Of a stretch of DNA of 64,000 nucleotides, positions 1 to 64,000 are shown piece after piece. Made by a program: the position numbers and the translations under genes. Under the pieces are notes generated by a model. It was not told the origin of the DNA. It searched no databases and saw only the letters and a list, made by a program, of their open reading frames with translations. Position 1 is the first letter of the stretch; every line of letters begins with the position of its first letter. The stretch covers positions 744,001 to 808,000 of the forward strand of contig NZ_CANMQS010000001.1 of NCBI RefSeq assembly GCF_947500075.1. The letters are read 5' to 3'. Source of the stretch: an uncultured Sulfitobacter sp. (GTDB lineage Bacteria; Pseudomonadota; Alphaproteobacteria; Rhodobacterales; Rhodobacteraceae).

Positions 1-8
1 CGCCGGGG

Positions 9-371
9 ATGCCCTGTGTCCTGACCCATCAAAGCGGCGATGTTGCCGTCACCTTGACCTATGACCCGGTGACACCGCTTTATTCCATCTCGCTGAAGCA
101 GACCGAAGGGTTCCCCGCCGCCCCGACGTTCGGCCTGCGCTTTGACGGGGATCTGCCGATTGCCATCGGCACCGACCGCCACCAGTTCACCGATGACCGC
201 CGCCGCGTGACGGTTGAGGACAGCGGTTTTGGCAATGTCCTGAACGGCCTGCAGTTCAACAAACTGATGACCGCCTTTGTCGGCGCACAGGTGATTTCCG
301 TCCCGCTCAACGGCGCTGCCGAACCGGTTGCGGCATTCCGGGCATGCGAAGCGCCGCTTCCCACCAGTTGA
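9..371 (+). CDS. hypothetical protein (start may lie upstream of the window)
   Basis: 120-aa ORF; no family recognised; near the window edge. Confidence 0.5.
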   Translation: MPCVLTHQSGDVAVTLTYDPVTPLYSISLKQTEGFPAAPTFGLRFDGDLPIAIGTDRHQFTDDRRRVTVEDSGFGNVLNGLQFNKLMTAFVGAQVISVPLNGAAEPVAAFRACEAPLPTS

Positions 372-456
372 CGCCACATAATTACCCTGCTGCGCGCCTA
401 TCCTTTGCCGCATTGGCCGTTAGAACAGGCCCACGTCTGTTTGAGAGGTCCGCACC

Positions 457-972
457 ATGCCCATCGTTATTGCAATCCTAACCGCCCTTGCCGGCGCCGT
501 ATGGTGGTGGGTCCGCCAGAACCCAAGGGAGGCCATCCACACCGCGCAGGACGTGGCCACGACGCTCAAGAACGCGCCGCGCAGGCTCGCCTTTCGGCGT
601 CAGACAAACGCCCATCCGGTTGAAGGGATCGATGACCCGCGGATCGCCATCTGCGCGATTGCCCAGTCCTTTCTGGAGCTTGATACCCTCCCGACCATTG
701 AGCAACGCGATCGCCTGCACATGCTCCTGCGCTCAAAACTGCGCTGCACTGAAGCGGAAGCCGAAGAGATGGAAGTGCTGGGCCGCTGGCTGGTCACCCA
801 ATGCAACGGCGCCCGCGAAGCGGTCCCCCGCCTAGGGCGCAGGTTAAGGAAAATCGACGACGGATCGGCATGGGACAGAATGCAGGATGTGCTCGCGTCA
901 CTTGTCGGGGATGATCTTTCCCCCGCTCAGGTGGACGCGGTCGATGACCTGCGGATTGCCTTCAAACGGTAA
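457..972 (+). CDS. hypothetical protein with N-terminal TM segment, possibly TerB-like
   Basis: 171-aa ORF, hydrophobic N-terminus (MPIVIAILTALAGAVWWWV) then a helical acidic region. Confidence 0.6.
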   Translation: MPIVIAILTALAGAVWWWVRQNPREAIHTAQDVATTLKNAPRRLAFRRQTNAHPVEGIDDPRIAICAIAQSFLELDTLPTIEQRDRLHMLLRSKLRCTEAEAEEMEVLGRWLVTQCNGAREAVPRLGRRLRKIDDGSAWDRMQDVLASLVGDDLSPAQVDAVDDLRIAFKR

Positions 973-989
973 CGCGGCCCTCAACCCCT

Positions 990-1229
990 TTAGAAGTCAA
1001 ACAACTCCTCCAGGAACCCACCCCGCTTCTTCTTGCGGTAGCCCCCGTGATGTTGCTGCTGCTGGGGCGGTGCTGCTGCGGCAGGAGCCTGCTGGCCAAA
1101 AGACCGATCAATGATCTTGTCCAATTCCCCCCGGTCGAGCCACACGCCCCTGCACTGCGGGCAATAGTCAATTTCCACGCCACTGCGATCTGTAATGACA
1201 AGCTCGGTTCCGTCGATTGGACATTTCAT
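990..1229 (-). CDS. zf-TFIIB domain-containing zinc ribbon protein
   Basis: MKCPIDGTELVI...DYCPQCRGVWLDRGELDKII: CxxD..CxxCxGxWLDxGEL pattern. Confidence 0.85.
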   Translation of the reverse strand: MKCPIDGTELVITDRSGVEIDYCPQCRGVWLDRGELDKIIDRSFGQQAPAAAAPPQQQQHHGGYRKKKRGGFLEELFDF

Positions 1230-1436
1230 CGGGGTCTCCTCAATTGGTTCCCCGAATAGATAGGTATTCCGGCCGCAATTTCACCGGGCATGGATCCGAA
1301 TATCCTGCAAATTCGCGGGTTTTTGCCCAAACTGCGCTCGGTGCTGACAGACCCGCATCCGACCGCGCCACAAAATCACAACATATCTACAAAAATGCCT
1401 GCCACCACGACTGCGCTCCATGGGAAATCAGTCCCG

Positions 1437-1451
1437 TTAATCTTTTGTTAA
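1437..1451. promoter_or_regulatory. candidate CtrA box TTAA-N7-TTAA
   Basis: TTAA TCTTTTG TTAA(CC), 37 bp upstream of the GTG start at 1489. Confidence 0.45.
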
Positions 1452-1488
1452 CCAATTACCCGCCACCGTCCTCGTCTGGAGGGTTCCC

Positions 1489-2160
1489 GTGCGGAAAAAT
1501 CTATATGTTTCATTCTGTTTGCTCGCGCTCTCTGCCGGTTCGGCAGAGGCTGGCGCCTGGTTGCGCGAAAAGGGCAAGACGTTCAGTTCCACGGCGTTTA
1601 CCATCACGGCGGATCAGGACATCGCCAACACATCATATCTGGAATACGGGCTGCGCCCTGACCTGACGCTCGGCGCGGATGTGCGCATTGCCCATGACCG
1701 ATTGGGGGTGCAGGACGGCTTTGCGACCCTCTTCATGCGCCGCCCGCTGGGTGATCCCGACAAGACCAGCAAATGGGCCTATGAACTCGGCCTTGGCGCC
1801 ACATGGGACGACAGCGTTGTGCAACCCCATGTGAAAATCGGGCTCTCCTGGGGTCGGGGTCTGCAATGGGGGGACCGGTACGGCTGGGTGTCGGTGGACA
1901 GTTCCTACCGCTGGGACATCACAACGTCGCAGGGCACGCTAAAGGTCGACAGCACCATCGGCATGGGGTTTACAGAAGTCACCACGGGGATGTTGCAACT
2001 CTACCTGACAGACTTTGACGGCACCGCATCCGCCAGCATCGCCCCCTCCCTCGTTCTGCAACCGCGCGGCAGGGAATACCGCATTCAAATCGGCGCCGAG
2101 ACCCCGCTGGACGATACCGGCAGTACCGCCCTCAAGCTGGGCCTCTGGCGCACTTTCTGA
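1489..2160 (+). CDS. secreted/outer-membrane hypothetical protein
   Basis: GTG start with GGAGGG upstream; signal peptide MRKNLYVSFCLLALSAGSAEAG; beta-rich body. Confidence 0.7.
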   Translation: MRKNLYVSFCLLALSAGSAEAGAWLREKGKTFSSTAFTITADQDIANTSYLEYGLRPDLTLGADVRIAHDRLGVQDGFATLFMRRPLGDPDKTSKWAYELGLGATWDDSVVQPHVKIGLSWGRGLQWGDRYGWVSVDSSYRWDITTSQGTLKVDSTIGMGFTEVTTGMLQLYLTDFDGTASASIAPSLVLQPRGREYRIQIGAETPLDDTGSTALKLGLWRTF

Positions 2161-2198
2161 GGCGTTTCCGGGTCTCCCCCGAAACGCGATGGAGCGCC

Positions 2199-4487
2199 TT
2201 AGCGCGCGTCCATCCGGACCACAGCCATCACACTGCCGCGCACATCGGAGGGCCAGACGACCTGGATGCTGCGCCTGTCCGCGCCCCGTGCCACGTCAAC
2301 GTAAGGCATATCGTACTGGCGCACGTTGTTTGCATTGCGGATCCCACCCATCGGCGTGATGCTGTCCACCTTCAAGGCCTGCCCCCCGAACGGCAGATAA
2401 TCCGACGCATCAATCTGCCAGGCGTTGCTCTCGGTGTTTTGCGTGAACTCGATATGCGCCGGGGTTTCGACCTGCGCGGTGACACCGTGATATGAATTCC
2501 CGGTCATCACCACGTTCTTGCACCGTGCAATATCAAGATCGGCAAAGGTGGTATCCACCCGGTCCACCCGGTCAATGGTCCCGTTGATGCTGCGGAACCG
2601 GTTGCCGGTGATCAACACGCCGCTCAGGAAATGCCCCACCCCATGCGGCTTCACCACCAGATAGCTGAACCACGGCGCGACATCACCGGACAAAAAGACA
2701 TTGTCCGTGATGCTGAGTGCCGAAAAGGAGAACTCGGTGTTAAACTCAGGGGCCGGATCCTGTTCGTTGGTCCATTCGATAAAGCAGTTGTCGACGTAGT
2801 TGCCCGACACAATGGAGCTGGTGTGTTGCGCACACAGGATCAACCCGGCAGACCGGATACCGCCTGCTATCGCGTCCCCCTGAAAGAAGTGATTGCCAAG
2901 GATCAGGTTGTTCGCACCAGCCAGCAACCCAAAATGCCGGAACCGGGTGGCGCGGTTATCGCGGACTTTCACATCATTGGCATTGGTGTTGAACCCGATC
3001 GTCCGGCGGTTCGCCACAGGCAGTGCGTCCTCTGCCGACAGGAACTGACAACGGTCGATGAACATTCCCTGACACCCCGTCCCGATAGAGGTAATCCCGC
3101 GATCCGCAGGACGGCTGATGAAGCTGTCGCGCACATGGAAGGTACTGCCGGTCTGCGCCAGCATGATGCCACTGCACCGATCGTTACACTGAAACTCCAT
3201 GTCTGCCATGACGAATTTGCCAAGCTGGGTGAAGCCGGAGAAGTCGATCAGATACTGGAACTTCCGGAAGGTGAAGTTCTGCGTCCCCGCCGCGTCAAAC
3301 AGCGGCGCGCTCAGCGTCACTTCCTGAAGTGCAACGTTCTTGGCACGCACATATACCTCACGGCCCACCCCTGTACCCTCAACCAGCGCACCGACGGGCA
3401 CATTGGCCACGTTGGTCACATTGCTCAGGGTCCGGGCATCACCGGGCGAATAGGTGGCTTGCGACGTTACCTCCTCGGTATCCCACGCGGCAGAATTTGC
3501 GGCCTCCAACTGCCCGCCCCGAACAACCCGCCGGGTGGCATAACTGGTGCGATCCGGAACAGCCGCCTGCATATCCAGCGGTGCGGTCACATTCACCTTG
3601 CGCCCCTTGAGGTCGAGCGTTTCATGATCCGAATTGTTCAGCAGCGCCTGGAACGCCTTCAGAAAGGCCAGCTCTTCATCCTCGAAGGCATCGATGTAAT
3701 TGGGCAAATCAAAGTTGCAGCGCAGCAAAAGCACTGCCGCCGTCGGCATCGTCACATGGCCGACGAAACGAATGTCCGTATCAATTGTGACATCCCCGTT
3801 TAAACGAAAAACCCCGTCAGGGACGAGGATGGTCCGACCTTCTGCCGCGATGTTTGCAGCTTCGAAGGCGGCCGTGTTGTCCGTGGTCCCGTCGCCAATC
3901 GCGCCATAGTCAACCACATCGACCGTGGCCAGCACCTCTCCGCGAAACGCGGCTGTGACGTCTTCGATCACCAGATCATCAACCCGCACAATGCCTCCGT
4001 TGGGCCCTGACAGGTCGATGCCAAAGTGCCCGTAGACCGCATCTGTGCCCCAGACCATATCAACACCGTCGCGCGCCCCTGCCCCGACAATCGCGCTGAT
4101 CTCAACCACCTCACCGTAGCTGGTCAGCTGGATGGGCGGCGCGTTCTGCAAGACATCCGGCACGACACTGCCGTTGCCTTGCGCCGGATACCCGGCAATG
4201 CGCACCAGCGGCAGTGTGCCACTGACCGCCTTGACCCGCGCCGTGATCCGCAGATAGCACCCCGGCTCCAGCGGCGTCTGCCCCATGAAGCGCAAGCGGG
4301 TCACGGTTTCGGATTTGAAAATCTCCAAAGCCCCGCCAAAGTCCTGATCCGCAGGCACAAAGGCAGCATTTGGTGCGCTTTGATAGGTATCTGTTCCCGG
4401 TGTGCCGTTGCCCCTTGAATAGACATCCAGACCATCGGCGTAGGGTGCAGGCATCAGGGCCGCACCGTTGATTGTCGCATTGCTCAT
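2199..4487 (-). CDS. glycosyl hydrolase family 28-related / pectate-lyase-3-type beta-helix protein
   Basis: VVDYGAIGDGTTDNTAAFEAAN hallmark followed by parallel beta-helix-like repeats; start placed at MSNATINGAAL. Confidence 0.75.
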   Translation of the reverse strand: MSNATINGAALMPAPYADGLDVYSRGNGTPGTDTYQSAPNAAFVPADQDFGGALEIFKSETVTRLRFMGQTPLEPGCYLRITARVKAVSGTLPLVRIAGYPAQGNGSVVPDVLQNAPPIQLTSYGEVVEISAIVGAGARDGVDMVWGTDAVYGHFGIDLSGPNGGIVRVDDLVIEDVTAAFRGEVLATVDVVDYGAIGDGTTDNTAAFEAANIAAEGRTILVPDGVFRLNGDVTIDTDIRFVGHVTMPTAAVLLLRCNFDLPNYIDAFEDEELAFLKAFQALLNNSDHETLDLKGRKVNVTAPLDMQAAVPDRTSYATRRVVRGGQLEAANSAAWDTEEVTSQATYSPGDARTLSNVTNVANVPVGALVEGTGVGREVYVRAKNVALQEVTLSAPLFDAAGTQNFTFRKFQYLIDFSGFTQLGKFVMADMEFQCNDRCSGIMLAQTGSTFHVRDSFISRPADRGITSIGTGCQGMFIDRCQFLSAEDALPVANRRTIGFNTNANDVKVRDNRATRFRHFGLLAGANNLILGNHFFQGDAIAGGIRSAGLILCAQHTSSIVSGNYVDNCFIEWTNEQDPAPEFNTEFSFSALSITDNVFLSGDVAPWFSYLVVKPHGVGHFLSGVLITGNRFRSINGTIDRVDRVDTTFADLDIARCKNVVMTGNSYHGVTAQVETPAHIEFTQNTESNAWQIDASDYLPFGGQALKVDSITPMGGIRNANNVRQYDMPYVDVARGADRRSIQVVWPSDVRGSVMAVVRMDAR

Positions 4488-4596
4488 CTCAAATCCCTTC
4501 TCCGGCACCTGCGGCCACCCCGGCCCGCAGACATCCGTCTGATTGCGCTGAAGCCCGACAGCCGTCGGGACGGAACAGGGAAATAACGGGAAGGGG

Positions 4597-5178
4597 TTAA
4601 GTGGGCCGCACCGCAGCGCGCGTATGCCGCGCAACACCCAATGCGCGACGGCGGCGCAGGCCAAGCAGGCTCACGCTCAGGCCCAGCACAAGCATCCCGA
4701 GCGCAGGCGGCAGTGGCACAGGTTGTACAGGCGCTCTGACGCGCACCACATGCGCAGACCCACGCCTTGTCGTGCGCTGCCAGCAGTTCCCGTTGCAAGG
4801 CGCCCACAAGATACCCTGCCTGAAGGACGTTGGCGGAACCCGAAAGACAGACTGCGCAAACACACCGCGCCTGCGGCCCCAGTGTCCTTCCACGCGCGGC
4901 AAAAGGCGCGCTCTCAGAGCCTTGCCTGTGATGTCTGTGCGCTGCGCATAGGCCGCGCAGAACGCGTCACAATGACACAAATCACCAAAGGCATCCGACC
5001 CCCTTGCATACAGCCCGCCTGAGGAAACGGACCAGTGACAATATGTTCTGCCCGGCACTTCTTGCTCCAACGGGACATCCGTCGCCTGCAAAGTCGTTGC
5101 ATGGCCCGCCGCGCCAAATGCAGCGCAGACAAAAGCCGCCAAAACGATCACCATCACAGATGGAATTCTATAGCCCAT
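4597..5178 (-). CDS. hypothetical secreted protein with VPLPA-CTERM-like sorting signal
   Basis: C-terminal VPLPPALGMLVLGLSVSLLGLRRRR: VPLP motif, TM, Arg cluster; N-terminal signal peptide. Confidence 0.65.
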   Translation of the reverse strand: MGYRIPSVMVIVLAAFVCAAFGAAGHATTLQATDVPLEQEVPGRTYCHWSVSSGGLYARGSDAFGDLCHCDAFCAAYAQRTDITGKALRARLLPRVEGHWGRRRGVFAQSVFRVPPTSFRQGILWAPCNGNCWQRTTRRGSAHVVRVRAPVQPVPLPPALGMLVLGLSVSLLGLRRRRALGVARHTRAAVRPT

Positions 5179-5280
5179 GCCGTCAGGACTAGGGGCTAAC
5201 CCCTTAACAAAGCGTAAAGTTTGAAAGGGATTTTAGGAGATTTGTCTTAAGTGCCGTGCCCCTGCCCGAACGGGAGCATC

Positions 5281-5721
5281 TCAGGCTGTCACACTCTCCG
5301 AATCCAGGATCTGCACCCCTCCGATACGCCAACCTGCATCTGTCTTGATCATCCGGTAGGCCAGCAGGTGCTTGAACCCCTTGGCATCCACGATCTGCAC
5401 TTTCTGGATCAGCGCGCCGCGCTGTTCGGCCAGCTCCAGATAGGTCACCTCGGCAGGACGCCAGACCATGGGATAGCCCTGCGTCACCATGCGCTCAAAG
5501 TTCTGCGGTGTCTTGAACAGCCTCTGCAAGGTGGGCGTGGCATAGGTGAACGCCTGCTCGAAATCGTCCACTTTGAACGCTTCAAGCTGGCTGGTGATGG
5601 TGCCTTCAATCTCTGCCTGCTGCGCGGTCGCGGTGACGGCCAGAAACACCGACATCAGCAGCCCGCCAAGCATGGCAATCAAACCTTTACGCATATCCTG
5701 TCTCCCCATGTGCGATGCCAT
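5281..5721 (-). CDS. DUF4864 domain-containing protein
   Basis: Signal peptide plus ...ITSQLEAFKVDDFEQAFTYATPTLQRLFKTPQNFERMVTQGYPMVWRP. Confidence 0.75.
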   Translation of the reverse strand: MASHMGRQDMRKGLIAMLGGLLMSVFLAVTATAQQAEIEGTITSQLEAFKVDDFEQAFTYATPTLQRLFKTPQNFERMVTQGYPMVWRPAEVTYLELAEQRGALIQKVQIVDAKGFKHLLAYRMIKTDAGWRIGGVQILDSESVTA

Positions 5722-5754
5722 GATGGTAAGGCGCGCACAAAGGGAGGCAAGAAA

Positions 5755-7335
5755 TCAGGTTGAGAGAAGCTCTCCGGCAAGGGCCGCATCGATGAGCGCA
5801 ATCGTCTCTTCCACGCCATAAAGCGCGATAAAGCCCCCAAACCGCGGCCCCTGCGATGCGCCCAGAAGCACTTCATACAGCGCGGTAAACCAGTCGCGCA
5901 ACGGCTCGAACTTCGGCTTGCCCACGGCGAAAACCATGCTCTGCAAGGCTTCGGCATCCAACCCGCCGTCCCAGGTCTTGAGATTGTCCCGCAGTTCTTC
6001 AAGCGCTTCACGTTCCAGATCACTTGGCGCCCGGAACACCTTCTGCGGCTTCACGAAGTCATTGAAATACCGCACCGCATGCCCTGCCGCCGCATCCATG
6101 CCCGGATTGGTCTCGGGTGAGGCCTCCGGCGCATATCGCTGGATGAAGCCCCAAAGCTGCGACTTGTCCTCAGCCGACGACACAGACGCCAGATTAAGCA
6201 GCATCGAAAACGGCACAACCATATCCGAGGTCGGCACATCACCACCGTGAATATGCCATACCGGGTTGTTCAGACGCGCTTTTTCGTCCTGCGTCTCATA
6301 GGCGCGCAGCTGCTGGTGATACTCATCCACAGCCTTGGGGATGACATCAAAATACATCCGCTTGGCCGTCTTGGGCTTGAGATACATGAAATAGCTCAAC
6401 GATTCCGTGCTGGCGTAGGTCAGCCACTGGTCAATCGAAATGCCATTGCCGGAGGATTTGGAAATCTTCTGCCCATTCTCGTCCAAAAACAGCTCATAGC
6501 TGAAATGCTCAGGCTTCTTGCCCCCAAGGATCTCGCAAATTCGGTCATAGATCGCCGTGTTGGTGGCGTGTTCCTTGCCGTACATCTCAAAATCGACGTC
6601 CAGCGCCGCCCAGCGCGCGCCAAAGTCAGGCTTCCACTGGAGCTTCACATTACCCCCGGTCACAGGAAGGGTCATCTCAACCCCGTCTTCGGTGTCGAAG
6701 GTGATGGTCCCGTCTTTGGCATTCACCTCTTTGATCGGCACATACAACACACGGCCCGTTTCCGGGTGGATCGGCAGGAAAATCGAATAGGTCTGGCGGC
6801 GCTCTTCGCGCAATGACTTCAGCATCACGGCCATGATCTCGTCATACCGCTCTGCCGCGCGCAGCAGGATCTCGTCAAACTGCCCGCTTTCGTAGAACTC
6901 CTTGGCAGAATAGAACTCATACTCAAAGCCAAAGGTGTCCAGAAACCGACGCAGCATGGCGTTGTTATGATGGCCAAAACTCTCATGCGTGCCAAACGGG
7001 TCCGGCACGGCGGTCAAAGGCTTGTGCATATGCTCGGCCAGCATCTCCTGCTGGGGCACATTGCCCGGCACTTTGCGCATCCCGTCCAGATCGTCCGAAA
7101 AACAGACCAGCCTGGTCGGAATATCGGAAATCTCTTCAAAGGCGCGCTTGATCATCGTGGTGCGCAGCACTTCGCCAAAGGTGCCGATATGCGGCAAGCC
7201 GGACGGGCCATAGCCCGTCTCGAACAGGACATACCCCTTCTGCGGCGGTTTTGATGCGTAGCGTTTGAGGACGCGGCGCGCCTCTTCAAAAGGCCAGGCC
7301 TTGCTGCTCATCGCTGCATCGCGCGTCTCAGACAT
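5755..7335 (-). CDS. lysK: lysine--tRNA ligase, class I
   Basis: 526 aa; [21 protein letters not shown] (HIGH-like) and KISKSSGN (KMSKS-like) class I signatures. Confidence 0.93.
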
Positions 7336-7454
7336 ATCGGATCATCCATATTCCGCCAGGGCGCCCCATGCGCCAGACTGCCCGCGTACCTATTGCGTCA
7401 CCGGGGAAGGGTCAATATTCTGCACCGCAACATCCCTCCCCCAAAGGACACCTC

Positions 7455-7877
7455 ATGCAAGACAGCCCCTCCCTCTCGCTCAGCGCGCAAGATTGCCTTG
7501 TCGCCCTCATGGTGGCTGTTTCCGTCTCAGACGCCGATATCGGGACCGTAGAACTGCTCAAGATCCAGTCTTCGGTCAGTACATTGCCGATTTTCGCCGA
7601 CTACGACGAGGACCGCCTGAGCATCGTCAGCAAAACCGTCTTTGACCTGTTTGAGCAGGAAGACGGGCTTGATGCGCTCTTTGGTCTCATCAAGGCAGCA
7701 CTGCCCCAACGGCTGTTTGAAACCGGGTATGCGCTGGCCTGTGACGTGGCGGCCGCCGATGGCACGCTGGAGGAAACAGAACTGCGCCTGCTGGAAGAAA
7801 TCCGGTATGAGCTTGAGATCGACCGCCTGCATGCCGCCGCAATCGAACGCGGGGCACGGGCGCGCCACCTGTCCTGA
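7455..7877 (+). CDS. tellurite resistance TerB family-like protein
   Basis: ...ACDVAAADGTLEETELRLLEEIRYEL... TerB-like helix; start MQDSPSLSLS. Confidence 0.75.
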   Translation: MQDSPSLSLSAQDCLVALMVAVSVSDADIGTVELLKIQSSVSTLPIFADYDEDRLSIVSKTVFDLFEQEDGLDALFGLIKAALPQRLFETGYALACDVAAADGTLEETELRLLEEIRYELEIDRLHAAAIERGARARHLS

Positions 7878-7880
7878 TCT

Positions 7881-9398
7881 TTAAAGCTGCGTGGTCTGCT
7901 CGCTGCCGTAAAGCGCGGCCCAACGTTCAATGAGACCTTGCTGCACGCGCTTGGCGCGCCTGTTCCAGGTCCGTGCGCCGGGCGGGCGTTCACGATCTTC
8001 GGGGCGCACCTTGGCGCGGGCGTCCCCGTCTGCGGCAAAAATCGCAAAGGCCATCACCTGCCCGGTGGGCGCAGTGATATAGCCCGCAAGGGATGAGACG
8101 AAGTTCAGCGTTCCCGTCTTGGCATCAACGGTTATGGCCCCATCCGTCATCGGCCGCCCCTCTTTGTCGCGCAACCGGAAGGGTTTCAGGATCGGCCGCA
8201 AAGGCCCTTCCTGCACCTTGAGCAAGGCCTTGGCCATGTCCAAGGCCGTCAACCTGCTGTCATCCCCCAACCCGGAGTGATCCACCAAGGCGGGGCGCGC
8301 CATGCCCAACGTCTCAGCCGCCCAGACGTTCATTTCCGCCGCAGAGGCGCGCAATCCCGCCAATGGTCCCGCCCGCCGCGTTGACGCGGCAAGCCCGACC
8401 ATTTCAGCGGTCAGATTGGTTGAATACTTCAGCATATCGCGCAGGATCCCGCGCAACGGGCCGCTTTCCCACCGCACCAGAACGTCCCCGCCCTTGGGCA
8501 AGCTGTCGATGAGTTCAGGCTGTTTCAGCCGAATACCGTGCGACCGGGCCAATGTGGCAAAGACATCGCCCGCATAAAGCCCCGGCTTGCGCACCGGCAA
8601 CCAACGCGCCCCGCCTTTGCCCAGCGCGCCGCGCGCGACTGTCCAACGGTCTTTGCCGCCCTGGTTCTCATAGGTATAGACCGGCACGCTCCGGTCCTTG
8701 ACCTGAATCGCAGCCATGGCCACAGCGGGACGATACTTCGCCGTCCGGGCATCCATGGTGACCCCATAGCCATTGCTTCCGCGCTTCCATTCAAAATGCA
8801 CCCGGTTGTAATTTAGCGCCAGCGCCGAAACCGCAGGGTTGTAGCCAACGTGATCGGGCTGATCGGGGTCAATCTCAACCGTAACGGGCAGCGCCGCTTC
8901 GTAAATCTTGAAACCGCCTTTGACCTCGCGCACACCGGCTTCTTTCAACGCTGCCGCCATACCGGCCAGCCCGTCCGTGTCCAGTGTGGGATCACCGCCG
9001 CCGATCAGGACCAGATCGCCCTGCACCACGCCGTCGACAAGCCCCCCCAGCGCACACACCCGCGTCTCAAACCGGTGCTCCGCCCCCAAGGTGTCGAGCG
9101 CATAAAGCGCTGTTACAGCCTTTGTTACACTGGCAGGCGGCGTGCCCGCATGTTCATGGGCGCACTCCAGCCAATCCCCGCTTGCCGCATCCGCCACGGC
9201 AAAAGCCACCCGCCCGGTCAGCTTCTCGCCCCGAATAATCGCTTCTGCGTCCGGGATCGCGCGTTTGAAAAGGTCATCTGCCCGCAGCACCGGGCGCAGT
9301 GACGTATCAGGCGGCGAGGCGTAAGCCGCAGTAGGCGCGCACGCCATCAACGCCGCACCGCTGCGCAAAAATCCCCGCCGTGACATCCCTCTTCCCAT
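7881..9398 (-). CDS. dacB: D-alanyl-D-alanine carboxypeptidase/endopeptidase (PBP4 family)
   Basis: TPPASVTKAVTALYAL (SxxK), DHSGLGDDSR (SxN-like), KTGTLNFVSSLAGY (KTG); Tat-like N-terminus MSRRGFLRSGAALMA; exact start uncertain. Confidence 0.88.
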   Translation of the reverse strand: MGRGMSRRGFLRSGAALMACAPTAAYASPPDTSLRPVLRADDLFKRAIPDAEAIIRGEKLTGRVAFAVADAASGDWLECAHEHAGTPPASVTKAVTALYALDTLGAEHRFETRVCALGGLVDGVVQGDLVLIGGGDPTLDTDGLAGMAAALKEAGVREVKGGFKIYEAALPVTVEIDPDQPDHVGYNPAVSALALNYNRVHFEWKRGSNGYGVTMDARTAKYRPAVAMAAIQVKDRSVPVYTYENQGGKDRWTVARGALGKGGARWLPVRKPGLYAGDVFATLARSHGIRLKQPELIDSLPKGGDVLVRWESGPLRGILRDMLKYSTNLTAEMVGLAASTRRAGPLAGLRASAAEMNVWAAETLGMARPALVDHSGLGDDSRLTALDMAKALLKVQEGPLRPILKPFRLRDKEGRPMTDGAITVDAKTGTLNFVSSLAGYITAPTGQVMAFAIFAADGDARAKVRPEDRERPPGARTWNRRAKRVQQGLIERWAALYGSEQTTQL

Positions 9399-9468
9399 GG
9401 TTCTTTTAAACCCCACAGAGGGTTTGCACACAACCGCCCACGATACACATTTTCACCAACACACCGAC

Positions 9469-10308
9469 ATGTTAGGGCGCGTCATGCAACGCGCCGTCCT
9501 GATCATGTTTGTTGCCATGTCGCTGATCCCCGCCGGGGATGCGGCAGGCAAGGTCCTGAGCTCTGAAATGGGCGTTTCCCCGGTGTTTGTCGCATGGTCC
9601 CGCTTTGCCTTCGGTGCGCTGATGGTGCTGCCCTTTCTGCCAAGCGGCACATTGGCCTTGCTGCGGGACAAGCGGGTCTGGCTCCGCGCGCTCAGCCTGA
9701 CCTGCGGGCTGACGTCCATCCAGTTCGCCCTGCAAAAAGCCGAGATCGCAACCGTCTTCGCCGCCTTCTTCATCGGTCCGATGATCAGCTACATCCTTGC
9801 CGCGATCTTTCTGCGGGAACCTGTCACCTGGATACGCAGCGGCCTGATTTTAATGGGATTCATGGGCGTCTTGATGGTTGTCCGCCCCGGTATAGGCGGC
9901 GAACCGGGCGTGATCTGGGCGGTGGTTGCAGGCCTTTTCTACGGGGCCTTCCTGACCATGTCGCGCTGGTTGTCGGACGTGGGCAAGCCCATGGCCCTGA
10001 CCTTCAGCCAGCTCTTCATCAGTGCGCTGGCCCTTCTTCCGTTCGGCCTCAGCACCCTGCCGCCGCTGACCACGGCAACCGCCACGCTCACCCTGACCTC
10101 CACACTGTGTTCGATGCTGGGCAATCTGCTGCTGCTCTATGCCTACCGCCTTGCGCCAGCAACACGGCTGGCACCACTCGTCTATTTCCAGCTGATTGCT
10201 GCGGTCCTGTTGGGCTGGATCGTCTTTGCCGATCTGCCGGACGTCTGGACATGGGCAGGCCTGATCGTGATCATCAGCGCAGGGCTTGCCTCAACCCGGC
10301 TCCGTTGA
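9469..10308 (+). CDS. EamA/DMT family transporter
   Basis: About 10 hydrophobic segments, two EamA halves; start uncertain (9469 or 9484). Confidence 0.85.
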
Positions 10309-10902
10309 CCAATCGCCCCGCGCCCGGATCGCGGTCGACGACGCGTCGTTCATCGGCACATTCACAAAGCACCACGCAGGTGCCTCCGCTTGCGCCAGCA
10401 GATGCCCGAACCGCCCCGGTATCCGGTACGGTGCATAGAGCGCCGCAGCCCGGCTCATCCGTGCGGAAATCCGCTGGCCGGGACGCGCCAACACGCCAAT
10501 CGGCACGCTCTCCATGATCTGTCGCCAGTCCTGCCACAAATGCAGTTGCGCCATGTTATCGGCCCCCATCAACCAGACAAAACGCACATGGGGGTACAGC
10601 ATCTGCAACGCTTTCAGCGTCTGCGCGGTGTAGCGGGTGCCCAGCTGCGCCTCGATCCCGGTCACTTCGACACGCGGATGCTGCATCACCGCACGCGCCC
10701 GCGCAATCCGCTTGGCCATCGGCGCAGGCCCCCGGTCTTTCAGCGGGTTGCCGGGACTGACAAGCCACCACACCCGGTCCAACCCGAACCGTTTGAGCGC
10801 CTCGCGCGTGATATGCGCATGGCCCGCATGGGCCGGATCAAACGATCCGCCCAGTAGCCCGATCACCTGACCGGGCGTGGCATATGGCATGGTATGGCGC
10901 AA
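10291..10902 (-). CDS. nadD: nicotinate-nucleotide adenylyltransferase
   Basis: [42 protein letters not shown]. Confidence 0.93.
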
Positions 10903-10957
10903 CTACGGGGCTCCGACTGACTTCAAAAGCCGAAAGGAGGGGGATTGCCGCCCTTTG

Positions 10958-11440
10958 TCAATGACCCGTCACCGGCAACGGCACCACCGCGACGCCCAGA
11001 CTCACAACCCCGGTTGACACCACCGACGCACACCAGCCGCCATGCCCCCGCATCGCGGCATAGCCCCCTTGGCCCAGCGCGGTCTCCATCCGGCTGCACG
11101 GCGCACAGATTGTGCTGATCTCAAGCACAGCATCCCCGATCTGCAAGTGCCGCCCCTTGAGCGCATTCAGGTTCAAACCGGCAACAACAAAATTCCGCCG
11201 AAGGCGGGCAGGATCAACCGCCTGCTGGCCCAGCATCGCACCGATCACCGCCAGATGTTCTGCCTGTATCAACGTGACCGCGCGTTTTCCCGCACGCCCG
11301 TGATCCCCTTCCAAACCACCCTCCGTGAGCAGCGCCTGCTCCACACACACCGGCTCAATCAAACGCGCCGGGCGCAGCCAGATGCCCTGCACCACACCGG
11401 GCCGGGCATACCGATTGATCATCTCCTGAAACGCACTCAC
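10958..11440 (-). CDS. MOSC domain-containing protein
   Basis: GLEGDHGRAGKRAVTLIQAEHL...RRNFVVAGLNLNALKGRHLQIGDAVLEISTICAPC. Confidence 0.88.
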   Translation of the reverse strand: MSAFQEMINRYARPGVVQGIWLRPARLIEPVCVEQALLTEGGLEGDHGRAGKRAVTLIQAEHLAVIGAMLGQQAVDPARLRRNFVVAGLNLNALKGRHLQIGDAVLEISTICAPCSRMETALGQGGYAAMRGHGGWCASVVSTGVVSLGVAVVPLPVTGH

Positions 11441-12747
11441 TGCCCCGGCTCGATCTCCAGATCCGGCAGCCGGTCAAGGGGGTAATTCGGCTGCAACCGC
11501 CAGAACAGATCCGCGTCTTCCTCAAGCGGGCGTAATGTGCCGCCAGGAAAGGCGCGGGTCCTGAGCGCCAACACGATATCGGACAGGACAGCCGGGTTTT
11601 GCCGGAAATACGAATGGCTGTGCGACCCGCTGGCCCCCTCCACCCGGATAAAATGCACCAGTCCTTCCTTGCGCAACTGTGCAAGCTCACCCGGACCGAA
11701 GTCCTGTTTCTCCGCGGCACCGATACGCGGGTACTTGGTCAGAAACGACGACAACCGCAGCGCGGTATCGTCGGGGTTCACATAGATATTGACCTGCTCA
11801 AATGCCTCCGACACACGCTCTGATGCGATCCGCTGGCGCGCCACACCGGTGTCCAGATCGGGAGCCGCAAGGATCAATGTGCCCGTTTTCATCGCCAGCT
11901 TTGGTGGCACACCGCGCCCCTGATGATAAATGACCGTTTCCCGCAGGGCCTGCGTCATCACACTGGTGCCGCGCGAATGGGCGACAATGTCGATGTCCTC
12001 CACCTCCGGTATCTCGGCAATCAGCCGCAGAAACTCCTTGGCGTGAAACACACTGAAATCAGCCGCCTCTCGGTCCCGGAAGTAGCCAAGCGCACCGCCA
12101 TTCCCCGCAGGCCAGGTAAACGCCACAGGCGTCGACCGCCGACCGGAGAAATGCCAAAGGCTCGCCAATGTCTGGAGGGCGTTGTCAAAATCATTGCCCA
12201 CGCCATGCACATAGACCAGCACCCGGCCATTGCCGGTGCGCTTCACCTCCGCCTGCACGGCCGCCTTGAACGCATCCTCCTGCGCGCCATAGGCACGCTG
12301 CGCTTCGTCGGTCACCCGCAATCCGCCGTCCGACCGCCGCATCTGCAACGGGATCAGCGGGAACCGAACGATTTCCTCAACCCGCGCCACATCCAGCCGC
12401 GACATCCGCCGACCGCGGTCCACATAGGTGCGCTCCACAAGGTCTGCCCAGCCGCCGGCCTGAAACTGCACATCTGCGCGGCCAAAGGCCATCGCATCCG
12501 ACCGTCCGGCCCCATAGCCTGTCACCCGCCCCTGCCCGCCAAGGGGCATGCGATCCGTGACAAAGAACATCGGCGGATCAATAACCTGCAAAACCGCAGG
12601 CACGGCCTTGTCCGGATAGGTCCGTCCCCCCAGATACAGATTAGGCGTCTGCGACAGCCCCACCGCGGTGGAGCATCCACACAACAAGACAACGCCCAGA
12701 AGCTGCGCCACCACGGCCCAAAGAGGTCTGCGTTGATCTTGTTCCAT
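11437..12747 (-). CDS. alpha/beta hydrolase (DUF900-like) lipoprotein
   Basis: Lipobox LLCGCS; VLVYVHGVGNDFDNAL; HSRGTSVM nucleophile elbow; overlaps the MOSC gene by 4 nt. Confidence 0.85.
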   Translation of the reverse strand: MEQDQRRPLWAVVAQLLGVVLLCGCSTAVGLSQTPNLYLGGRTYPDKAVPAVLQVIDPPMFFVTDRMPLGGQGRVTGYGAGRSDAMAFGRADVQFQAGGWADLVERTYVDRGRRMSRLDVARVEEIVRFPLIPLQMRRSDGGLRVTDEAQRAYGAQEDAFKAAVQAEVKRTGNGRVLVYVHGVGNDFDNALQTLASLWHFSGRRSTPVAFTWPAGNGGALGYFRDREAADFSVFHAKEFLRLIAEIPEVEDIDIVAHSRGTSVMTQALRETVIYHQGRGVPPKLAMKTGTLILAAPDLDTGVARQRIASERVSEAFEQVNIYVNPDDTALRLSSFLTKYPRIGAAEKQDFGPGELAQLRKEGLVHFIRVEGASGSHSHSYFRQNPAVLSDIVLALRTRAFPGGTLRPLEEDADLFWRLQPNYPLDRLPDLEIEPGQ

Positions 12748-12798
12748 CGCCGCGATATTGCGAGAGCCAACTCCATTTGACCAGACAGGAATCGTCCC

Positions 12799-14454
<1,656 letters not shown>

Positions 14455-14455
14455 A

Positions 14456-14480
14456 CGTAGGATGGGTGCTTGCACCCATC
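14456..14480 (+). repeat. REP element R1 (CGTAGGATGGGTGCTTGCACCCATC)
   Basis: GTAG head plus palindrome GATGGGTGC..GCACCCATC; starts 2 nt after the ettA stop. Confidence 0.85.
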
Positions 14481-14503
14481 TTCCTTCCCGGCTGAACCAA
14501 TGT

Positions 14504-14528
14504 GATGGGTGCAAGCACCCATCCTACG
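14504..14528 (-). repeat. REP element R2, exact reverse complement of R1
   Basis: GATGGGTGCAAGCACCCATCCTACG; 23-bp spacer to R1; contains the rayT stop codon. Confidence 0.85.
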
Positions 14529-15048
14529 GTTCTCCAAATTCGCCTTCCGCAACTGCGCACCATTCCGGTGGCACACGACCTTCGCGCATATCCCTGTGGA
14601 TCGACGAATACGGCCACGCCGCAGGCTGCGCGACCAGGCCATGTTTCACCGGATTGCCCCAGCAATACATCACATGCTTGCGAAGATCGGTCTCATCTCG
14701 GATGCGGTGCTCCCAAAACCGTCTTTGCCAGACACCCCGTTCCTGCTTTTTTCGCTGTGACGCGCCGCGTGGCCTCGAAATCCCGGTCGCCCGTGAGAAC
14801 CTCGACTTGATCAAGCGCCAGCGCGTTGAAAACGCTGCATCACCGGGCGGTAAAGTCCACATTGCATGCAAATGGTCAGGCAGAATAACCGCCGCTGCGC
14901 AATGGAAGGGCCGTTCTCTCATCGTCAGCTCAAAGGCATCGCGCAGTGCATCAATCTCTCTCAACAGCAAAGAAGAAGAGCGATCCGCCAGCGCGACGGT
15001 AAAGAAGTACGTGGCACCCGATTTACGCAGGCGGCGATAGTTCGTCAT
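14524..15048 (-). CDS. REP-associated tyrosine transposase (RAYT, Y1/HUH family)
   Basis: VILPDHLHAMWTLP (HUH-like HLH), GVWQRRFWEHRI, HVMYCWGNPVKHGLV (catalytic Tyr region). Confidence 0.9.
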   Translation of the reverse strand: MTNYRRLRKSGATYFFTVALADRSSSLLLREIDALRDAFELTMRERPFHCAAAVILPDHLHAMWTLPPGDAAFSTRWRLIKSRFSRATGISRPRGASQRKKQERGVWQRRFWEHRIRDETDLRKHVMYCWGNPVKHGLVAQPAAWPYSSIHRDMREGRVPPEWCAVAEGEFGEP

Positions 15049-15076
15049 ATTACAAGTCTTGTCGAAGATGGTTAAT

Positions 15077-15100
15077 GATGGGTGAAATCACCCATCCCAC
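15077..15100 (-). repeat. REP element R3 (GATGGGTGAAATCACCCATCCCAC)
   Basis: Same palindrome core, 28 nt upstream of the rayT start. Confidence 0.75.
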
Positions 15101-15142
15101 AGCAAACTTGCAAATCATTCGCAACAACCCCACATCTTCCCC

Positions 15143-15577
15143 ATGAAACGCCGCACCTTCCTCACCGCCCTCGCCACGCTCACCGCATCCCCTGCCCTTC
15201 CCGCAGGCGCATTCTCCCCGACGGCGGCCAAACACCTCCCCCTCGCAACGCTCCTCGCCCGGTCACACAACCACTGCACCACCGACATGCTCGCGCGGCA
15301 CCTGAAAGTCCCGCCTGACATGGCCGCGCAGGTGCATGCGCTCCTTCTGAACAAGAACATCATCACCCGGCCCATAAACGGCATCTCCATGGCCACGGCC
15401 CCCACCAACACCCATTGCGTGCCCAAACAAGCGCTCAAACCCAGCAACCTCATCCGCCGCGCCAACGATCTGCGCAGCCGCCTGCGTGATCTGTTGCAAG
15501 ACGATACCCCCGAAACAGAAAAGGACGCCCCGAGGGACGTCCTTCACAACTCAGTCGAAGACGTTAAAGAACCTTAA
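15143..15577 (+). CDS. hypothetical exported protein (Tat/Sec-like signal)
   Basis: MKRRTFLTALATLTASPALPAGA signal; overlaps the end of the convergent regulator gene. Confidence 0.6.
   Translation: MKRRTFLTALATLTASPALPAGAFSPTAAKHLPLATLLARSHNHCTTDMLARHLKVPPDMAAQVHALLLNKNIITRPINGISMATAPTNTHCVPKQALKPSNLIRRANDLRSRLRDLLQDDTPETEKDAPRDVLHNSVEDVKEP
15521..15544 (-). terminator. Rho-independent terminator of the response regulator gene
   Basis: RC: AAGGACGTCCCTCGGGGCGTCCTT followed by TTCTG; hairpin plus U-run downstream of the stop at 15574. Confidence 0.6.
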
Positions 15578-16554
15578 CGCTCGTCCTCAATCGCGGTTTC
15601 CAGACGGTCAAACAACGCATCTTCGTTGTCCTCCGCAGGCAAGCCGGACAGCGTATCGTTGTTCTCCAGATGCTCGCGGATCTTGTCGCTGGCCGACAGG
15701 CCCGACCACAAACGCTGCTCGGTGATCTTGTTGAGCCGCAGGACAGGCGGTTGCGGGGTGGAACTCTGCTCCACATCCCAGGTCAGCGCCAATGTCGCGT
15801 TGATCTCATCCAGAACCACATCGCGGTTGAAACGCGCGCGTCCCATCACCACGCCCACATACCGTCCGCTGCCCACATAGGCCAAACGCCACGCCCGGCC
15901 TTCCAGCCCTTCGGTTGCGGCAAGACCCACGGTTTCCAGATGATAGCGGAACGCAGAAGGACAGACCGCCTTGTGGATCCCGCGCAGCCCGACAATGTCG
16001 AGGGTGAACAGGCTCATCGCGTAACACCCGTCGGGCATCCGCAGCAGGGCATTTTCCAGCGACAGCGAGTCGCCGATCCCCGGCACGTCCAGATCAATCT
16101 CTTCGTCAAAGCGCAAACGCAGGCGTTGCGAAAGCTCTGCCAGAGTATGTTGCGCCGCGCGCTCGCGGTGCAGGCTGGCGTTTAGCATGGCAGCGGCATT
16201 GATCCGCGCCTGCAATTCAATGCCATCCAGCGGCTTGGACAGGAAATCCGTCGCACCTGCATGAAACGCGCGTTCCATCAGGTCTGCCTCACGGCTGGCG
16301 GTGATCATGATGATCGGCGTGGTGCGATAGCGCTTGCTCTGGCGGAAGTTGTCACACAGGGCAATGCCGTCAATGCCGGGAAGCATCACGTCCAGCAACA
16401 GGCAATCAAACGGCTGATCATCCGATCTTGTGATCGCCAAAGCCTCTTCGGCAGAACTGCAAACCACCAGATCAATATCCCGACCATTCGGCAGGCATTC
16501 CTCTAGCATTTCGAGAATCACCGGATCATCGTCAACTGCAAGTATACGCATCAA
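15574..16554 (-). CDS. response regulator receiver protein
   Basis: MRILAVDDDPVILEMLEE...LLLDVMLPGIDGIALC...IIMITAS...GATDFLSKPLDG. Confidence 0.92.
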   Translation of the reverse strand: MMRILAVDDDPVILEMLEECLPNGRDIDLVVCSSAEEALAITRSDDQPFDCLLLDVMLPGIDGIALCDNFRQSKRYRTTPIIMITASREADLMERAFHAGATDFLSKPLDGIELQARINAAAMLNASLHRERAAQHTLAELSQRLRLRFDEEIDLDVPGIGDSLSLENALLRMPDGCYAMSLFTLDIVGLRGIHKAVCPSAFRYHLETVGLAATEGLEGRAWRLAYVGSGRYVGVVMGRARFNRDVVLDEINATLALTWDVEQSSTPQPPVLRLNKITEQRLWSGLSASDKIREHLENNDTLSGLPAEDNEDALFDRLETAIEDER

Positions 16555-16694
16555 ATTTCCTCTTCACTCTACATCCGCCTGCCGGACCCCCCTGCAAACG
16601 GCATTAAACCTCAATCGAAAAGGCATGCGCAGAAGGCGCGTTCGCGGCTGATTTGTGTCAATTTGAAGATGTACGGAAAATATTTGGCAATCAT

Positions 16695-16737
16695 GGCAAC
16701 AGCTTGCCGAACACCCCTCAATCGGCAAGCTGTTGCC
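16695..16737. other. 16-bp perfect inverted repeat (stem-loop) in a divergent intergenic region
   Basis: GGCAACAGCTTGCCGA / ACACCCCTCAA / TCGGCAAGCTGTTGCC. Confidence 0.85.
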
Positions 16738-16917
16738 TGAATTTGTGCCCTAAATGGTCCCTCTTGCCCTGAGCATCACAACCTGTCATGGCTAACAGTG
16801 CTTACGTGACTCATGGCCGACCCCTGTCTCCCTTACCGGCGCTCAGTTCGATCTTGACGAAAACGACGCCAAGCCACCGCACGACGCGGGTGGCACACTA
16901 AAACGGAGAATACGGAT

Positions 16918-17124
16918 ATGGCCACTGGCACCGTAAAATGGTTCAACGCAACAAAAGGCTTCGGCTTTATCGCACCCGATGGCGGCAGCAAGGACGTGTT
17001 TGTGCACATTTCTGCTGTTGAGCGCGCAGGCCTCACAGGTCTGGCCGACGACCAGAAAGTGACTTTCGACATCGAAGCAGGCCGTGATGGCCGCGAGAGC
17101 GCGACAAACATCGCCCTCGCCTGA
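16918..17124 (+). CDS. cspA: cold-shock protein
   Basis: [38 protein letters not shown] (RNP1/RNP2). Confidence 0.95.
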
Positions 17125-17158
17125 AGCCACGCGCTTCAGCACTGATTACGCGAATGTG

Positions 17159-17190
17159 ACCGACCAATGGGCAACTATTGGTCGGTTTTT
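17159..17190 (+). terminator. Rho-independent terminator of cspA
   Basis: ACCGACCAAT-GGGCAACT-ATTGGTCGGT followed by TTTT. Confidence 0.9.
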
Positions 17191-17264
17191 CGCATCTTAG
17201 GCTTGCGACGAATCCCAATATTGGGAAAATCGCAGCGTCCTTTAGCCAATTTATGGAGCATCCA

Positions 17265-17816
17265 ATGCGCCGCCGTACTTTCCTCGCCAGCACGCTTGCC
17301 GCGACTGCCCTGCCACAGGTTCTCTCTGCCCGGACCGCCGCCTTTGACGCCACCCCTCAGGAAGTGTCGATCAAAAGCCAGTATCAGCCCGGTCAGTTGC
17401 TGATTCTGCCACGCAGCCACTACCTCTATTTCGTCACCGCCCCCGGACGCGCGTTGCGCTACGGTGTGGGTGTTGGCAAAGCCGGCCTTGAATTCACCGG
17501 GACCGCGACCATTGACGTCAAAAAGGAATGGCCCACATGGCGCCCGACCAATGAGATGATCGAGCGTGACCCACAGGCCTACAAGCGCTTCATCGGCAAC
17601 ACCGACGCGCAACCCGGTGGCCCCGGCAACCCTCTGGGCGCCCGCGCGCTTTATCTGTTCCAGAACGGCAAGGACACCTACTTCCGCATCCACGGCACAA
17701 CGCAGCCCAATTCCATTGGCCGCTCCGTCTCCAATGGCTGCATCCGGATGATGAATGAGCATGTCAAAGACCTGTATGAGCGGGTGCCACTTGGCACCGT
17801 GGTCACCGTACTCTGA
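17265..17816 (+). CDS. L,D-transpeptidase (YkuD domain)
   Basis: Tat-like signal; IHGTTQPNSIGRSVSNGCIRMMNEHVKDLYERV (HG...SxGCIRM); start 17253 or 17265. Confidence 0.93.
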   Translation: MRRRTFLASTLAATALPQVLSARTAAFDATPQEVSIKSQYQPGQLLILPRSHYLYFVTAPGRALRYGVGVGKAGLEFTGTATIDVKKEWPTWRPTNEMIERDPQAYKRFIGNTDAQPGGPGNPLGARALYLFQNGKDTYFRIHGTTQPNSIGRSVSNGCIRMMNEHVKDLYERVPLGTVVTVL

Positions 17817-17843
17817 TCCGGGCTCAAACCTGAATATCAAGTG

Positions 17844-17872
17844 AAGGGCTGTCCTACGGGGCGGCCCTTTTT
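17844..17872 (+). terminator. Rho-independent terminator of the L,D-transpeptidase gene
   Basis: AAGGGCTGTCCTACGGGGCGGCCCTTTTT. Confidence 0.7.
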
Positions 17873-17909
17873 CCTTGAGGGTTGAAACAACCGGTGCTGC
17901 GCCATGTCT

Positions 17910-18935
17910 TCACTGCGATGGATCAGTCCTGTTCCTGCAAAACGGCCTGTGATCGCCGATGGCCTCCTCGCTCGGCAAACGGCCAAAGCGTGTCTTGTAG
18001 GCTTGCGAAAACCGCCCCAGATGGGAGAAACCGGCCTGATAGGCCGCGTCGCTGACGCTTGGCGCATCGCTCCTTACCGACAGATAGTAGTGCGCCGCAT
18101 CCATCCGTGCCTCTCTCAGCACCTGCATGGGGGATTTGCCAAACGTGCGCTGGAAGCCCTTTTGCAAGGTGCGGACATTCATACCGGTATTCTCGGCGAT
18201 GTCGCGTAACCTGATCGGCTCGGACAGGTTGTCATGAATGTAGGAGACAGCACGTTTGATCTCAGCAGGCAGCGCCCGCTGATCCGCCGCGTCAAGCATG
18301 TGAGAGATGTTGCTGGACTGGTGGTTCAGCAGGGTCGAAACCAGTTCCATCTCGGTCCACAGATCCTGCGCCTGCCCTGCCTTGCCAAAAAGCGCCCCCT
18401 CGCTCGCCATCTGAGCGGCGCGCGTCAGGATGCGGCGTATGTGCTGGCCGGGACCGCTGCGCAGATCAACCGCCGGGTCAAAGCGAACCGGGCCGGGCGG
18501 TGGCCGCCCCAACAGATCCTCTGCCATCCGTGCCAGAAACCCCTTATCAATCTGCAACAGCAGTTTGCGACAATCCCCGTGCCACTCCATCTGGGTCTCC
18601 CGGTCCGGGTTCAGCAGCGTCGCCTTCTGCGGCCCCGCGATGATCTCCCGGCGTCGATGCCGCACAAAGGCCGACCCGCTGAGCGGCAATTGCAGCAAAT
18701 AGAAACCTTCCAGCATGCCGGGGTCGATCTTCACGTCTGCGCCGTAATGCAGGTAATTGATTGAAACGTGCTGGCCCGCGATATGGTTGTGCCGCACCGC
18801 CAGATCATCAAAGCGCGATGACTTGTCCAGCTTGTGATCACAGAATTTCTCCGTGACACGGAAACGCGCTTCGTCCAGATCATCGGTCCGCAACAGCGGA
18901 TACTCCGTCAGGTATTCCGTCGTCTGCACATCCAT
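17910..18935 (-). CDS. AraC family transcriptional regulator
   Basis: C-terminal double HTH: IRLRDIAENTGMNVRTLQKGFQRTFGKSPMQVLREARM...AAYQAGFSHLGRFSQAYKTRFGRLPSE. Confidence 0.92.
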   Translation of the reverse strand: MDVQTTEYLTEYPLLRTDDLDEARFRVTEKFCDHKLDKSSRFDDLAVRHNHIAGQHVSINYLHYGADVKIDPGMLEGFYLLQLPLSGSAFVRHRRREIIAGPQKATLLNPDRETQMEWHGDCRKLLLQIDKGFLARMAEDLLGRPPPGPVRFDPAVDLRSGPGQHIRRILTRAAQMASEGALFGKAGQAQDLWTEMELVSTLLNHQSSNISHMLDAADQRALPAEIKRAVSYIHDNLSEPIRLRDIAENTGMNVRTLQKGFQRTFGKSPMQVLREARMDAAHYYLSVRSDAPSVSDAAYQAGFSHLGRFSQAYKTRFGRLPSEEAIGDHRPFCRNRTDPSQ

Positions 18936-19068
18936 CTGGCGTCTCCCACCGGAAATACTGGCCGATGCGGGTTTTTATTTCAAGCCTAAAGCATTTCGGT
19001 TCGTTTTTTGGATAAGCGCCCCTCGCAGCTTGGCGCAGGATGACGCGACACATCAAGGAGGACCAACA

Positions 19069-19509
19069 ATGGAAAAAGGGATTACACCTGCATCCGAAGG
19101 AATAATCGACAAGTCATGGAACGTCGTGGGGCAAACCTACACACCCAAACTTCTCAGCAACAACGCCTTTGTCTGGCACGCCCACATCCCCGCAGACAGC
19201 TTTGTCCCCCCACATATTCACCCCACGCAGGATGAATGGATCAACGTGCTGACCGGCAATCTGGAGATCGAATTTCTGGGCGATGTCCACAAGGCAGGCC
19301 CCGGTGACCTCGTCCGGATGCCGATGGGCGAAGCGCATGGCATTTTCAACCGCTCCGGCAGCGAGGCGACCTGCGTGTTCGGCGTCGCACCTGCGCGCAA
19401 GCTGTTTGATCTTTTCACCAAACTCGATGGCGTCACCGACCCTGACGAACTGGTGCGGATCTCTGCGATGCACGAAGTCGACTTCCTCCCACCCCCGGCA
19501 GAGGCATGA
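19069..19509 (+). CDS. cupin domain-containing protein
   Basis: HIHPTQDEWINVLTGNLEIEFLGDVHKAGPGDLVRMPMGEAHGIFN. Confidence 0.88.
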   Translation: MEKGITPASEGIIDKSWNVVGQTYTPKLLSNNAFVWHAHIPADSFVPPHIHPTQDEWINVLTGNLEIEFLGDVHKAGPGDLVRMPMGEAHGIFNRSGSEATCVFGVAPARKLFDLFTKLDGVTDPDELVRISAMHEVDFLPPPAEA

Positions 19510-19520
19510 GGGGCGATCAG

Positions 19521-21008
19521 ATGGTAGCGCGCAAGAAAGTCGCCGTCATCGGCGGTGGTGTCAGCGGCCTGGCAGCGGCCAAGGTGTTTGACGAAAAGGG
19601 CCATCGCGTTTGCGGGTTTGAGCGCAGCCATGATTTTGGCGGCGTCTGGGAGCTGTCGCGCTCCTACCCCGATGTGCAGACCCAGTCGCCCAAGGATCTG
19701 TATTGCTACACCGATCATCCGATGCCGGATGACTATCCTGAGTGGCCCAAGGGGCCGCAGGTTCATGCCTATCTTCATTCCTATGCTGAAAAGCACAGAC
19801 TTGCCCGGCTGTTTCGGCTGAACACAAGCGTCAAAACGATGGAACGCCGCGCGGATGGCGCCCCCGGATGGACCCTGACACTGGAAGCAGGTGACATGAC
19901 CTGGACGGAGGATTTCGATTTCGTCTCAATCTGCACGGGCCAGTTTTCCGAGAAGAACATCATCACCCACCCCGGTCAGGACGCATTTATCGAACGCGGT
20001 GGCAAAGTCCTTCATTCATCCGAATACACCGATCCATCGATTTGTGCCGGCAAGGATGTTGTTGTGCTGGGTGGCTCCAAATCCGCAACAGACATCGCAG
20101 TCAACGCCGTGAAGAACGGCGCAAAGTCGGTCAAACTGGTCTATCTGGAAAACGTCTGGCGGGTGCCGTACTTCGTCGGCGGGATCAACTTCAAGCGCCT
20201 GCTCTACATGCGCGCGCAGGAACAGCAGTTCAATCAATGGGGCAAGAACCCGTTACAACGCATGATCGCCGCAGCCCTCAAACCATTGGTCTGGGCGAAT
20301 TTCCGGGGGCTGGAAACCCTGCTCAAAACGCAGCTCAAACTGAAAAAACACGGCATGGTGCCCAAGACCCCGATCGAGAAAGAGGTCTCATGCTCTGTCC
20401 CCATCGTGACGCCGGGGCTGATCGAGTGTCTGGACAAGGGCCAGATCACCCCGGTGATTGGCACCTTCGACAGCTACACGGACGCGGGGCTGAAACTCTC
20501 GACCGGGGAGGTTGTGCCCTGCGATGTGGCCATCCTCGCGGTGGGCTGGAAACTTGGCGTGCCCTATCTGCCGCAGGCCTATCAGGACAAGCTGATAGAA
20601 AGCGACGGTCAATACCGCGTCTACCGGCTGGCCGTGAACCCTGATCTGCCGGACATGGGTTTCGTTGGTTTCAACTCCAGCTTCTGCACGGTGCTCTCGG
20701 CTGAGATGATCGCCAATTGGCTGGTGCGCTATGCCGACGGGCAGCTCAAGCACCAGCCGACAGCGGCAGAGATGAACGCAAACATCAATATGATGCTGAA
20801 CTGGAAGCGCACAGAACGCCCGGCGGCCCAAATCTATGGCGGCCTGTGTTCGGCACCATTCCACTTCAAGCATTTCGACGAACTGCTGAGCGACATGGGC
20901 GCGTCAAAAAGGAAACGGACAAATCCGTTGGCTGAGCAGTTCTCCTATCCGAATGCTGCTGCATATGGGTCGTTCCTTGCATCCACACCGCAGTATCAGG
21001 CGGGCTAG
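19521..21008 (+). CDS. flavin-containing monooxygenase / NAD(P)-binding oxidoreductase
   Basis: VAVIGGGVSGLAAAKVFDEKGHRVCGFERSHDFGGVW and a second Rossmann VVVLGGSKSATDIA. Confidence 0.9.
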   Translation: MVARKKVAVIGGGVSGLAAAKVFDEKGHRVCGFERSHDFGGVWELSRSYPDVQTQSPKDLYCYTDHPMPDDYPEWPKGPQVHAYLHSYAEKHRLARLFRLNTSVKTMERRADGAPGWTLTLEAGDMTWTEDFDFVSICTGQFSEKNIITHPGQDAFIERGGKVLHSSEYTDPSICAGKDVVVLGGSKSATDIAVNAVKNGAKSVKLVYLENVWRVPYFVGGINFKRLLYMRAQEQQFNQWGKNPLQRMIAAALKPLVWANFRGLETLLKTQLKLKKHGMVPKTPIEKEVSCSVPIVTPGLIECLDKGQITPVIGTFDSYTDAGLKLSTGEVVPCDVAILAVGWKLGVPYLPQAYQDKLIESDGQYRVYRLAVNPDLPDMGFVGFNSSFCTVLSAEMIANWLVRYADGQLKHQPTAAEMNANINMMLNWKRTERPAAQIYGGLCSAPFHFKHFDELLSDMGASKRKRTNPLAEQFSYPNAAAYGSFLASTPQYQAG

Positions 21009-21015
21009 ACGCAAG

Positions 21016-21040
21016 ACCCGCGGCCGTTCGGGTCGCGGGT
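21016..21040. terminator. bidirectional hairpin between convergent genes
   Basis: ACCCGCGGCCGTTCGGGTCGCGGGT between the FMO and ALDH genes. Confidence 0.45.
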
Positions 21041-21090
21041 GACCAACGCGCTTCGGAGGCACCTGCCCCACCCCGCACCACGCCCGCGCT

Positions 21091-22581
21091 TCAGGTTGGC
21101 GTTTCGATCCATATCGTCTTGGTTTGCAAGTATTGCTCCAGTGCCTCGGTTCCGTTGTCCCGCGCAAGGGAGCCGGATTGCTTGTAGCCACCGAAGGGCG
21201 TCTTGATGTCGCCTTCGGAAAACCCGTTCACCGAAACGGTGCCGCAGGGCAAAGACCGCGCCATGTGCAGCGCCCGGTCGATATCCTGGGTGAAAACACT
21301 CGCGTGCAGCCCGTAATCCGTGTCACTGGCCACCGCCAGCGCTTCTTCCACACTCTGCATCGGCATGATGCCAAGCACCGGCCCAAAAATCTCTTCGCGC
21401 GCGATCTTCATATCGGGGGTGACATTCTGAAACAGCGTGGGCTGGATGAAGTATCCCGGCAGATCGCTGTCCCCGCCCATCACCATGCCGGCACCTTCGT
21501 CGATGCCGCTTTGGATATAGCGCATGACCATTTCCTTGTGATCCTTGGTGATCATCGAGCCGATGTCCGTTGCGGGATCGAGCGGGTCGCCCAGCTTGAA
21601 GGCTTTGACCCGTTCGCAGATCCGCCCGGTAAATTCCTCAACCAGCGGCGCTGCAATCAACTGCCGCATGTTGGCCGAACAGTTCTGCCCGCCGTTCCAG
21701 AACGCCGACATGGCGGCATGTTCGATCAGGTCATCGGTCAGCCGCGCATCATCCAGAACAATAAACGGGCTCTTGCCGCCCATTTCCAGCCCCACACCTT
21801 TCAGATTGCTGTCCCCGGAATAGCGCATGAACATCCGGCCAACCTCGGTCGAGCCCGTAAAGGACACGGTGTCGATGTCGTTGTGCAGGCCAATCGCCTT
21901 GCCTGCCGTCTCACCAAAGCCCGGCACGATGTTGATCACACCCGCAGGCACCCCCGCTTCCTGCATCAGTTCCGCTAGCCGGATCGTGGTCAGGGGCGTT
22001 TGTTCCGCCGGTTTGATCACCGCCGAACACCCCACCGCAAGCGAGGGCGCGATTTTCCAGGCGGCCATGACCAGCGGGAAGTTCCACGGCAGCACGGCAC
22101 CGGCAACACCTGCCGGTTCCTTGGTGATCAACGCCATTGTGCCGGGTCCGGTCGGGGCAATCTTGCCGAACGTCTTGTCCGCCAATTCGGCATACCATTG
22201 GAAGAACTTCGGAACCTCGCACCCGATCTCTTCCATGCAGTCGTTGATCGTCTTGCCGGTATCGAGGCTTTCCAGCACCGCCAGCTCATGGGTGTGCTCC
22301 CGCACCAGTTGTGCGACTTTCAGCAAGACCTCCTTGCGCTCCTCGGGTTCGGCCCGTGACCAGGTCCCTTCATTGAAAACACGCCGCGCGGCTGTCACGG
22401 CACGGTCCACATCCGCCGCTTTACAATGGGCGACCTCGGCCAGAACCTCACCGGTTGCCGGATTGACGGTCTCAAACGTCGCCCCATCCGCCGCGTCACA
22501 GAATGCGCCGTCGATATAGGCCTGACCGCCCGGTTTCAGTGTTCTGGCAAGGGCCTGATACTCGGCATGCGAAAGCGTCAT
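21091..22581 (-). CDS. aldehyde dehydrogenase family protein
   Basis: SFTGSTEVGRMF; LEMGGKSPFIVLDDA; GQNCSANMR; EEIFGPVLGIM; start MTLSHAEYQAL. Confidence 0.94.
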   Translation of the reverse strand: MTLSHAEYQALARTLKPGGQAYIDGAFCDAADGATFETVNPATGEVLAEVAHCKAADVDRAVTAARRVFNEGTWSRAEPEERKEVLLKVAQLVREHTHELAVLESLDTGKTINDCMEEIGCEVPKFFQWYAELADKTFGKIAPTGPGTMALITKEPAGVAGAVLPWNFPLVMAAWKIAPSLAVGCSAVIKPAEQTPLTTIRLAELMQEAGVPAGVINIVPGFGETAGKAIGLHNDIDTVSFTGSTEVGRMFMRYSGDSNLKGVGLEMGGKSPFIVLDDARLTDDLIEHAAMSAFWNGGQNCSANMRQLIAAPLVEEFTGRICERVKAFKLGDPLDPATDIGSMITKDHKEMVMRYIQSGIDEGAGMVMGGDSDLPGYFIQPTLFQNVTPDMKIAREEIFGPVLGIMPMQSVEEALAVASDTDYGLHASVFTQDIDRALHMARSLPCGTVSVNGFSEGDIKTPFGGYKQSGSLARDNGTEALEQYLQTKTIWIETPT

Positions 22582-22597
22582 TTTGGTCTCCGTTGAA

Positions 22598-23788
22598 TTA
22601 GGTGCGCAGGCTGCGTGCGAATGCGCGAATGTCATTCAAGAGCATCTCGGGCTCTTCCATCGCGGCGAAGTGACCGCCGCGCGGCATCTCTGTCCAATGG
22701 GTGATGTTGTAGATGCGGTCGGCGTAGGATCTGGGCGGCCAGCGCAGCATTTCCGCCGGGAAAACGGCGCAGCCGGTGGGCACTTCCACACGTTTGCCTT
22801 CGGGCGACAACACGCGCCCGCCCTCCTCGCGCCGCCCATAGTAAATCCACGACGCAGAATTGAAGGTCCGCGTCACGATGTAGATCATGATATTGGTCAG
22901 CAGCTCATCCTTGCTATGCGCATCCTCAATCCGCCCGGTGGGCACATCGGACCAGTCGTGGAACTTCTCCACCAGCCATGCCGCGATCCCCACGGGGCTG
23001 TCCATCATCGCGTAGCTCAGCGTTTGGGGCCGGGTGGCCTGCTGCGTGCGATAGCCGTTCTGCATGACCTGATCCGCGTCGAACTGCGCAGCCCAGGCGA
23101 CTTCCTCGGGTGTCTGCGGACCATCGGGATGGCGCATGGTAAGAACATTGATGTGAATGGCCGCACAGGCGGGTGCGTGCTCAAAGCCCAGCCAGGAACA
23201 GATCGCCCCGCCCCAGTCGCCGCCCTGCGCCAGATAGCTGTCAAAGCCCAGCGTCTGCGTCATCAGCGCGTTCAGAACACCGGCCATCTTGCGCGGTCCA
23301 TAGGGCCGCGGGGGACGCCCGGAAAAACCGAAACCCGGCAAGGACGGCGCGATCACGGTGAACGCATCCTCTTCCTTGCCGCCAAAACGCTCTGGATGGG
23401 CGAGTGGCTCAATCAGATTCAGGAATTCCGCGACAGAACCGGGCCAGCCGTGGCTGATCATCAGCGGCATGGGGTTCGGGCCGCTGCCGACCTCTTGGAT
23501 AAAGTGCATGTCGATGCCATCGACCTGCGCGCGAAACTGCGGAAAGGCATTCAGCCGCGCCTCTTGCGCGCGCCAGTCAAAGCCGTCGACCCAATAGGCG
23601 CACAGCTCTTTCATGTAGTCGAGGTTCGCCCCGTAGTCCCAGCCCCCATCATCCGGCATCTCATGCCAGGGAAAGGCGGCGACACGGGTGCGGATGTCTT
23701 CCAGCAGCGCATCGGGAACATGGTGGGTGAAGGTGCGCACGGTTTGATTTTGGTCCGTTCGGTCCTTCAAGATTGGATTTCCCGACAT
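22598..23788 (-). CDS. epoxide hydrolase family protein (EHN domain, alpha/beta hydrolase)
   Basis: N-terminal EHN-type sequence; ISHGWPGSVAEFLNLIEPL; GGDWGGAICSWLG nucleophile elbow. Confidence 0.92.
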   Translation of the reverse strand: MSGNPILKDRTDQNQTVRTFTHHVPDALLEDIRTRVAAFPWHEMPDDGGWDYGANLDYMKELCAYWVDGFDWRAQEARLNAFPQFRAQVDGIDMHFIQEVGSGPNPMPLMISHGWPGSVAEFLNLIEPLAHPERFGGKEEDAFTVIAPSLPGFGFSGRPPRPYGPRKMAGVLNALMTQTLGFDSYLAQGGDWGGAICSWLGFEHAPACAAIHINVLTMRHPDGPQTPEEVAWAAQFDADQVMQNGYRTQQATRPQTLSYAMMDSPVGIAAWLVEKFHDWSDVPTGRIEDAHSKDELLTNIMIYIVTRTFNSASWIYYGRREEGGRVLSPEGKRVEVPTGCAVFPAEMLRWPPRSYADRIYNITHWTEMPRGGHFAAMEEPEMLLNDIRAFARSLRT

Positions 23789-23900
23789 GTCATGCCTTGC
23801 GTATTGTTGCTTCCTTGCAGTGCTGACACGCTACCTGAAGTGGCCAAGCCCGGACGAGAGACAGGTCTGGCAATTCGAAGGGACAGATGCCGCAACCGCG

Positions 23901-25364
23901 TCACAGCAGCGCTTTCACTTCTTCTGCGATGACCCGAACGCCTGCTTCCAGCTTTGACACCGGAACATAGGCAAACCCCAATCGGAAACTGCGTTTGTCG
24001 TTCATGCCCAGATAGTAATCCTGCCCCCGGTCGACCAAGACCCCCTTTGCCCGCAGCCGCACCGCCAGTTCGGAGGCATCAAACCCCTCCGGTCCGGTCA
24101 GCCAGAACGATGTCCCCCCTTCGGAATCGGTCCGTTGCAACATGCCCAGGTGCCGGGTGATCGCATCATTCATCGCATGCCAGCGCTTGTCATACCGCCG
24201 TTCGATATTGCGCAGGTGGGAATCGTAATGCCCCAACTGAAAGAACAGCGCGACGATCTCCTGCACGATCGTCGGCGGATGCCGCATCATCACGCCACGC
24301 GCGATGCGCGCTTCGCGGATGATATCACGGTGCGCCACGATAAAACCAAGGCGAATACCGGGTGAGATGGTCTTTGACAGACTGCCGACATAGATCACCC
24401 GCCCCGTTTCATCCATCGACCGCATCGACGGCGATGATTTGGCGACATAGTTCATCTCCGCCTCGTAATCGTCCTCAATGATGAGGAAATCCTTCGCAAC
24501 CGCCGCCTCCAGCAGCTCTTCCCGCCGTTTCTGGCTCATGGTGACCATGGTGGGAAACTGGTGGCTGGGGGTGGTGAAGACCAACTGACAGCCTGACGGG
24601 ATGGCACTTGGGATGATGCCGTTGTCATCAATGGCAACGCCGATCAACTCGGTCCCGGCGAGACGAAAGGCATTGCGCGCCCCAAAGAAGCCCGGATCTT
24701 CGAGCGCGACAGGTTTGCCGGATTTCGCAAAGATCGTACCCAGAATATATAGTGCGTTTTGCGAGCCCAGCGTGATCAGGATTTCATCATCATCGGCATA
24801 GATGCCACGTGTGTTCAGCAGCCTCTGCCGCAATTGCTGGATCAGTTGCGGGCTGTCGCTTTCGACTGAATCACTGGCCCAGATAGGCATCTGCTTGCGC
24901 CCCAACGCCTGCCGCGTGCATTCGCGCCAGCCATCCACGGGGAACAGATCCGGGTCGATCTGGTTGTAGATGAACGGATAAGGATAGGCATTCCAGTCCA
25001 GCGGATTGACCACCGGCATCAGATTGTTCTGACCAAAGGAAACAGGGCAAGGCACAGTCCGGCGCCCCGCATCCGCGCTTGCCGATTGCGCCGCCTGCAA
25101 GGATGCTGCCTGTGGGGCCACGAAATATCCCGACCGATCCCGTGATACCAGAAGCTCCAGATCAACCAGCCGGTTGTAGGCTGCAAACACCGTGTTCCGG
25201 GACACGTCCAACTGCTCGGCCAATTCGCGGCAGGATGGCAGGGGTCTGTCGTGCGCAAGGGATTCCGACGTGATCGCGGCACTCACGACTTCGCAGATCT
25301 GATCGCGCAGGCTCAGCGGAGAATTTTCGGGCAGCTTCATGAATCTCGGGGTCACGGACGCCAT
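23901..25364 (-). CDS. MocR-type PLP-dependent transcriptional regulator (GntR HTH plus aminotransferase domain)
   Basis: GntR wHTH (LPSCRELAEQLDVSRNTVFAAYNRLVDLELLVSRDRSGYFV) and PLP Lys region YVGSLSKTISPGIRLGF. Confidence 0.92.
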   Translation of the reverse strand: MASVTPRFMKLPENSPLSLRDQICEVVSAAITSESLAHDRPLPSCRELAEQLDVSRNTVFAAYNRLVDLELLVSRDRSGYFVAPQAASLQAAQSASADAGRRTVPCPVSFGQNNLMPVVNPLDWNAYPYPFIYNQIDPDLFPVDGWRECTRQALGRKQMPIWASDSVESDSPQLIQQLRQRLLNTRGIYADDDEILITLGSQNALYILGTIFAKSGKPVALEDPGFFGARNAFRLAGTELIGVAIDDNGIIPSAIPSGCQLVFTTPSHQFPTMVTMSQKRREELLEAAVAKDFLIIEDDYEAEMNYVAKSSPSMRSMDETGRVIYVGSLSKTISPGIRLGFIVAHRDIIREARIARGVMMRHPPTIVQEIVALFFQLGHYDSHLRNIERRYDKRWHAMNDAITRHLGMLQRTDSEGGTSFWLTGPEGFDASELAVRLRAKGVLVDRGQDYYLGMNDKRSFRLGFAYVPVSKLEAGVRVIAEEVKALL

Positions 25365-25429
25365 TTGATCTCCTTTCCGCGCAGGGGTGCAGGTTCAAAG
25401 TTTAGGTCCTTGAAGGGCTGTCTGTCAGG

Positions 25430-25467
25430 TTCAAACTGATCTGTCCCCTTCTTTCAAACTATCTGTC
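25430..25467. promoter_or_regulatory. direct repeats TTCAAACT(G)ATCTGTC upstream of the TRAP operon
   Basis: TTCAAACTGATCTGTC (25430-25445) and TTCAAACTATCTGTC (25453-25467) between the divergent MocR gene and dctP. Confidence 0.55.
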
Positions 25468-25535
25468 ACTTTCTTTGACCTGACCCCCGATGAAAGATGA
25501 GCCCAACCAAGAAACCATCCATGGGAGCAATACAC

Positions 25536-26576
25536 ATGAGACTGAGAACTGTTGGAAAGATGCTATGTCTGGCAAGCGCACTCGCCTTGTCAGCAGGTGC
25601 GGCCAGCGCCGAAAAAGTCCTGAAACTGGGCACCGTCGGCTTCATCGGCATGCCGATTGGCGACGCGATTGATCAGGCGCTGATCCCGACACTGGAAGAA
25701 GTGTCCGGCGGCAAGCTGAAGATCGAACCACACTACCGCCGCTCGCTGTGCAGCGAACAATCCTGCGGAGAGCAGGCCAATCAGGGGCTTCTGGCGCTCT
25801 GGACCAGTTCCACCGCGAATTTCGGCAACTTTGGCACATCACTGGCAATCTTCGATCTGCCCTACATCTTCAAGAGCATCGAGGACGCCGACCGCATCTC
25901 ATCCGAATGGTTGGCCGAGATGCAGTGCGAGATCGCAGCCGAAGAGGCAGGCCATGTCTGCCTGACGGTCTATTCCTCCGGTGGCTTCCGCCAGTTGGGC
26001 AATGCGCATGGTCCCGTTCAGGTGCCCAGCGACATGGAAGGGCTGAAATGGCGCGTGACCAAAAGCCCGATTGAATACACGCTGGTGAAAAACTGGGGTG
26101 CCGTACCGGTGCCATACGACTGGGCGCAGCTCTATCAGGGTCTGCAAACCGGCGTTGTCTCCGGTCAATACGTGGCCACCCCCTGGCAGCATGTCGCCAA
26201 ACTGCACGAAGTCGCCCCCTACTTCACCGAAATCGGCGGATCATGGTCCGGCAACCAGCTGTCCATCGACAAACGCCAGTACGACGCATTGAGCGATGAG
26301 GAAAAAGGCTGGTTGCGGACCGCGGCCAAGGCCTTTGGCGAAAAGGTGCAGGAACTGGACCGGGAGTGGGTCGAAGCCGGTGAAGCCGCGATCAAGGAGA
26401 CCGCGAAAGACTGGTATGTCCCCAATGAGGAACAGCTGGCCCTGTGGCGTGCAGGCGCGATTGACGCATGGCTGAACGCCAAGGGCACCTATGATCCCGC
26501 TGTCGCACGCCGTGTTCTGGAAGAGCAAGGCATGACAGGCTTCATTGCCCAATTGGAAGAAGCAGGCGCGCTCTAG
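25536..26576 (+). CDS. TRAP transporter substrate-binding protein (DctP family)
   Basis: Signal peptide; FDLPYIFKSIEDADRISSEWLAEMQCEIAAEEAGHVCLTVYSSGGFRQLGNAHGPVQVPSDMEGLKWRV. Confidence 0.93.
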   Translation: MRLRTVGKMLCLASALALSAGAASAEKVLKLGTVGFIGMPIGDAIDQALIPTLEEVSGGKLKIEPHYRRSLCSEQSCGEQANQGLLALWTSSTANFGNFGTSLAIFDLPYIFKSIEDADRISSEWLAEMQCEIAAEEAGHVCLTVYSSGGFRQLGNAHGPVQVPSDMEGLKWRVTKSPIEYTLVKNWGAVPVPYDWAQLYQGLQTGVVSGQYVATPWQHVAKLHEVAPYFTEIGGSWSGNQLSIDKRQYDALSDEEKGWLRTAAKAFGEKVQELDREWVEAGEAAIKETAKDWYVPNEEQLALWRAGAIDAWLNAKGTYDPAVARRVLEEQGMTGFIAQLEEAGAL

Positions 26577-26599
26577 ACGTCGGACTTCCCTAAAGACAG

Positions 26600-26632
26600 G
26601 ATCAGGCGCGGGATGATGTTCCGCGCCTGATC
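26600..26632 (+). other. intercistronic stem-loop between dctP-like and dctM-like genes
   Basis: GATCAGGCGCGG-GATGATGTT-CCGCGCCTGATC, 12-bp perfect stem. Confidence 0.85.
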
Positions 26633-26674
26633 GTAAAAAGACCAGATTTACATATTGGAATGGGGTTCATCTGA

Positions 26675-27964
26675 ATGGAAAGCGTCGCGCTCCTGATCGT
26701 GCTGGTCATCCTGATCATGCTCGGCGCACCGGTTGGTTTCACGATGATCCTGATCCCGGTGATCTATATCCTGATCACCGATGCCGCCCCGATGATCCTG
26801 ATCCCCAGCCAGATGTTCAGCGCCATCGACTCGGTGCCCCTGACCGCCATCCCGTTCTTCATGCTGACGGGCGAGCTGATGACATCCGCCACCATCACCG
26901 ACCGGCTGGTAGACCTCAGCCAGCGGATCATCGGACGGATGCGCGGCTCCATGGCGCAGGCCAATGTGCTGGTCAGCATGTTCTTTGCCGGGATGAACGG
27001 GTCCGTCGTGGCCGACACGGCAACGGTCGGGTCACTGCTGGTGCCGGGTATGAAAAAGGCCGGTTACCCACCCGAATTCGCCGCCGCCATCACCGCTGTC
27101 AGCTCCACCATTGGCGGCATCATCCCACCGTCGATCATGATGATTGTCCTGGCCAACGCAGGCGGCATTTCCGTGGGTGCCTTGTTTGCGGGCGGCATCA
27201 TCCCCGGCATGATGATCGGCGGCCTGTTGATGGTGATCAACTACATCATTGCCCGGCGCAACAACTTTGAGCGCAGCGATGAACCCTTCAGCCTCAAAGG
27301 CATCGCCGTTGCCGGATACAAATCCTCCTTCGCCCTTCTCATCCCCGCTGTGCTGGTGGGGTCGGTCGTCTTTGGCATTGCTGGCGTGGTCGAAGCAGGC
27401 GCGTTGACCGCGACCATCGCGCTTTTTGTCGGCCTCTTCGTTTACCGCACAATCACCTGGGACAATTGCCAAAGCGCCTTTGTCCGCGCCTTCCGCAACT
27501 CCGCCATGGTGTTCATCATCATCGCAGCCTCCGGTCCGTTCAGCTGGCTTCTGACCTCGCTTGGCGCCATTGGCCAGCTGGAGGAATGGCTGCTCAGCTA
27601 TACCTACAACCCGCTGGTCTTCGCACTGGTGCTGGTGCTGTTCATCTGCCTTCTGGGCATGGTGATGGATTCAGCGGCCAATATCATCGTCGTCGGCCCC
27701 GTGCTGGTCGATGTCATGGTCAAGGCGGGATACGCCGACGTGCAGGCCGCGTTGGTGGTCGTCGTGGGTTTCCTGATCGGATCGGTCACCCCACCTGTCG
27801 GTGTCGCCTTTTTCACCGCCGGCGCCATCGCCGAAGTCAGGCTTGAGAAAGTCGCCATCGCCATGCTGCCCTACCTCGCGGCACTTTTTGTGCTGCTCTT
27901 CGTGCTGATCGTGGTGCCCGAATTCACCATGTTCCTGCCGCGGGCCTTGGGCTTTGCCAGTTAA
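26675..27964 (+). CDS. TRAP transporter large permease (DctM family)
   Basis: 429 aa, multiple TM segments; MFFAGMNGSVVADTATVGSLLVPGMKKAGYPPEFAAAITAVSSTIGGIIPPSIMMIV. Confidence 0.94.
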   Translation: MESVALLIVLVILIMLGAPVGFTMILIPVIYILITDAAPMILIPSQMFSAIDSVPLTAIPFFMLTGELMTSATITDRLVDLSQRIIGRMRGSMAQANVLVSMFFAGMNGSVVADTATVGSLLVPGMKKAGYPPEFAAAITAVSSTIGGIIPPSIMMIVLANAGGISVGALFAGGIIPGMMIGGLLMVINYIIARRNNFERSDEPFSLKGIAVAGYKSSFALLIPAVLVGSVVFGIAGVVEAGALTATIALFVGLFVYRTITWDNCQSAFVRAFRNSAMVFIIIAASGPFSWLLTSLGAIGQLEEWLLSYTYNPLVFALVLVLFICLLGMVMDSAANIIVVGPVLVDVMVKAGYADVQAALVVVVGFLIGSVTPPVGVAFFTAGAIAEVRLEKVAIAMLPYLAALFVLLFVLIVVPEFTMFLPRALGFAS

Positions 27965-27976
27965 GGGGACCAAGAC

Positions 27977-28531
27977 ATGATCGCTGCAATCAAATTCATC
28001 GACCGCGCCGTCAAGAAAACCCTGACCGCGTTTTGCGGTGTGTTCCTTTTGGCCATGGTTGCCTTCACCGTCTATTCGGTGGTCATGCGCTATGTCTTCA
28101 AGAACCCGCCCATCTGGGGCGATCTGCTGACCGTGCTCAGCAACATCTGGCTGGTCTTCTTTGCGCTGGCCCTGACGGTGCGGGACAAGGACCACATCGC
28201 GCTTGACCTGATCTATACAAAACTGCCGAAGAAGGCCGCCTTCGTTGTGCAACAATTCTGGACAGCGGTGATCTTCTGCCTGGGGATCGTGATGATCATC
28301 TGGGGAATTGAGGCCGTCACCACCATGGGCGGCAAGTACTGGGAGATGTGGTATTTCGCCTGGGAAGACGGCGGCATCGTGTTCAAACCCAACTACATGC
28401 CAAAGAAATACGCCATCGCCATTGTGCCGATCTCAGGATTTCTCGTCTGCGTGGCGGCGGTGGCTTCGATTATTGAGGACAGTCTGCGCTTGAAAGCAGG
28501 CACCTACGCAGCATCGAAGGAACTGGAGTAA
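27977..28531 (+). CDS. TRAP transporter small permease (DctQ family)
   Basis: Four TM segments, follows dctM-like gene; YSVVMRYVFKNPPIWGDLLTVLSNIWLVFFALALTVRDKDHIALDLIY. Confidence 0.9.
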   Translation: MIAAIKFIDRAVKKTLTAFCGVFLLAMVAFTVYSVVMRYVFKNPPIWGDLLTVLSNIWLVFFALALTVRDKDHIALDLIYTKLPKKAAFVVQQFWTAVIFCLGIVMIIWGIEAVTTMGGKYWEMWYFAWEDGGIVFKPNYMPKKYAIAIVPISGFLVCVAAVASIIEDSLRLKAGTYAASKELE

Positions 28532-28601
28532 CCCCGAAAGGGACATGTTGCATGGCAGCGGCGGGCGGGGACGAACCTGCCCAACCGGGCCCACCGCAAG
28601 C

Positions 28602-29096
28602 CTATGCAACAAAGGTCCCAAGATACGCATCCAGCCGTTCCGCAGGACGCCCCACCCCGGACAACATCGTCCGTTGCCAGGCTGCGACTTCAAACGCCAC
28701 GATCTCCATCTCCCAGACACAGCCCAGAACGTTGGGCACACCATCTTCGAACACCGAAGGCGTCTGCCACTGCGCCCGCATCTGAGGGAGACGGGCCAGC
28801 ACACTCCCCCATTGCCAATAGAAGACCGGGGACACCACCGCGACCTGCGCGAAGTGAACGATCTGTACCCCGACGCCATGATTGCCCGTCTGATCCGCCA
28901 ACGCACCCGGCGCTGGCAACCGGGCGCAGGCCTCCGACAGCGCAGCGGTCATGACCCCATCGTCACTCTCCCGGCCTTCGGCCAGGATCGCATAGCGCTT
29001 GAGCAGCCACCCGTTTTGCCGGGCCACCGGGAAAGCCGATATCGGGCGGGGCTTGAAAGCCTGAAGGTGGTCCATGTGACGCTCCTGCACTGCCAC
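28602..29096 (-). CDS. hypothetical protein
   Basis: 164-aa ORF with plausible composition; family not recognised; start uncertain. Confidence 0.55.
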   Translation of the reverse strand: MAVQERHMDHLQAFKPRPISAFPVARQNGWLLKRYAILAEGRESDDGVMTAALSEACARLPAPGALADQTGNHGVGVQIVHFAQVAVVSPVFYWQWGSVLARLPQMRAQWQTPSVFEDGVPNVLGCVWEMEIVAFEVAAWQRTMLSGVGRPAERLDAYLGTFVA

Positions 29097-29202
29097 CTCT
29101 TGATAGCGGTAAAAGCAGCGCGCGCCATGCCCCTCTTCTCAAAAAAGCCGCGGCGGCCCCATCAATACACACTCCCGCGCTGTTCAGGGTCCGTGAGCAG
29201 GG

Positions 29203-29601
29203 TCAAGCCTCCGGCAACCCGTCCGCCAGATGCAGCCAGGCCACCCGTTCTGCCGCATGAAAGTGCTCTGCCGGTTCGACCGATGCAGGATCGTCCAGCA
29301 ACGCGGCGTAAAAGTGCATCTCATCGGGATAGCGGTCTGACTTGAAGTAGAGCGGCGAGCCGCAGGTGCCGCAAAACCCACGGGTGTTGCCGGGACTGCT
29401 CTGGTAGCTGCGGATCTCTGGCCCCGTCAGCTCCCAAGCCCCGTTTGGCTGCCCGACCCATGTGGTGAAGGGCGAGGCTGTGGCGCGCCGACAGCTCTCA
29501 CAATGACAATGGCCGACCCAGTTGTGCGGGCCGACCAGCCTGAACCGCGCGGCCCCACACAGGCAATGCCCGCGCAAGACGGATGGATGTTCCGCACCCA
29601 T
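29203..29601 (-). CDS. GFA family protein (Mss4/CENP-V fold)
   Basis: GHCLCGAARF...GHCHCESCRRATASPFTTWVG...RGFCGTCGSPLYF. Confidence 0.92.
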   Translation of the reverse strand: MGAEHPSVLRGHCLCGAARFRLVGPHNWVGHCHCESCRRATASPFTTWVGQPNGAWELTGPEIRSYQSSPGNTRGFCGTCGSPLYFKSDRYPDEMHFYAALLDDPASVEPAEHFHAAERVAWLHLADGLPEA

Positions 29602-29642
29602 GGCACATACCCTATCCGACGACCCGCCAGACCTGCGGACTG

Positions 29643-30311
29643 CTAGCTGATCAGTTTCATGCCCATACGACGGGAGAACGGCGTACCACCGCCGGGGATC
29701 ACGGATTTCCGCCGCTCCGCCGTCGACAGCAGCTTCATCGGCCAGAACATCTTTGACATATGCCGCCCGCCACTGATCACGGAGGAGGAGCGCTGTTTTT
29801 TCGACACCAGAGGCATCGGCCAGAACATCCGTGACATCCGGCGATCATGGTCCATCAGCGGCCGTTTGGTCTTGTGATCTTTCAGCAACCGCATCCCGAA
29901 CATGGTGGAGACCCGGCCGGGCATCTCCATCCCCGGCAGGGTCAGGAAAAGCGGGTGGTCTTTCAGCACACTTGGCGCTTTCTCCGGCTCCCAGGCGACC
30001 TTGGCTTCTTCCACCACATCGCCCATGTCGATTGTATCGGCGTTCTCGAAAATCTCGCGGGTCAGACGGGCGACGCCAAGGGGCTTGTAGGTTGCGGCAA
30101 CGGCAACAACGGCATTGCCTGCCGCCAGCTTCTTTGCATAGGGCCCCATGGCTGTTTCATGCACCCCCGCGCGCTGCATCTCCATCTCCGCCTTGTCGCC
30201 CGCCACGATGATCTGACGGTTGCGCTTGGGCAATCCCTTGAAGTCGAGCCGCTTCACCGCTTTTTCCGCTGCCGCGACATCGGGGAACACACGTGTAATG
30301 ATTGTTGTCAT
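29643..30311 (-). CDS. puc-operon-linked protein of unknown function with C-terminal MxxMFWPM repeats
   Basis: Start MTTIITRVFPD overlaps the pucC stop (ATGA); C-terminus ...MSRMFWPMPLVSKKQRSSSVISGGRHMSKMFWPMKLLSTAERRKSVIPGGG... Confidence 0.8.
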   Translation of the reverse strand: MTTIITRVFPDVAAAEKAVKRLDFKGLPKRNRQIIVAGDKAEMEMQRAGVHETAMGPYAKKLAAGNAVVAVAATYKPLGVARLTREIFENADTIDMGDVVEEAKVAWEPEKAPSVLKDHPLFLTLPGMEMPGRVSTMFGMRLLKDHKTKRPLMDHDRRMSRMFWPMPLVSKKQRSSSVISGGRHMSKMFWPMKLLSTAERRKSVIPGGGTPFSRRMGMKLIS

Positions 30312-31738
30312 GATGCTTCCACTCCGTTGGTGTTCGAATTGTTGATCTTTGGGTGTCTCGCGACGCGTCTTGCAATGGGCCACATCACCGCGACAGCTGC
30401 CAGCAGGCTGATCGCTTCGATGCCGAAAACAACATTGTAGGGCGTCTGCACCGCATTTCCAGTTGCCCCCTGCAGCCCCACCAGAACGTCCCGGACAATC
30501 CCGGCAAGGGCCACGCCCACGCCTGCCGCGCAGGCCTGCGCGGCGCCCCACGCGCCCAGCGCAAGTCCAATGCGTTCCTTCGGCGCGCTGCGCATGGTGG
30601 CGGTCAACGTCGCGTGTCCAAAGAGCCCGGTGCCCAGACCCACAAGGAAGATGCCTGCCAGAAAGCTCACCACACCACCGCCCATGGAGGCGAAGATGAT
30701 CAGCGCAAACCCCGGTATCCCGATGGTGGCCCCGGTCAGCGCAAGATTGACAGGTACCGTGTCACCGCTCAGCAATCGCGACGCGATGCCAAAGCCCACA
30801 AGTGTGCCCGTTGCAAACAAGGCCGTCAGCTTGGTGGTGTCGGCCACCGACAGCCCCAACGCCTGTCCGCCGTAAGGCTCCAGCAGCACATCCGCCATGC
30901 CAAAGCCGAAGGTGCCCAGACAAATCACAACCAGCAACCGCATGATCCCATCGGTCTGCGCCAGCTGCGCCCATGCCTGCCTAAACGGTTGTGGCCGTGC
31001 GACTTTCATCTGCGCCGCCCGTTCGCGGCTGCGCGTCTCTTGTTTCCAGACGGCGATCAGGTTCAACGCCACGGTCACCACCGCACTGCCCTGAATGACC
31101 TGTATTAACCGACCCGGCGTGTAATTCTCCAACAACGCCCCATACACCAGCGCGCTCAAGACCATGCCCAGCAGGAGCATCACATACATCAGCCCCACGA
31201 CCTTGGGCTGATCGGCCTCTTCCACCAGATCCGTCGCCAACGCCAACCCGACCGTCTGCACGATATGGACACCGGCACCCACCAGCAGGAAGGCCAGTGC
31301 AGCCGCACTCAACCCGATCCACCTGGGCGCGTCGACCGCTTCGCCATAGCCAGACAGAACCAGCAGCGCGAAGGGCATGATCGCAAAGCCACCAAACTGA
31401 CACAACGTGCCTTTCCAGATGTAGGGAATGCGCCTCAGCCCAAGGGCAGAAACGTGCACATCAGACTTGTAGCCAATCAGCGTGCGGAAGGGCGCAAACA
31501 CCAGCGGCAGCGCCAGCATCACCGCAACAAGGGTCGCGGGGACGTTCAACTCGACAATCATCACCCGGTTCAGCGTCCCCACCAGCATGACAAGCGCCAT
31601 ACCAACCGTGACCTGAAACAGCGACAGCCGGAACAACCGCGACAGCGGCACCTCTGCCGTGGCCACATCCGCAAACGGCAGATACTTCGGCCCCAGCGCA
31701 GCCAGCTTCTGCGTCGCATATTTCCGATAGTCGAACAT
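30308..31738 (-). CDS. pucC: PucC-type BCD family MFS transporter / LH2 assembly protein
   Basis: 476 aa, about 12 TM; RLSLFQVTVGMALVMLVGTLNRVMIVELNVPATLVAVMLALPLVFAPFRTLIGYKSDVH is PucC-family; follows pucBA. Confidence 0.93.
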   Translation of the reverse strand: MFDYRKYATQKLAALGPKYLPFADVATAEVPLSRLFRLSLFQVTVGMALVMLVGTLNRVMIVELNVPATLVAVMLALPLVFAPFRTLIGYKSDVHVSALGLRRIPYIWKGTLCQFGGFAIMPFALLVLSGYGEAVDAPRWIGLSAAALAFLLVGAGVHIVQTVGLALATDLVEEADQPKVVGLMYVMLLLGMVLSALVYGALLENYTPGRLIQVIQGSAVVTVALNLIAVWKQETRSRERAAQMKVARPQPFRQAWAQLAQTDGIMRLLVVICLGTFGFGMADVLLEPYGGQALGLSVADTTKLTALFATGTLVGFGIASRLLSGDTVPVNLALTGATIGIPGFALIIFASMGGGVVSFLAGIFLVGLGTGLFGHATLTATMRSAPKERIGLALGAWGAAQACAAGVGVALAGIVRDVLVGLQGATGNAVQTPYNVVFGIEAISLLAAVAVMWPIARRVARHPKINNSNTNGVEAS

Positions 31739-31801
31739 CTAAGATTTCACGCACCGCGCGCAGGTCTGCGCAAGCGGCAACATGTCCTGAAATTTCATGG
31801 A

Positions 31802-31834
31802 ATTGAGCCCGCGCACCGCAGCCGCAGGCTCAAT
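31802..31834 (-). other. stem-loop immediately 3' of pucA
   Basis: ATTGAGCC...GGCTCAAT, 8-bp stem, 17-nt loop, 2 nt beyond the pucA stop on the - strand. Confidence 0.6.
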
Positions 31835-31836
31835 CT

Positions 31837-32193
31837 CTATTGTGTGATCGTCGGCGGCAGATGATCTGCCTGTAACGAAACGTGCTTTTCAGGCATCTGA
31901 ATGATGGCCTGCGCACTTGTCCCGTCAGGAAGGATCACTGTCACTTCGAGCCCGTCCGCTGTGGGCAGGGTGTATGACGCCGTTGCGGCTTCAACATCCG
32001 AAGGCTCAAGCACAGCTGCTGCTGCAACCCGGTCGCCTGTTCCCATAGGAACGCCTTGCAGGAAATCAGAGACCCAAGAGGTATTCTTGACCACCTGAAG
32101 GTGCACGGCAAATGAACCAACTGCGACAGCACCCAGGAAAATGGGAACGCCGACTGTTGGCGAAACAACAAGCCACATTTTTGCATTGTTCAT
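31837..32193 (-). CDS. pucA: light-harvesting 2 alpha subunit with long C-terminal extension
   Basis: MNNAKMWLVVSPTVGVPIFLGAVAVGSFAVHLQVVKNTSWVSDFLQG is an LH2 alpha core; 118 aa in total. Confidence 0.9.
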   Translation of the reverse strand: MNNAKMWLVVSPTVGVPIFLGAVAVGSFAVHLQVVKNTSWVSDFLQGVPMGTGDRVAAAAVLEPSDVEAATASYTLPTADGLEVTVILPDGTSAQAIIQMPEKHVSLQADHLPPTITQ

Positions 32194-32205
32194 GGTGTCT
32201 GCCCC

Positions 32206-32358
32206 CTATCCGAGCCACGGGGTCGCGATAGCGACCAATACGTGAGCAATGAGCGCGATCGCTCCGAAAACGCGCGTACCATCGATGAGATAGCTATGCA
32301 CTTCTTCAGCTTCTTCGAGCGTCAATCCGGTAGGCCAGACTTTGTCTTCGTCTGCCAT
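32206..32358 (-). CDS. pucB: light-harvesting 2 beta subunit (absent from the supplied ORF track, 50 aa)
   Basis: Manual translation: [66 protein letters not shown] upstream. Confidence 0.95.
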
Positions 32359-32457
32359 GTGAGTCCTCCTCTTCTAATTGGAGGAAGCAAACCCACAAAT
32401 TGGCATCAAAATTGACTTCAACGAAACAAGTAGGATTGCTTCCTATGTGCGACATGG

Positions 32458-32475
32458 TGTCACTGTTACTTGACA
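32458..32475. promoter_or_regulatory. PpsR/CrtJ box 1, TGT-N12-ACA
   Basis: TGT CACTGTTACTTG ACA, 100 bp upstream of pucB. Confidence 0.8.
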
Positions 32476-32482
32476 CCGTCAA

Positions 32483-32500
32483 TGTAAATTTTTGTTGACA
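32483..32500. promoter_or_regulatory. PpsR/CrtJ box 2, TGT-N12-ACA
   Basis: TGT AAATTTTTGTTG ACA, 7 bp from box 1. Confidence 0.8.
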
Positions 32501-32630
32501 TATTGCGCACTTCGTCTCATCGCCGCCAATCCGCGCCTTCCCGCGCAGCTGCCCAGAGGGTCGAATCGACGCCAGCACGCCGCACAGGTGCCTGACCACA
32601 ACCCTCACGGCCCAACGCACCGCCAACAGA

Positions 32631-32660
32631 AAAGGGCCCACGCCACGGCGCAGGCCCTTT
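32631..32660 (-). terminator. Rho-independent terminator of the pyrimidine ABC transporter operon
   Basis: RC: AAAGGGCCTGCGCCGTGGCGTGGGCCCTTT then TCTG; downstream of the stop at 32696. Confidence 0.75.
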
Positions 32661-32695
32661 CACCCCTTCGGGTCGCGTCAAAACGTCAAAGCGCC

Positions 32696-33685
32696 TTAGT
32701 TCAACGCCTTGTCCGTGATCTGATGGGTCCAGGCCCCTTCGGGCGCCTTGGAGATGACCGGATCAGAACCACCCGCCAGCAGCGAAGCCACCGTGCGCTC
32801 GTAATCCGCCACGTCCAGCGCGCCATTCGACCCGGCGGTCAGTTTGGCCACTTCCCCCATCATCCGGCGCTGGTGCTTCTCGGTCTGCGCGCCGGAGGCA
32901 TCGTTTTCCAGCACGATATCCGCCGCTTCGTCCGGGTTCTCCTCTGCATACTTCCAGCCCTTCATGGACGCGCGCACGAACCGCACCATCCGGTCTTCAA
33001 ACGCCGGATCGGCAAGGTTCTCTTCCAGCACATAAAGACCGTCTTCCAAGGTCGCCACGCCCTGATCTTCGTATTTGAACACCTGCAGATCATCCGGGCT
33101 CAACCCCGCGTCGATCACCTGCCAGTATTCATTGTAGGTCATCGTTGACACACAGGCCGCCTGCTGCTGCAGCAAGGGGTCGACGTTGAAACCCTGCTTG
33201 AGCACCTCAACACCATCCGCACCGCCGGTTGTCGGAATGCCCAACTGCGACATCCAGCTCAGGAACGGGAATTCATTGCCAAAGAACCAGACGCCCAGTG
33301 TCTTGCCTTTGAAATCATCCGTGCTGGCAATGCCTGCGTCCTTGCGGCAGGTCAGCATCATGCCCGAGGATTTGAACGGCTGCGCGATATTGACCATGTT
33401 CAGGCCTTTCTCCCGCGCCGACAGCGCCGCTGGCATCCACTCCACAGTGACATCCGCACCGCCACCGGCCAGCACCTGTGTGGGTGCAATATCAGGCCCG
33501 CCGGGCTTGATCGTCACATCCAGCCCCTCTTCCTCGTAAAACCCCTTGTCCAGCGCCACATAGTAGCCCGCAAACTGCGCCTGCGTGACCCACTTGAGCT
33601 GCAACGTCACGTCGTCCGCTGCCTGGGCCAACGTGCCCCAGAGGCCAACGGCAACCGTCGCCGCTGCTTTTGATACAAAATTCAT
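32696..33685 (-). CDS. ABC transporter substrate-binding protein (NMT1/THI5-like)
   Basis: DDVTLQLKWVTQAQFAGYYVALDKGFYEEEGLDVTIKPGGPDIAPTQVLAGGGADVTVEW. Confidence 0.92.
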   Translation of the reverse strand: MNFVSKAAATVAVGLWGTLAQAADDVTLQLKWVTQAQFAGYYVALDKGFYEEEGLDVTIKPGGPDIAPTQVLAGGGADVTVEWMPAALSAREKGLNMVNIAQPFKSSGMMLTCRKDAGIASTDDFKGKTLGVWFFGNEFPFLSWMSQLGIPTTGGADGVEVLKQGFNVDPLLQQQAACVSTMTYNEYWQVIDAGLSPDDLQVFKYEDQGVATLEDGLYVLEENLADPAFEDRMVRFVRASMKGWKYAEENPDEAADIVLENDASGAQTEKHQRRMMGEVAKLTAGSNGALDVADYERTVASLLAGGSDPVISKAPEGAWTHQITDKALN

Positions 33686-33720
33686 GGTCGTACTCCCTTC
33701 ATACTTCTCTTCTTTTGTTG

Positions 33721-34563
33721 TTAGTGCCTCTGACTTGGATGCCAGAAGGTGACCGATCTCTCGATCAATGCCATCGCGCCATAAAAGGCAGAGCCGGTGA
33801 TGGCCGCGACAACAATCTCTGCCCACACCAGATCAAGCGCAAGCTGACCCACCGATGTGGAGATCCGAAAGCCCATCCCCTTGACGGGAGAGCCGAAAAA
33901 TTCAGCAACAATCGCCCCGATCAGCGCCAGCGTGGTGCCAATCTTGAGCCCGTTGAAGATAAACGGCATCGCCGCAGGCAGCCGCAGTTTGGCGAGCGTG
34001 GACCAATAGCCTGCCGCATAGGTCCGCATCAGGTCACGCTGCATGGCCGACGTGTCCTGTAACCCCTGCACAGTGTTCACCAGCATCGGAAAGAACACCA
34101 TGACCACCACAACCGCCGCTTTGGATTGCCAATCAAATCCGAACCACATCACCAGTATCGGCGCCATCCCGATGACAGGCAAGGCCGCGACGAAATTCCC
34201 CACCGGCAGCAATCCGCGCCGCAGGAAATCGTAGCGATCCACCAGCAATGCCACCAGAAACGCCGCCCCACAGCCGATGATATATCCTGTCAAAGCGCCC
34301 TTGATCACCGTCTGCACGAAATCCACCCACAGGATGTCCAGCGATGCCGCAAACCGCGCTGCAATGGCAGAGGGGGCCGGCAACAGCACCTGATTGATCT
34401 CGAACCCGCGCACGATCCCTTCCCAGATCGCAATCAACGTCGCCCCAAACACAATCGGCGCGCCCAGCCCGGTCCACTTCGACGCAGGCCGCCGCGACAA
34501 CCAGACATTCAGCGCCCAGCCTGCCGCCCAGACCGCGATGGCAAAGACCAGCCAGCCCATCAC
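33721..34563 (-). CDS. ABC transporter permease
   Basis: EAA-type motif AAGYWSTLAKLRLPAAMPFIFNGLKIGTTLALIGAIVAEFFGS. Confidence 0.92.
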   Translation of the reverse strand: MMGWLVFAIAVWAAGWALNVWLSRRPASKWTGLGAPIVFGATLIAIWEGIVRGFEINQVLLPAPSAIAARFAASLDILWVDFVQTVIKGALTGYIIGCGAAFLVALLVDRYDFLRRGLLPVGNFVAALPVIGMAPILVMWFGFDWQSKAAVVVVMVFFPMLVNTVQGLQDTSAMQRDLMRTYAAGYWSTLAKLRLPAAMPFIFNGLKIGTTLALIGAIVAEFFGSPVKGMGFRISTSVGQLALDLVWAEIVVAAITGSAFYGAMALIERSVTFWHPSQRH

Positions 34564-35423
34564 GCCATCCCCATCCGTCTAAGCGTGACCCGCTGCACAA
34601 ACCCGATGATCCCGACCAAAGCCGCCGCCAGGGCTGCCGCCATGATCAGCGCCGACCAGATCTGAATGGTCTGCCCGTAATAACTCCCCGCCAGCAACCG
34701 CGCGCCCAATCCGGCCACAGCCCCCGTCGGCAATTCCCCCACAATCGCCCCCACAAGCGAGGCCGCCATCCCGATCTTCAGCGAGGTAAACAGATACGGC
34801 ATCGACGCAGGCAGGCGCAGCTTCCAGAACATCTGGCTGCCGCTGGCATGCCAGGTCCGCATCTGGTCGAGCTGCATCTGATCCGGGCTGCGCAGCCCCT
34901 TCACCATGCCGACAACCACCGGGAAGAACGACAGATACATCGAAATCATCGCCTTGGGCAGCAGCCCCGAAATTCCCACCGCGTTCAGCACCACGATGAT
35001 CATCGGCGCAATCGCCAGAATGGGAATGGTCTGACTGGCAATGACCCAGGGCATCACGCTCATGTCCATGGTGCGGTTGAAGACAATCCCCACCGCCAGC
35101 AGAATGCCCAGCGCCGTGCCCAACGCGAACCCCAACAAGGTGGCACTCAGGGTAATCCAGGAATGATAGATCAACGACCGCTTGGAGGTAATCTTCTTCT
35201 CCACCGTCGTCTTCCAGATCTCCGCCCCCACCTGATGCGGTGCCGGCAGCTTCGGCTTCTCCTGAGACCAGGTATCCTCCACAACGCGGCCAAACGTCAG
35301 CACCTCCCCCGACCTTGTCGCCTTGTCATAGGCCCAGGGCGCGTTCAGCCAAACCGCGGCGGCGTACCACAGCACAAAGATGCACCCCACAACGGTCAAG
35401 ACAGGCACGACGGATGCTCTCAC
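34560..35423 (-). CDS. ABC transporter permease
   Basis: ASGSQMFWKLRLPASMPYLFTSLKIGMAASLVGAIVGE; overlaps the next gene by 4 nt. Confidence 0.92.
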   Translation of the reverse strand: MRASVVPVLTVVGCIFVLWYAAAVWLNAPWAYDKATRSGEVLTFGRVVEDTWSQEKPKLPAPHQVGAEIWKTTVEKKITSKRSLIYHSWITLSATLLGFALGTALGILLAVGIVFNRTMDMSVMPWVIASQTIPILAIAPMIIVVLNAVGISGLLPKAMISMYLSFFPVVVGMVKGLRSPDQMQLDQMRTWHASGSQMFWKLRLPASMPYLFTSLKIGMAASLVGAIVGELPTGAVAGLGARLLAGSYYGQTIQIWSALIMAAALAAALVGIIGFVQRVTLRRMGMA

Positions 35424-35436
35424 ACACCACCCCCTG

Positions 35437-35490
35437 CTTCCAAATGGTTCAAAAACCTCCCCGAAGGGCCGATCCGCAAAAAGCGCCCCT
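35437..35490 (+). repeat. CTTCCAAATGGT-type dispersed repeat, copy A
   Basis: CTTCCAAATGGTTCAAAAACCTCCCCGAAGGGCC...; intergenic in the ABC operon; 3' boundary approximate. Confidence 0.6.
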
Positions 35491-35492
35491 CG

Positions 35493-36266
35493 TTACTCAT
35501 CCAGATGCCCCGCCCGCAACCCTTCCCGCACCCGATGCGCCACTTCCAGAAACGCAGGTGTGTCGCGAATATCGAGCGGCCGCTCCTTGGGCAGCGGACT
35601 GTCAATCACATCCGTGATCCGTCCCGGCCGGGGTGACATGACGACAATCTTGGTGCTCAGATACACCGCCTCAGGGATCGAATGGGTGACAAAGGCAATC
35701 GTCTTCTCTGTCCGTGCCCACAGCTTCAACAACTGCTCATTGAGGTGATCGCGCACAATCTCATCCAGCGCCCCGAAAGGTTCATCCATCAGCAAGATAT
35801 CCGCGTCAAACGACAACGCCCGCGCAATGCTGGCGCGCTGCTGCATGCCCCCGGACAATTGCCACGGGAATTTCTTCTCAAACCCTGCAAGCTCCACCAG
35901 TTCCAACACCCGCGCAACCCGCTCCGCCTGCTCCGCCTTGGAAATCCCCATGATTTCCAACGGCAGACGAATATTCCCCCCAATCGTCCGCCACGGATAG
36001 AGCCCCGCCGCCTGAAACACATAGCCATAGGCCCGGTTCTTCCGCGCGTCCTCAGGCGAGACCCCATTGACGGTGATCTGCCCCCCCGTCGGTTGCTCCA
36101 GATCCGCCATCACCCGCAGAAAGGTGGTTTTGCCACAGCCCGACGGGCCAATGAAGGAAACGAAGTCGCCTGCATCAATGTCGAGGGTGACGCCTTTGAG
36201 AGCGTCAACAGGACCGTCGTTCGTCTGAAACGTGAGGTCGAGATCTTTGGCCGCAATTACACTCAC
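35493..36266 (-). CDS. ABC transporter ATP-binding protein
   Basis: GPSGCGKTTFLRVMADLEQPTGG; LSGGMQQRASIARAL; LLMDEPFGALDE. Confidence 0.95.
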   Translation of the reverse strand: MSVIAAKDLDLTFQTNDGPVDALKGVTLDIDAGDFVSFIGPSGCGKTTFLRVMADLEQPTGGQITVNGVSPEDARKNRAYGYVFQAAGLYPWRTIGGNIRLPLEIMGISKAEQAERVARVLELVELAGFEKKFPWQLSGGMQQRASIARALSFDADILLMDEPFGALDEIVRDHLNEQLLKLWARTEKTIAFVTHSIPEAVYLSTKIVVMSPRPGRITDVIDSPLPKERPLDIRDTPAFLEVAHRVREGLRAGHLDE

Positions 36267-36270
36267 GTAC

Positions 36271-36711
36271 TCAAGCCTCCACTGTGATCATGCCACGCCC
36301 CTGTGCCACGAGGCGCTCCAGACCGCTCTCGAACACCTCCGCGTAGGGACCAATGTACCGGATGCCATCCTCCTTGGTATCGCCGTCCGCAAACGGAGAG
36401 ATTTTACCCACAATCTCTGACTGCCAATCGACCTCAGCGAGCCTCTCGCTTGGGGGGCAGTCCTGCATCCTGCGCAGAAACATCGCCGCATCTTCCGGCA
36501 TGAAGCCCCTCAACGCCGCGTCCCCCAAGTCAAGGCATTCCGAGCAATAGAGCGGCCGCCTGCCCGCATCCGCACCAATCAGATAGCTGAGGACCGGCAC
36601 CGCCCTATCCAGCTCTGTCGGGTCTTGCAGATCAAAATCCGTGTCCTCGGCCTCGATGAAGGAAACCACTGCGTCGCGGTCGACAGAGTAAAGCGTTGTT
36701 CTGATACCCAC
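36271..36711 (-). CDS. hypothetical protein (possibly YfbM/DUF1877-like)
   Basis: 146-aa ORF between ABC ATPase and dihydropyrimidinase genes; weak resemblance only. Confidence 0.6.
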   Translation of the reverse strand: MGIRTTLYSVDRDAVVSFIEAEDTDFDLQDPTELDRAVPVLSYLIGADAGRRPLYCSECLDLGDAALRGFMPEDAAMFLRRMQDCPPSERLAEVDWQSEIVGKISPFADGDTKEDGIRYIGPYAEVFESGLERLVAQGRGMITVEA

Positions 36712-38172
36712 TCAAATCCCCGCCGGAATATTCAACGGATCCCGCTTGATCATCTTGGGCGAGGTCAACGCCTTCCACTTCGACAACGCCACATTCGCTG
36801 ACGGGAACGCGGGCCTCGGCACAAACTTCCCCCGCCCCGGATTGGCCTGCGAATTCTGCCCCCAGGCCCAGATCACATCGCCCCGGCTCAGTGTATAGCG
36901 CGCATTCGCCGTCACCTCGAACCCCTCGAACACATTGTAATCCAATACCGAATGATGGTTCGCAGGCGAAATCGACTTGGTGATCTTCGGATCCCACACC
37001 ACAATATCCGCATCCGCCCCCTCAACAATCGCCCCCTTGCGCGGATAGATGTTCAGGATCTTCGCCACATTGGTGGAGGTCGCCGCCACAAACTCATTCG
37101 GCGTCAACCGTCCCGTCTCAACCCCTTCCGTCCAGAGAACGCTCAAGCGCTCCTCCAACCCATTGGACCCATTGGGAATGATCCGAAAATCATCCCGCCC
37201 CGCCCGCTTCTGCTCGGTGGAAAACGCCGCATGATCCGTCGCCACAACCTGCAACGACCCCGCCTGCAACCCCGCCCAAAGCGAGTCCTGATGGTCCTTG
37301 GACCGAAACGGTGGCGACATGACCCTTCGCGCCGCATGGTCCCAGTCTTTGTTGAAATACTCACTCTCATCCAGTGTCAGAAACTGGATAAGCGGCTCTC
37401 CATAAACCCGCATCCCCTTCTGCCGCGCCCGCCGGATGGCCTCGTGCGTCTGCTCGCAGGACACATGCACGATGTACAAGGGCACCCCTGCGGTATCGGC
37501 AATCGTAATCGCCCTGTTCGCCGCTTCGCCCTCCAACTCAGGCGGACGGCTGTAGGCATGCCCCTCCGGCCCGGTGATCCCCTGATCCATGTACTTCTGC
37601 TGCAATTCCGCAACCAGATCGCCGTTCTCCGCATGCACCATCGGCAGCGCACCCAGCTCCGCACAGCGCTTGAAAGAGGCGAACATCTCATCATCCTCAA
37701 TCATCAGCGCACCCTTGTAGGCCATGAAATGCTTGAAGGAATTGACGCCCATATCCACAGCGTCCTTCATCTCGTTGAAAACAGTCTCATCCCAGCCCGT
37801 GATCGCCATGTGGTATCCCACATCCGAACAGATCTGCGGCGCCGACTTCCGGTGCCACTCGTTGATGGCGTTCTTGATCGACCCATCTTCCCCCGGCAGA
37901 CAGAAATCCACAATCATCGTGGTCCCGCCACAGGCCGCCGCCCATGTGCCACTCTCAAAGGTCTCCGCCGCCGTGGTCCCCATGAAAGGCATCTCAAGAT
38001 GCGTATGCGGATCAATCCCGCCGGGGATCACATAGGCCCCCTCGGCGTCGATATATTCATCGCCCACCAGATCCTCACCAATGCGCACGATCTTCTCACC
38101 CTCAATCAGCACATCCGCTTTCCATGTCCGGTCCGCCGTACAGACCATCCCACCTTTGATCACCTTGCTCAT
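36712..38172 (-). CDS. hydA: dihydropyrimidinase
   Basis: VIPGGIDPHTHLEMPFMGTTAAETFESGTWAAACGGTTMIVDF; FKHFMAYKGALMIEDDEMF; ATDHAAFS. Confidence 0.94.
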   Translation of the reverse strand: MSKVIKGGMVCTADRTWKADVLIEGEKIVRIGEDLVGDEYIDAEGAYVIPGGIDPHTHLEMPFMGTTAAETFESGTWAAACGGTTMIVDFCLPGEDGSIKNAINEWHRKSAPQICSDVGYHMAITGWDETVFNEMKDAVDMGVNSFKHFMAYKGALMIEDDEMFASFKRCAELGALPMVHAENGDLVAELQQKYMDQGITGPEGHAYSRPPELEGEAANRAITIADTAGVPLYIVHVSCEQTHEAIRRARQKGMRVYGEPLIQFLTLDESEYFNKDWDHAARRVMSPPFRSKDHQDSLWAGLQAGSLQVVATDHAAFSTEQKRAGRDDFRIIPNGSNGLEERLSVLWTEGVETGRLTPNEFVAATSTNVAKILNIYPRKGAIVEGADADIVVWDPKITKSISPANHHSVLDYNVFEGFEVTANARYTLSRGDVIWAWGQNSQANPGRGKFVPRPAFPSANVALSKWKALTSPKMIKRDPLNIPAGI

Positions 38173-38204
38173 GCCGTATCTCCCATCCGCCTATCTTTTC
38201 TCCA

Positions 38205-38326
38205 AAAATATCCCGGGGTCCGGGGCAGAGCCCCGAAAGAAAGCAACACTCAACTCAAGCACGTCATATCCAACCAAGCACCCCGGAATTTTTCAAAAAT
38301 TCCGATCGTTTTCTTTCAAAGAAAAC
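38205..38326. repeat. intercistronic cluster of consecutive palindromes
   Basis: GGGTCCGGGGCAGAGCCCCG; GGAATTTTT-C-AAAAATTCC (38285-38303); GTTTTCTTT-C-AAAGAAAAC (38308-38326). Confidence 0.75.
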
Positions 38327-38335
38327 GCCTCCACC

Positions 38336-39586
38336 TCACCCGACAACCTCAGCCGTCTCCACCACCGCATGCAGCAGCACATCCGCGCCCGCCATGGCCC
38401 ATTCCTTCGAAATCTCTTCCGCCTCGTTATGGCTCAAACCATCCACGCAGGGACACATCACCATCGCCGTCGGTGCCACCCTGTTGATCCAGCAGGCATC
38501 ATGACCCGCCCCGGAAATCAGGTTCATGTGGGAATACCCAAGCCGCTCCGCCGCATCCCGCACGGCAGACACACAGCCCTCATCAAAGGTCACCGGATCA
38601 AACCCGCCAACCTTCTCGAACGCCACCTCAAGCCCCATTTCATCGGCAATCTTCTGCCCCTCAATGCGCAGCCGCTTCTCCATATCCTCGATCACGCTCA
38701 GATCAGGGGACCGGAAATCAACCGTGAACACCACCCGTCCGGGGATCACGTTGCGGGAGTTCGGATAGACATCAATATGCCCCGCGGCCCCCACCGCATG
38801 GGGCGCATGCCTCCAAGCGATCTCGTCCACCTTCTCCAACATCCGCGCCATGCCCAGACCGGCATTCCTGCGCATCGGCATCGGCGTGGAACCGGTATGC
38901 GAATCCCGCCCCGTCACCGTCACCTGCGTCCAGCTCAAGCCCTGCCCATGGGTCACCACGCCAACGTCAACGCCCTCGGCTTCCAAAATCGGGCCCTGCT
39001 CAATATGCAACTCAAAGAACGCATGCATCTTGCGCGCGCCCACTTCTTCTTCCCCCCGCCAGCCGATGCGTTTGAGCTCATCGCCAAAGGCCTTGCCCTC
39101 CGCATCCGTCTGCGCGTAGGCCCAATCCTGCGTGTGCACGCCCGCAAACACACCCGAAGACAGCATCGCGGGCGCGTATCTTGTCCCCTCTTCATTGGTG
39201 AAATTCGTGGCCACAATCGGGTGCCTGGTCTTGATGCCCAGATCATTCAGCGTCCGGATCAATTCCAGCCCCGCCAGCACCCCCAGCACACCGTCATATT
39301 TGCCCCCCGTCGGCTGCGTATCCAGATGCGAGCCCACATAGACCGGCAGCGCATCGGGGTCGGTGCCCTCACGACGGGCAAACATGTTGCCCATCTGATC
39401 AAGGCCCATGGAACACCCCGCCTCCTCGCACCAGCACTGAAACAACGCCCGCCCCTCGGCGTCCTCATCGGTCAACGTCTGGCGGTTGTTGCCACCGGCA
39501 ACACCGGGGCCGATCTTGGCCATCTCCATCAGGCTGTCCCACAAACGGTCCGGGTTGATCTTGAGGTTCTGGCCGGGCGCGCTCAT
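38336..39586 (-). CDS. Zn-dependent amidohydrolase (beta-ureidopropionase / N-carbamoyl-beta-alanine amidohydrolase family)
   Basis: GSHLDTQPTGGKYDGVLGVLAGLE; FTNEEGTRYAPAMLSSGVFAG; M20-type hydrolase beside dihydropyrimidinase. Confidence 0.92.
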   Translation of the reverse strand: MSAPGQNLKINPDRLWDSLMEMAKIGPGVAGGNNRQTLTDEDAEGRALFQCWCEEAGCSMGLDQMGNMFARREGTDPDALPVYVGSHLDTQPTGGKYDGVLGVLAGLELIRTLNDLGIKTRHPIVATNFTNEEGTRYAPAMLSSGVFAGVHTQDWAYAQTDAEGKAFGDELKRIGWRGEEEVGARKMHAFFELHIEQGPILEAEGVDVGVVTHGQGLSWTQVTVTGRDSHTGSTPMPMRRNAGLGMARMLEKVDEIAWRHAPHAVGAAGHIDVYPNSRNVIPGRVVFTVDFRSPDLSVIEDMEKRLRIEGQKIADEMGLEVAFEKVGGFDPVTFDEGCVSAVRDAAERLGYSHMNLISGAGHDACWINRVAPTAMVMCPCVDGLSHNEAEEISKEWAMAGADVLLHAVVETAEVVG

Positions 39587-39625
39587 GGCTGGCTCCTTTA
39601 TCAGGCTGGCGTCTTCGCAAAAAAT

Positions 39626-39641
39626 TTTACCATTTGGTAAA
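39626..39641. promoter_or_regulatory. RutR-like operator 1, TTTACCA-TT-TGGTAAA
   Basis: Perfect 7-bp arms; between the amidohydrolase gene and the divergent rutR-like gene. Confidence 0.7.
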
Positions 39642-39748
39642 TACACGATTGCGGTTAGGGTTGCCTCTGTCAAGAACTGCTTTATGGCCTTCGGGCAAGC
39701 TTAACCGATCTGCCCTTTTCTGCGGCACGTGCACCGGAAAGACCCTGC

Positions 39749-40384
39749 GTGACCAAACAGACACCCCCGGCCAAGAAACCCAGCCGCATCCAGACGCGCA
39801 ACCGCAAAATGATCCTGGACGCCGCGCTGGAGGTTTTTTCCCGCCACGGCTACCGGGGCACCACGCTGGACCAGATCGCCGCAGAGGCCGGGATCAGCAA
39901 ACCCAACATCCTCTATTACTTCGACGGCAAGGAAGACATCCACGTCACCCTGCTGAACCGCCTGATGGAAAGCTGGCTGGATCCGATGATCAAGCTGGAC
40001 GCCGCAGGCGATCCGCGCAGCGAAATCCTCAGTTACGTGCAGCGCAAACTGGACATGGCCCGCGACCTGCCACAGGAGAGCCGCCTGTTTGCCGGTGAGA
40101 TCCTGCAAGGCGCGCCGCGCATGTCGCCGCATCTCGAACGCCACCTCAAGCCGCTGTTTGACGAAAAATGCGCACTGATCCAGCGCTGGATCGACCAGGG
40201 CGCGCTGCCGCCGCTAGACCCGCAGCACCTGATCTTCTCCATCTGGGCCACCACACAGCACTACGCCGACTTTGACGCACAGGTCCAGGTGCTGGCATCC
40301 CACGCCAGTGATACCCACGCGCAGGCCAGCGCCCACCTCGCCCAGATGTTCGGCGCACTGCTTGCGCTGCCCAAAACACCCTGA
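39749..40384 (+). CDS. rutR: TetR family regulator, RutR-like
   Basis: TetR HTH (GYRGTTLDQIAAEAGISKPNILYYFDGKEDIHV) and RutR-type C-terminus (SRLFAGEILQGAPRM...LDPQHLIFSIWATTQHYADFDAQVQVL). Confidence 0.88.
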   Translation: MTKQTPPAKKPSRIQTRNRKMILDAALEVFSRHGYRGTTLDQIAAEAGISKPNILYYFDGKEDIHVTLLNRLMESWLDPMIKLDAAGDPRSEILSYVQRKLDMARDLPQESRLFAGEILQGAPRMSPHLERHLKPLFDEKCALIQRWIDQGALPPLDPQHLIFSIWATTQHYADFDAQVQVLASHASDTHAQASAHLAQMFGALLALPKTP

Positions 40385-40491
40385 GCGTTAACCTTTTGGA
40401 TCGAAGCCTGACGCGCGTTAGCACTCTGTTAACACCTCCCCCGCAAATTTGACGCGGGTGGTGGGCTCCCTCGCAATCGACAGGAGCAGAC

Positions 40492-40917
40492 ATGAGTGTA
40501 CTTTTGCTGACAAATCCCTACGCCTCGCAGGCGCAACCGCCAACCCTGGGCAGCCTGTCCACCGGGTTTGAGGCGCCGGGCACCCTGACCCCGCAGGCCG
40601 TCACCCCAACCGAAAGCAGCGCGGACACCCGCAACAGCGGATCGTCCACATCCTATGACGGCAGCGGCGCCGGTGCCGGAGGGGCGGCTGCGCAACAGCC
40701 CCTGAAACAGGACGCGGCAACCGCCCGGCCCATTGATGCCACACCCCGCTCCATCGTGACCGCACAGGCCGAAAGCGCGGCACAAACAGCAGAACCCGTG
40801 CGTGCCGAACCACCCGCAGACCCGCCGGAGATCGTAGACATGGCAGAAAAGACACGTCAGCGGGCGCAGGAAATGCCCCTGCCCCTGCCCACACTGCCGT
40901 TTCTGATGCGGGCCTGA
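40492..40917 (+). CDS. hypothetical low-complexity protein
   Basis: 141-aa ORF with RBS (CAGGAGCAGAC); Ala/Thr/Pro-rich. Confidence 0.55.
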   Translation: MSVLLLTNPYASQAQPPTLGSLSTGFEAPGTLTPQAVTPTESSADTRNSGSSTSYDGSGAGAGGAAAQQPLKQDAATARPIDATPRSIVTAQAESAAQTAEPVRAEPPADPPEIVDMAEKTRQRAQEMPLPLPTLPFLMRA

Positions 40918-40936
40918 TCAGACCCGCATCACAACA

Positions 40937-42241
40937 CTACTCCGCAGCCTTCGCTGCCGGATTGTTGGGGTGGGTTGTCCAGTTGGCATACTCCGGCTGG
41001 ACAACCTTGCCCGTGCGGGGATCCACCGCACCGGGCGTCATCGCCTCCATGGTGATGCAGTCCTCCACCGGGCAGACATTCACACACAAGTTACAGGCCA
41101 CACATTCTTCGTCGATCACCGTAAACGTGCGGTCCTCCGACATCGCAATCGCCTGATGTGAGGTATCCTCGCAAGCCGCAAAACACCGCCCGCAGGAAAT
41201 GCACAGGTCCTGATTGATCACCGCCTTGGCCACGTAATTGAGGTTCAGATACTGCCAGTCGGTGACATTGGGCACCGCAGCACCCTTGAAATCCGCAATG
41301 CTGGTGTGCCCCTTCTCATCCATCCATTCGGACAGACCGCTGATCATCTCCTGCACCACCTTGAACCCATAGGTCATCGCTGCCGTGCAGACCTGCACAT
41401 TGCCGCAGCCCAGCGTGATGAACTCCGCCGCATCACGCCACGTCGTGATGCCACCAATGCCGGAGATTTCCATCCCCCGCGTGTGCTCCCCGCGCGCAAT
41501 CTCCGACACCATCGACATGGCAATCGGTTTGACCGCCGGGCCGCAATAGCCGCCGTGCGAGCCCTTGCCGTCAATCGACGGCTCAGGCGACATCGTGTCG
41601 AGGTTCACGGAGGTGATCGAATTGATCGTATTGATCAGGCTCACCGCATCCGCGCCGCCCGCGCGCGCCGCTGCCGCAGGTTTGGTGATATCGGTGATGT
41701 TCGGCGTTAGCTTAACGATGACAGGTTTCGAGTAATACTGCTTGCACCACCGCGTCACCATCTCGATGTACTCGGGCACCTGCCCCACAGCAGCGCCCAT
41801 CCCCCGCTCGCTCATCCCGTGCGGACAGCCAAAGTTCAGCTCAATCCCATCCGCGCCCGTGTCCTCCACCAGCGGCAGGATCGCCTTCCACGCGGCTTCC
41901 TCACAAGGCACCATGATCGATACGATCATCGCGCGGTCCGGGTAATCGGCCTTCACGCGTTTGATCTCTTCCAGATTGGTGTAGAGGTCGCGGTCAGTGA
42001 TCAGCTCAATGTTGTTGAGCCCCAACAACCGCCGATCCGCCCCATAGATCGCGCCGTACCGCGGCCCGTTCACATTCACGACCGGAGGCCCCTCGGACCC
42101 CAGCGTCTTCCACACAACACCGCCCCAGCCCGCATCAAATGCGCGGCGGACGTTGTATTCCTTGTCCGTCGGCGGGGCCGAGGCCAGCCAGAACGGGTTT
42201 GGGGATTTAATGCCCAGAAAGTCAGTTGTCAGGTCAGCCAT
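40937..42241 (-). CDS. preA: NAD-dependent dihydropyrimidine dehydrogenase subunit PreA
   Basis: DHOD-like barrel (FGCPHGMSERGMGAAVGQVPEY) plus C-terminal 2x[4Fe-4S] ferredoxin (CISCGRCFAACEDTSH...CVACNLCVNVCPVEDCI). Confidence 0.95.
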   Translation of the reverse strand: MADLTTDFLGIKSPNPFWLASAPPTDKEYNVRRAFDAGWGGVVWKTLGSEGPPVVNVNGPRYGAIYGADRRLLGLNNIELITDRDLYTNLEEIKRVKADYPDRAMIVSIMVPCEEAAWKAILPLVEDTGADGIELNFGCPHGMSERGMGAAVGQVPEYIEMVTRWCKQYYSKPVIVKLTPNITDITKPAAAARAGGADAVSLINTINSITSVNLDTMSPEPSIDGKGSHGGYCGPAVKPIAMSMVSEIARGEHTRGMEISGIGGITTWRDAAEFITLGCGNVQVCTAAMTYGFKVVQEMISGLSEWMDEKGHTSIADFKGAAVPNVTDWQYLNLNYVAKAVINQDLCISCGRCFAACEDTSHQAIAMSEDRTFTVIDEECVACNLCVNVCPVEDCITMEAMTPGAVDPRTGKVVQPEYANWTTHPNNPAAKAAE

Positions 42242-42253
42242 AGTGCCACTCCT

Positions 42254-42278
42254 CGTAGGATGGGTGATTTCACCCATC
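42254..42278 (+). repeat. REP element R4 (CGTAGGATGGGTGATTTCACCCATC) in the preT-preA junction
   Basis: Same GTAG-headed palindrome as R1/R6; contains the preT stop codon (42270-42272). Confidence 0.85.
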
Positions 42279-43601
42279 ATCCCCCATCAAAACCCGGTGC
42301 ATGTCTTCCGCCGCATCGCGCCCTTCGGCCACGGCCGTCACCGTCAGGTCATCACCGCCTGACGCGCAATCCCCGCCAGCCCAGACATCATCCACGGATG
42401 TCCGCCCATTGGCATCCACCTTGATCTTGCGCCCGTCCAGCACGGGCAATCCCTCACCCTCCAGCGTCTGGCCAATCGCCTTGAACACCTGATCCGCCGC
42501 CAGCTTGAGCGTCTGGCCCGTGCCCTGCATCGCATCATCGACGTACTCAAATTCAATCTCCCGCACCGCGCCATTGCCATGCACCGCAACCGGCACCGCA
42601 TGGGTCACGATCCGCACGCCTTTGGAGGCCGCCAGATCCTGCTCGAACACGCTCGCATTCATCCGGTCCCGCCCGCGCCGGTAGACCAGCGTCACGTTCA
42701 GCGCGCCCAACAACTTGGCCTGCACCGCTGCATCCACCGCCGTCATGCCACCGCCGATCACCACCACATCGCGCCCAATCGGCACCTGTGCCACATCGGA
42801 CGCCTGCCGCAGCTCCGCGATAAAATCCACCGCGTCGGAGACACCGTCCTTATCCTCGCCTTCGGCACCCAGCGCGTTCACACCCGCCAGACCAATCCCC
42901 AGGAACACCGCGTCATAAACCGCGCGCAGCCCGTCCAGCTTCACACCATCGCCCAGCGCCAAGCCATGTTTGATCTCGATCCCGCCGATCTTGAGCAGCC
43001 AATCCACTTCGGCCTGGGCAAACCCGTCCGGTGTCTTGTAGGCCGCGATCCCGTATTCATTCAGCCCACCGGGCTTGGGCCGCGCATCATGCACCACCAC
43101 GTCATGGCCCAGCATCGCCAGCCGGTGTGCGCAGGCCAGCCCTGCGGGCCCCGCGCCAACCACGGCAATCCTCTTGCCCGTTGTCGCGCCCCGGCTGAAA
43201 GGATGGATGCCCTGCGCCTGCAAATGATCCGTCGCATAACGCTGCAACTGCCCGATCAGCACCGGCTTGCCTTCGGCCGCCTCCCGCACACAGGCTTCTT
43301 CGCATAAGGTCTCTGTCGGGCAGACGCGCGCGCACATGCCGCCCATGATGTTCTGGGTCAGGATCGTCTTGGCCGCCGCATCCGGCGTGCCCGTGGCGAT
43401 CTGGCGAATGAACAGCGGAATGTCGATGTCCGTCGGACAAGCCGTGATGCAGGGCGCGTCATGGCAGAAATAGCACCGGTCTGCGGCCACCAAGGCCTCA
43501 TGCCCGTCAAGCGCGGGATGCAGATCTGAAAACTGCGCCTCATACGCCGCGGCGGGCAGACGGCCCGGCATTACCCCTGGTTGAAACACATCTGACGACA
43601 T
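42270..43601 (-). CDS. preT: NAD(P)-dependent oxidoreductase, dihydropyrimidine dehydrogenase subunit PreT
   Basis: CYFCHDAPCITACPTDIDIPLFI; VVGAGPAGLACAHRLAMLGHDVVV; VVIGGGMTAVDAA; start 43601 or 43616. Confidence 0.94.
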   Translation of the reverse strand: MSSDVFQPGVMPGRLPAAAYEAQFSDLHPALDGHEALVAADRCYFCHDAPCITACPTDIDIPLFIRQIATGTPDAAAKTILTQNIMGGMCARVCPTETLCEEACVREAAEGKPVLIGQLQRYATDHLQAQGIHPFSRGATTGKRIAVVGAGPAGLACAHRLAMLGHDVVVHDARPKPGGLNEYGIAAYKTPDGFAQAEVDWLLKIGGIEIKHGLALGDGVKLDGLRAVYDAVFLGIGLAGVNALGAEGEDKDGVSDAVDFIAELRQASDVAQVPIGRDVVVIGGGMTAVDAAVQAKLLGALNVTLVYRRGRDRMNASVFEQDLAASKGVRIVTHAVPVAVHGNGAVREIEFEYVDDAMQGTGQTLKLAADQVFKAIGQTLEGEGLPVLDGRKIKVDANGRTSVDDVWAGGDCASGGDDLTVTAVAEGRDAAEDMHRVLMGDDG

Positions 43602-43651
43602 CTGACGCACCCTCATGCTTGCTGGATGGTCAAACGCTCTCACGGATCAAA

Positions 43652-43673
43652 AATTTTATCAACTGGTAAAATT
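43652..43673. promoter_or_regulatory. RutR-like operator 2, AATTTTATCA-AC-TGGTAAAATT
   Basis: 9/10 symmetric arms, core ATCA-nn-TGGT, just upstream of preT. Confidence 0.65.
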
Positions 43674-43887
43674 ATTGCAGTTTTGCGAAGTTTGCGCTGC
43701 AAAGCGCCAATTGGGACGGTGGCGCAGGGTAAATATCTTGCGAAAAACACGCCTTTCGGCCACTATGTCGGCGCTGCACGAAAGAATTTCGACACCACCT
43801 GCCTGAGGGCCACTGGGCCGAAGACACATTCGTCCACGCCACGCTGCCGCATACTGCGGGCAGACCTAAGACAGGAGAAATGGGGTC

Positions 43888-44094
43888 ATGGCAACTGGCA
43901 CCGTGAAATGGTTCAACACGACAAAAGGCTACGGCTTTATCGCGCCCGATGGCGGCGGCAAGGATGTATTTGTCCACATCTCTGCGGTTGAACGCGCAGG
44001 TCTGACCGGGCTTGCAGACAACCAGAAGGTCACCTTCGACATCGAAGCGGGCCGGGACGGGCGCGAAAGCGCGGCGAACATCGCACTGGCCTGA
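43888..44094 (+). CDS. cspA: cold-shock protein (paralog of 16918-17124)
   Basis: [38 protein letters not shown]; differs from the other copy at 5 of 68 residues. Confidence 0.95.
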
Positions 44095-44179
44095 CACAAG
44101 GCCGACCAAAGCCTGAGTTTTTTGAGGCGGACGCTGCGGCGTCCGCTTCTGTGTCTGACACCCCCGCTGAAAGCCGCCC

Positions 44180-44773
44180 ATGCCCAAGACCATTGCAATC
44201 GTGATTTTCGACCATGCCGAAGAGATGGATTTTGTCGGTCCCTGGGAAACGCTGGGCGCCGCCGCTGAGAAAGACCCCGACTGGCAGGTTATTCTGGTGG
44301 CCGAGACACCCGATCCCGTCACCTGCGAGAAAGGCATGTGCGTCTTTCCCACCCATACCTACGCCGACATCCCCACGCCTGATGTCATCATCGTGCCGGG
44401 GGGCGACGGGGCTAAGGAACAGCTGGAGAACCCCGCCACCGTGCAATGGCTCCAGACCGCTGCCCCCACCTGCACCTGGATCACCAGCGTCTGCACCGGC
44501 ACCTTCCTGCTGGTGGGCGCGGGCCTGACAACAGGCCGACGTGTCACCACGCATCATTGGTTCCTCAAGGAGCTGCGCGACACCACCGATGCCAATGTGG
44601 TCGAAGGCGTCCGCGTCCTGCGGGATGGCAACCTTGTGACCGCAGGCGGGGTGACCTCCGGCATTGAAATGTCGCTGTGGCTGGTCGAACAGATCTGGGG
44701 CGCGGCACATCTGGACTACGTCAAAGGCTACATCGCCTATGACACCCCACCCCGCACCGTGATGGAGGTGTGA
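44180..44773 (+). CDS. DJ-1/PfpI family protein
   Basis: IAIVIFDHAEEMDFVGPWETL...WITSVCTGTFLLVGAGLTTGRRVTTHHW. Confidence 0.92.
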   Translation: MPKTIAIVIFDHAEEMDFVGPWETLGAAAEKDPDWQVILVAETPDPVTCEKGMCVFPTHTYADIPTPDVIIVPGGDGAKEQLENPATVQWLQTAAPTCTWITSVCTGTFLLVGAGLTTGRRVTTHHWFLKELRDTTDANVVEGVRVLRDGNLVTAGGVTSGIEMSLWLVEQIWGAAHLDYVKGYIAYDTPPRTVMEV

Positions 44774-44870
44774 GGGGCCGCACAGGCTGCCCGCTGCCGC
44801 AATCGGTGCGCAGGGCGCCCCTCGCGCAAACCACCCTTGCAAACCCCGCAATCCTTCGTAGGTTTCCACT

Positions 44871-45437
44871 ATGACGGAAAACACTGACAGTATCTTAAAT
44901 GCCCTGCCGCGCCGGCTGAAAGAAGCCCGCAAGGCGCAAGGCCTCTCCCTTGATGCAACGGCGAACCTCAGCGGCGTGTCGCGCTCCATGGTCAGCCAGA
45001 TTGAGCGGGGCGAAAGCAGCCCGACCATCGCGACCCTGTGGAACCTGACCCGCGCGCTGAACGTCGATTTTGCCGGCCTCATGGCGCAGGGCGAAAGGGG
45101 CGACAGGATTGACGTCCTACAGGCCGCAGAGGTCCCCACGATTGAGAACATGGGCAAAGGCTGCCGCATCGCGATCCTCTCTCCGCCCGAGGAGGCAGGC
45201 GGGCATGAGGTCTATGACATCTCCTTTCAGACGGGCGGTTCTCTCAGCAGCCAGCCGCATGCGCGCGGCGCGGTGGAGCAACTGACCGTGTTGGAAGGCC
45301 GCATCCGGATCATGTCCGGCACGGCGGACAGCATCCTGTCCATGGGCGACACCGCCCGCTATGCGGCGGACGTCCCCCATGAAATCACCGCCGTGGACGG
45401 CGCAGCCCGCGTGTTTCTGATCGTGAAATCAAGCTGA
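44871..45437 (+). CDS. XRE family transcriptional regulator with C-terminal cupin domain
   Basis: HTH LKEARKAQGLSLDATANLSGVSRSMVSQIERGESSPTIATLWNL plus cupin-type C-terminus. Confidence 0.93.
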   Translation: MTENTDSILNALPRRLKEARKAQGLSLDATANLSGVSRSMVSQIERGESSPTIATLWNLTRALNVDFAGLMAQGERGDRIDVLQAAEVPTIENMGKGCRIAILSPPEEAGGHEVYDISFQTGGSLSSQPHARGAVEQLTVLEGRIRIMSGTADSILSMGDTARYAADVPHEITAVDGAARVFLIVKSS

Positions 45438-45460
45438 TGGCGATTTAGCGGAAATCTGTA

Positions 45461-45505
45461 TGTCATAACGGAATTTATCATTGCGGAAATCCATCCGTTA
45501 TGACA
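45461..45505. promoter_or_regulatory. 12-bp perfect inverted repeat, candidate operator of kbl-tdh
   Basis: TGTCATAACGGA (45461-45472) / TCCGTTATGACA (45494-45505). Confidence 0.7.
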
Positions 45506-45534
45506 GATACGGGGGGCGTCAGAGGAGTCGTCCC

Positions 45535-46722
45535 ATGCCCGATCCGTTTCTTGCCCATATCAATGATACACTGGCCCAGATCACATCTGATGGCCTCCAT
45601 AAACGCGAACGCCTGATCACCTCTGAACAGGCGGGCACGGTCACCGTCGGGGCGCGTGAGGTCATCAACCTGTGTGCCAACAACTACCTTGGCCTCGCCA
45701 ACCACCCCGCCCTGATCACGGCGGCAAAAAACGCGATGGACGCCCATGGTTACGGCATGGCCAGCGTCCGCTTCATCTGTGGCACGCAGGACATCCACCG
45801 CGACCTCGAACAGCGCCTCGCGCGCTTTCTGGGGATGGACGACGCGATCCTCTTTGCCGCGTGCTTTGACGCCAATGGGGGGCTCTTTGAACCGCTCCTG
45901 GGCCCTGAAGATGCAATCATCTCGGACAGCCTGAACCACGCCTCGATCATTGATGGCATCCGGCTGTGCAAGGCGCAGCGCTACCGCTATGCCAACAACG
46001 ATATGGCCGCACTGGAAGGCTGCCTGAAAGAGGCCAGAGCCGCCGGCGCGCGCCACATCATGATCGCCACCGACGGCGTGTTCTCAATGGATGGCACCTT
46101 GGCTGATCTGCCGGGCATACGGGCGCTGGCGGACCAATATGACGCGATTGTCATGGTGGATGACTGCCATGCCACCGGCTTCATGGGGCCGCGTGGCGCG
46201 GGAACGCCGGATCACTTCGACACCTCCGTTGATATCCTGACCGGCACGCTGGGCAAAGCCCTTGGCGGCGCGATTGGCGGCTATATCGCAGGCCCCCAGC
46301 CTGTGATTGATCTGCTGCGGCAACGCGCCCGGCCCTATCTCTTCTCAAATTCGCTGCCCCCCGCCGTGGTGGCTGCCGGAATTGAAGCCATCCAGCTGGT
46401 CGAAGACGGGGCCGCCCTGCGCGCACAGCTGTTCAAAAACACCGCCTATTGGCGCGCCGGACTGACCAAACTGGGCTTTGACCTTTTGCCGGGGGAGCAT
46501 CCGATTGTGCCGGTGATGCTGGGCGATGCCAATCTGGCGCAGGACATGGCCGCCAAGCTGTTTGAGGAAGGCGTGCTTGTCTCCGGTTTCTTCTTTCCGG
46601 TTGTCCCCCATGGTCAGGCCCGCATCCGTACCCAGATGAACGCGCGTCTCAGCACCGCTGACCTCGACCACGCGCTGGCGGCTTTCGGCAAAGCGGGCCG
46701 TGCCTTGGAGCTGATTCCATGA
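45535..46722 (+). CDS. kbl: glycine C-acetyltransferase (2-amino-3-ketobutyrate CoA ligase)
   Basis: [58 protein letters not shown]. Confidence 0.95.
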
Positions 46723-47762
46723 TCCCCAACACCATGACCGCGCTGGCCAAAACGAAACCTGCCGAAGGGCTGTGGCAGATCAACGCCCCGGTGCCGGAAA
46801 TCGGGCCGGAGGACGTGCTGATCAGCATCAACATGACCGGGATTTGCGGCACCGACATTCACATCTGGAACTGGGACGACTGGGCCGCCGCCACCGTCCC
46901 GGTGCCCATGATCACCGGCCATGAATTCGCCGGAGAGATCGTGGACATGGGCCGCAACGTGACCGGCCTGACGCGCGGCCAGCGCTGCTCGGGCGAAGGG
47001 CACCTGATCGGCACGGAAAGCCGCCAGTCACGGGCCGGCAAGTTCCACCTGGATCCCGGCACGCGCGGGATCGGCGTGAATGAACAGGGCGCCTTTGCCC
47101 AATATCTCAGGCTGCCCGCGTTCAATGTGGTGCCCCTGCCGGATGATATCCCCGATGAGATCGGCGCCATCCTCGACCCGCTCGGCAACGCGGTGCACAC
47201 AGCGCTCAGCTTTGACTTGCTGAGCGAGGATGTCCTGATCACCGGCGCAGGCCCCATCGGCATCATGGCCGCAGCCGTCGCCCGCCATGCCGGGGCGCGC
47301 AATGTCGTGCTGACCGACATCAACGCAGACCGCCTGACGCTGGCCGAACATGTGGTGCCCAGCGTGCGCACCGTGAACGTGGCTGAGGAAGACCTCAACG
47401 ACGTCGCCCATCAGCTTGGCCTGACCGAAGGCTTTGACGTCGGGCTTGAAATGTCCGGCAGTCAGGCAGCACTCGACCAGATGGTCGAAGCGCTGGTGAT
47501 GGGCGGCAAGATCGCCCTGCTGGGCATTCCGCCCGGTCAATCTCCCGTCAACTGGAGCAGCATCGTCTTCAAGGCGATCACCATCAAAGGCGTCTACGGT
47601 CGGGAGATGTTTGAAACCTGGTACAAGATGATTGCCATGCTGCAAAACGGGTTGGACGTCAGCCGTGTGATCACCCATCGCTACGACGTGGCCGATTTCG
47701 CCGAAGGGTTCGCGCAGATGAAATCAGGCCGCTCCGGCAAGGTGGTGCTGAACTGGCGCTAG
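46719..47762 (+). CDS. tdh: L-threonine 3-dehydrogenase
   Basis: [28 protein letters not shown]; overlaps kbl by 4 nt. Confidence 0.95.
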
Positions 47763-47764
47763 GG

Positions 47765-48382
47765 TCACGGCCCGTCCCAATCCACCCCAACCGCCTCTTC
47801 CACCGCCAGACGCCCGTCGGGCCAGGGCCGCATCAACGGTGTGACCGTCTCCACATCGCCGTCCAGCCACAGCGGGACATCAGCCACCTCAAGAAACACG
47901 CCCATCCGGTGATGGATGTCCACCACATCCGCACTCGGCGGGCAGGTCACCGTCGCCACCTGCGGCACTTCAATGCCGCCGGGGCCTTTCCAGACATCCG
48001 TGATCGCCGCGAACCACAACAGCCCCCCGCCTTTGGGCGCGATGCGCCAGGCGGTCTTGCTCCGCTTCTCTCCGGTCCATTCATACCAGCCATTGGCAGG
48101 CACCACCGCGCGGCCCGTGCCCTCATAGGCGGATTTGTCAAACACCGTTTCCGAGCGTGCATTGACCAGCGTCTCCATCACCGGGCGACCCCGCGCGTTC
48201 ACGCGCCCCACCGGGATGATGCCCCAACGCATATGGCCAAACCCGCCGGGCCCGAAGGTCACGATCTGCTGGCCGGGGGCGATGTTGTGGCGGGCCGGTT
48301 CATTGCCCAGCGCCCCGGCGTCCACACCCAACGCGGCCGCCACCTCCCGCATCGGCGTGGTGAGGAAAAACCGCCCCGGCAT
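47765..48382 (-). CDS. SOS response-associated peptidase (SRAP family, YedK-like)
   Basis: MPGRFFLTTPMREVAAALG...NARSETV...RAVVPANGWYEWTGEKRSKTAW...HHRMGVFLE. Confidence 0.88.
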   Translation of the reverse strand: MPGRFFLTTPMREVAAALGVDAGALGNEPARHNIAPGQQIVTFGPGGFGHMRWGIIPVGRVNARGRPVMETLVNARSETVFDKSAYEGTGRAVVPANGWYEWTGEKRSKTAWRIAPKGGGLLWFAAITDVWKGPGGIEVPQVATVTCPPSADVVDIHHRMGVFLEVADVPLWLDGDVETVTPLMRPWPDGRLAVEEAVGVDWDGP

Positions 48383-48385
48383 CGC

Positions 48386-49036
48386 TCACTCCGCCCCGAT
48401 CGTGTCGATCAACACCAGCACCTCTGGCCCGATCCCTTCGACGATCCTGGCAACCCCTGCTGCATTCGGGTGAATGCCGTCTGATTGAAACCACTGCTGC
48501 AAGGCAGCCGGGTTCATATCCTCTCCCTCGGCCACCAAGCCTGTGAAAAAGCTCTCCAGAAACCCGGTGCCATAGGTGCCCGCCAGTTCCGGATAAAGCG
48601 CATCGAACTGCGCCTTGTAGTCCGGCCCGTAATTCCCCGGCGCCTCCATCCCGATCAGAAGCACCTCAACCTCCGCCGCATCCGCCGCCTGAAGAATCCC
48701 CTCGATGTTCCCCCGCGCCTCCGCCGGATCGAGCCCACGCAGCAGGTCATTGCCGCCCAGCGCCACGATCATGCCGTCCACCTCCGGCGTCAGGGTCCAG
48801 CCGACACGGGCCAAACCGCCCGCAGTCGTATCCCCCGACACCCCCGCATTGATCAACCGCACATCAGCGCCCTGCGCGTCCAGCCAACGCTGCAACTGCG
48901 GAACAAACCCCTCCTCCACTGGCAGGCCATATCCTTGCGTCAGACTATCGCCCAGTGCCGCAATGACCACGTCATCGGCCTGTGCCGCGCCTGCCATCAG
49001 CACCATAATCGCACCCAGCGCCTTGCACCTGATCAT
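48386..49036 (-). CDS. arylesterase / GDSL-type lysophospholipase (TesA-like)
   Basis: VIAALGDSLTQGYGLP (GDSL), ALGGNDLLRG, DGIHPNAAG. Confidence 0.93.
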   Translation of the reverse strand: MIRCKALGAIMVLMAGAAQADDVVIAALGDSLTQGYGLPVEEGFVPQLQRWLDAQGADVRLINAGVSGDTTAGGLARVGWTLTPEVDGMIVALGGNDLLRGLDPAEARGNIEGILQAADAAEVEVLLIGMEAPGNYGPDYKAQFDALYPELAGTYGTGFLESFFTGLVAEGEDMNPAALQQWFQSDGIHPNAAGVARIVEGIGPEVLVLIDTIGAE

Positions 49037-49080
49037 AAGAACTCCATATCCAGACGGGACAGGGACAAGGGCCACCATCC

Positions 49081-49760
<680 letters not shown>

Positions 49761-49764
<4 letters not shown>

Positions 49765-52277
49765 GCCTCGCGCAAGCCAGCCGCTTTGCCCGCCGCGAAA
49801 TGCGCGGGGGGCTGCGGGGCTTTCGCCTGTTCCTCGCCTGTCTCGCCCTCGGTGTCGCCGCCATCGCCGCGGTCGGTTCCGTCCGCGCCGCGATTGAAGC
49901 AGGCCTTGAACGCGAAGGCGCAGCCTTGCTGGGCGGTGCGGCCGAGCTTGATTTCACCTACCGCTTCGCCACGCCCGAAGAGCGCGTCTGGATGGCCGCC
50001 CGCGCGCAGGACATCTCCGAAATCGTTGAATTCCGCTCCATGGCCGTGGTCGGCGACGCGCGCGCTTTGACCCAGGTCAAAGGCGTCGATGAGGCTTATC
50101 CGCTGGTGGGCGACATGGTGCTCGCCCCCGATATCCCCTTGGCAGAAGCACTGGAAGGCACCGCCGCCGCCCCCGGCGCTGTGATGGAACGCGCCCTGTC
50201 TGATCGCCTCGGCCTGCAACCCGGTGACACCTTCGACCTTGGCACCAAGACCTTCACCCTCACCGCCCTCATTGAACGCGAACCAGACAGCGCCGCCAGC
50301 GGCTTCGCCCTCGGCCCCCGCACGCTCCTCAAGCGCGCGGACCTCGAAGGCGCTGGCCTCCTCGCCCCCGGCACGCTCTTCAACAGCAAATACCGCCTTA
50401 CGGTCCGCCCCGGCACCGACCTGCAAGTGCTGGAGGACGAAGCCGCAGAAACCTTCGCCAATGCCGGCATGCGCTGGACCGATGCCCGCAACGGCGCGCC
50501 GGGCGTGGCGCAATTCGTTGACCGTCTCAGCGCGTTCCTTGTGCTTGTGGGCCTCTCCGGCCTTACGGTGGGCGGCGTCGGTGTCTCCGCCGCTGTCCGC
50601 GCCTACCTCGCCAATAAAACCGGCACCATCGCGACCCTGCGCGCACTGGGCGCAGACCGCGCAACGGTCTTCCAGACCTACTTCCTCCAGATCGGCGCCC
50701 TCAGCCTGCTGGGTGTCTTCATCGGCGTCCTGCTGGGTGGCCTCGCCCCGCTCCTGCTCGCCCCGCTGATCGAAGCCCGCCTGCCCGTGCCCGCCGCCTT
50801 CTCCCTCTACCCCGCGCCGCTGTTCGAAGCCTCCCTCTATGGCCTGCTCACCGCCCTCGCCTTCACCCTCTGGCCACTGGCCCGCAGCGAGGACGTGCGC
50901 GCGGCAACCCTCTTCCGCGACGCATGGGCCGGTGCCAAAACCCTGCCCGCCCCGAAGTACATCCTCGCCGTCGTCGCCGTCGCCGCCGCCCTGATCGCCA
51001 CTGCCGGCTGGTTCAACGGCTCATGGATGCTGACCCTCTGGACGCTGGGCGGGATCGCAGGGGCACTCCTGATCCTCGCCCTCGCCGCGTTGCTGCTGCG
51101 CATGATCGCACGGCAACTCGCCCACCGCACCCGCGGCTATCCCCGCCTGCGATGGGCCATGGCCGCGATCAGCGGACCGGGCGAAGGCGCAGGCGCCGTG
51201 GTGCTGTCGCTCGGCCTCGGCCTGTCGGTCCTGGCCGCCGTGGGGCAAATCGACGGCAATCTCAGACAAGCCATCTCCGGCAACCTCCCCGACGTCGCCC
51301 CGTCGTATTTCTTCATCGACATCCAGAAGGACCAGATGGCAGGCTATACCGAGCGGCTGGAGAACGACCCCGCCGTCAGCAAGATCGACAGCGCGCCCAT
51401 GCTGCGCGGCGTGATCACCCAGATCAACGGTGGCCCCGCCAAAGACACCGCAGGCGATCACTGGGTCCTGAACGGCGACCGGGGCGTGACCTATGCCGCC
51501 ACGCCGGATGCCGATACCAATCTGACCGCCGGGGAATGGTGGCCCACCGATTACACCGGCCCCACCCAGATCAGCTTCGCCGCTGAGGAAGCCGAAGAAA
51601 TGGGCCTCACCCTTGGCGACACCCTCACCGTCAACATCCTCGGCCGCGACATCACCGGAGAAATCACCAGCTTTCAGGAGGTCGACTTCTCCACCGCCGG
51701 GATCGGCTTCATCCTCACCATGAACCCATCGGCGCTGGAAGCCGCCCCCCATACCTTCATCTCCACCGTCTACGCCACGCCCGAAGCCGAAGCCGCGATC
51801 CTGCGCGATCTGGCCAGCGCGTACCCCAACATCACCGCCGTCCGCGTGCGCGACGCCATCGACCGTGTGGCCTCCGTCCTCGCCGGTCTGGCGGCCGCCA
51901 CCTCCTACGGGGCCCTCGCCACGCTGTTGACCGGCTTCATCGTCCTGATCGGTGCCGCCGCCGCAGGCACTTCCGCCCGCACCTATGAAGCGGCCTTGCT
52001 GAAAACCCTCGGCGCCTCCCGCCGCATGATCGCCACCAGTTTCGTGCTGCGCGCGATGCTGCTGGGCCTCTTTGCCGGGGTGGTTGCATTGGCGGCTGGC
52101 ATACTTGGCGGCTGGGCTGTCAGCCGATATGTGATGGAGACGGAATTTAGAATCATCTGGCCCTCGGCACTGATGATCGTCAGCGGCGGGGTGCTGGCGA
52201 CAGTGCTGTCAGGGCTGGGCTTTGCCCTTGGCGCTCTGGGCGCACGACCCGCACAGGTCCTGCGTGCCCGCGAATGA
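49761..52277 (+). CDS. FtsX-like ABC transporter permease (YbbP-like)
   Basis: 838 aa, FtsX-like TM blocks; overlaps the ATPase gene by 4 nt. Confidence 0.92.
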
Positions 52278-52313
52278 AGGCAGGCCACCACATATGAACA
52301 ACAAAGGCGCGAC

Positions 52314-53174
52314 ATGACCGACACCCTCCCAGCCACGCTGCCCCGCGCGGTGACGCCCGCCCAGCAGCAACAGATCATCAACATCGTCCGCCGCGCCGCC
52401 CGTGCTGAGATCACCTCCCGTTTCGGCATTCTGGAACCCGATGAGGTCTTCACCAAAACCCGCAGCGATGACCTTGTGACCATCGCAGACCTCGCGGCAG
52501 AGGCGATGATGACCCGCGCCCTGCAAATCGCCTTCCCCCATGCGCTGATCGTGGGAGAGGAAGCCGCCGCCAAGAACCCGGCCATCGTGGAAGAGATCGC
52601 CGATGCGCCGCTGGCTTTCGTCCTCGACCCCATCGACGGCACATGGAACTTCGCCAACGGTCTGGCGGTCTTTGGCACGATCCTGGCCGTAACCCAGTTT
52701 GGCCGCCCCGCCTTCGGCCTGATCTATGATCCCGTCTCGGATGACTGGGCCATCGCCGATGACGAAAGCGCCGCCCGCATCGACCGCCCCAGCGGGGTGG
52801 AAACCCCGCTCAAAGCCTCCATGGGCAAACAGCTGGAAAACCTGACAGGCTTCATCGGCTATGACATGTTCCCCGCCGACAAGCGCGCAGAACTGCTGGC
52901 CACCTTCCCCTCGCTCGGCCGCACCCACGCCCTGCGTTGCTCGGCCCACGAATACCGCATGATCGCGCAAGGCCGCGCCGACTTCCTGCTGTCGGCTGAG
53001 CTGAAACCCTGGGACCATCTGGCAGGCGCTTTGATCTGCGAACGCGCCGGCTGCCATGTGGAAATGCTCGACGGCGGCCCCTACGACGCCAGCCGCACCG
53101 ACGGCCACCTGCTCGTGGCCCCCGATCGGCCGACGTGGAACCGGCTGAAGAAGGTGTTTTCGTTTTTGACGTGA
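52314..53174 (+). CDS. inositol monophosphatase family protein
   Basis: VGEEAAAKNP; FVLDPIDGTWNFANGLAVFGTILA; KPWDHLAGALICERAG. Confidence 0.93.
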   Translation: MTDTLPATLPRAVTPAQQQQIINIVRRAARAEITSRFGILEPDEVFTKTRSDDLVTIADLAAEAMMTRALQIAFPHALIVGEEAAAKNPAIVEEIADAPLAFVLDPIDGTWNFANGLAVFGTILAVTQFGRPAFGLIYDPVSDDWAIADDESAARIDRPSGVETPLKASMGKQLENLTGFIGYDMFPADKRAELLATFPSLGRTHALRCSAHEYRMIAQGRADFLLSAELKPWDHLAGALICERAGCHVEMLDGGPYDASRTDGHLLVAPDRPTWNRLKKVFSFLT

Positions 53175-53175
53175 T

Positions 53176-53195
53176 GTGGGTTTCACCCACCCTAC
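53176..53195 (-). repeat. REP element R5 (GTGGGTTTCACCCACCCTAC)
   Basis: RC GTAGGGTGGGTGAAACCCAC; begins 2 nt after the IMPase stop. Confidence 0.75.
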
Positions 53196-53238
53196 AGCCC
53201 GATACCAACGGCGCGCAATCAATGCGCACCCGACGGCC

Positions 53239-53263
53239 CGTAGGATGGGTGCTTGCACCCATC
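53239..53263 (+). repeat. REP element R6, identical to R1
   Basis: CGTAGGATGGGTGCTTGCACCCATC. Confidence 0.85.
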
Positions 53264-53280
53264 ACGCCAGCCGCAAATCC

Positions 53281-56127
53281 CTACTCCGCCGCTTCCACAT
53301 ATTCCTCCATCGGCGGACAGGTGCATACCAGATTCCGGTCGCCATGCACATTGTCCACGCGGTTCACCGGCGGCCAATACTTGTCGATCCGGTAGGCGCC
53401 GGGCGGGAAACAGCCCTGCTCGCGGGTATAGGGCCGCTCGCCCCATTCCAGCACCAGATCCTCCACCGTATGCGGCGCGTTCTTCAGCGGGTTGTTCTGC
53501 GGATCAATCTCGCCCTTCTCAATCGCCGCGATCTCCTCCCGGATGGCCAGCATCGCGTCACAGAACCGGTCCAGCTCCGCCTTCGTCTCACTCTCTGTCG
53601 GCTCCACCATCAGCGTGCCTGCCACCGGCCATGACATCGTCGGCGCGTGGAAGCCACAGTCAATCAACCGCTTGGCAATGTCATCCACCGTCACGCCCGC
53701 ACTTTCCTCAAAGGGGCGCACATCAAGAATGCACTCATGCGCCACGCGGCCTGTGGGACCGCGATAGAGCACGTCAAACGCCCCCTCCAACCGCTTGGCG
53801 ATATAGTTGGCGTTCAAAATCGCCACCCGCGTCGCCTGCGTCAAACCCTCTCCGCCCATCATCAGGCAATAGGCCCATGAGATCGGCAACAGGGAAGGCG
53901 AGCCAAAGGCCGCCGCCGACACCGCATTGCCCCCCGCATTGGGGTCGCCCGGCAGATGCGGCACCAGATGCGCCTTCACGCCAATCGGCCCCATGCCGGG
54001 CCCGCCGCCACCGTGGGGAATGCAGAAGGTCTTGTGCAGGTTCAGATGGCTCACGTCCCCACCCAGATCACCGGGCCGGGACAATCCAACCATGGCGTTC
54101 ATGTTGGCCCCGTCAATATAGACCTGCCCGCCGTGATCATGGGTGATCCTGGTAACTTCCGTCACCGTCTCCTCAAACACACCGTGCGTGGACGGATAGG
54201 TGATCATGCAGCCCGCGAGGTTCTCGCTGTGCGCTTCCGCCTTGGCGCGGAAATCCTCCAGATCAATGTCGCCATTCTCTGCCGACTTCACCGCAACGAC
54301 TTTCCAGCCGACCATCTGGGCGCTCGCCGGATTGGTCCCATGCGCGCTCATCGGAATGAGGCAAATGTTGCGATGCCCCTCTCCCCGCGCCCGGTGATAG
54401 CCCGCAATCGTCAAGAGCCCCGCATACTCCCCCTGCGCGCCCGAATTGGGCTGCATCGAAATCGCATCATAACCAGTGATGTCACAGAGCTTCGCCGACA
54501 GATCGTCGATCATATGGGCATACCCCTCGGCCTGATCGGCCGGCGCATAAGGGTGCATCAACGAAAACTCCCGCCAGCTGACCGGCATCATCTCCGCGGC
54601 TGAATTCAGCTTCATCGTGCAGGATCCCAGGGGGATCATCGCCCGGTCCAGCGCCAGATCACGGTCGGCCAGACGGCGCATATAGCGCATCATCTCTGTC
54701 TCGGCCCGGTTCATGTGGAAAATCGGATGGGTCAGATAGGTGGTCTCACGAATGAGCTTTTCGGGCATATGATAATGCGGCGTATAATCCTTGTCCGCCT
54801 TGTCAATCCCGAACGCCCGCCACACCGCTTCAATCGTCGCAGGTTTGGAACGTTCATCCAGCGTGATCCCGACCTTTGTCTCACCAACAGCGCGCAGGTT
54901 GATCCCCTCATCCACCGCTGACTTCAGAACAGCGGACTGCAACGGCCCGACCTCGACGGTAATCGTGTCAAAGAAAGTCGCAGGCCGCACGTCAAAGCCC
55001 GCCATCTTCAGCCCCTCGGCCAGCCGCACCGTCTTGCGATGGATCCGCTGCGCAATCGCCTTCAGCCCCTCCGGGCCATGGAACACCGCATACATGCTGG
55101 CCATCACCGCCAACAACGCCTGCGCCGTGCAGACGTTCGAGGTCGCCTTCTCCCGCCGGATATGCTGCTCGCGGGTCTGCAAAGACAACCGGTACGCCCG
55201 GTTGCCGTGCGCATCAATCGACACGCCCACAATCCGCCCGGGCATCGAGCGTTTATAGGCATCCTTGCACGCCATATAGGCCGCATGTGGCCCGCCATAG
55301 CCCTCCGGCACGCCAAACCGCTGGGTCGAGCCCACCGCGATATCCGCCCCCATGGCACCCGGTTCCTTCAGCACCGTCAGCGCCAGCGGATCAGCAGACA
55401 TGACCGCCACGCCCTTATGCGCATGCAATGCCGCAATCACCGGCGTGAAATCCCGCACATGCCCATGCGTCCCCGGATACTGGAAAATCGCCCCGAAGAC
55501 GGCGCTCGCATCCATCTCCGACGGATCACCGACAACAACCTCAATCCCCAAAGGCACCGCCCGCGTCCGCATCACCGCAATGTTCTGCGGATGGCAATCC
55601 TGATCCACAAAGAACGCCGTGCACTTCGACTTCGACACCCTTTGCGCCATCGTCATCGCCTCGGCACAAGCCGTCGCCTCATCCAGCAACGACGCATTCG
55701 CTACCGGCAACCCGGTCAGATCACAGACCATCGTCTGGAAATTCAGCAAAGCCTCCAGCCGCCCCTGCGAAATCTCCGGCTGATAGGGCGTATAGGCGGT
55801 ATACCACGCCGGGTTTTCCAGAATGTTCCGCTGGATCGCGGGCGGCGTCACCGTCCCGTGATACCCCTGCCCGATCAGCGAGGTCAGAACCTTGTTCTTG
55901 GACGCCACCTTGCGCATGTGCTCCAGCACCTCGCGCTCCGACATCGCCCGGCCAAAATCGAGGCTCCCTTCCATCCGGATCGCAGGCGGCAGCGTATCAT
56001 CCATCAACGCGGCCAATGACTTGGCCCCCACCACCTTCAACATATCCGACATCTCCGCCGGCGACGGCCCGATGTGCCGCCGATTGGCAAAATCATACGG
56101 CAAATACTCTGTTGGCTTGAATGTCAT
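53281..56127 (-). CDS. gcvP: glycine dehydrogenase (aminomethyl-transferring), P protein
   Basis: 948 aa; [24 protein letters not shown]-Lys region; [12 protein letters not shown]-terminus. Confidence 0.97.
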
Positions 56128-56130
56128 TTT

Positions 56131-56469
56131 TCACCTCTTTGGGTCTGCGTAACGCGCTGTAATTTTGAGACTCAATCCATTGTCCGGATCAGCTGCGAAG
56201 TCTTTGAACCTGAAAACCCCGACATACCCATCGCGAGCGAGCGTTTCGGGATCTTTGTCTCGCTGCATGACTACTAAGTCGTATTTTTTTAGAGCCGAAA
56301 TGAGGTTCTGAACTTTAAAACTCTCAAAATCAGCCTTCAAGAACGGGTGCCTGTAAGAGCCATCGGGCCTGTAGAAGGTTTGATGAATGACCCCCAACTG
56401 GCAGCCGTCAACATCAGCCGTATAGCTGCCAATGGATCCCACAATCTTTACCAGTTTGGGCTTACTCAT
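56131..56469 (-). CDS. hypothetical protein inserted between gcvH and gcvP
   Basis: 112-aa ORF; visibly AT-richer than flanks; no family recognised. Confidence 0.6.
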   Translation of the reverse strand: MSKPKLVKIVGSIGSYTADVDGCQLGVIHQTFYRPDGSYRHPFLKADFESFKVQNLISALKKYDLVVMQRDKDPETLARDGYVGVFRFKDFAADPDNGLSLKITARYADPKR

Positions 56470-56482
56470 CCCGTTTTTCCTG

Positions 56483-56541
56483 CTTCCAAATGGTTCAAAA
56501 AACCCTGCCAGAGGCCTGAAATCTGTTTTGGTGAAACAGAT
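56483..56541 (+). repeat. CTTCCAAATGGT-type dispersed repeat, copy B
   Basis: CTTCCAAATGGTTCAAAAAACCCTGCCAGAGGCCTGAAATCTGTTTTGGTGAAACAGAT. Confidence 0.7.
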
Positions 56542-56568
56542 GCAAAACCCCCGACAGTCCTGTTCATC

Positions 56569-56928
56569 TCACCCGATAAACTTCTGATACCCGGCTTCAT
56601 CCATGAACTCGTCCATCTGGGACGCGTCACTCACCGTCATCCTGAAGAACCACGCCTCGCCTTGCGGGTCGTCATTTACCATGCCCGGATTGTCCGCCAA
56701 TGCGCTGTTCACTTCCGTGATTTCCCCGTCGATCGGCGCCAGAATGTCCGAGGCCGCCTTGACGCTTTCAATCACCACCACTTCGTCATCCTTGCTGACT
56801 GTGGTGCCCTCGTCGGGCAGTTCCACAAACACCACATCGCCCAGCTGCTCTGCCGCGTGGGCTGTGATGCCCACCACAACTTCATCGCCCTCAACGCGCA
56901 GCCACTCATGTTCTTCAGTAAATTTCAT
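56569..56928 (-). CDS. gcvH: glycine cleavage system H protein
   Basis: MKFTEEHEWLRVEGDEVVVGITAHAAEQLGDVVFVELPDEG...ESVKAASDILAPIDGEI (lipoyl Lys). Confidence 0.96.
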   Translation of the reverse strand: MKFTEEHEWLRVEGDEVVVGITAHAAEQLGDVVFVELPDEGTTVSKDDEVVVIESVKAASDILAPIDGEITEVNSALADNPGMVNDDPQGEAWFFRMTVSDASQMDEFMDEAGYQKFIG

Positions 56929-56949
56929 CTGTCTTTCCCTGTCTTGAAG

Positions 56950-58065
56950 TTATCTTTTGAAACCTGCTGCCACGAAGGGCAGCGGTGCTGTGGCAACCGG
57001 CAACCGCTTGCCGCGTACCTCACCCCAGAGCGGTTGATCCACGGCGGCCGCATCCAGCATGGCCATCGCCACAGGCCGCTCCACCGAGGGGCCAAACCCG
57101 CCCGAGGTCACAACCCCGACCTGCGCACCGCCCTCTGCCGCGTCAAACAATGCCACCCCTTCGCGCATCGGCGCACGGCCCTCAGGCAGCAACCCGACGC
57201 GCTTGCGTGCCGCACCATCCGCCAGCTGCGCCAACACCACATCCGCACCCGGAAACCCGCCAGCCCGCGCACCGCCCGTGCGGCGCACCTTCTGGATGGC
57301 CCAGTTCAGGGCCGCTTCTGTCGGTGTCGTCTCCGCATCCATGTCATGCCCATACAGGCACAACCCGGCTTCCAGCCGCAGGCTGTCCCGCGCCCCCAGA
57401 CCAATGGGCGCCACTTCCGCATGATCCAGCAGCGCCTTTGTCAAACCTTCAACCGCCTGCGCAGGCACCGACAACTCATAGCCATCCTCACCGGTGTATC
57501 CCGACCGCGAGGCCCAGACCGCCACGCCGCCCAGATCCAGATCGCGCACATCCATGAACCGCATCTCCGCCGCCGCGGCATCCATGCCCGACAGCACCGC
57601 TTCCGCCCCCGGCCCCTGCACTGCAATCAACGCGCGATCCTCAATCAACTCGACCGTCACGCCCGGCTCCAGTGCCGCCCGCATCCGCGCCACATCCGCG
57701 TCCTTGCAGGCCGCATTCACCACGACAAACAACGCATCCCCGCGCCGCGCGAACATCAGATCATCCTCGATCCCGCCCGCCGCGTTGGTGAAAAACCCAT
57801 AGCGCTGACGCCCATCGGCCAGCCCCAGCACGTCCTGCGGCACCATCGCTTCAAACGCCAGCGCCACTGCGTCCCAGGACGCACCCGTCAGCATCACCTG
57901 GCCCATGTGGCTCACATCAAACAGCCCGGCCTTTTGCCGCGTCTGCACATGCTCCGCCATCACGCCTTCAAACTGCACGGGCATGGAATAGCCCGCAAAA
58001 GGCACCATGCGCGCACCAAGGGCCACATGCAGATCATAAAGCGGTGTCCGTTTGAGATCACTCAT
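56950..58065 (-). CDS. gcvT: glycine cleavage system aminomethyltransferase T
   Basis: KRTPLYDLHVALGARMVPFAGYSMPVQF...KAGLFDVSHMGQV. Confidence 0.96.
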   Translation of the reverse strand: MSDLKRTPLYDLHVALGARMVPFAGYSMPVQFEGVMAEHVQTRQKAGLFDVSHMGQVMLTGASWDAVALAFEAMVPQDVLGLADGRQRYGFFTNAAGGIEDDLMFARRGDALFVVVNAACKDADVARMRAALEPGVTVELIEDRALIAVQGPGAEAVLSGMDAAAAEMRFMDVRDLDLGGVAVWASRSGYTGEDGYELSVPAQAVEGLTKALLDHAEVAPIGLGARDSLRLEAGLCLYGHDMDAETTPTEAALNWAIQKVRRTGGARAGGFPGADVVLAQLADGAARKRVGLLPEGRAPMREGVALFDAAEGGAQVGVVTSGGFGPSVERPVAMAMLDAAAVDQPLWGEVRGKRLPVATAPLPFVAAGFKR

Positions 58066-58147
58066 CGCGTCCCTGTCCCTTCCAAAGGCCGGGCGCATCC
58101 CTGCGGGAACCGGCATCATCAGACCGCGTGATTGCGGTCCCATAATG

Positions 58148-58298
58148 CCCCCTCTGTCCTTTCGCCTGAGATCGTTATCCCTTCGGCGGGCGCCTCACGC
58201 GCCACTCTCCAGAGCTGTCCTGCCCGTTACGGTCCTTTGGCCTGAGAGTTTCCGGGGCGGTTGCTCCTTCGGCATCGGCGTGCAACCGATTCTCCCAT
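58148..58298 (-). ncRNA. tandem glycine riboswitch upstream of gcvT-H-P
   Basis: RC contains two aptamer cores: GCCGAAGGAGCAACCGCCCCGGAAACTCTCAGGCCAAAGGACCG and CGCCGAAGGGATAACGATCTCAGGCGAAAGGACAG. Confidence 0.93.
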
Positions 58299-58396
58299 AA
58301 CGGTGCCTATTGGTATGCGCGGGTATACGACCACGTCAAGCACACTTGTGCATAGTCCCCTCACATGGTTGTTTGCCCCAAAACGGAGCCACCGGC

Positions 58397-58957
58397 ATGA
58401 CACCCTATTTCTTTGGCTACGGCAGCCTTGTGAACCGCCAGACCCACGCCTACCCCGATGCGCATCCCGCGCAACTGAACGGCTGGCACCGCGCATGGGT
58501 CCGCTGTGCCGGACGCGACACCGTTTTCCTCAGCGTTGTGCCCGATACAACCACCACCATCGACGGTCTGATCGCCGCTGTGCCGCAGAACGACTGGGCC
58601 GCCCTCGATGCGCGCGAAAGCGGCTATACCCGCATCGGTTCAGGCGATGCGGTTGCCCACCCGCTGACGCTGCAACCCTTGGTCGCCCACTATCAGGTGC
58701 CCGAAGACACCCATGTGGACACCGGCGATCACGTGATCCTGCTCAGCTATCTCGACGTGGTGGTACAGGGCTTCCTGCGCGAGTTCGGAGAGGTCGGCGT
58801 CACCCGATTTTTTGAGACCACCGCAGGCTGGGAAACACCCGTCCTGAATGACCGCGCGGCCCCGCAATATCCCCGCGCCCAAAGCCTCAGCAAAGACGAA
58901 ACCGATCTGGTCAACGACCACCTGAGCACGCAAAAAGCGACCCTGGTTCAGCCCTGA
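58397..58957 (+). CDS. gamma-glutamylcyclotransferase family protein
   Basis: MTPYFFGYGSLVNRQTH...LNGWHRAWV; YLDVVVQGFLREFG. Confidence 0.85.
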   Translation: MTPYFFGYGSLVNRQTHAYPDAHPAQLNGWHRAWVRCAGRDTVFLSVVPDTTTTIDGLIAAVPQNDWAALDARESGYTRIGSGDAVAHPLTLQPLVAHYQVPEDTHVDTGDHVILLSYLDVVVQGFLREFGEVGVTRFFETTAGWETPVLNDRAAPQYPRAQSLSKDETDLVNDHLSTQKATLVQP

Positions 58958-60288
58958 CGCGCGCGCACCTTCTGCAACAACGGCATCACCGCCGCCATCT
59001 CCGGTCCGCTCTCCTGCCCCGTCAAGGCCAGCCGCAGCGGCCGGAACAACCCGCGCCCCTTGCGCCCCGTTGCCTCCTTCACGGCTGCGGTCCACATGCC
59101 CCAGGTGCCTTCGTCAAAGGGCATCGCCGGCAACATCTCCATGGCCTGTGCCACAAACGCGGCATCCTCATCCGCAATCACCGGCGCGGCCCCATCGCGG
59201 AACATCGCCCACCAGCCGTCCAGATCGTGCAACGTCTCGATGTTCTCCCGCGTCACCGCCCAGAACTGCGCCGCCTTGTCGGCAGGCACGCCCAGATCGG
59301 CAATCTTGTCCGCAACATCCGCTGCCTCAAGCGTCTGCAAAAACCGCCCTGTCAGCGGGAACAGATCCTTCACATCGAACTTCGTGGGGGCAGAGCCAAA
59401 GCGCTCAATATCAAACCCGTCAATCAATTCCGCCATATCCGTGCGCAGCTCCACCGGGTCCGACGACCCCAGCCGCGCCATCAGGCTCAACAACGCAAAG
59501 GGATGCACCCCCTGCGCCCGCAAATCGCGCAGCGCCAGCGTGCCCAGACGTTTCGACAACGCCTCCCCCTGCGGCCCGGTCAGCAACGAATGATGCGCAA
59601 ACGACGGCACCGCACCTCCGCCCAGCGCTTCCATGATCTGGATCTGCGTCGCGGTGTTGGTCACATGGTCCGAGCCGCGCACAACATGGGTCACCCCCAT
59701 CTCCGTATCATCCACGACTGAGGCCAGCGTATAGAGGATCTGCCCATCGCCCCGGATCAGCACCGGATCCGATACCGAATTGGAATCAATGGAGATATCC
59801 CCCAGGATACCATCCACCCACTCGGTCCGCTGATTGTCCAGCTTGAACCGCCAGACCCCATCGCCCCGCTCCGCGCGCAGCGCATCCTTCTCCGCATCCG
59901 ACAACGCCAAAGCAGCCCGATCATAGACCGGCGGCTTGCCCATATTCAGCTGCTTCTTGCGCTTCAGATCCAGTTCCGTCGGCGTCTCGAACGCCTCGTA
60001 GAACCGCCCGATCTCGCGCAGCTTGTCTGCTGCTGCATGGTACTTTTCCAACCGCTCCGACTGCCGCTCGACCCGGTCCCAATGCAGCCCCAGCCAGGTC
60101 AGGTCTTCCTTGATCCCGTCAACATATTCTTCCTTGCTGCGCTCAGGGTCCGTGTCGTCAATCCGCAGGATGAACGTGCCGCCCGCCTTGCGCGCGATGA
60201 GGTAGTTCATCAACGCCGTGCGCAGGTTGCCCACATGGATGAAACCGGTGGGGGACGGGGCAAAACGGGTGACGGTCGGGCTGGACAT
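58948..60288 (-). CDS. gltX: glutamate--tRNA ligase
   Basis: VTRFAPSPTGFIHVGNLRTALMNYLIARKAGGTFILRIDDTDPERS; EALSKRLG (KMSKS-like). Confidence 0.95.
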   Translation of the reverse strand: MSSPTVTRFAPSPTGFIHVGNLRTALMNYLIARKAGGTFILRIDDTDPERSKEEYVDGIKEDLTWLGLHWDRVERQSERLEKYHAAADKLREIGRFYEAFETPTELDLKRKKQLNMGKPPVYDRAALALSDAEKDALRAERGDGVWRFKLDNQRTEWVDGILGDISIDSNSVSDPVLIRGDGQILYTLASVVDDTEMGVTHVVRGSDHVTNTATQIQIMEALGGGAVPSFAHHSLLTGPQGEALSKRLGTLALRDLRAQGVHPFALLSLMARLGSSDPVELRTDMAELIDGFDIERFGSAPTKFDVKDLFPLTGRFLQTLEAADVADKIADLGVPADKAAQFWAVTRENIETLHDLDGWWAMFRDGAAPVIADEDAAFVAQAMEMLPAMPFDEGTWGMWTAAVKEATGRKGRGLFRPLRLALTGQESGPEMAAVMPLLQKVRARQG

Positions 60289-60341
60289 CGGTAGGGCTCC
60301 TTTTGCCGCGTGGCTTGTCACAGCGCGCCCAAATTGTCCAG

Positions 60342-60731
60342 TTAGCTGGGGTGCACCGGCCAATGGGTCGCCAGATCATCCAGCCCTGCGCGAATGAGCG
60401 CTGCCAGAACGTCCTCATCCGCATCCGCCAGCTTGTTGAGATACAGACACGACTTGCCTTTGGTGTGTTTGCCCAGCCGCGCCAGAATGCCACCGAAATC
60501 GGCATAGCCCGGCATAATGTAAATGCTCAGCTTCGCCTTGCGCGGCGCAAAGCCGGTGACAAACCACGTGCCGGTCCGCCCCGACTTATAGGTGTAATCA
60601 TAGCTGCCATAACCCAGCATCGCACCCGACCACAGCACCGGCTGCCAGCCCGTAACCCGCTGAAACAACGCATCCAACCGGGCCGCCTCCCCGTGACGCC
60701 GCGCAGGGCTCACCTCCTGAACATCCATCAC
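60342..60731 (-). CDS. DUF1801 domain-containing protein
   Basis: LWSGAMLGYGSYDYTYKSGRTGTWFVTGFAPRKAKLSIYIMPGYADF...KSCLYLNKLADAD. Confidence 0.85.
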   Translation of the reverse strand: MMDVQEVSPARRHGEAARLDALFQRVTGWQPVLWSGAMLGYGSYDYTYKSGRTGTWFVTGFAPRKAKLSIYIMPGYADFGGILARLGKHTKGKSCLYLNKLADADEDVLAALIRAGLDDLATHWPVHPS

Positions 60732-60883
60732 ACCACCCTCCCTTTGCCCCAGTATACAGCAAATCGCACCGGCTTGCGGCCCCCCGTCTCACGATAAAAT
60801 GAACGCGGATCCCGGTCGCAAACTTGGCCCGACGCGCCGCCGCACTAGCTCTTTGGGATCAAGCCCAACCAAAGGAGCCCCCC

Positions 60884-61798
60884 ATGACCCTCACCCGCCG
60901 TCAAACCCTGCTCACCGCCGCCGCCCTGCCCCTTGCCGCCACCAGCGCGACAATCGCCCGTGCCGGCGCGCCGATGATGGGCGTGTCTCCCGCCCCGTTC
61001 AACCGCGTGAAGCTCGGCGGGTTTGAAGTGACAACCCTGCTCGCTGGCACCCGCTCCGTGCCCGATCCGCAAAACATCTTCGGCATGAACGTCGATGCAG
61101 ACACCTTCGCTGCCGCCTCCGCTGCGGCCAATCTGCCCACCGATGCCGCGCAGTTCTTCTTCACGCCGACGCTGGTCAACACCGGTGCCGAACTGGTGCT
61201 CTTTGACACGGGCCTCTCTGCCGCTGGCACCCTCGCAGCGGTCACCGCCGCTGGCTACACCGCCGATCAGGTCGACATCGTGGTGATCACCCACATGCAC
61301 GGCGACCACATCGGCGGCATGATGAACGACGGCGCGGCCACCTATCCCAACGCCCGCTATGTCACCGGTCAGGTCGAATACGACACATGGGCAAAGGCAG
61401 AGAACGAGAACTTCGACAACAACATGCGCCCCATGGCCGAGATGACAACCTTCCTCGACGCAGGCCAGGACGTGGTCACCGGCATCACCTCCGTCGGCGC
61501 CTTCGGCCACACGCCGGGCCACATGACCTACCGCCTGACGTCAGAGGGCAAATCCATGCTGCTGGGTGCCGATTTCGCCAACCACTACGTCTGGTCCCTG
61601 GCCCATCCCGACTGGGAAGTGAAATTCGACATGGACAAATCCGCCGCCGCCGAGACCCGCCGCGCGCTGCTGTCGATGATGGCGGCCGAAAAGATGCCCT
61701 TCGTCGGCTACCACATGCCCTGGCCCGGCATCGGCTATGTCGAAACCCGTGGCGACGGCTTCCACTACGTCCCCCACAGCTACCAGCTGATGCTCTGA
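60884..61798 (+). CDS. MBL fold metallo-hydrolase, Tat-exported
   Basis: MTLTRRQTLLTAAALPLAATSA signal; VVITHMHGDHIGGMM; GHTPGHMTYRL. Confidence 0.93.
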   Translation: MTLTRRQTLLTAAALPLAATSATIARAGAPMMGVSPAPFNRVKLGGFEVTTLLAGTRSVPDPQNIFGMNVDADTFAAASAAANLPTDAAQFFFTPTLVNTGAELVLFDTGLSAAGTLAAVTAAGYTADQVDIVVITHMHGDHIGGMMNDGAATYPNARYVTGQVEYDTWAKAENENFDNNMRPMAEMTTFLDAGQDVVTGITSVGAFGHTPGHMTYRLTSEGKSMLLGADFANHYVWSLAHPDWEVKFDMDKSAAAETRRALLSMMAAEKMPFVGYHMPWPGIGYVETRGDGFHYVPHSYQLML

Positions 61799-61835
61799 AC
61801 CAAGCGCGGGCTGTCTCCTCAAAGGACAGCCCCCT

Positions 61836-61937
61836 CTTCCAAATGGTTTCAAAAACCCCCGCGGAGCGTTAAAATCTCTGTCGGCGCACCAAAAGAGATT
61901 TCAGACCTCCGGTGGGGTTTTTTAGACCATTTGGAAG
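61836..61937. repeat. CTTCCAAATGGT-type dispersed repeat, copy C (long inverted-repeat form)
   Basis: CTTCCAAATGGTTTCAAAAACCCC ... GGGGTTTTTTAGACCATTTGGAAG with inner AAATCTCT/AGAGATTT. Confidence 0.8.
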
Positions 61938-61976
61938 ACCAGAATGGCGCAGGCGTCTGCACATCCAAAGCAGAGG

Positions 61977-63383
61977 TCACCCACCTTGCTGCAACGCCCC
62001 GTTGTCCCACTGGCCCGAGGCCTCTTCCCCCGTCGCATAGCGCATCGTACCGGCCCCCTGTCGTTTGCCGCCCGTGAACGCGCCCTCATAGACGTCGCCA
62101 TTGGCGTAGGTGGCGATACCGTTGCCCTCAATCGCGCCGCGCTCCCACTGGCCTACATAGGTGAAACCGCTTGGCATGGTGATCTTGCCCTCGCCATGGC
62201 GCTGGCCCGCCTCGAACTGGCCCTCGTAGATCGTGCCATCAGGGTAGGTTGCAATCCCGGTGCCAGCGCGTTCGCCCTCTGCCCATTCCCCCTCATAGCG
62301 GTAGCCATCCGCATAGGTCATCACCCCCTGCCCATGGTTGCGGGCGTTTTTGAACCCGCCCTCATAGACCACGCCATTGGCGTAGGTGGCGCGGCCTTCC
62401 CCCTCGATCACGCCAGCGGCCCAGCCGCCTTCATAGGTCGCGCCATCGGGGTAGGTGATCTTGCCCTGCCCGTCAGCCAGATCGTTGCGGAAACTGCCCA
62501 GGTAGACCGATCCGTCGGGATAAGTCACCTGTCCCTGCCCCTCGATCTGGCCTGCCACCCATGAGCCGGTGTAGACATAGCCATCCACCCCGGTAAACGT
62601 GCCCTGCCCGTCGCGGCGGTCATCGCGGAAATCACCCTCATAGGTGTCGCCATTGGCATAGGTGACCTTGCCCTTGCCCTCGCGCCGCCCGGCGGCCAGC
62701 TGGCCTTCGTAGACATCGCCATTGGGTTGGGTCAGCGTGCCCGTGCCGTCAATCTGGCCATCCTTCCACAGCCCCACATAGGTCAGCCCGTCCGGCATGG
62801 TCAGCGTGCCTTGCCCGGCGCGTTTGCCCACGACAATCTCCCCCTCATAGACCGCGCCATCGGGATAGGTGATCACACCCGCCCCCTGTTTGATCCCGTC
62901 AATCCAGTCGCCCTTGTATTCATAGCCGCCGGGGCTCTGCATCACGCCTTTGCCGTGGTGTTTGGCATTGCGGAACGTCCCCTCGTAGCGCACCCCGTTG
63001 GCATAGAGCGCCACCCCCTGTCCGATGATCGCGCCGCCCTGCCAGTCGCCTTCATAGGTGCCGCCATCGGCAAAGGTGATCTTGCCAAACCCATCCGGCT
63101 TCCCCTTGGAGAAATTCCCCTGATAGACCGACCCGTTGGGAAAGCGCGCAACGCCTTCGCCCCTGATCTCACCATCCACCCACTGGCCGGTGTACTCATA
63201 GCCGTTGGGCAGCTTGTAGGTGCCTTCCCCGTGCTGCAAACCGCCCTTGAAGGTGCCCTCATAGACCCCGCCATCGTCATATTGCTTGGTGATCACCTGC
63301 CCCTCGTCCTGCGCAGTGGCGGGCAAGGCAATGAGGGCAAGCAAAACAGATACAGCAGATGTCAGGCGCGTCAGGGGTGTCAT
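61977..63383 (-). CDS. MORN repeat-containing exported protein
   Basis: Signal peptide plus 18 full 23-aa MORN units (YxGxWxxGxxxGxGxxxxxxGxx) and one partial. Confidence 0.93.
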   Translation of the reverse strand: MTPLTRLTSAVSVLLALIALPATAQDEGQVITKQYDDGGVYEGTFKGGLQHGEGTYKLPNGYEYTGQWVDGEIRGEGVARFPNGSVYQGNFSKGKPDGFGKITFADGGTYEGDWQGGAIIGQGVALYANGVRYEGTFRNAKHHGKGVMQSPGGYEYKGDWIDGIKQGAGVITYPDGAVYEGEIVVGKRAGQGTLTMPDGLTYVGLWKDGQIDGTGTLTQPNGDVYEGQLAAGRREGKGKVTYANGDTYEGDFRDDRRDGQGTFTGVDGYVYTGSWVAGQIEGQGQVTYPDGSVYLGSFRNDLADGQGKITYPDGATYEGGWAAGVIEGEGRATYANGVVYEGGFKNARNHGQGVMTYADGYRYEGEWAEGERAGTGIATYPDGTIYEGQFEAGQRHGEGKITMPSGFTYVGQWERGAIEGNGIATYANGDVYEGAFTGGKRQGAGTMRYATGEEASGQWDNGALQQGG

Positions 63384-63554
63384 ATCTCTACCATTGTTGC
63401 CGCGCGCGGGGGAGGACCGCGCAGGGAGGGTCACCATTTGGGGGCAAGCCTAAGCAAGGACGCCATGGGGGGCAATCCACTTTTGCCCCCCTCTCGCCTT
63501 GCTGTGGCCATGACCCCTGCCTACAGTCATCACGAATGCGAACAGGAGACCCTG

Positions 63555-63968
63555 ATGCCCACACCCACGGATCTTACCGGGCGCTGCTATTGCGGTGCCT
63601 TGCAATATGCGGCCACCGGCCCGGTGCAGCTCAAGGCGCAATGCCACTGCCGGGAATGCCAGTATATCTCCGGTGGCGGGCCGAACTACTTCATGATCCT
63701 GCCGCGCGACGGCTTCACCTGGACCAAAGGCACGCCCCAAACCTTCACCCGCAGCGATCTGGACAGCCCCGTCACCCGCTGCTTCTGCGGCACCTGCGGC
63801 ACCCATATCACCACCGAACTCACCGATGGGGAACGCATCGTGCTCAAAGTCGGCACGCTGAATGACCCGCTGGCCTATGGCGGGCCGAAAATCGCCATCT
63901 ACACCTGTGACGAACAGCCCTTCCACGTCACCCCCGGCAACATCGCGCGGTTCGAACGCCTGCCCTGA
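63555..63968 (+). CDS. GFA family protein
   Basis: GRCYCGALQYAATGPVQLKAQCHCRECQYISGG...RCFCGTCGTHI; start MPTPTDLTG. Confidence 0.92.
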   Translation: MPTPTDLTGRCYCGALQYAATGPVQLKAQCHCRECQYISGGGPNYFMILPRDGFTWTKGTPQTFTRSDLDSPVTRCFCGTCGTHITTELTDGERIVLKVGTLNDPLAYGGPKIAIYTCDEQPFHVTPGNIARFERLP

Positions 63969-64000
63969 ACCGCCACCCGCTGCGCCAAAATGCCGTTGCG

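Follow-up and report, generated by a model that had tools for sequence, protein, structure and literature searches.

An uncultured Sulfitobacter has a single LH2 alpha subunit, with a conserved C-terminal tail shared by relatives

Introduction

LH2 is among the best-studied of membrane-protein rings, and the C-terminus of its alpha subunit faces the periplasm. Alpha chains lengthened at this periplasmic end occur in Rubrivivax and, as PucAb and PucAc, in Rps. palustris. In Rubrivivax gelatinosus, the extension seems to have a part in assembling LH2 (PMC5069747); that of the Rps. palustris PucB-LH2 is unstructured (PMC9618040). A reference in PMC4949548 also concerns extended chains. Puc2A of Rhodobacter (Cereibacter) sphaeroides, of the same family, likewise joins an LH2 alpha core to a long C-terminal extension, but the wild-type complex does not contain this polypeptide (PMC9618040).

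LH2 complexes also differ in absorption. The B850 band owes its position at ∼850 nm to hydrogen bonds donated by alpha residues 44 and 45; without them it lies at ∼800 to 826 nm (PMC9618040). The loss of these donors underlies the blue shift of LH3 (B800-820) and of the Rps. palustris PucD-LH2 (803 nm), whose alpha chains have 48 to 59 residues (7ze3 is the 59-residue PucD-LH2 alpha). The LH2 of Roseobacter litoralis absorbs at 806 nm (PMC12654162) and that of Dinoroseobacter shibae at 804 nm (PMC10890935). The High-800 LH2 of R. denitrificans and R. litoralis and the 804- to 806-nm LH2 of D. shibae come from the same bacterial group as the DNA examined here, a 64,000-nucleotide stretch of an uncultured Sulfitobacter genome (the window) that encodes an LH2 alpha subunit with a long tail.

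Results

The reading frame that a first-pass annotation had reported for pucA was found as described, with 118 codons and a stop; it lies on the minus strand, which that annotation had left unstated (Table 1). The identification of its core as LH2 alpha also held. PF00556 (LHC) aligns to residues 3 to 41 above the Pfam cut-off, and solved LH2 alpha chains align to residues 1 to 50 (best, 7ze3, E=2e-11; also 7pbw and 1ijd). The ligand histidine, His31, is invariant in the alignment, and residues 12 to 37 form a helix in the AlphaFold model. The operon order on the minus strand is pucB, pucA, pucC, and then a pucDE-like ORF. With an LHC domain, pucB before it, and pucC after it, the protein belongs among the LH2 alpha subunits (PucA; PF00556), and its full-length chain is 12.3 kDa.

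Table 1. Features of the puc locus (positions within the window)
Feature	Position	Strand	Evidence
pucA, LH2 alpha subunit, 118 aa + stop	31837..32193	-	ORF; PF00556 E=1.1e-8; PDB LH2 alpha chains
pucA residues 1-47, LH2 alpha core: His31, Ser27, Phe44-Leu45	32053..32193	-	83-relative alignment; dN/dS ∼0.02
pucA residues 48-118, C-terminal tail, net charge -7	31840..32052	-	open and conserved, 94 distinct intact sequences
pucA residues 72-99, conserved block, predicted beta-hairpin, turn PDGT (89-92)	31897..31980	-	alignment; dN/dS; AlphaFold
pucB, LH2 beta subunit, 50 aa	32206..32358	-	PF00556 E=1.8e-9
pucC, LH2 assembly protein (MFS-like), 476 aa	30308..31738	-	PF03209 E=2.6e-145
pucDE-like ORF, 222 codons, overlaps pucC end	29643..30311	-	operon position only
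RNA stem-loop directly 3' of pucA stop	31802..31834	-	-45.6 kcal/mol, z=-2.7 vs shuffles
two TGT-N12-ACA sites, candidate PpsR/CrtJ sites	32458-32475, 32483-32500		pattern search

Other parts of the operon deserve brief comment. The two TGT-N12-ACA sites lie ∼100 bp upstream of pucB with 7 bp between them. The motif alone occurs in the window at near chance frequency, and the telling part is the tandem pair upstream of puc, an arrangement described for PpsR/CrtJ (PMC10890935). Against pucB, the NCBIfam model for LH1 beta (NF040862, pufB) gives a score of 67.1, which exceeds the cut-off of 61, and automatic annotation may therefore call this gene LH1 despite the pucBAC operon and the separate pufBA. 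The pucDE-like ORF contains an internal repeat near its end (MSRMFWPM...SSSVISGG and MSKMFWPM...RKSVIPGG) and scores below the cut-off of every Pfam and NCBIfam family.

In total, four LHC-family matches were found in the genome, which is 99.97% complete: pucBA and a pufBA pair that adjoins two reaction-centre genes (pufLM) elsewhere in the genome. The LH1 alpha reads 55 aa and has no tail. The cell thus has no LH2 alpha other than PucA. Any LH2 ring should be built from the tailed protein, in line with the first-pass expectation of a tail on every ring subunit, and by LH2 topology the tail would be periplasmic, with one copy per alpha-beta unit.

The long C-terminal extension itself was correctly recognized in the first-pass annotation, and its estimate of roughly 60 residues was slightly low; the tail has 71 residues (48 to 118). 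The frame is kept in 94 distinct intact relatives of 99 to 123 aa. The tails are mostly acidic, with a mean net charge of ∼-5. Across 83 sequences, residues 72 to 99 have the approximate consensus A.ASYV.P..DG..EVTVILPDGT.A.AILQ, in which Gly91 is invariant and Asp90 (98%), Ala96 (90%), and Tyr74 (89%) are strongly conserved. The linker before this block (residues 48 to 71) varies in both sequence and length, with gaps in the alignment.

For nine disjoint close pairs, dN/dS was ∼0.02 in the core, 0.29 to 0.44 in the linker, ∼0.13 in the hairpin block (confidence interval [CI], 0.06 to 0.25), and 0.18 in the part after the hairpin. An earlier estimate from more divergent, partly saturated pairs gave 0.48 for the hairpin block and 0.075 for the core; we prefer the close-pair values, which rest on these nine disjoint pairs only. 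The hairpin block is under purifying selection, and the dN/dS values and block conservation together indicate that the tail is a translated, selected protein segment, held more loosely than the core.

These data bear on two trivial explanations. That the extension is a sequencing frameshift, as the first-pass annotation had cautioned, or an assembly artefact has next to no chance of being true, as nothing but the unusual length speaks for it, and the same frame and motif recur in 94 distinct intact sequences with purifying selection at the codon level. It is also extremely improbable that the tail is tolerated, non-functional read-through. Its evolution is several-fold faster than that of the core, and some lineages have lost it, but dN/dS is ∼0.13 in the hairpin block, and Gly91 stays fixed across 83 sequences with nearly saturated synonymous sites. 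Frame conservation among homologues, together with selection, rules out a frameshift, an artefact, or chance read-through.

AlphaFold, given the 83 sequences, placed strands at residues 72 to 78, 81 to 87, and 93 to 98 (pLDDT, ∼70), and on the tail alone it placed strands at 81 to 87 and 93 to 98; the mean pLDDT values of the two models were 68 and 62. The centre of the tail is predicted, with moderate confidence, to be a beta-hairpin turning at Pro89-Asp90-Gly91-Thr92, preceded at residues ∼52 to 70 by a short helical or disordered linker and followed by a flexible end. Searches with the tail returned nothing better than E=0.16 in Pfam and E=0.17 among PDB sequences, and outside pucA, other proteins of the family gave only marginal matches to it (E>0.003). 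A ModE/Mop-like fold of three strands was considered and set aside as too weak (Foldseek E=0.65, profile E=0.84). We found neither a Pfam model nor a PDB sequence or convincing PDB fold that matches the tail, and we rejected its assignment to a known domain.

The tail is not an oddity of one genome. In a family sample of 397 genomes, 55 were PucA positive, and in 45 of these, the window's own genome among them, the match reaches into the tail. All of the best 80 loci in the GTDB genome collection have it, among them records of Roseobacter, Tateyamaria, Planktotalea, Thalassobacter, Marivita, Rhodovulum, Tabrizicola, and Dinoroseobacter. It is important to note that the GTDB figure is biased toward tailed forms, since the query held the tail and some search patterns were derived from it, and the genome sample is the fairer count. 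A class-wide sample of 385 genomes contained the tailed form only in the window's own genome and in one of another family, and in ten further genomes with a PucA match no alignment extended beyond approximately residue 59. Judged by these sequences, tailed PucA is the usual LH2 alpha form in LH2-bearing Rhodobacteraceae/Roseobacteraceae.

On a PucC tree, tailed forms group together, and four to five state changes are required, although the deep part of the tree is poorly resolved. One early gain of the tail followed by a few losses is compatible with this tree. A few lineages (L161, L163, and L165) have LH2 genes without the tail, so LH2 assembly is not universally tail dependent.

Several records fall outside this general pattern. 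One complete genome from the window's own genus (G055) gave no match to this PucA; the distribution of LH2 is thus patchy even among members of a single genus. Tailed PucA was also seen outside the family, in a MAG titled Rhizobiaceae (L097) and in another family of the class (G491/L136); mis-binning, horizontal transfer, and an older origin are alternatives for these. In L102 and L126 (G299), the pucA frame is broken near the N-terminus, by assembly error or in a decaying gene. We looked for plasmid-borne relatives of tailed PucA and found none.

The first-pass annotation had regarded the length of PucA as unusual among LH2 alphas, but the literature already contains other types of extended chain (PMC5069747, PMC9618040). 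The window tail differs from these in character. The Rubrivivax and Rps. palustris extensions are short and of polyproline or polyalanine, whereas the window tail has ∼70 residues and a conserved predicted hairpin, with the EVTVILPDGT.A.AILQ block in place of Ala/Pro sequence. Tails of the sphaeroides type (L111 to L115) consist of Ala/Pro/Glu repeats, and the complete proteins (L111 to L113) reach 263 to 326 aa; no pucC was found alongside any of the five, and they have Tyr-Tyr or Tyr-His at residues 44 and 45. In contrast to Puc2A, the window PucA is the only LH2 alpha in its genome and its tail is non-repetitive. The genomes with the sphaeroides-type protein (G092, G389, G051, G342, and G253) also have a short PucA, making the repeat-tailed form a second PucA.

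The window PucA has Phe44-Leu45 and Val at position 41, leaving no hydrogen-bond donors at alpha 44 and 45. Every beta-tailed sequence with an intact core has Phe-Leu at these positions (Tyr-Leu in two), while repeat-tailed forms and all but one short PucA have Tyr-Tyr, Tyr-His, Phe-Tyr, or Tyr-Trp. The exception (L122/L163) has Phe-Leu and no hairpin, which shows that the signature can occur without the tail. Judging from these residues, the window LH2 is probably of the blue-shifted High-800 kind. The Phe-Leu signature fits the R. litoralis and D. shibae spectra, a likeness drawn through the tailed PucA of other Roseobacter/Dinoroseobacter records (L055, L060, L062, L063, and L101) rather than through the PucA of those two species; the Roseobacter/Dinoroseobacter LH2 alpha is probably the same kind of protein as the window PucA.

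An influence of the tail on spectral type, suggested in the first-pass annotation, did not find support, since the lost hydrogen bonds alone predict the blue shift. The tail could in principle help cause the 804- to 806-nm spectrum if it altered the shape of the B850 site at its periplasmic end, and its near-perfect co-occurrence with Phe/Tyr44-Leu45 would suit such a role. We consider this very unlikely, however. Only two of three independent tail differences on the PucC tree accompany a change at residue 45, and a test would need far more events; the short PucA noted above has Phe-Leu without a hairpin; and the 803-nm absorption of Rps. palustris PucD-LH2 is attained with an alpha of 59 residues that, like those of LH3, has no tail of the window type. 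Given the few independent events and the short Phe-Leu PucA, we take the tail and the blue shift to be separate traits that occur together in one lineage and infer that the spectrum would be set by the lost 44/45 donors, not by the tail itself.

Discussion

Tailed PucA is a known protein in a conserved form specific to one clade, and its tail is set apart from known LH2 extensions by its sequence, its predicted structure, and its operon context. In a large group of marine phototrophs, the usual LH2 alpha has a conserved module on the periplasmic side that none of the LH2 structures we found contains. We did not find a description of the tail in the open-access literature, a scope that excludes the R. 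denitrificans LH2 study (Duquesne et al. 2011), nor a passage on LH2 alpha in the R. litoralis proteomics paper (PMC4103551); the tail may have been noted before.

Our leading explanation, which we hold tentatively and by analogy, is that this sole LH2 alpha, probably of High-800 type, has a clade-specific tail serving LH2 assembly or stability in the periplasm. The core would insert and bind pigment as usual, with one linker and one hairpin contributed by every alpha-beta unit on the periplasmic side. Once retained, the tail may aid LH2 biogenesis or ring stability on that face, acting through contacts between neighbouring tails or through an assembly factor such as PucC. We judge this role the likeliest because of the Rubrivivax extension; the analogy is weak, since the two tails have no sequence relationship. 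A retained tail would have a bearing on the control of ring assembly, stability, and packing in roseobacter-type phototrophs.

Cleavage after assembly and docking are the rivals to this role. The tail may instead be a propeptide or assembly tag that aids insertion, or keeps the subunit in place until the ring closes, and is afterwards removed by a periplasmic protease, so that mature rings carry a short alpha. The core stops at the usual LH2 length, and the linker is as variable as a cleavable spacer would be, but no conserved cleavage motif was seen in it, and the constraint on the end beyond the hairpin would be needed in a discarded segment only if it acted before cleavage; we regard cleavage as unlikely. 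Docking also seems doubtful to us; here the tail would bind some other partner in the periplasm or membrane, such as LH1-RC, a cytochrome, the PucDE-like protein, or an adjacent LH2, and so govern how antennae pack. A selected, mostly acidic segment that is periplasmic by LH2 topology would suit it, but no partner was identified, and the data do not favour docking over self-association.

The nine or so hairpins of a ring could conceivably join edge to edge into a closed periplasmic beta-crown, which we think quite improbable. Such a crown would be a second, protein-only oligomerisation element for antenna rings. By arithmetic alone, two to three strands per subunit at ∼4.8 angstrom give a circle of ∼14 to 21 angstrom radius. 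The ring of alpha helices in nonameric LH2 has a radius of roughly 18 angstrom, close to that of the crown circle.
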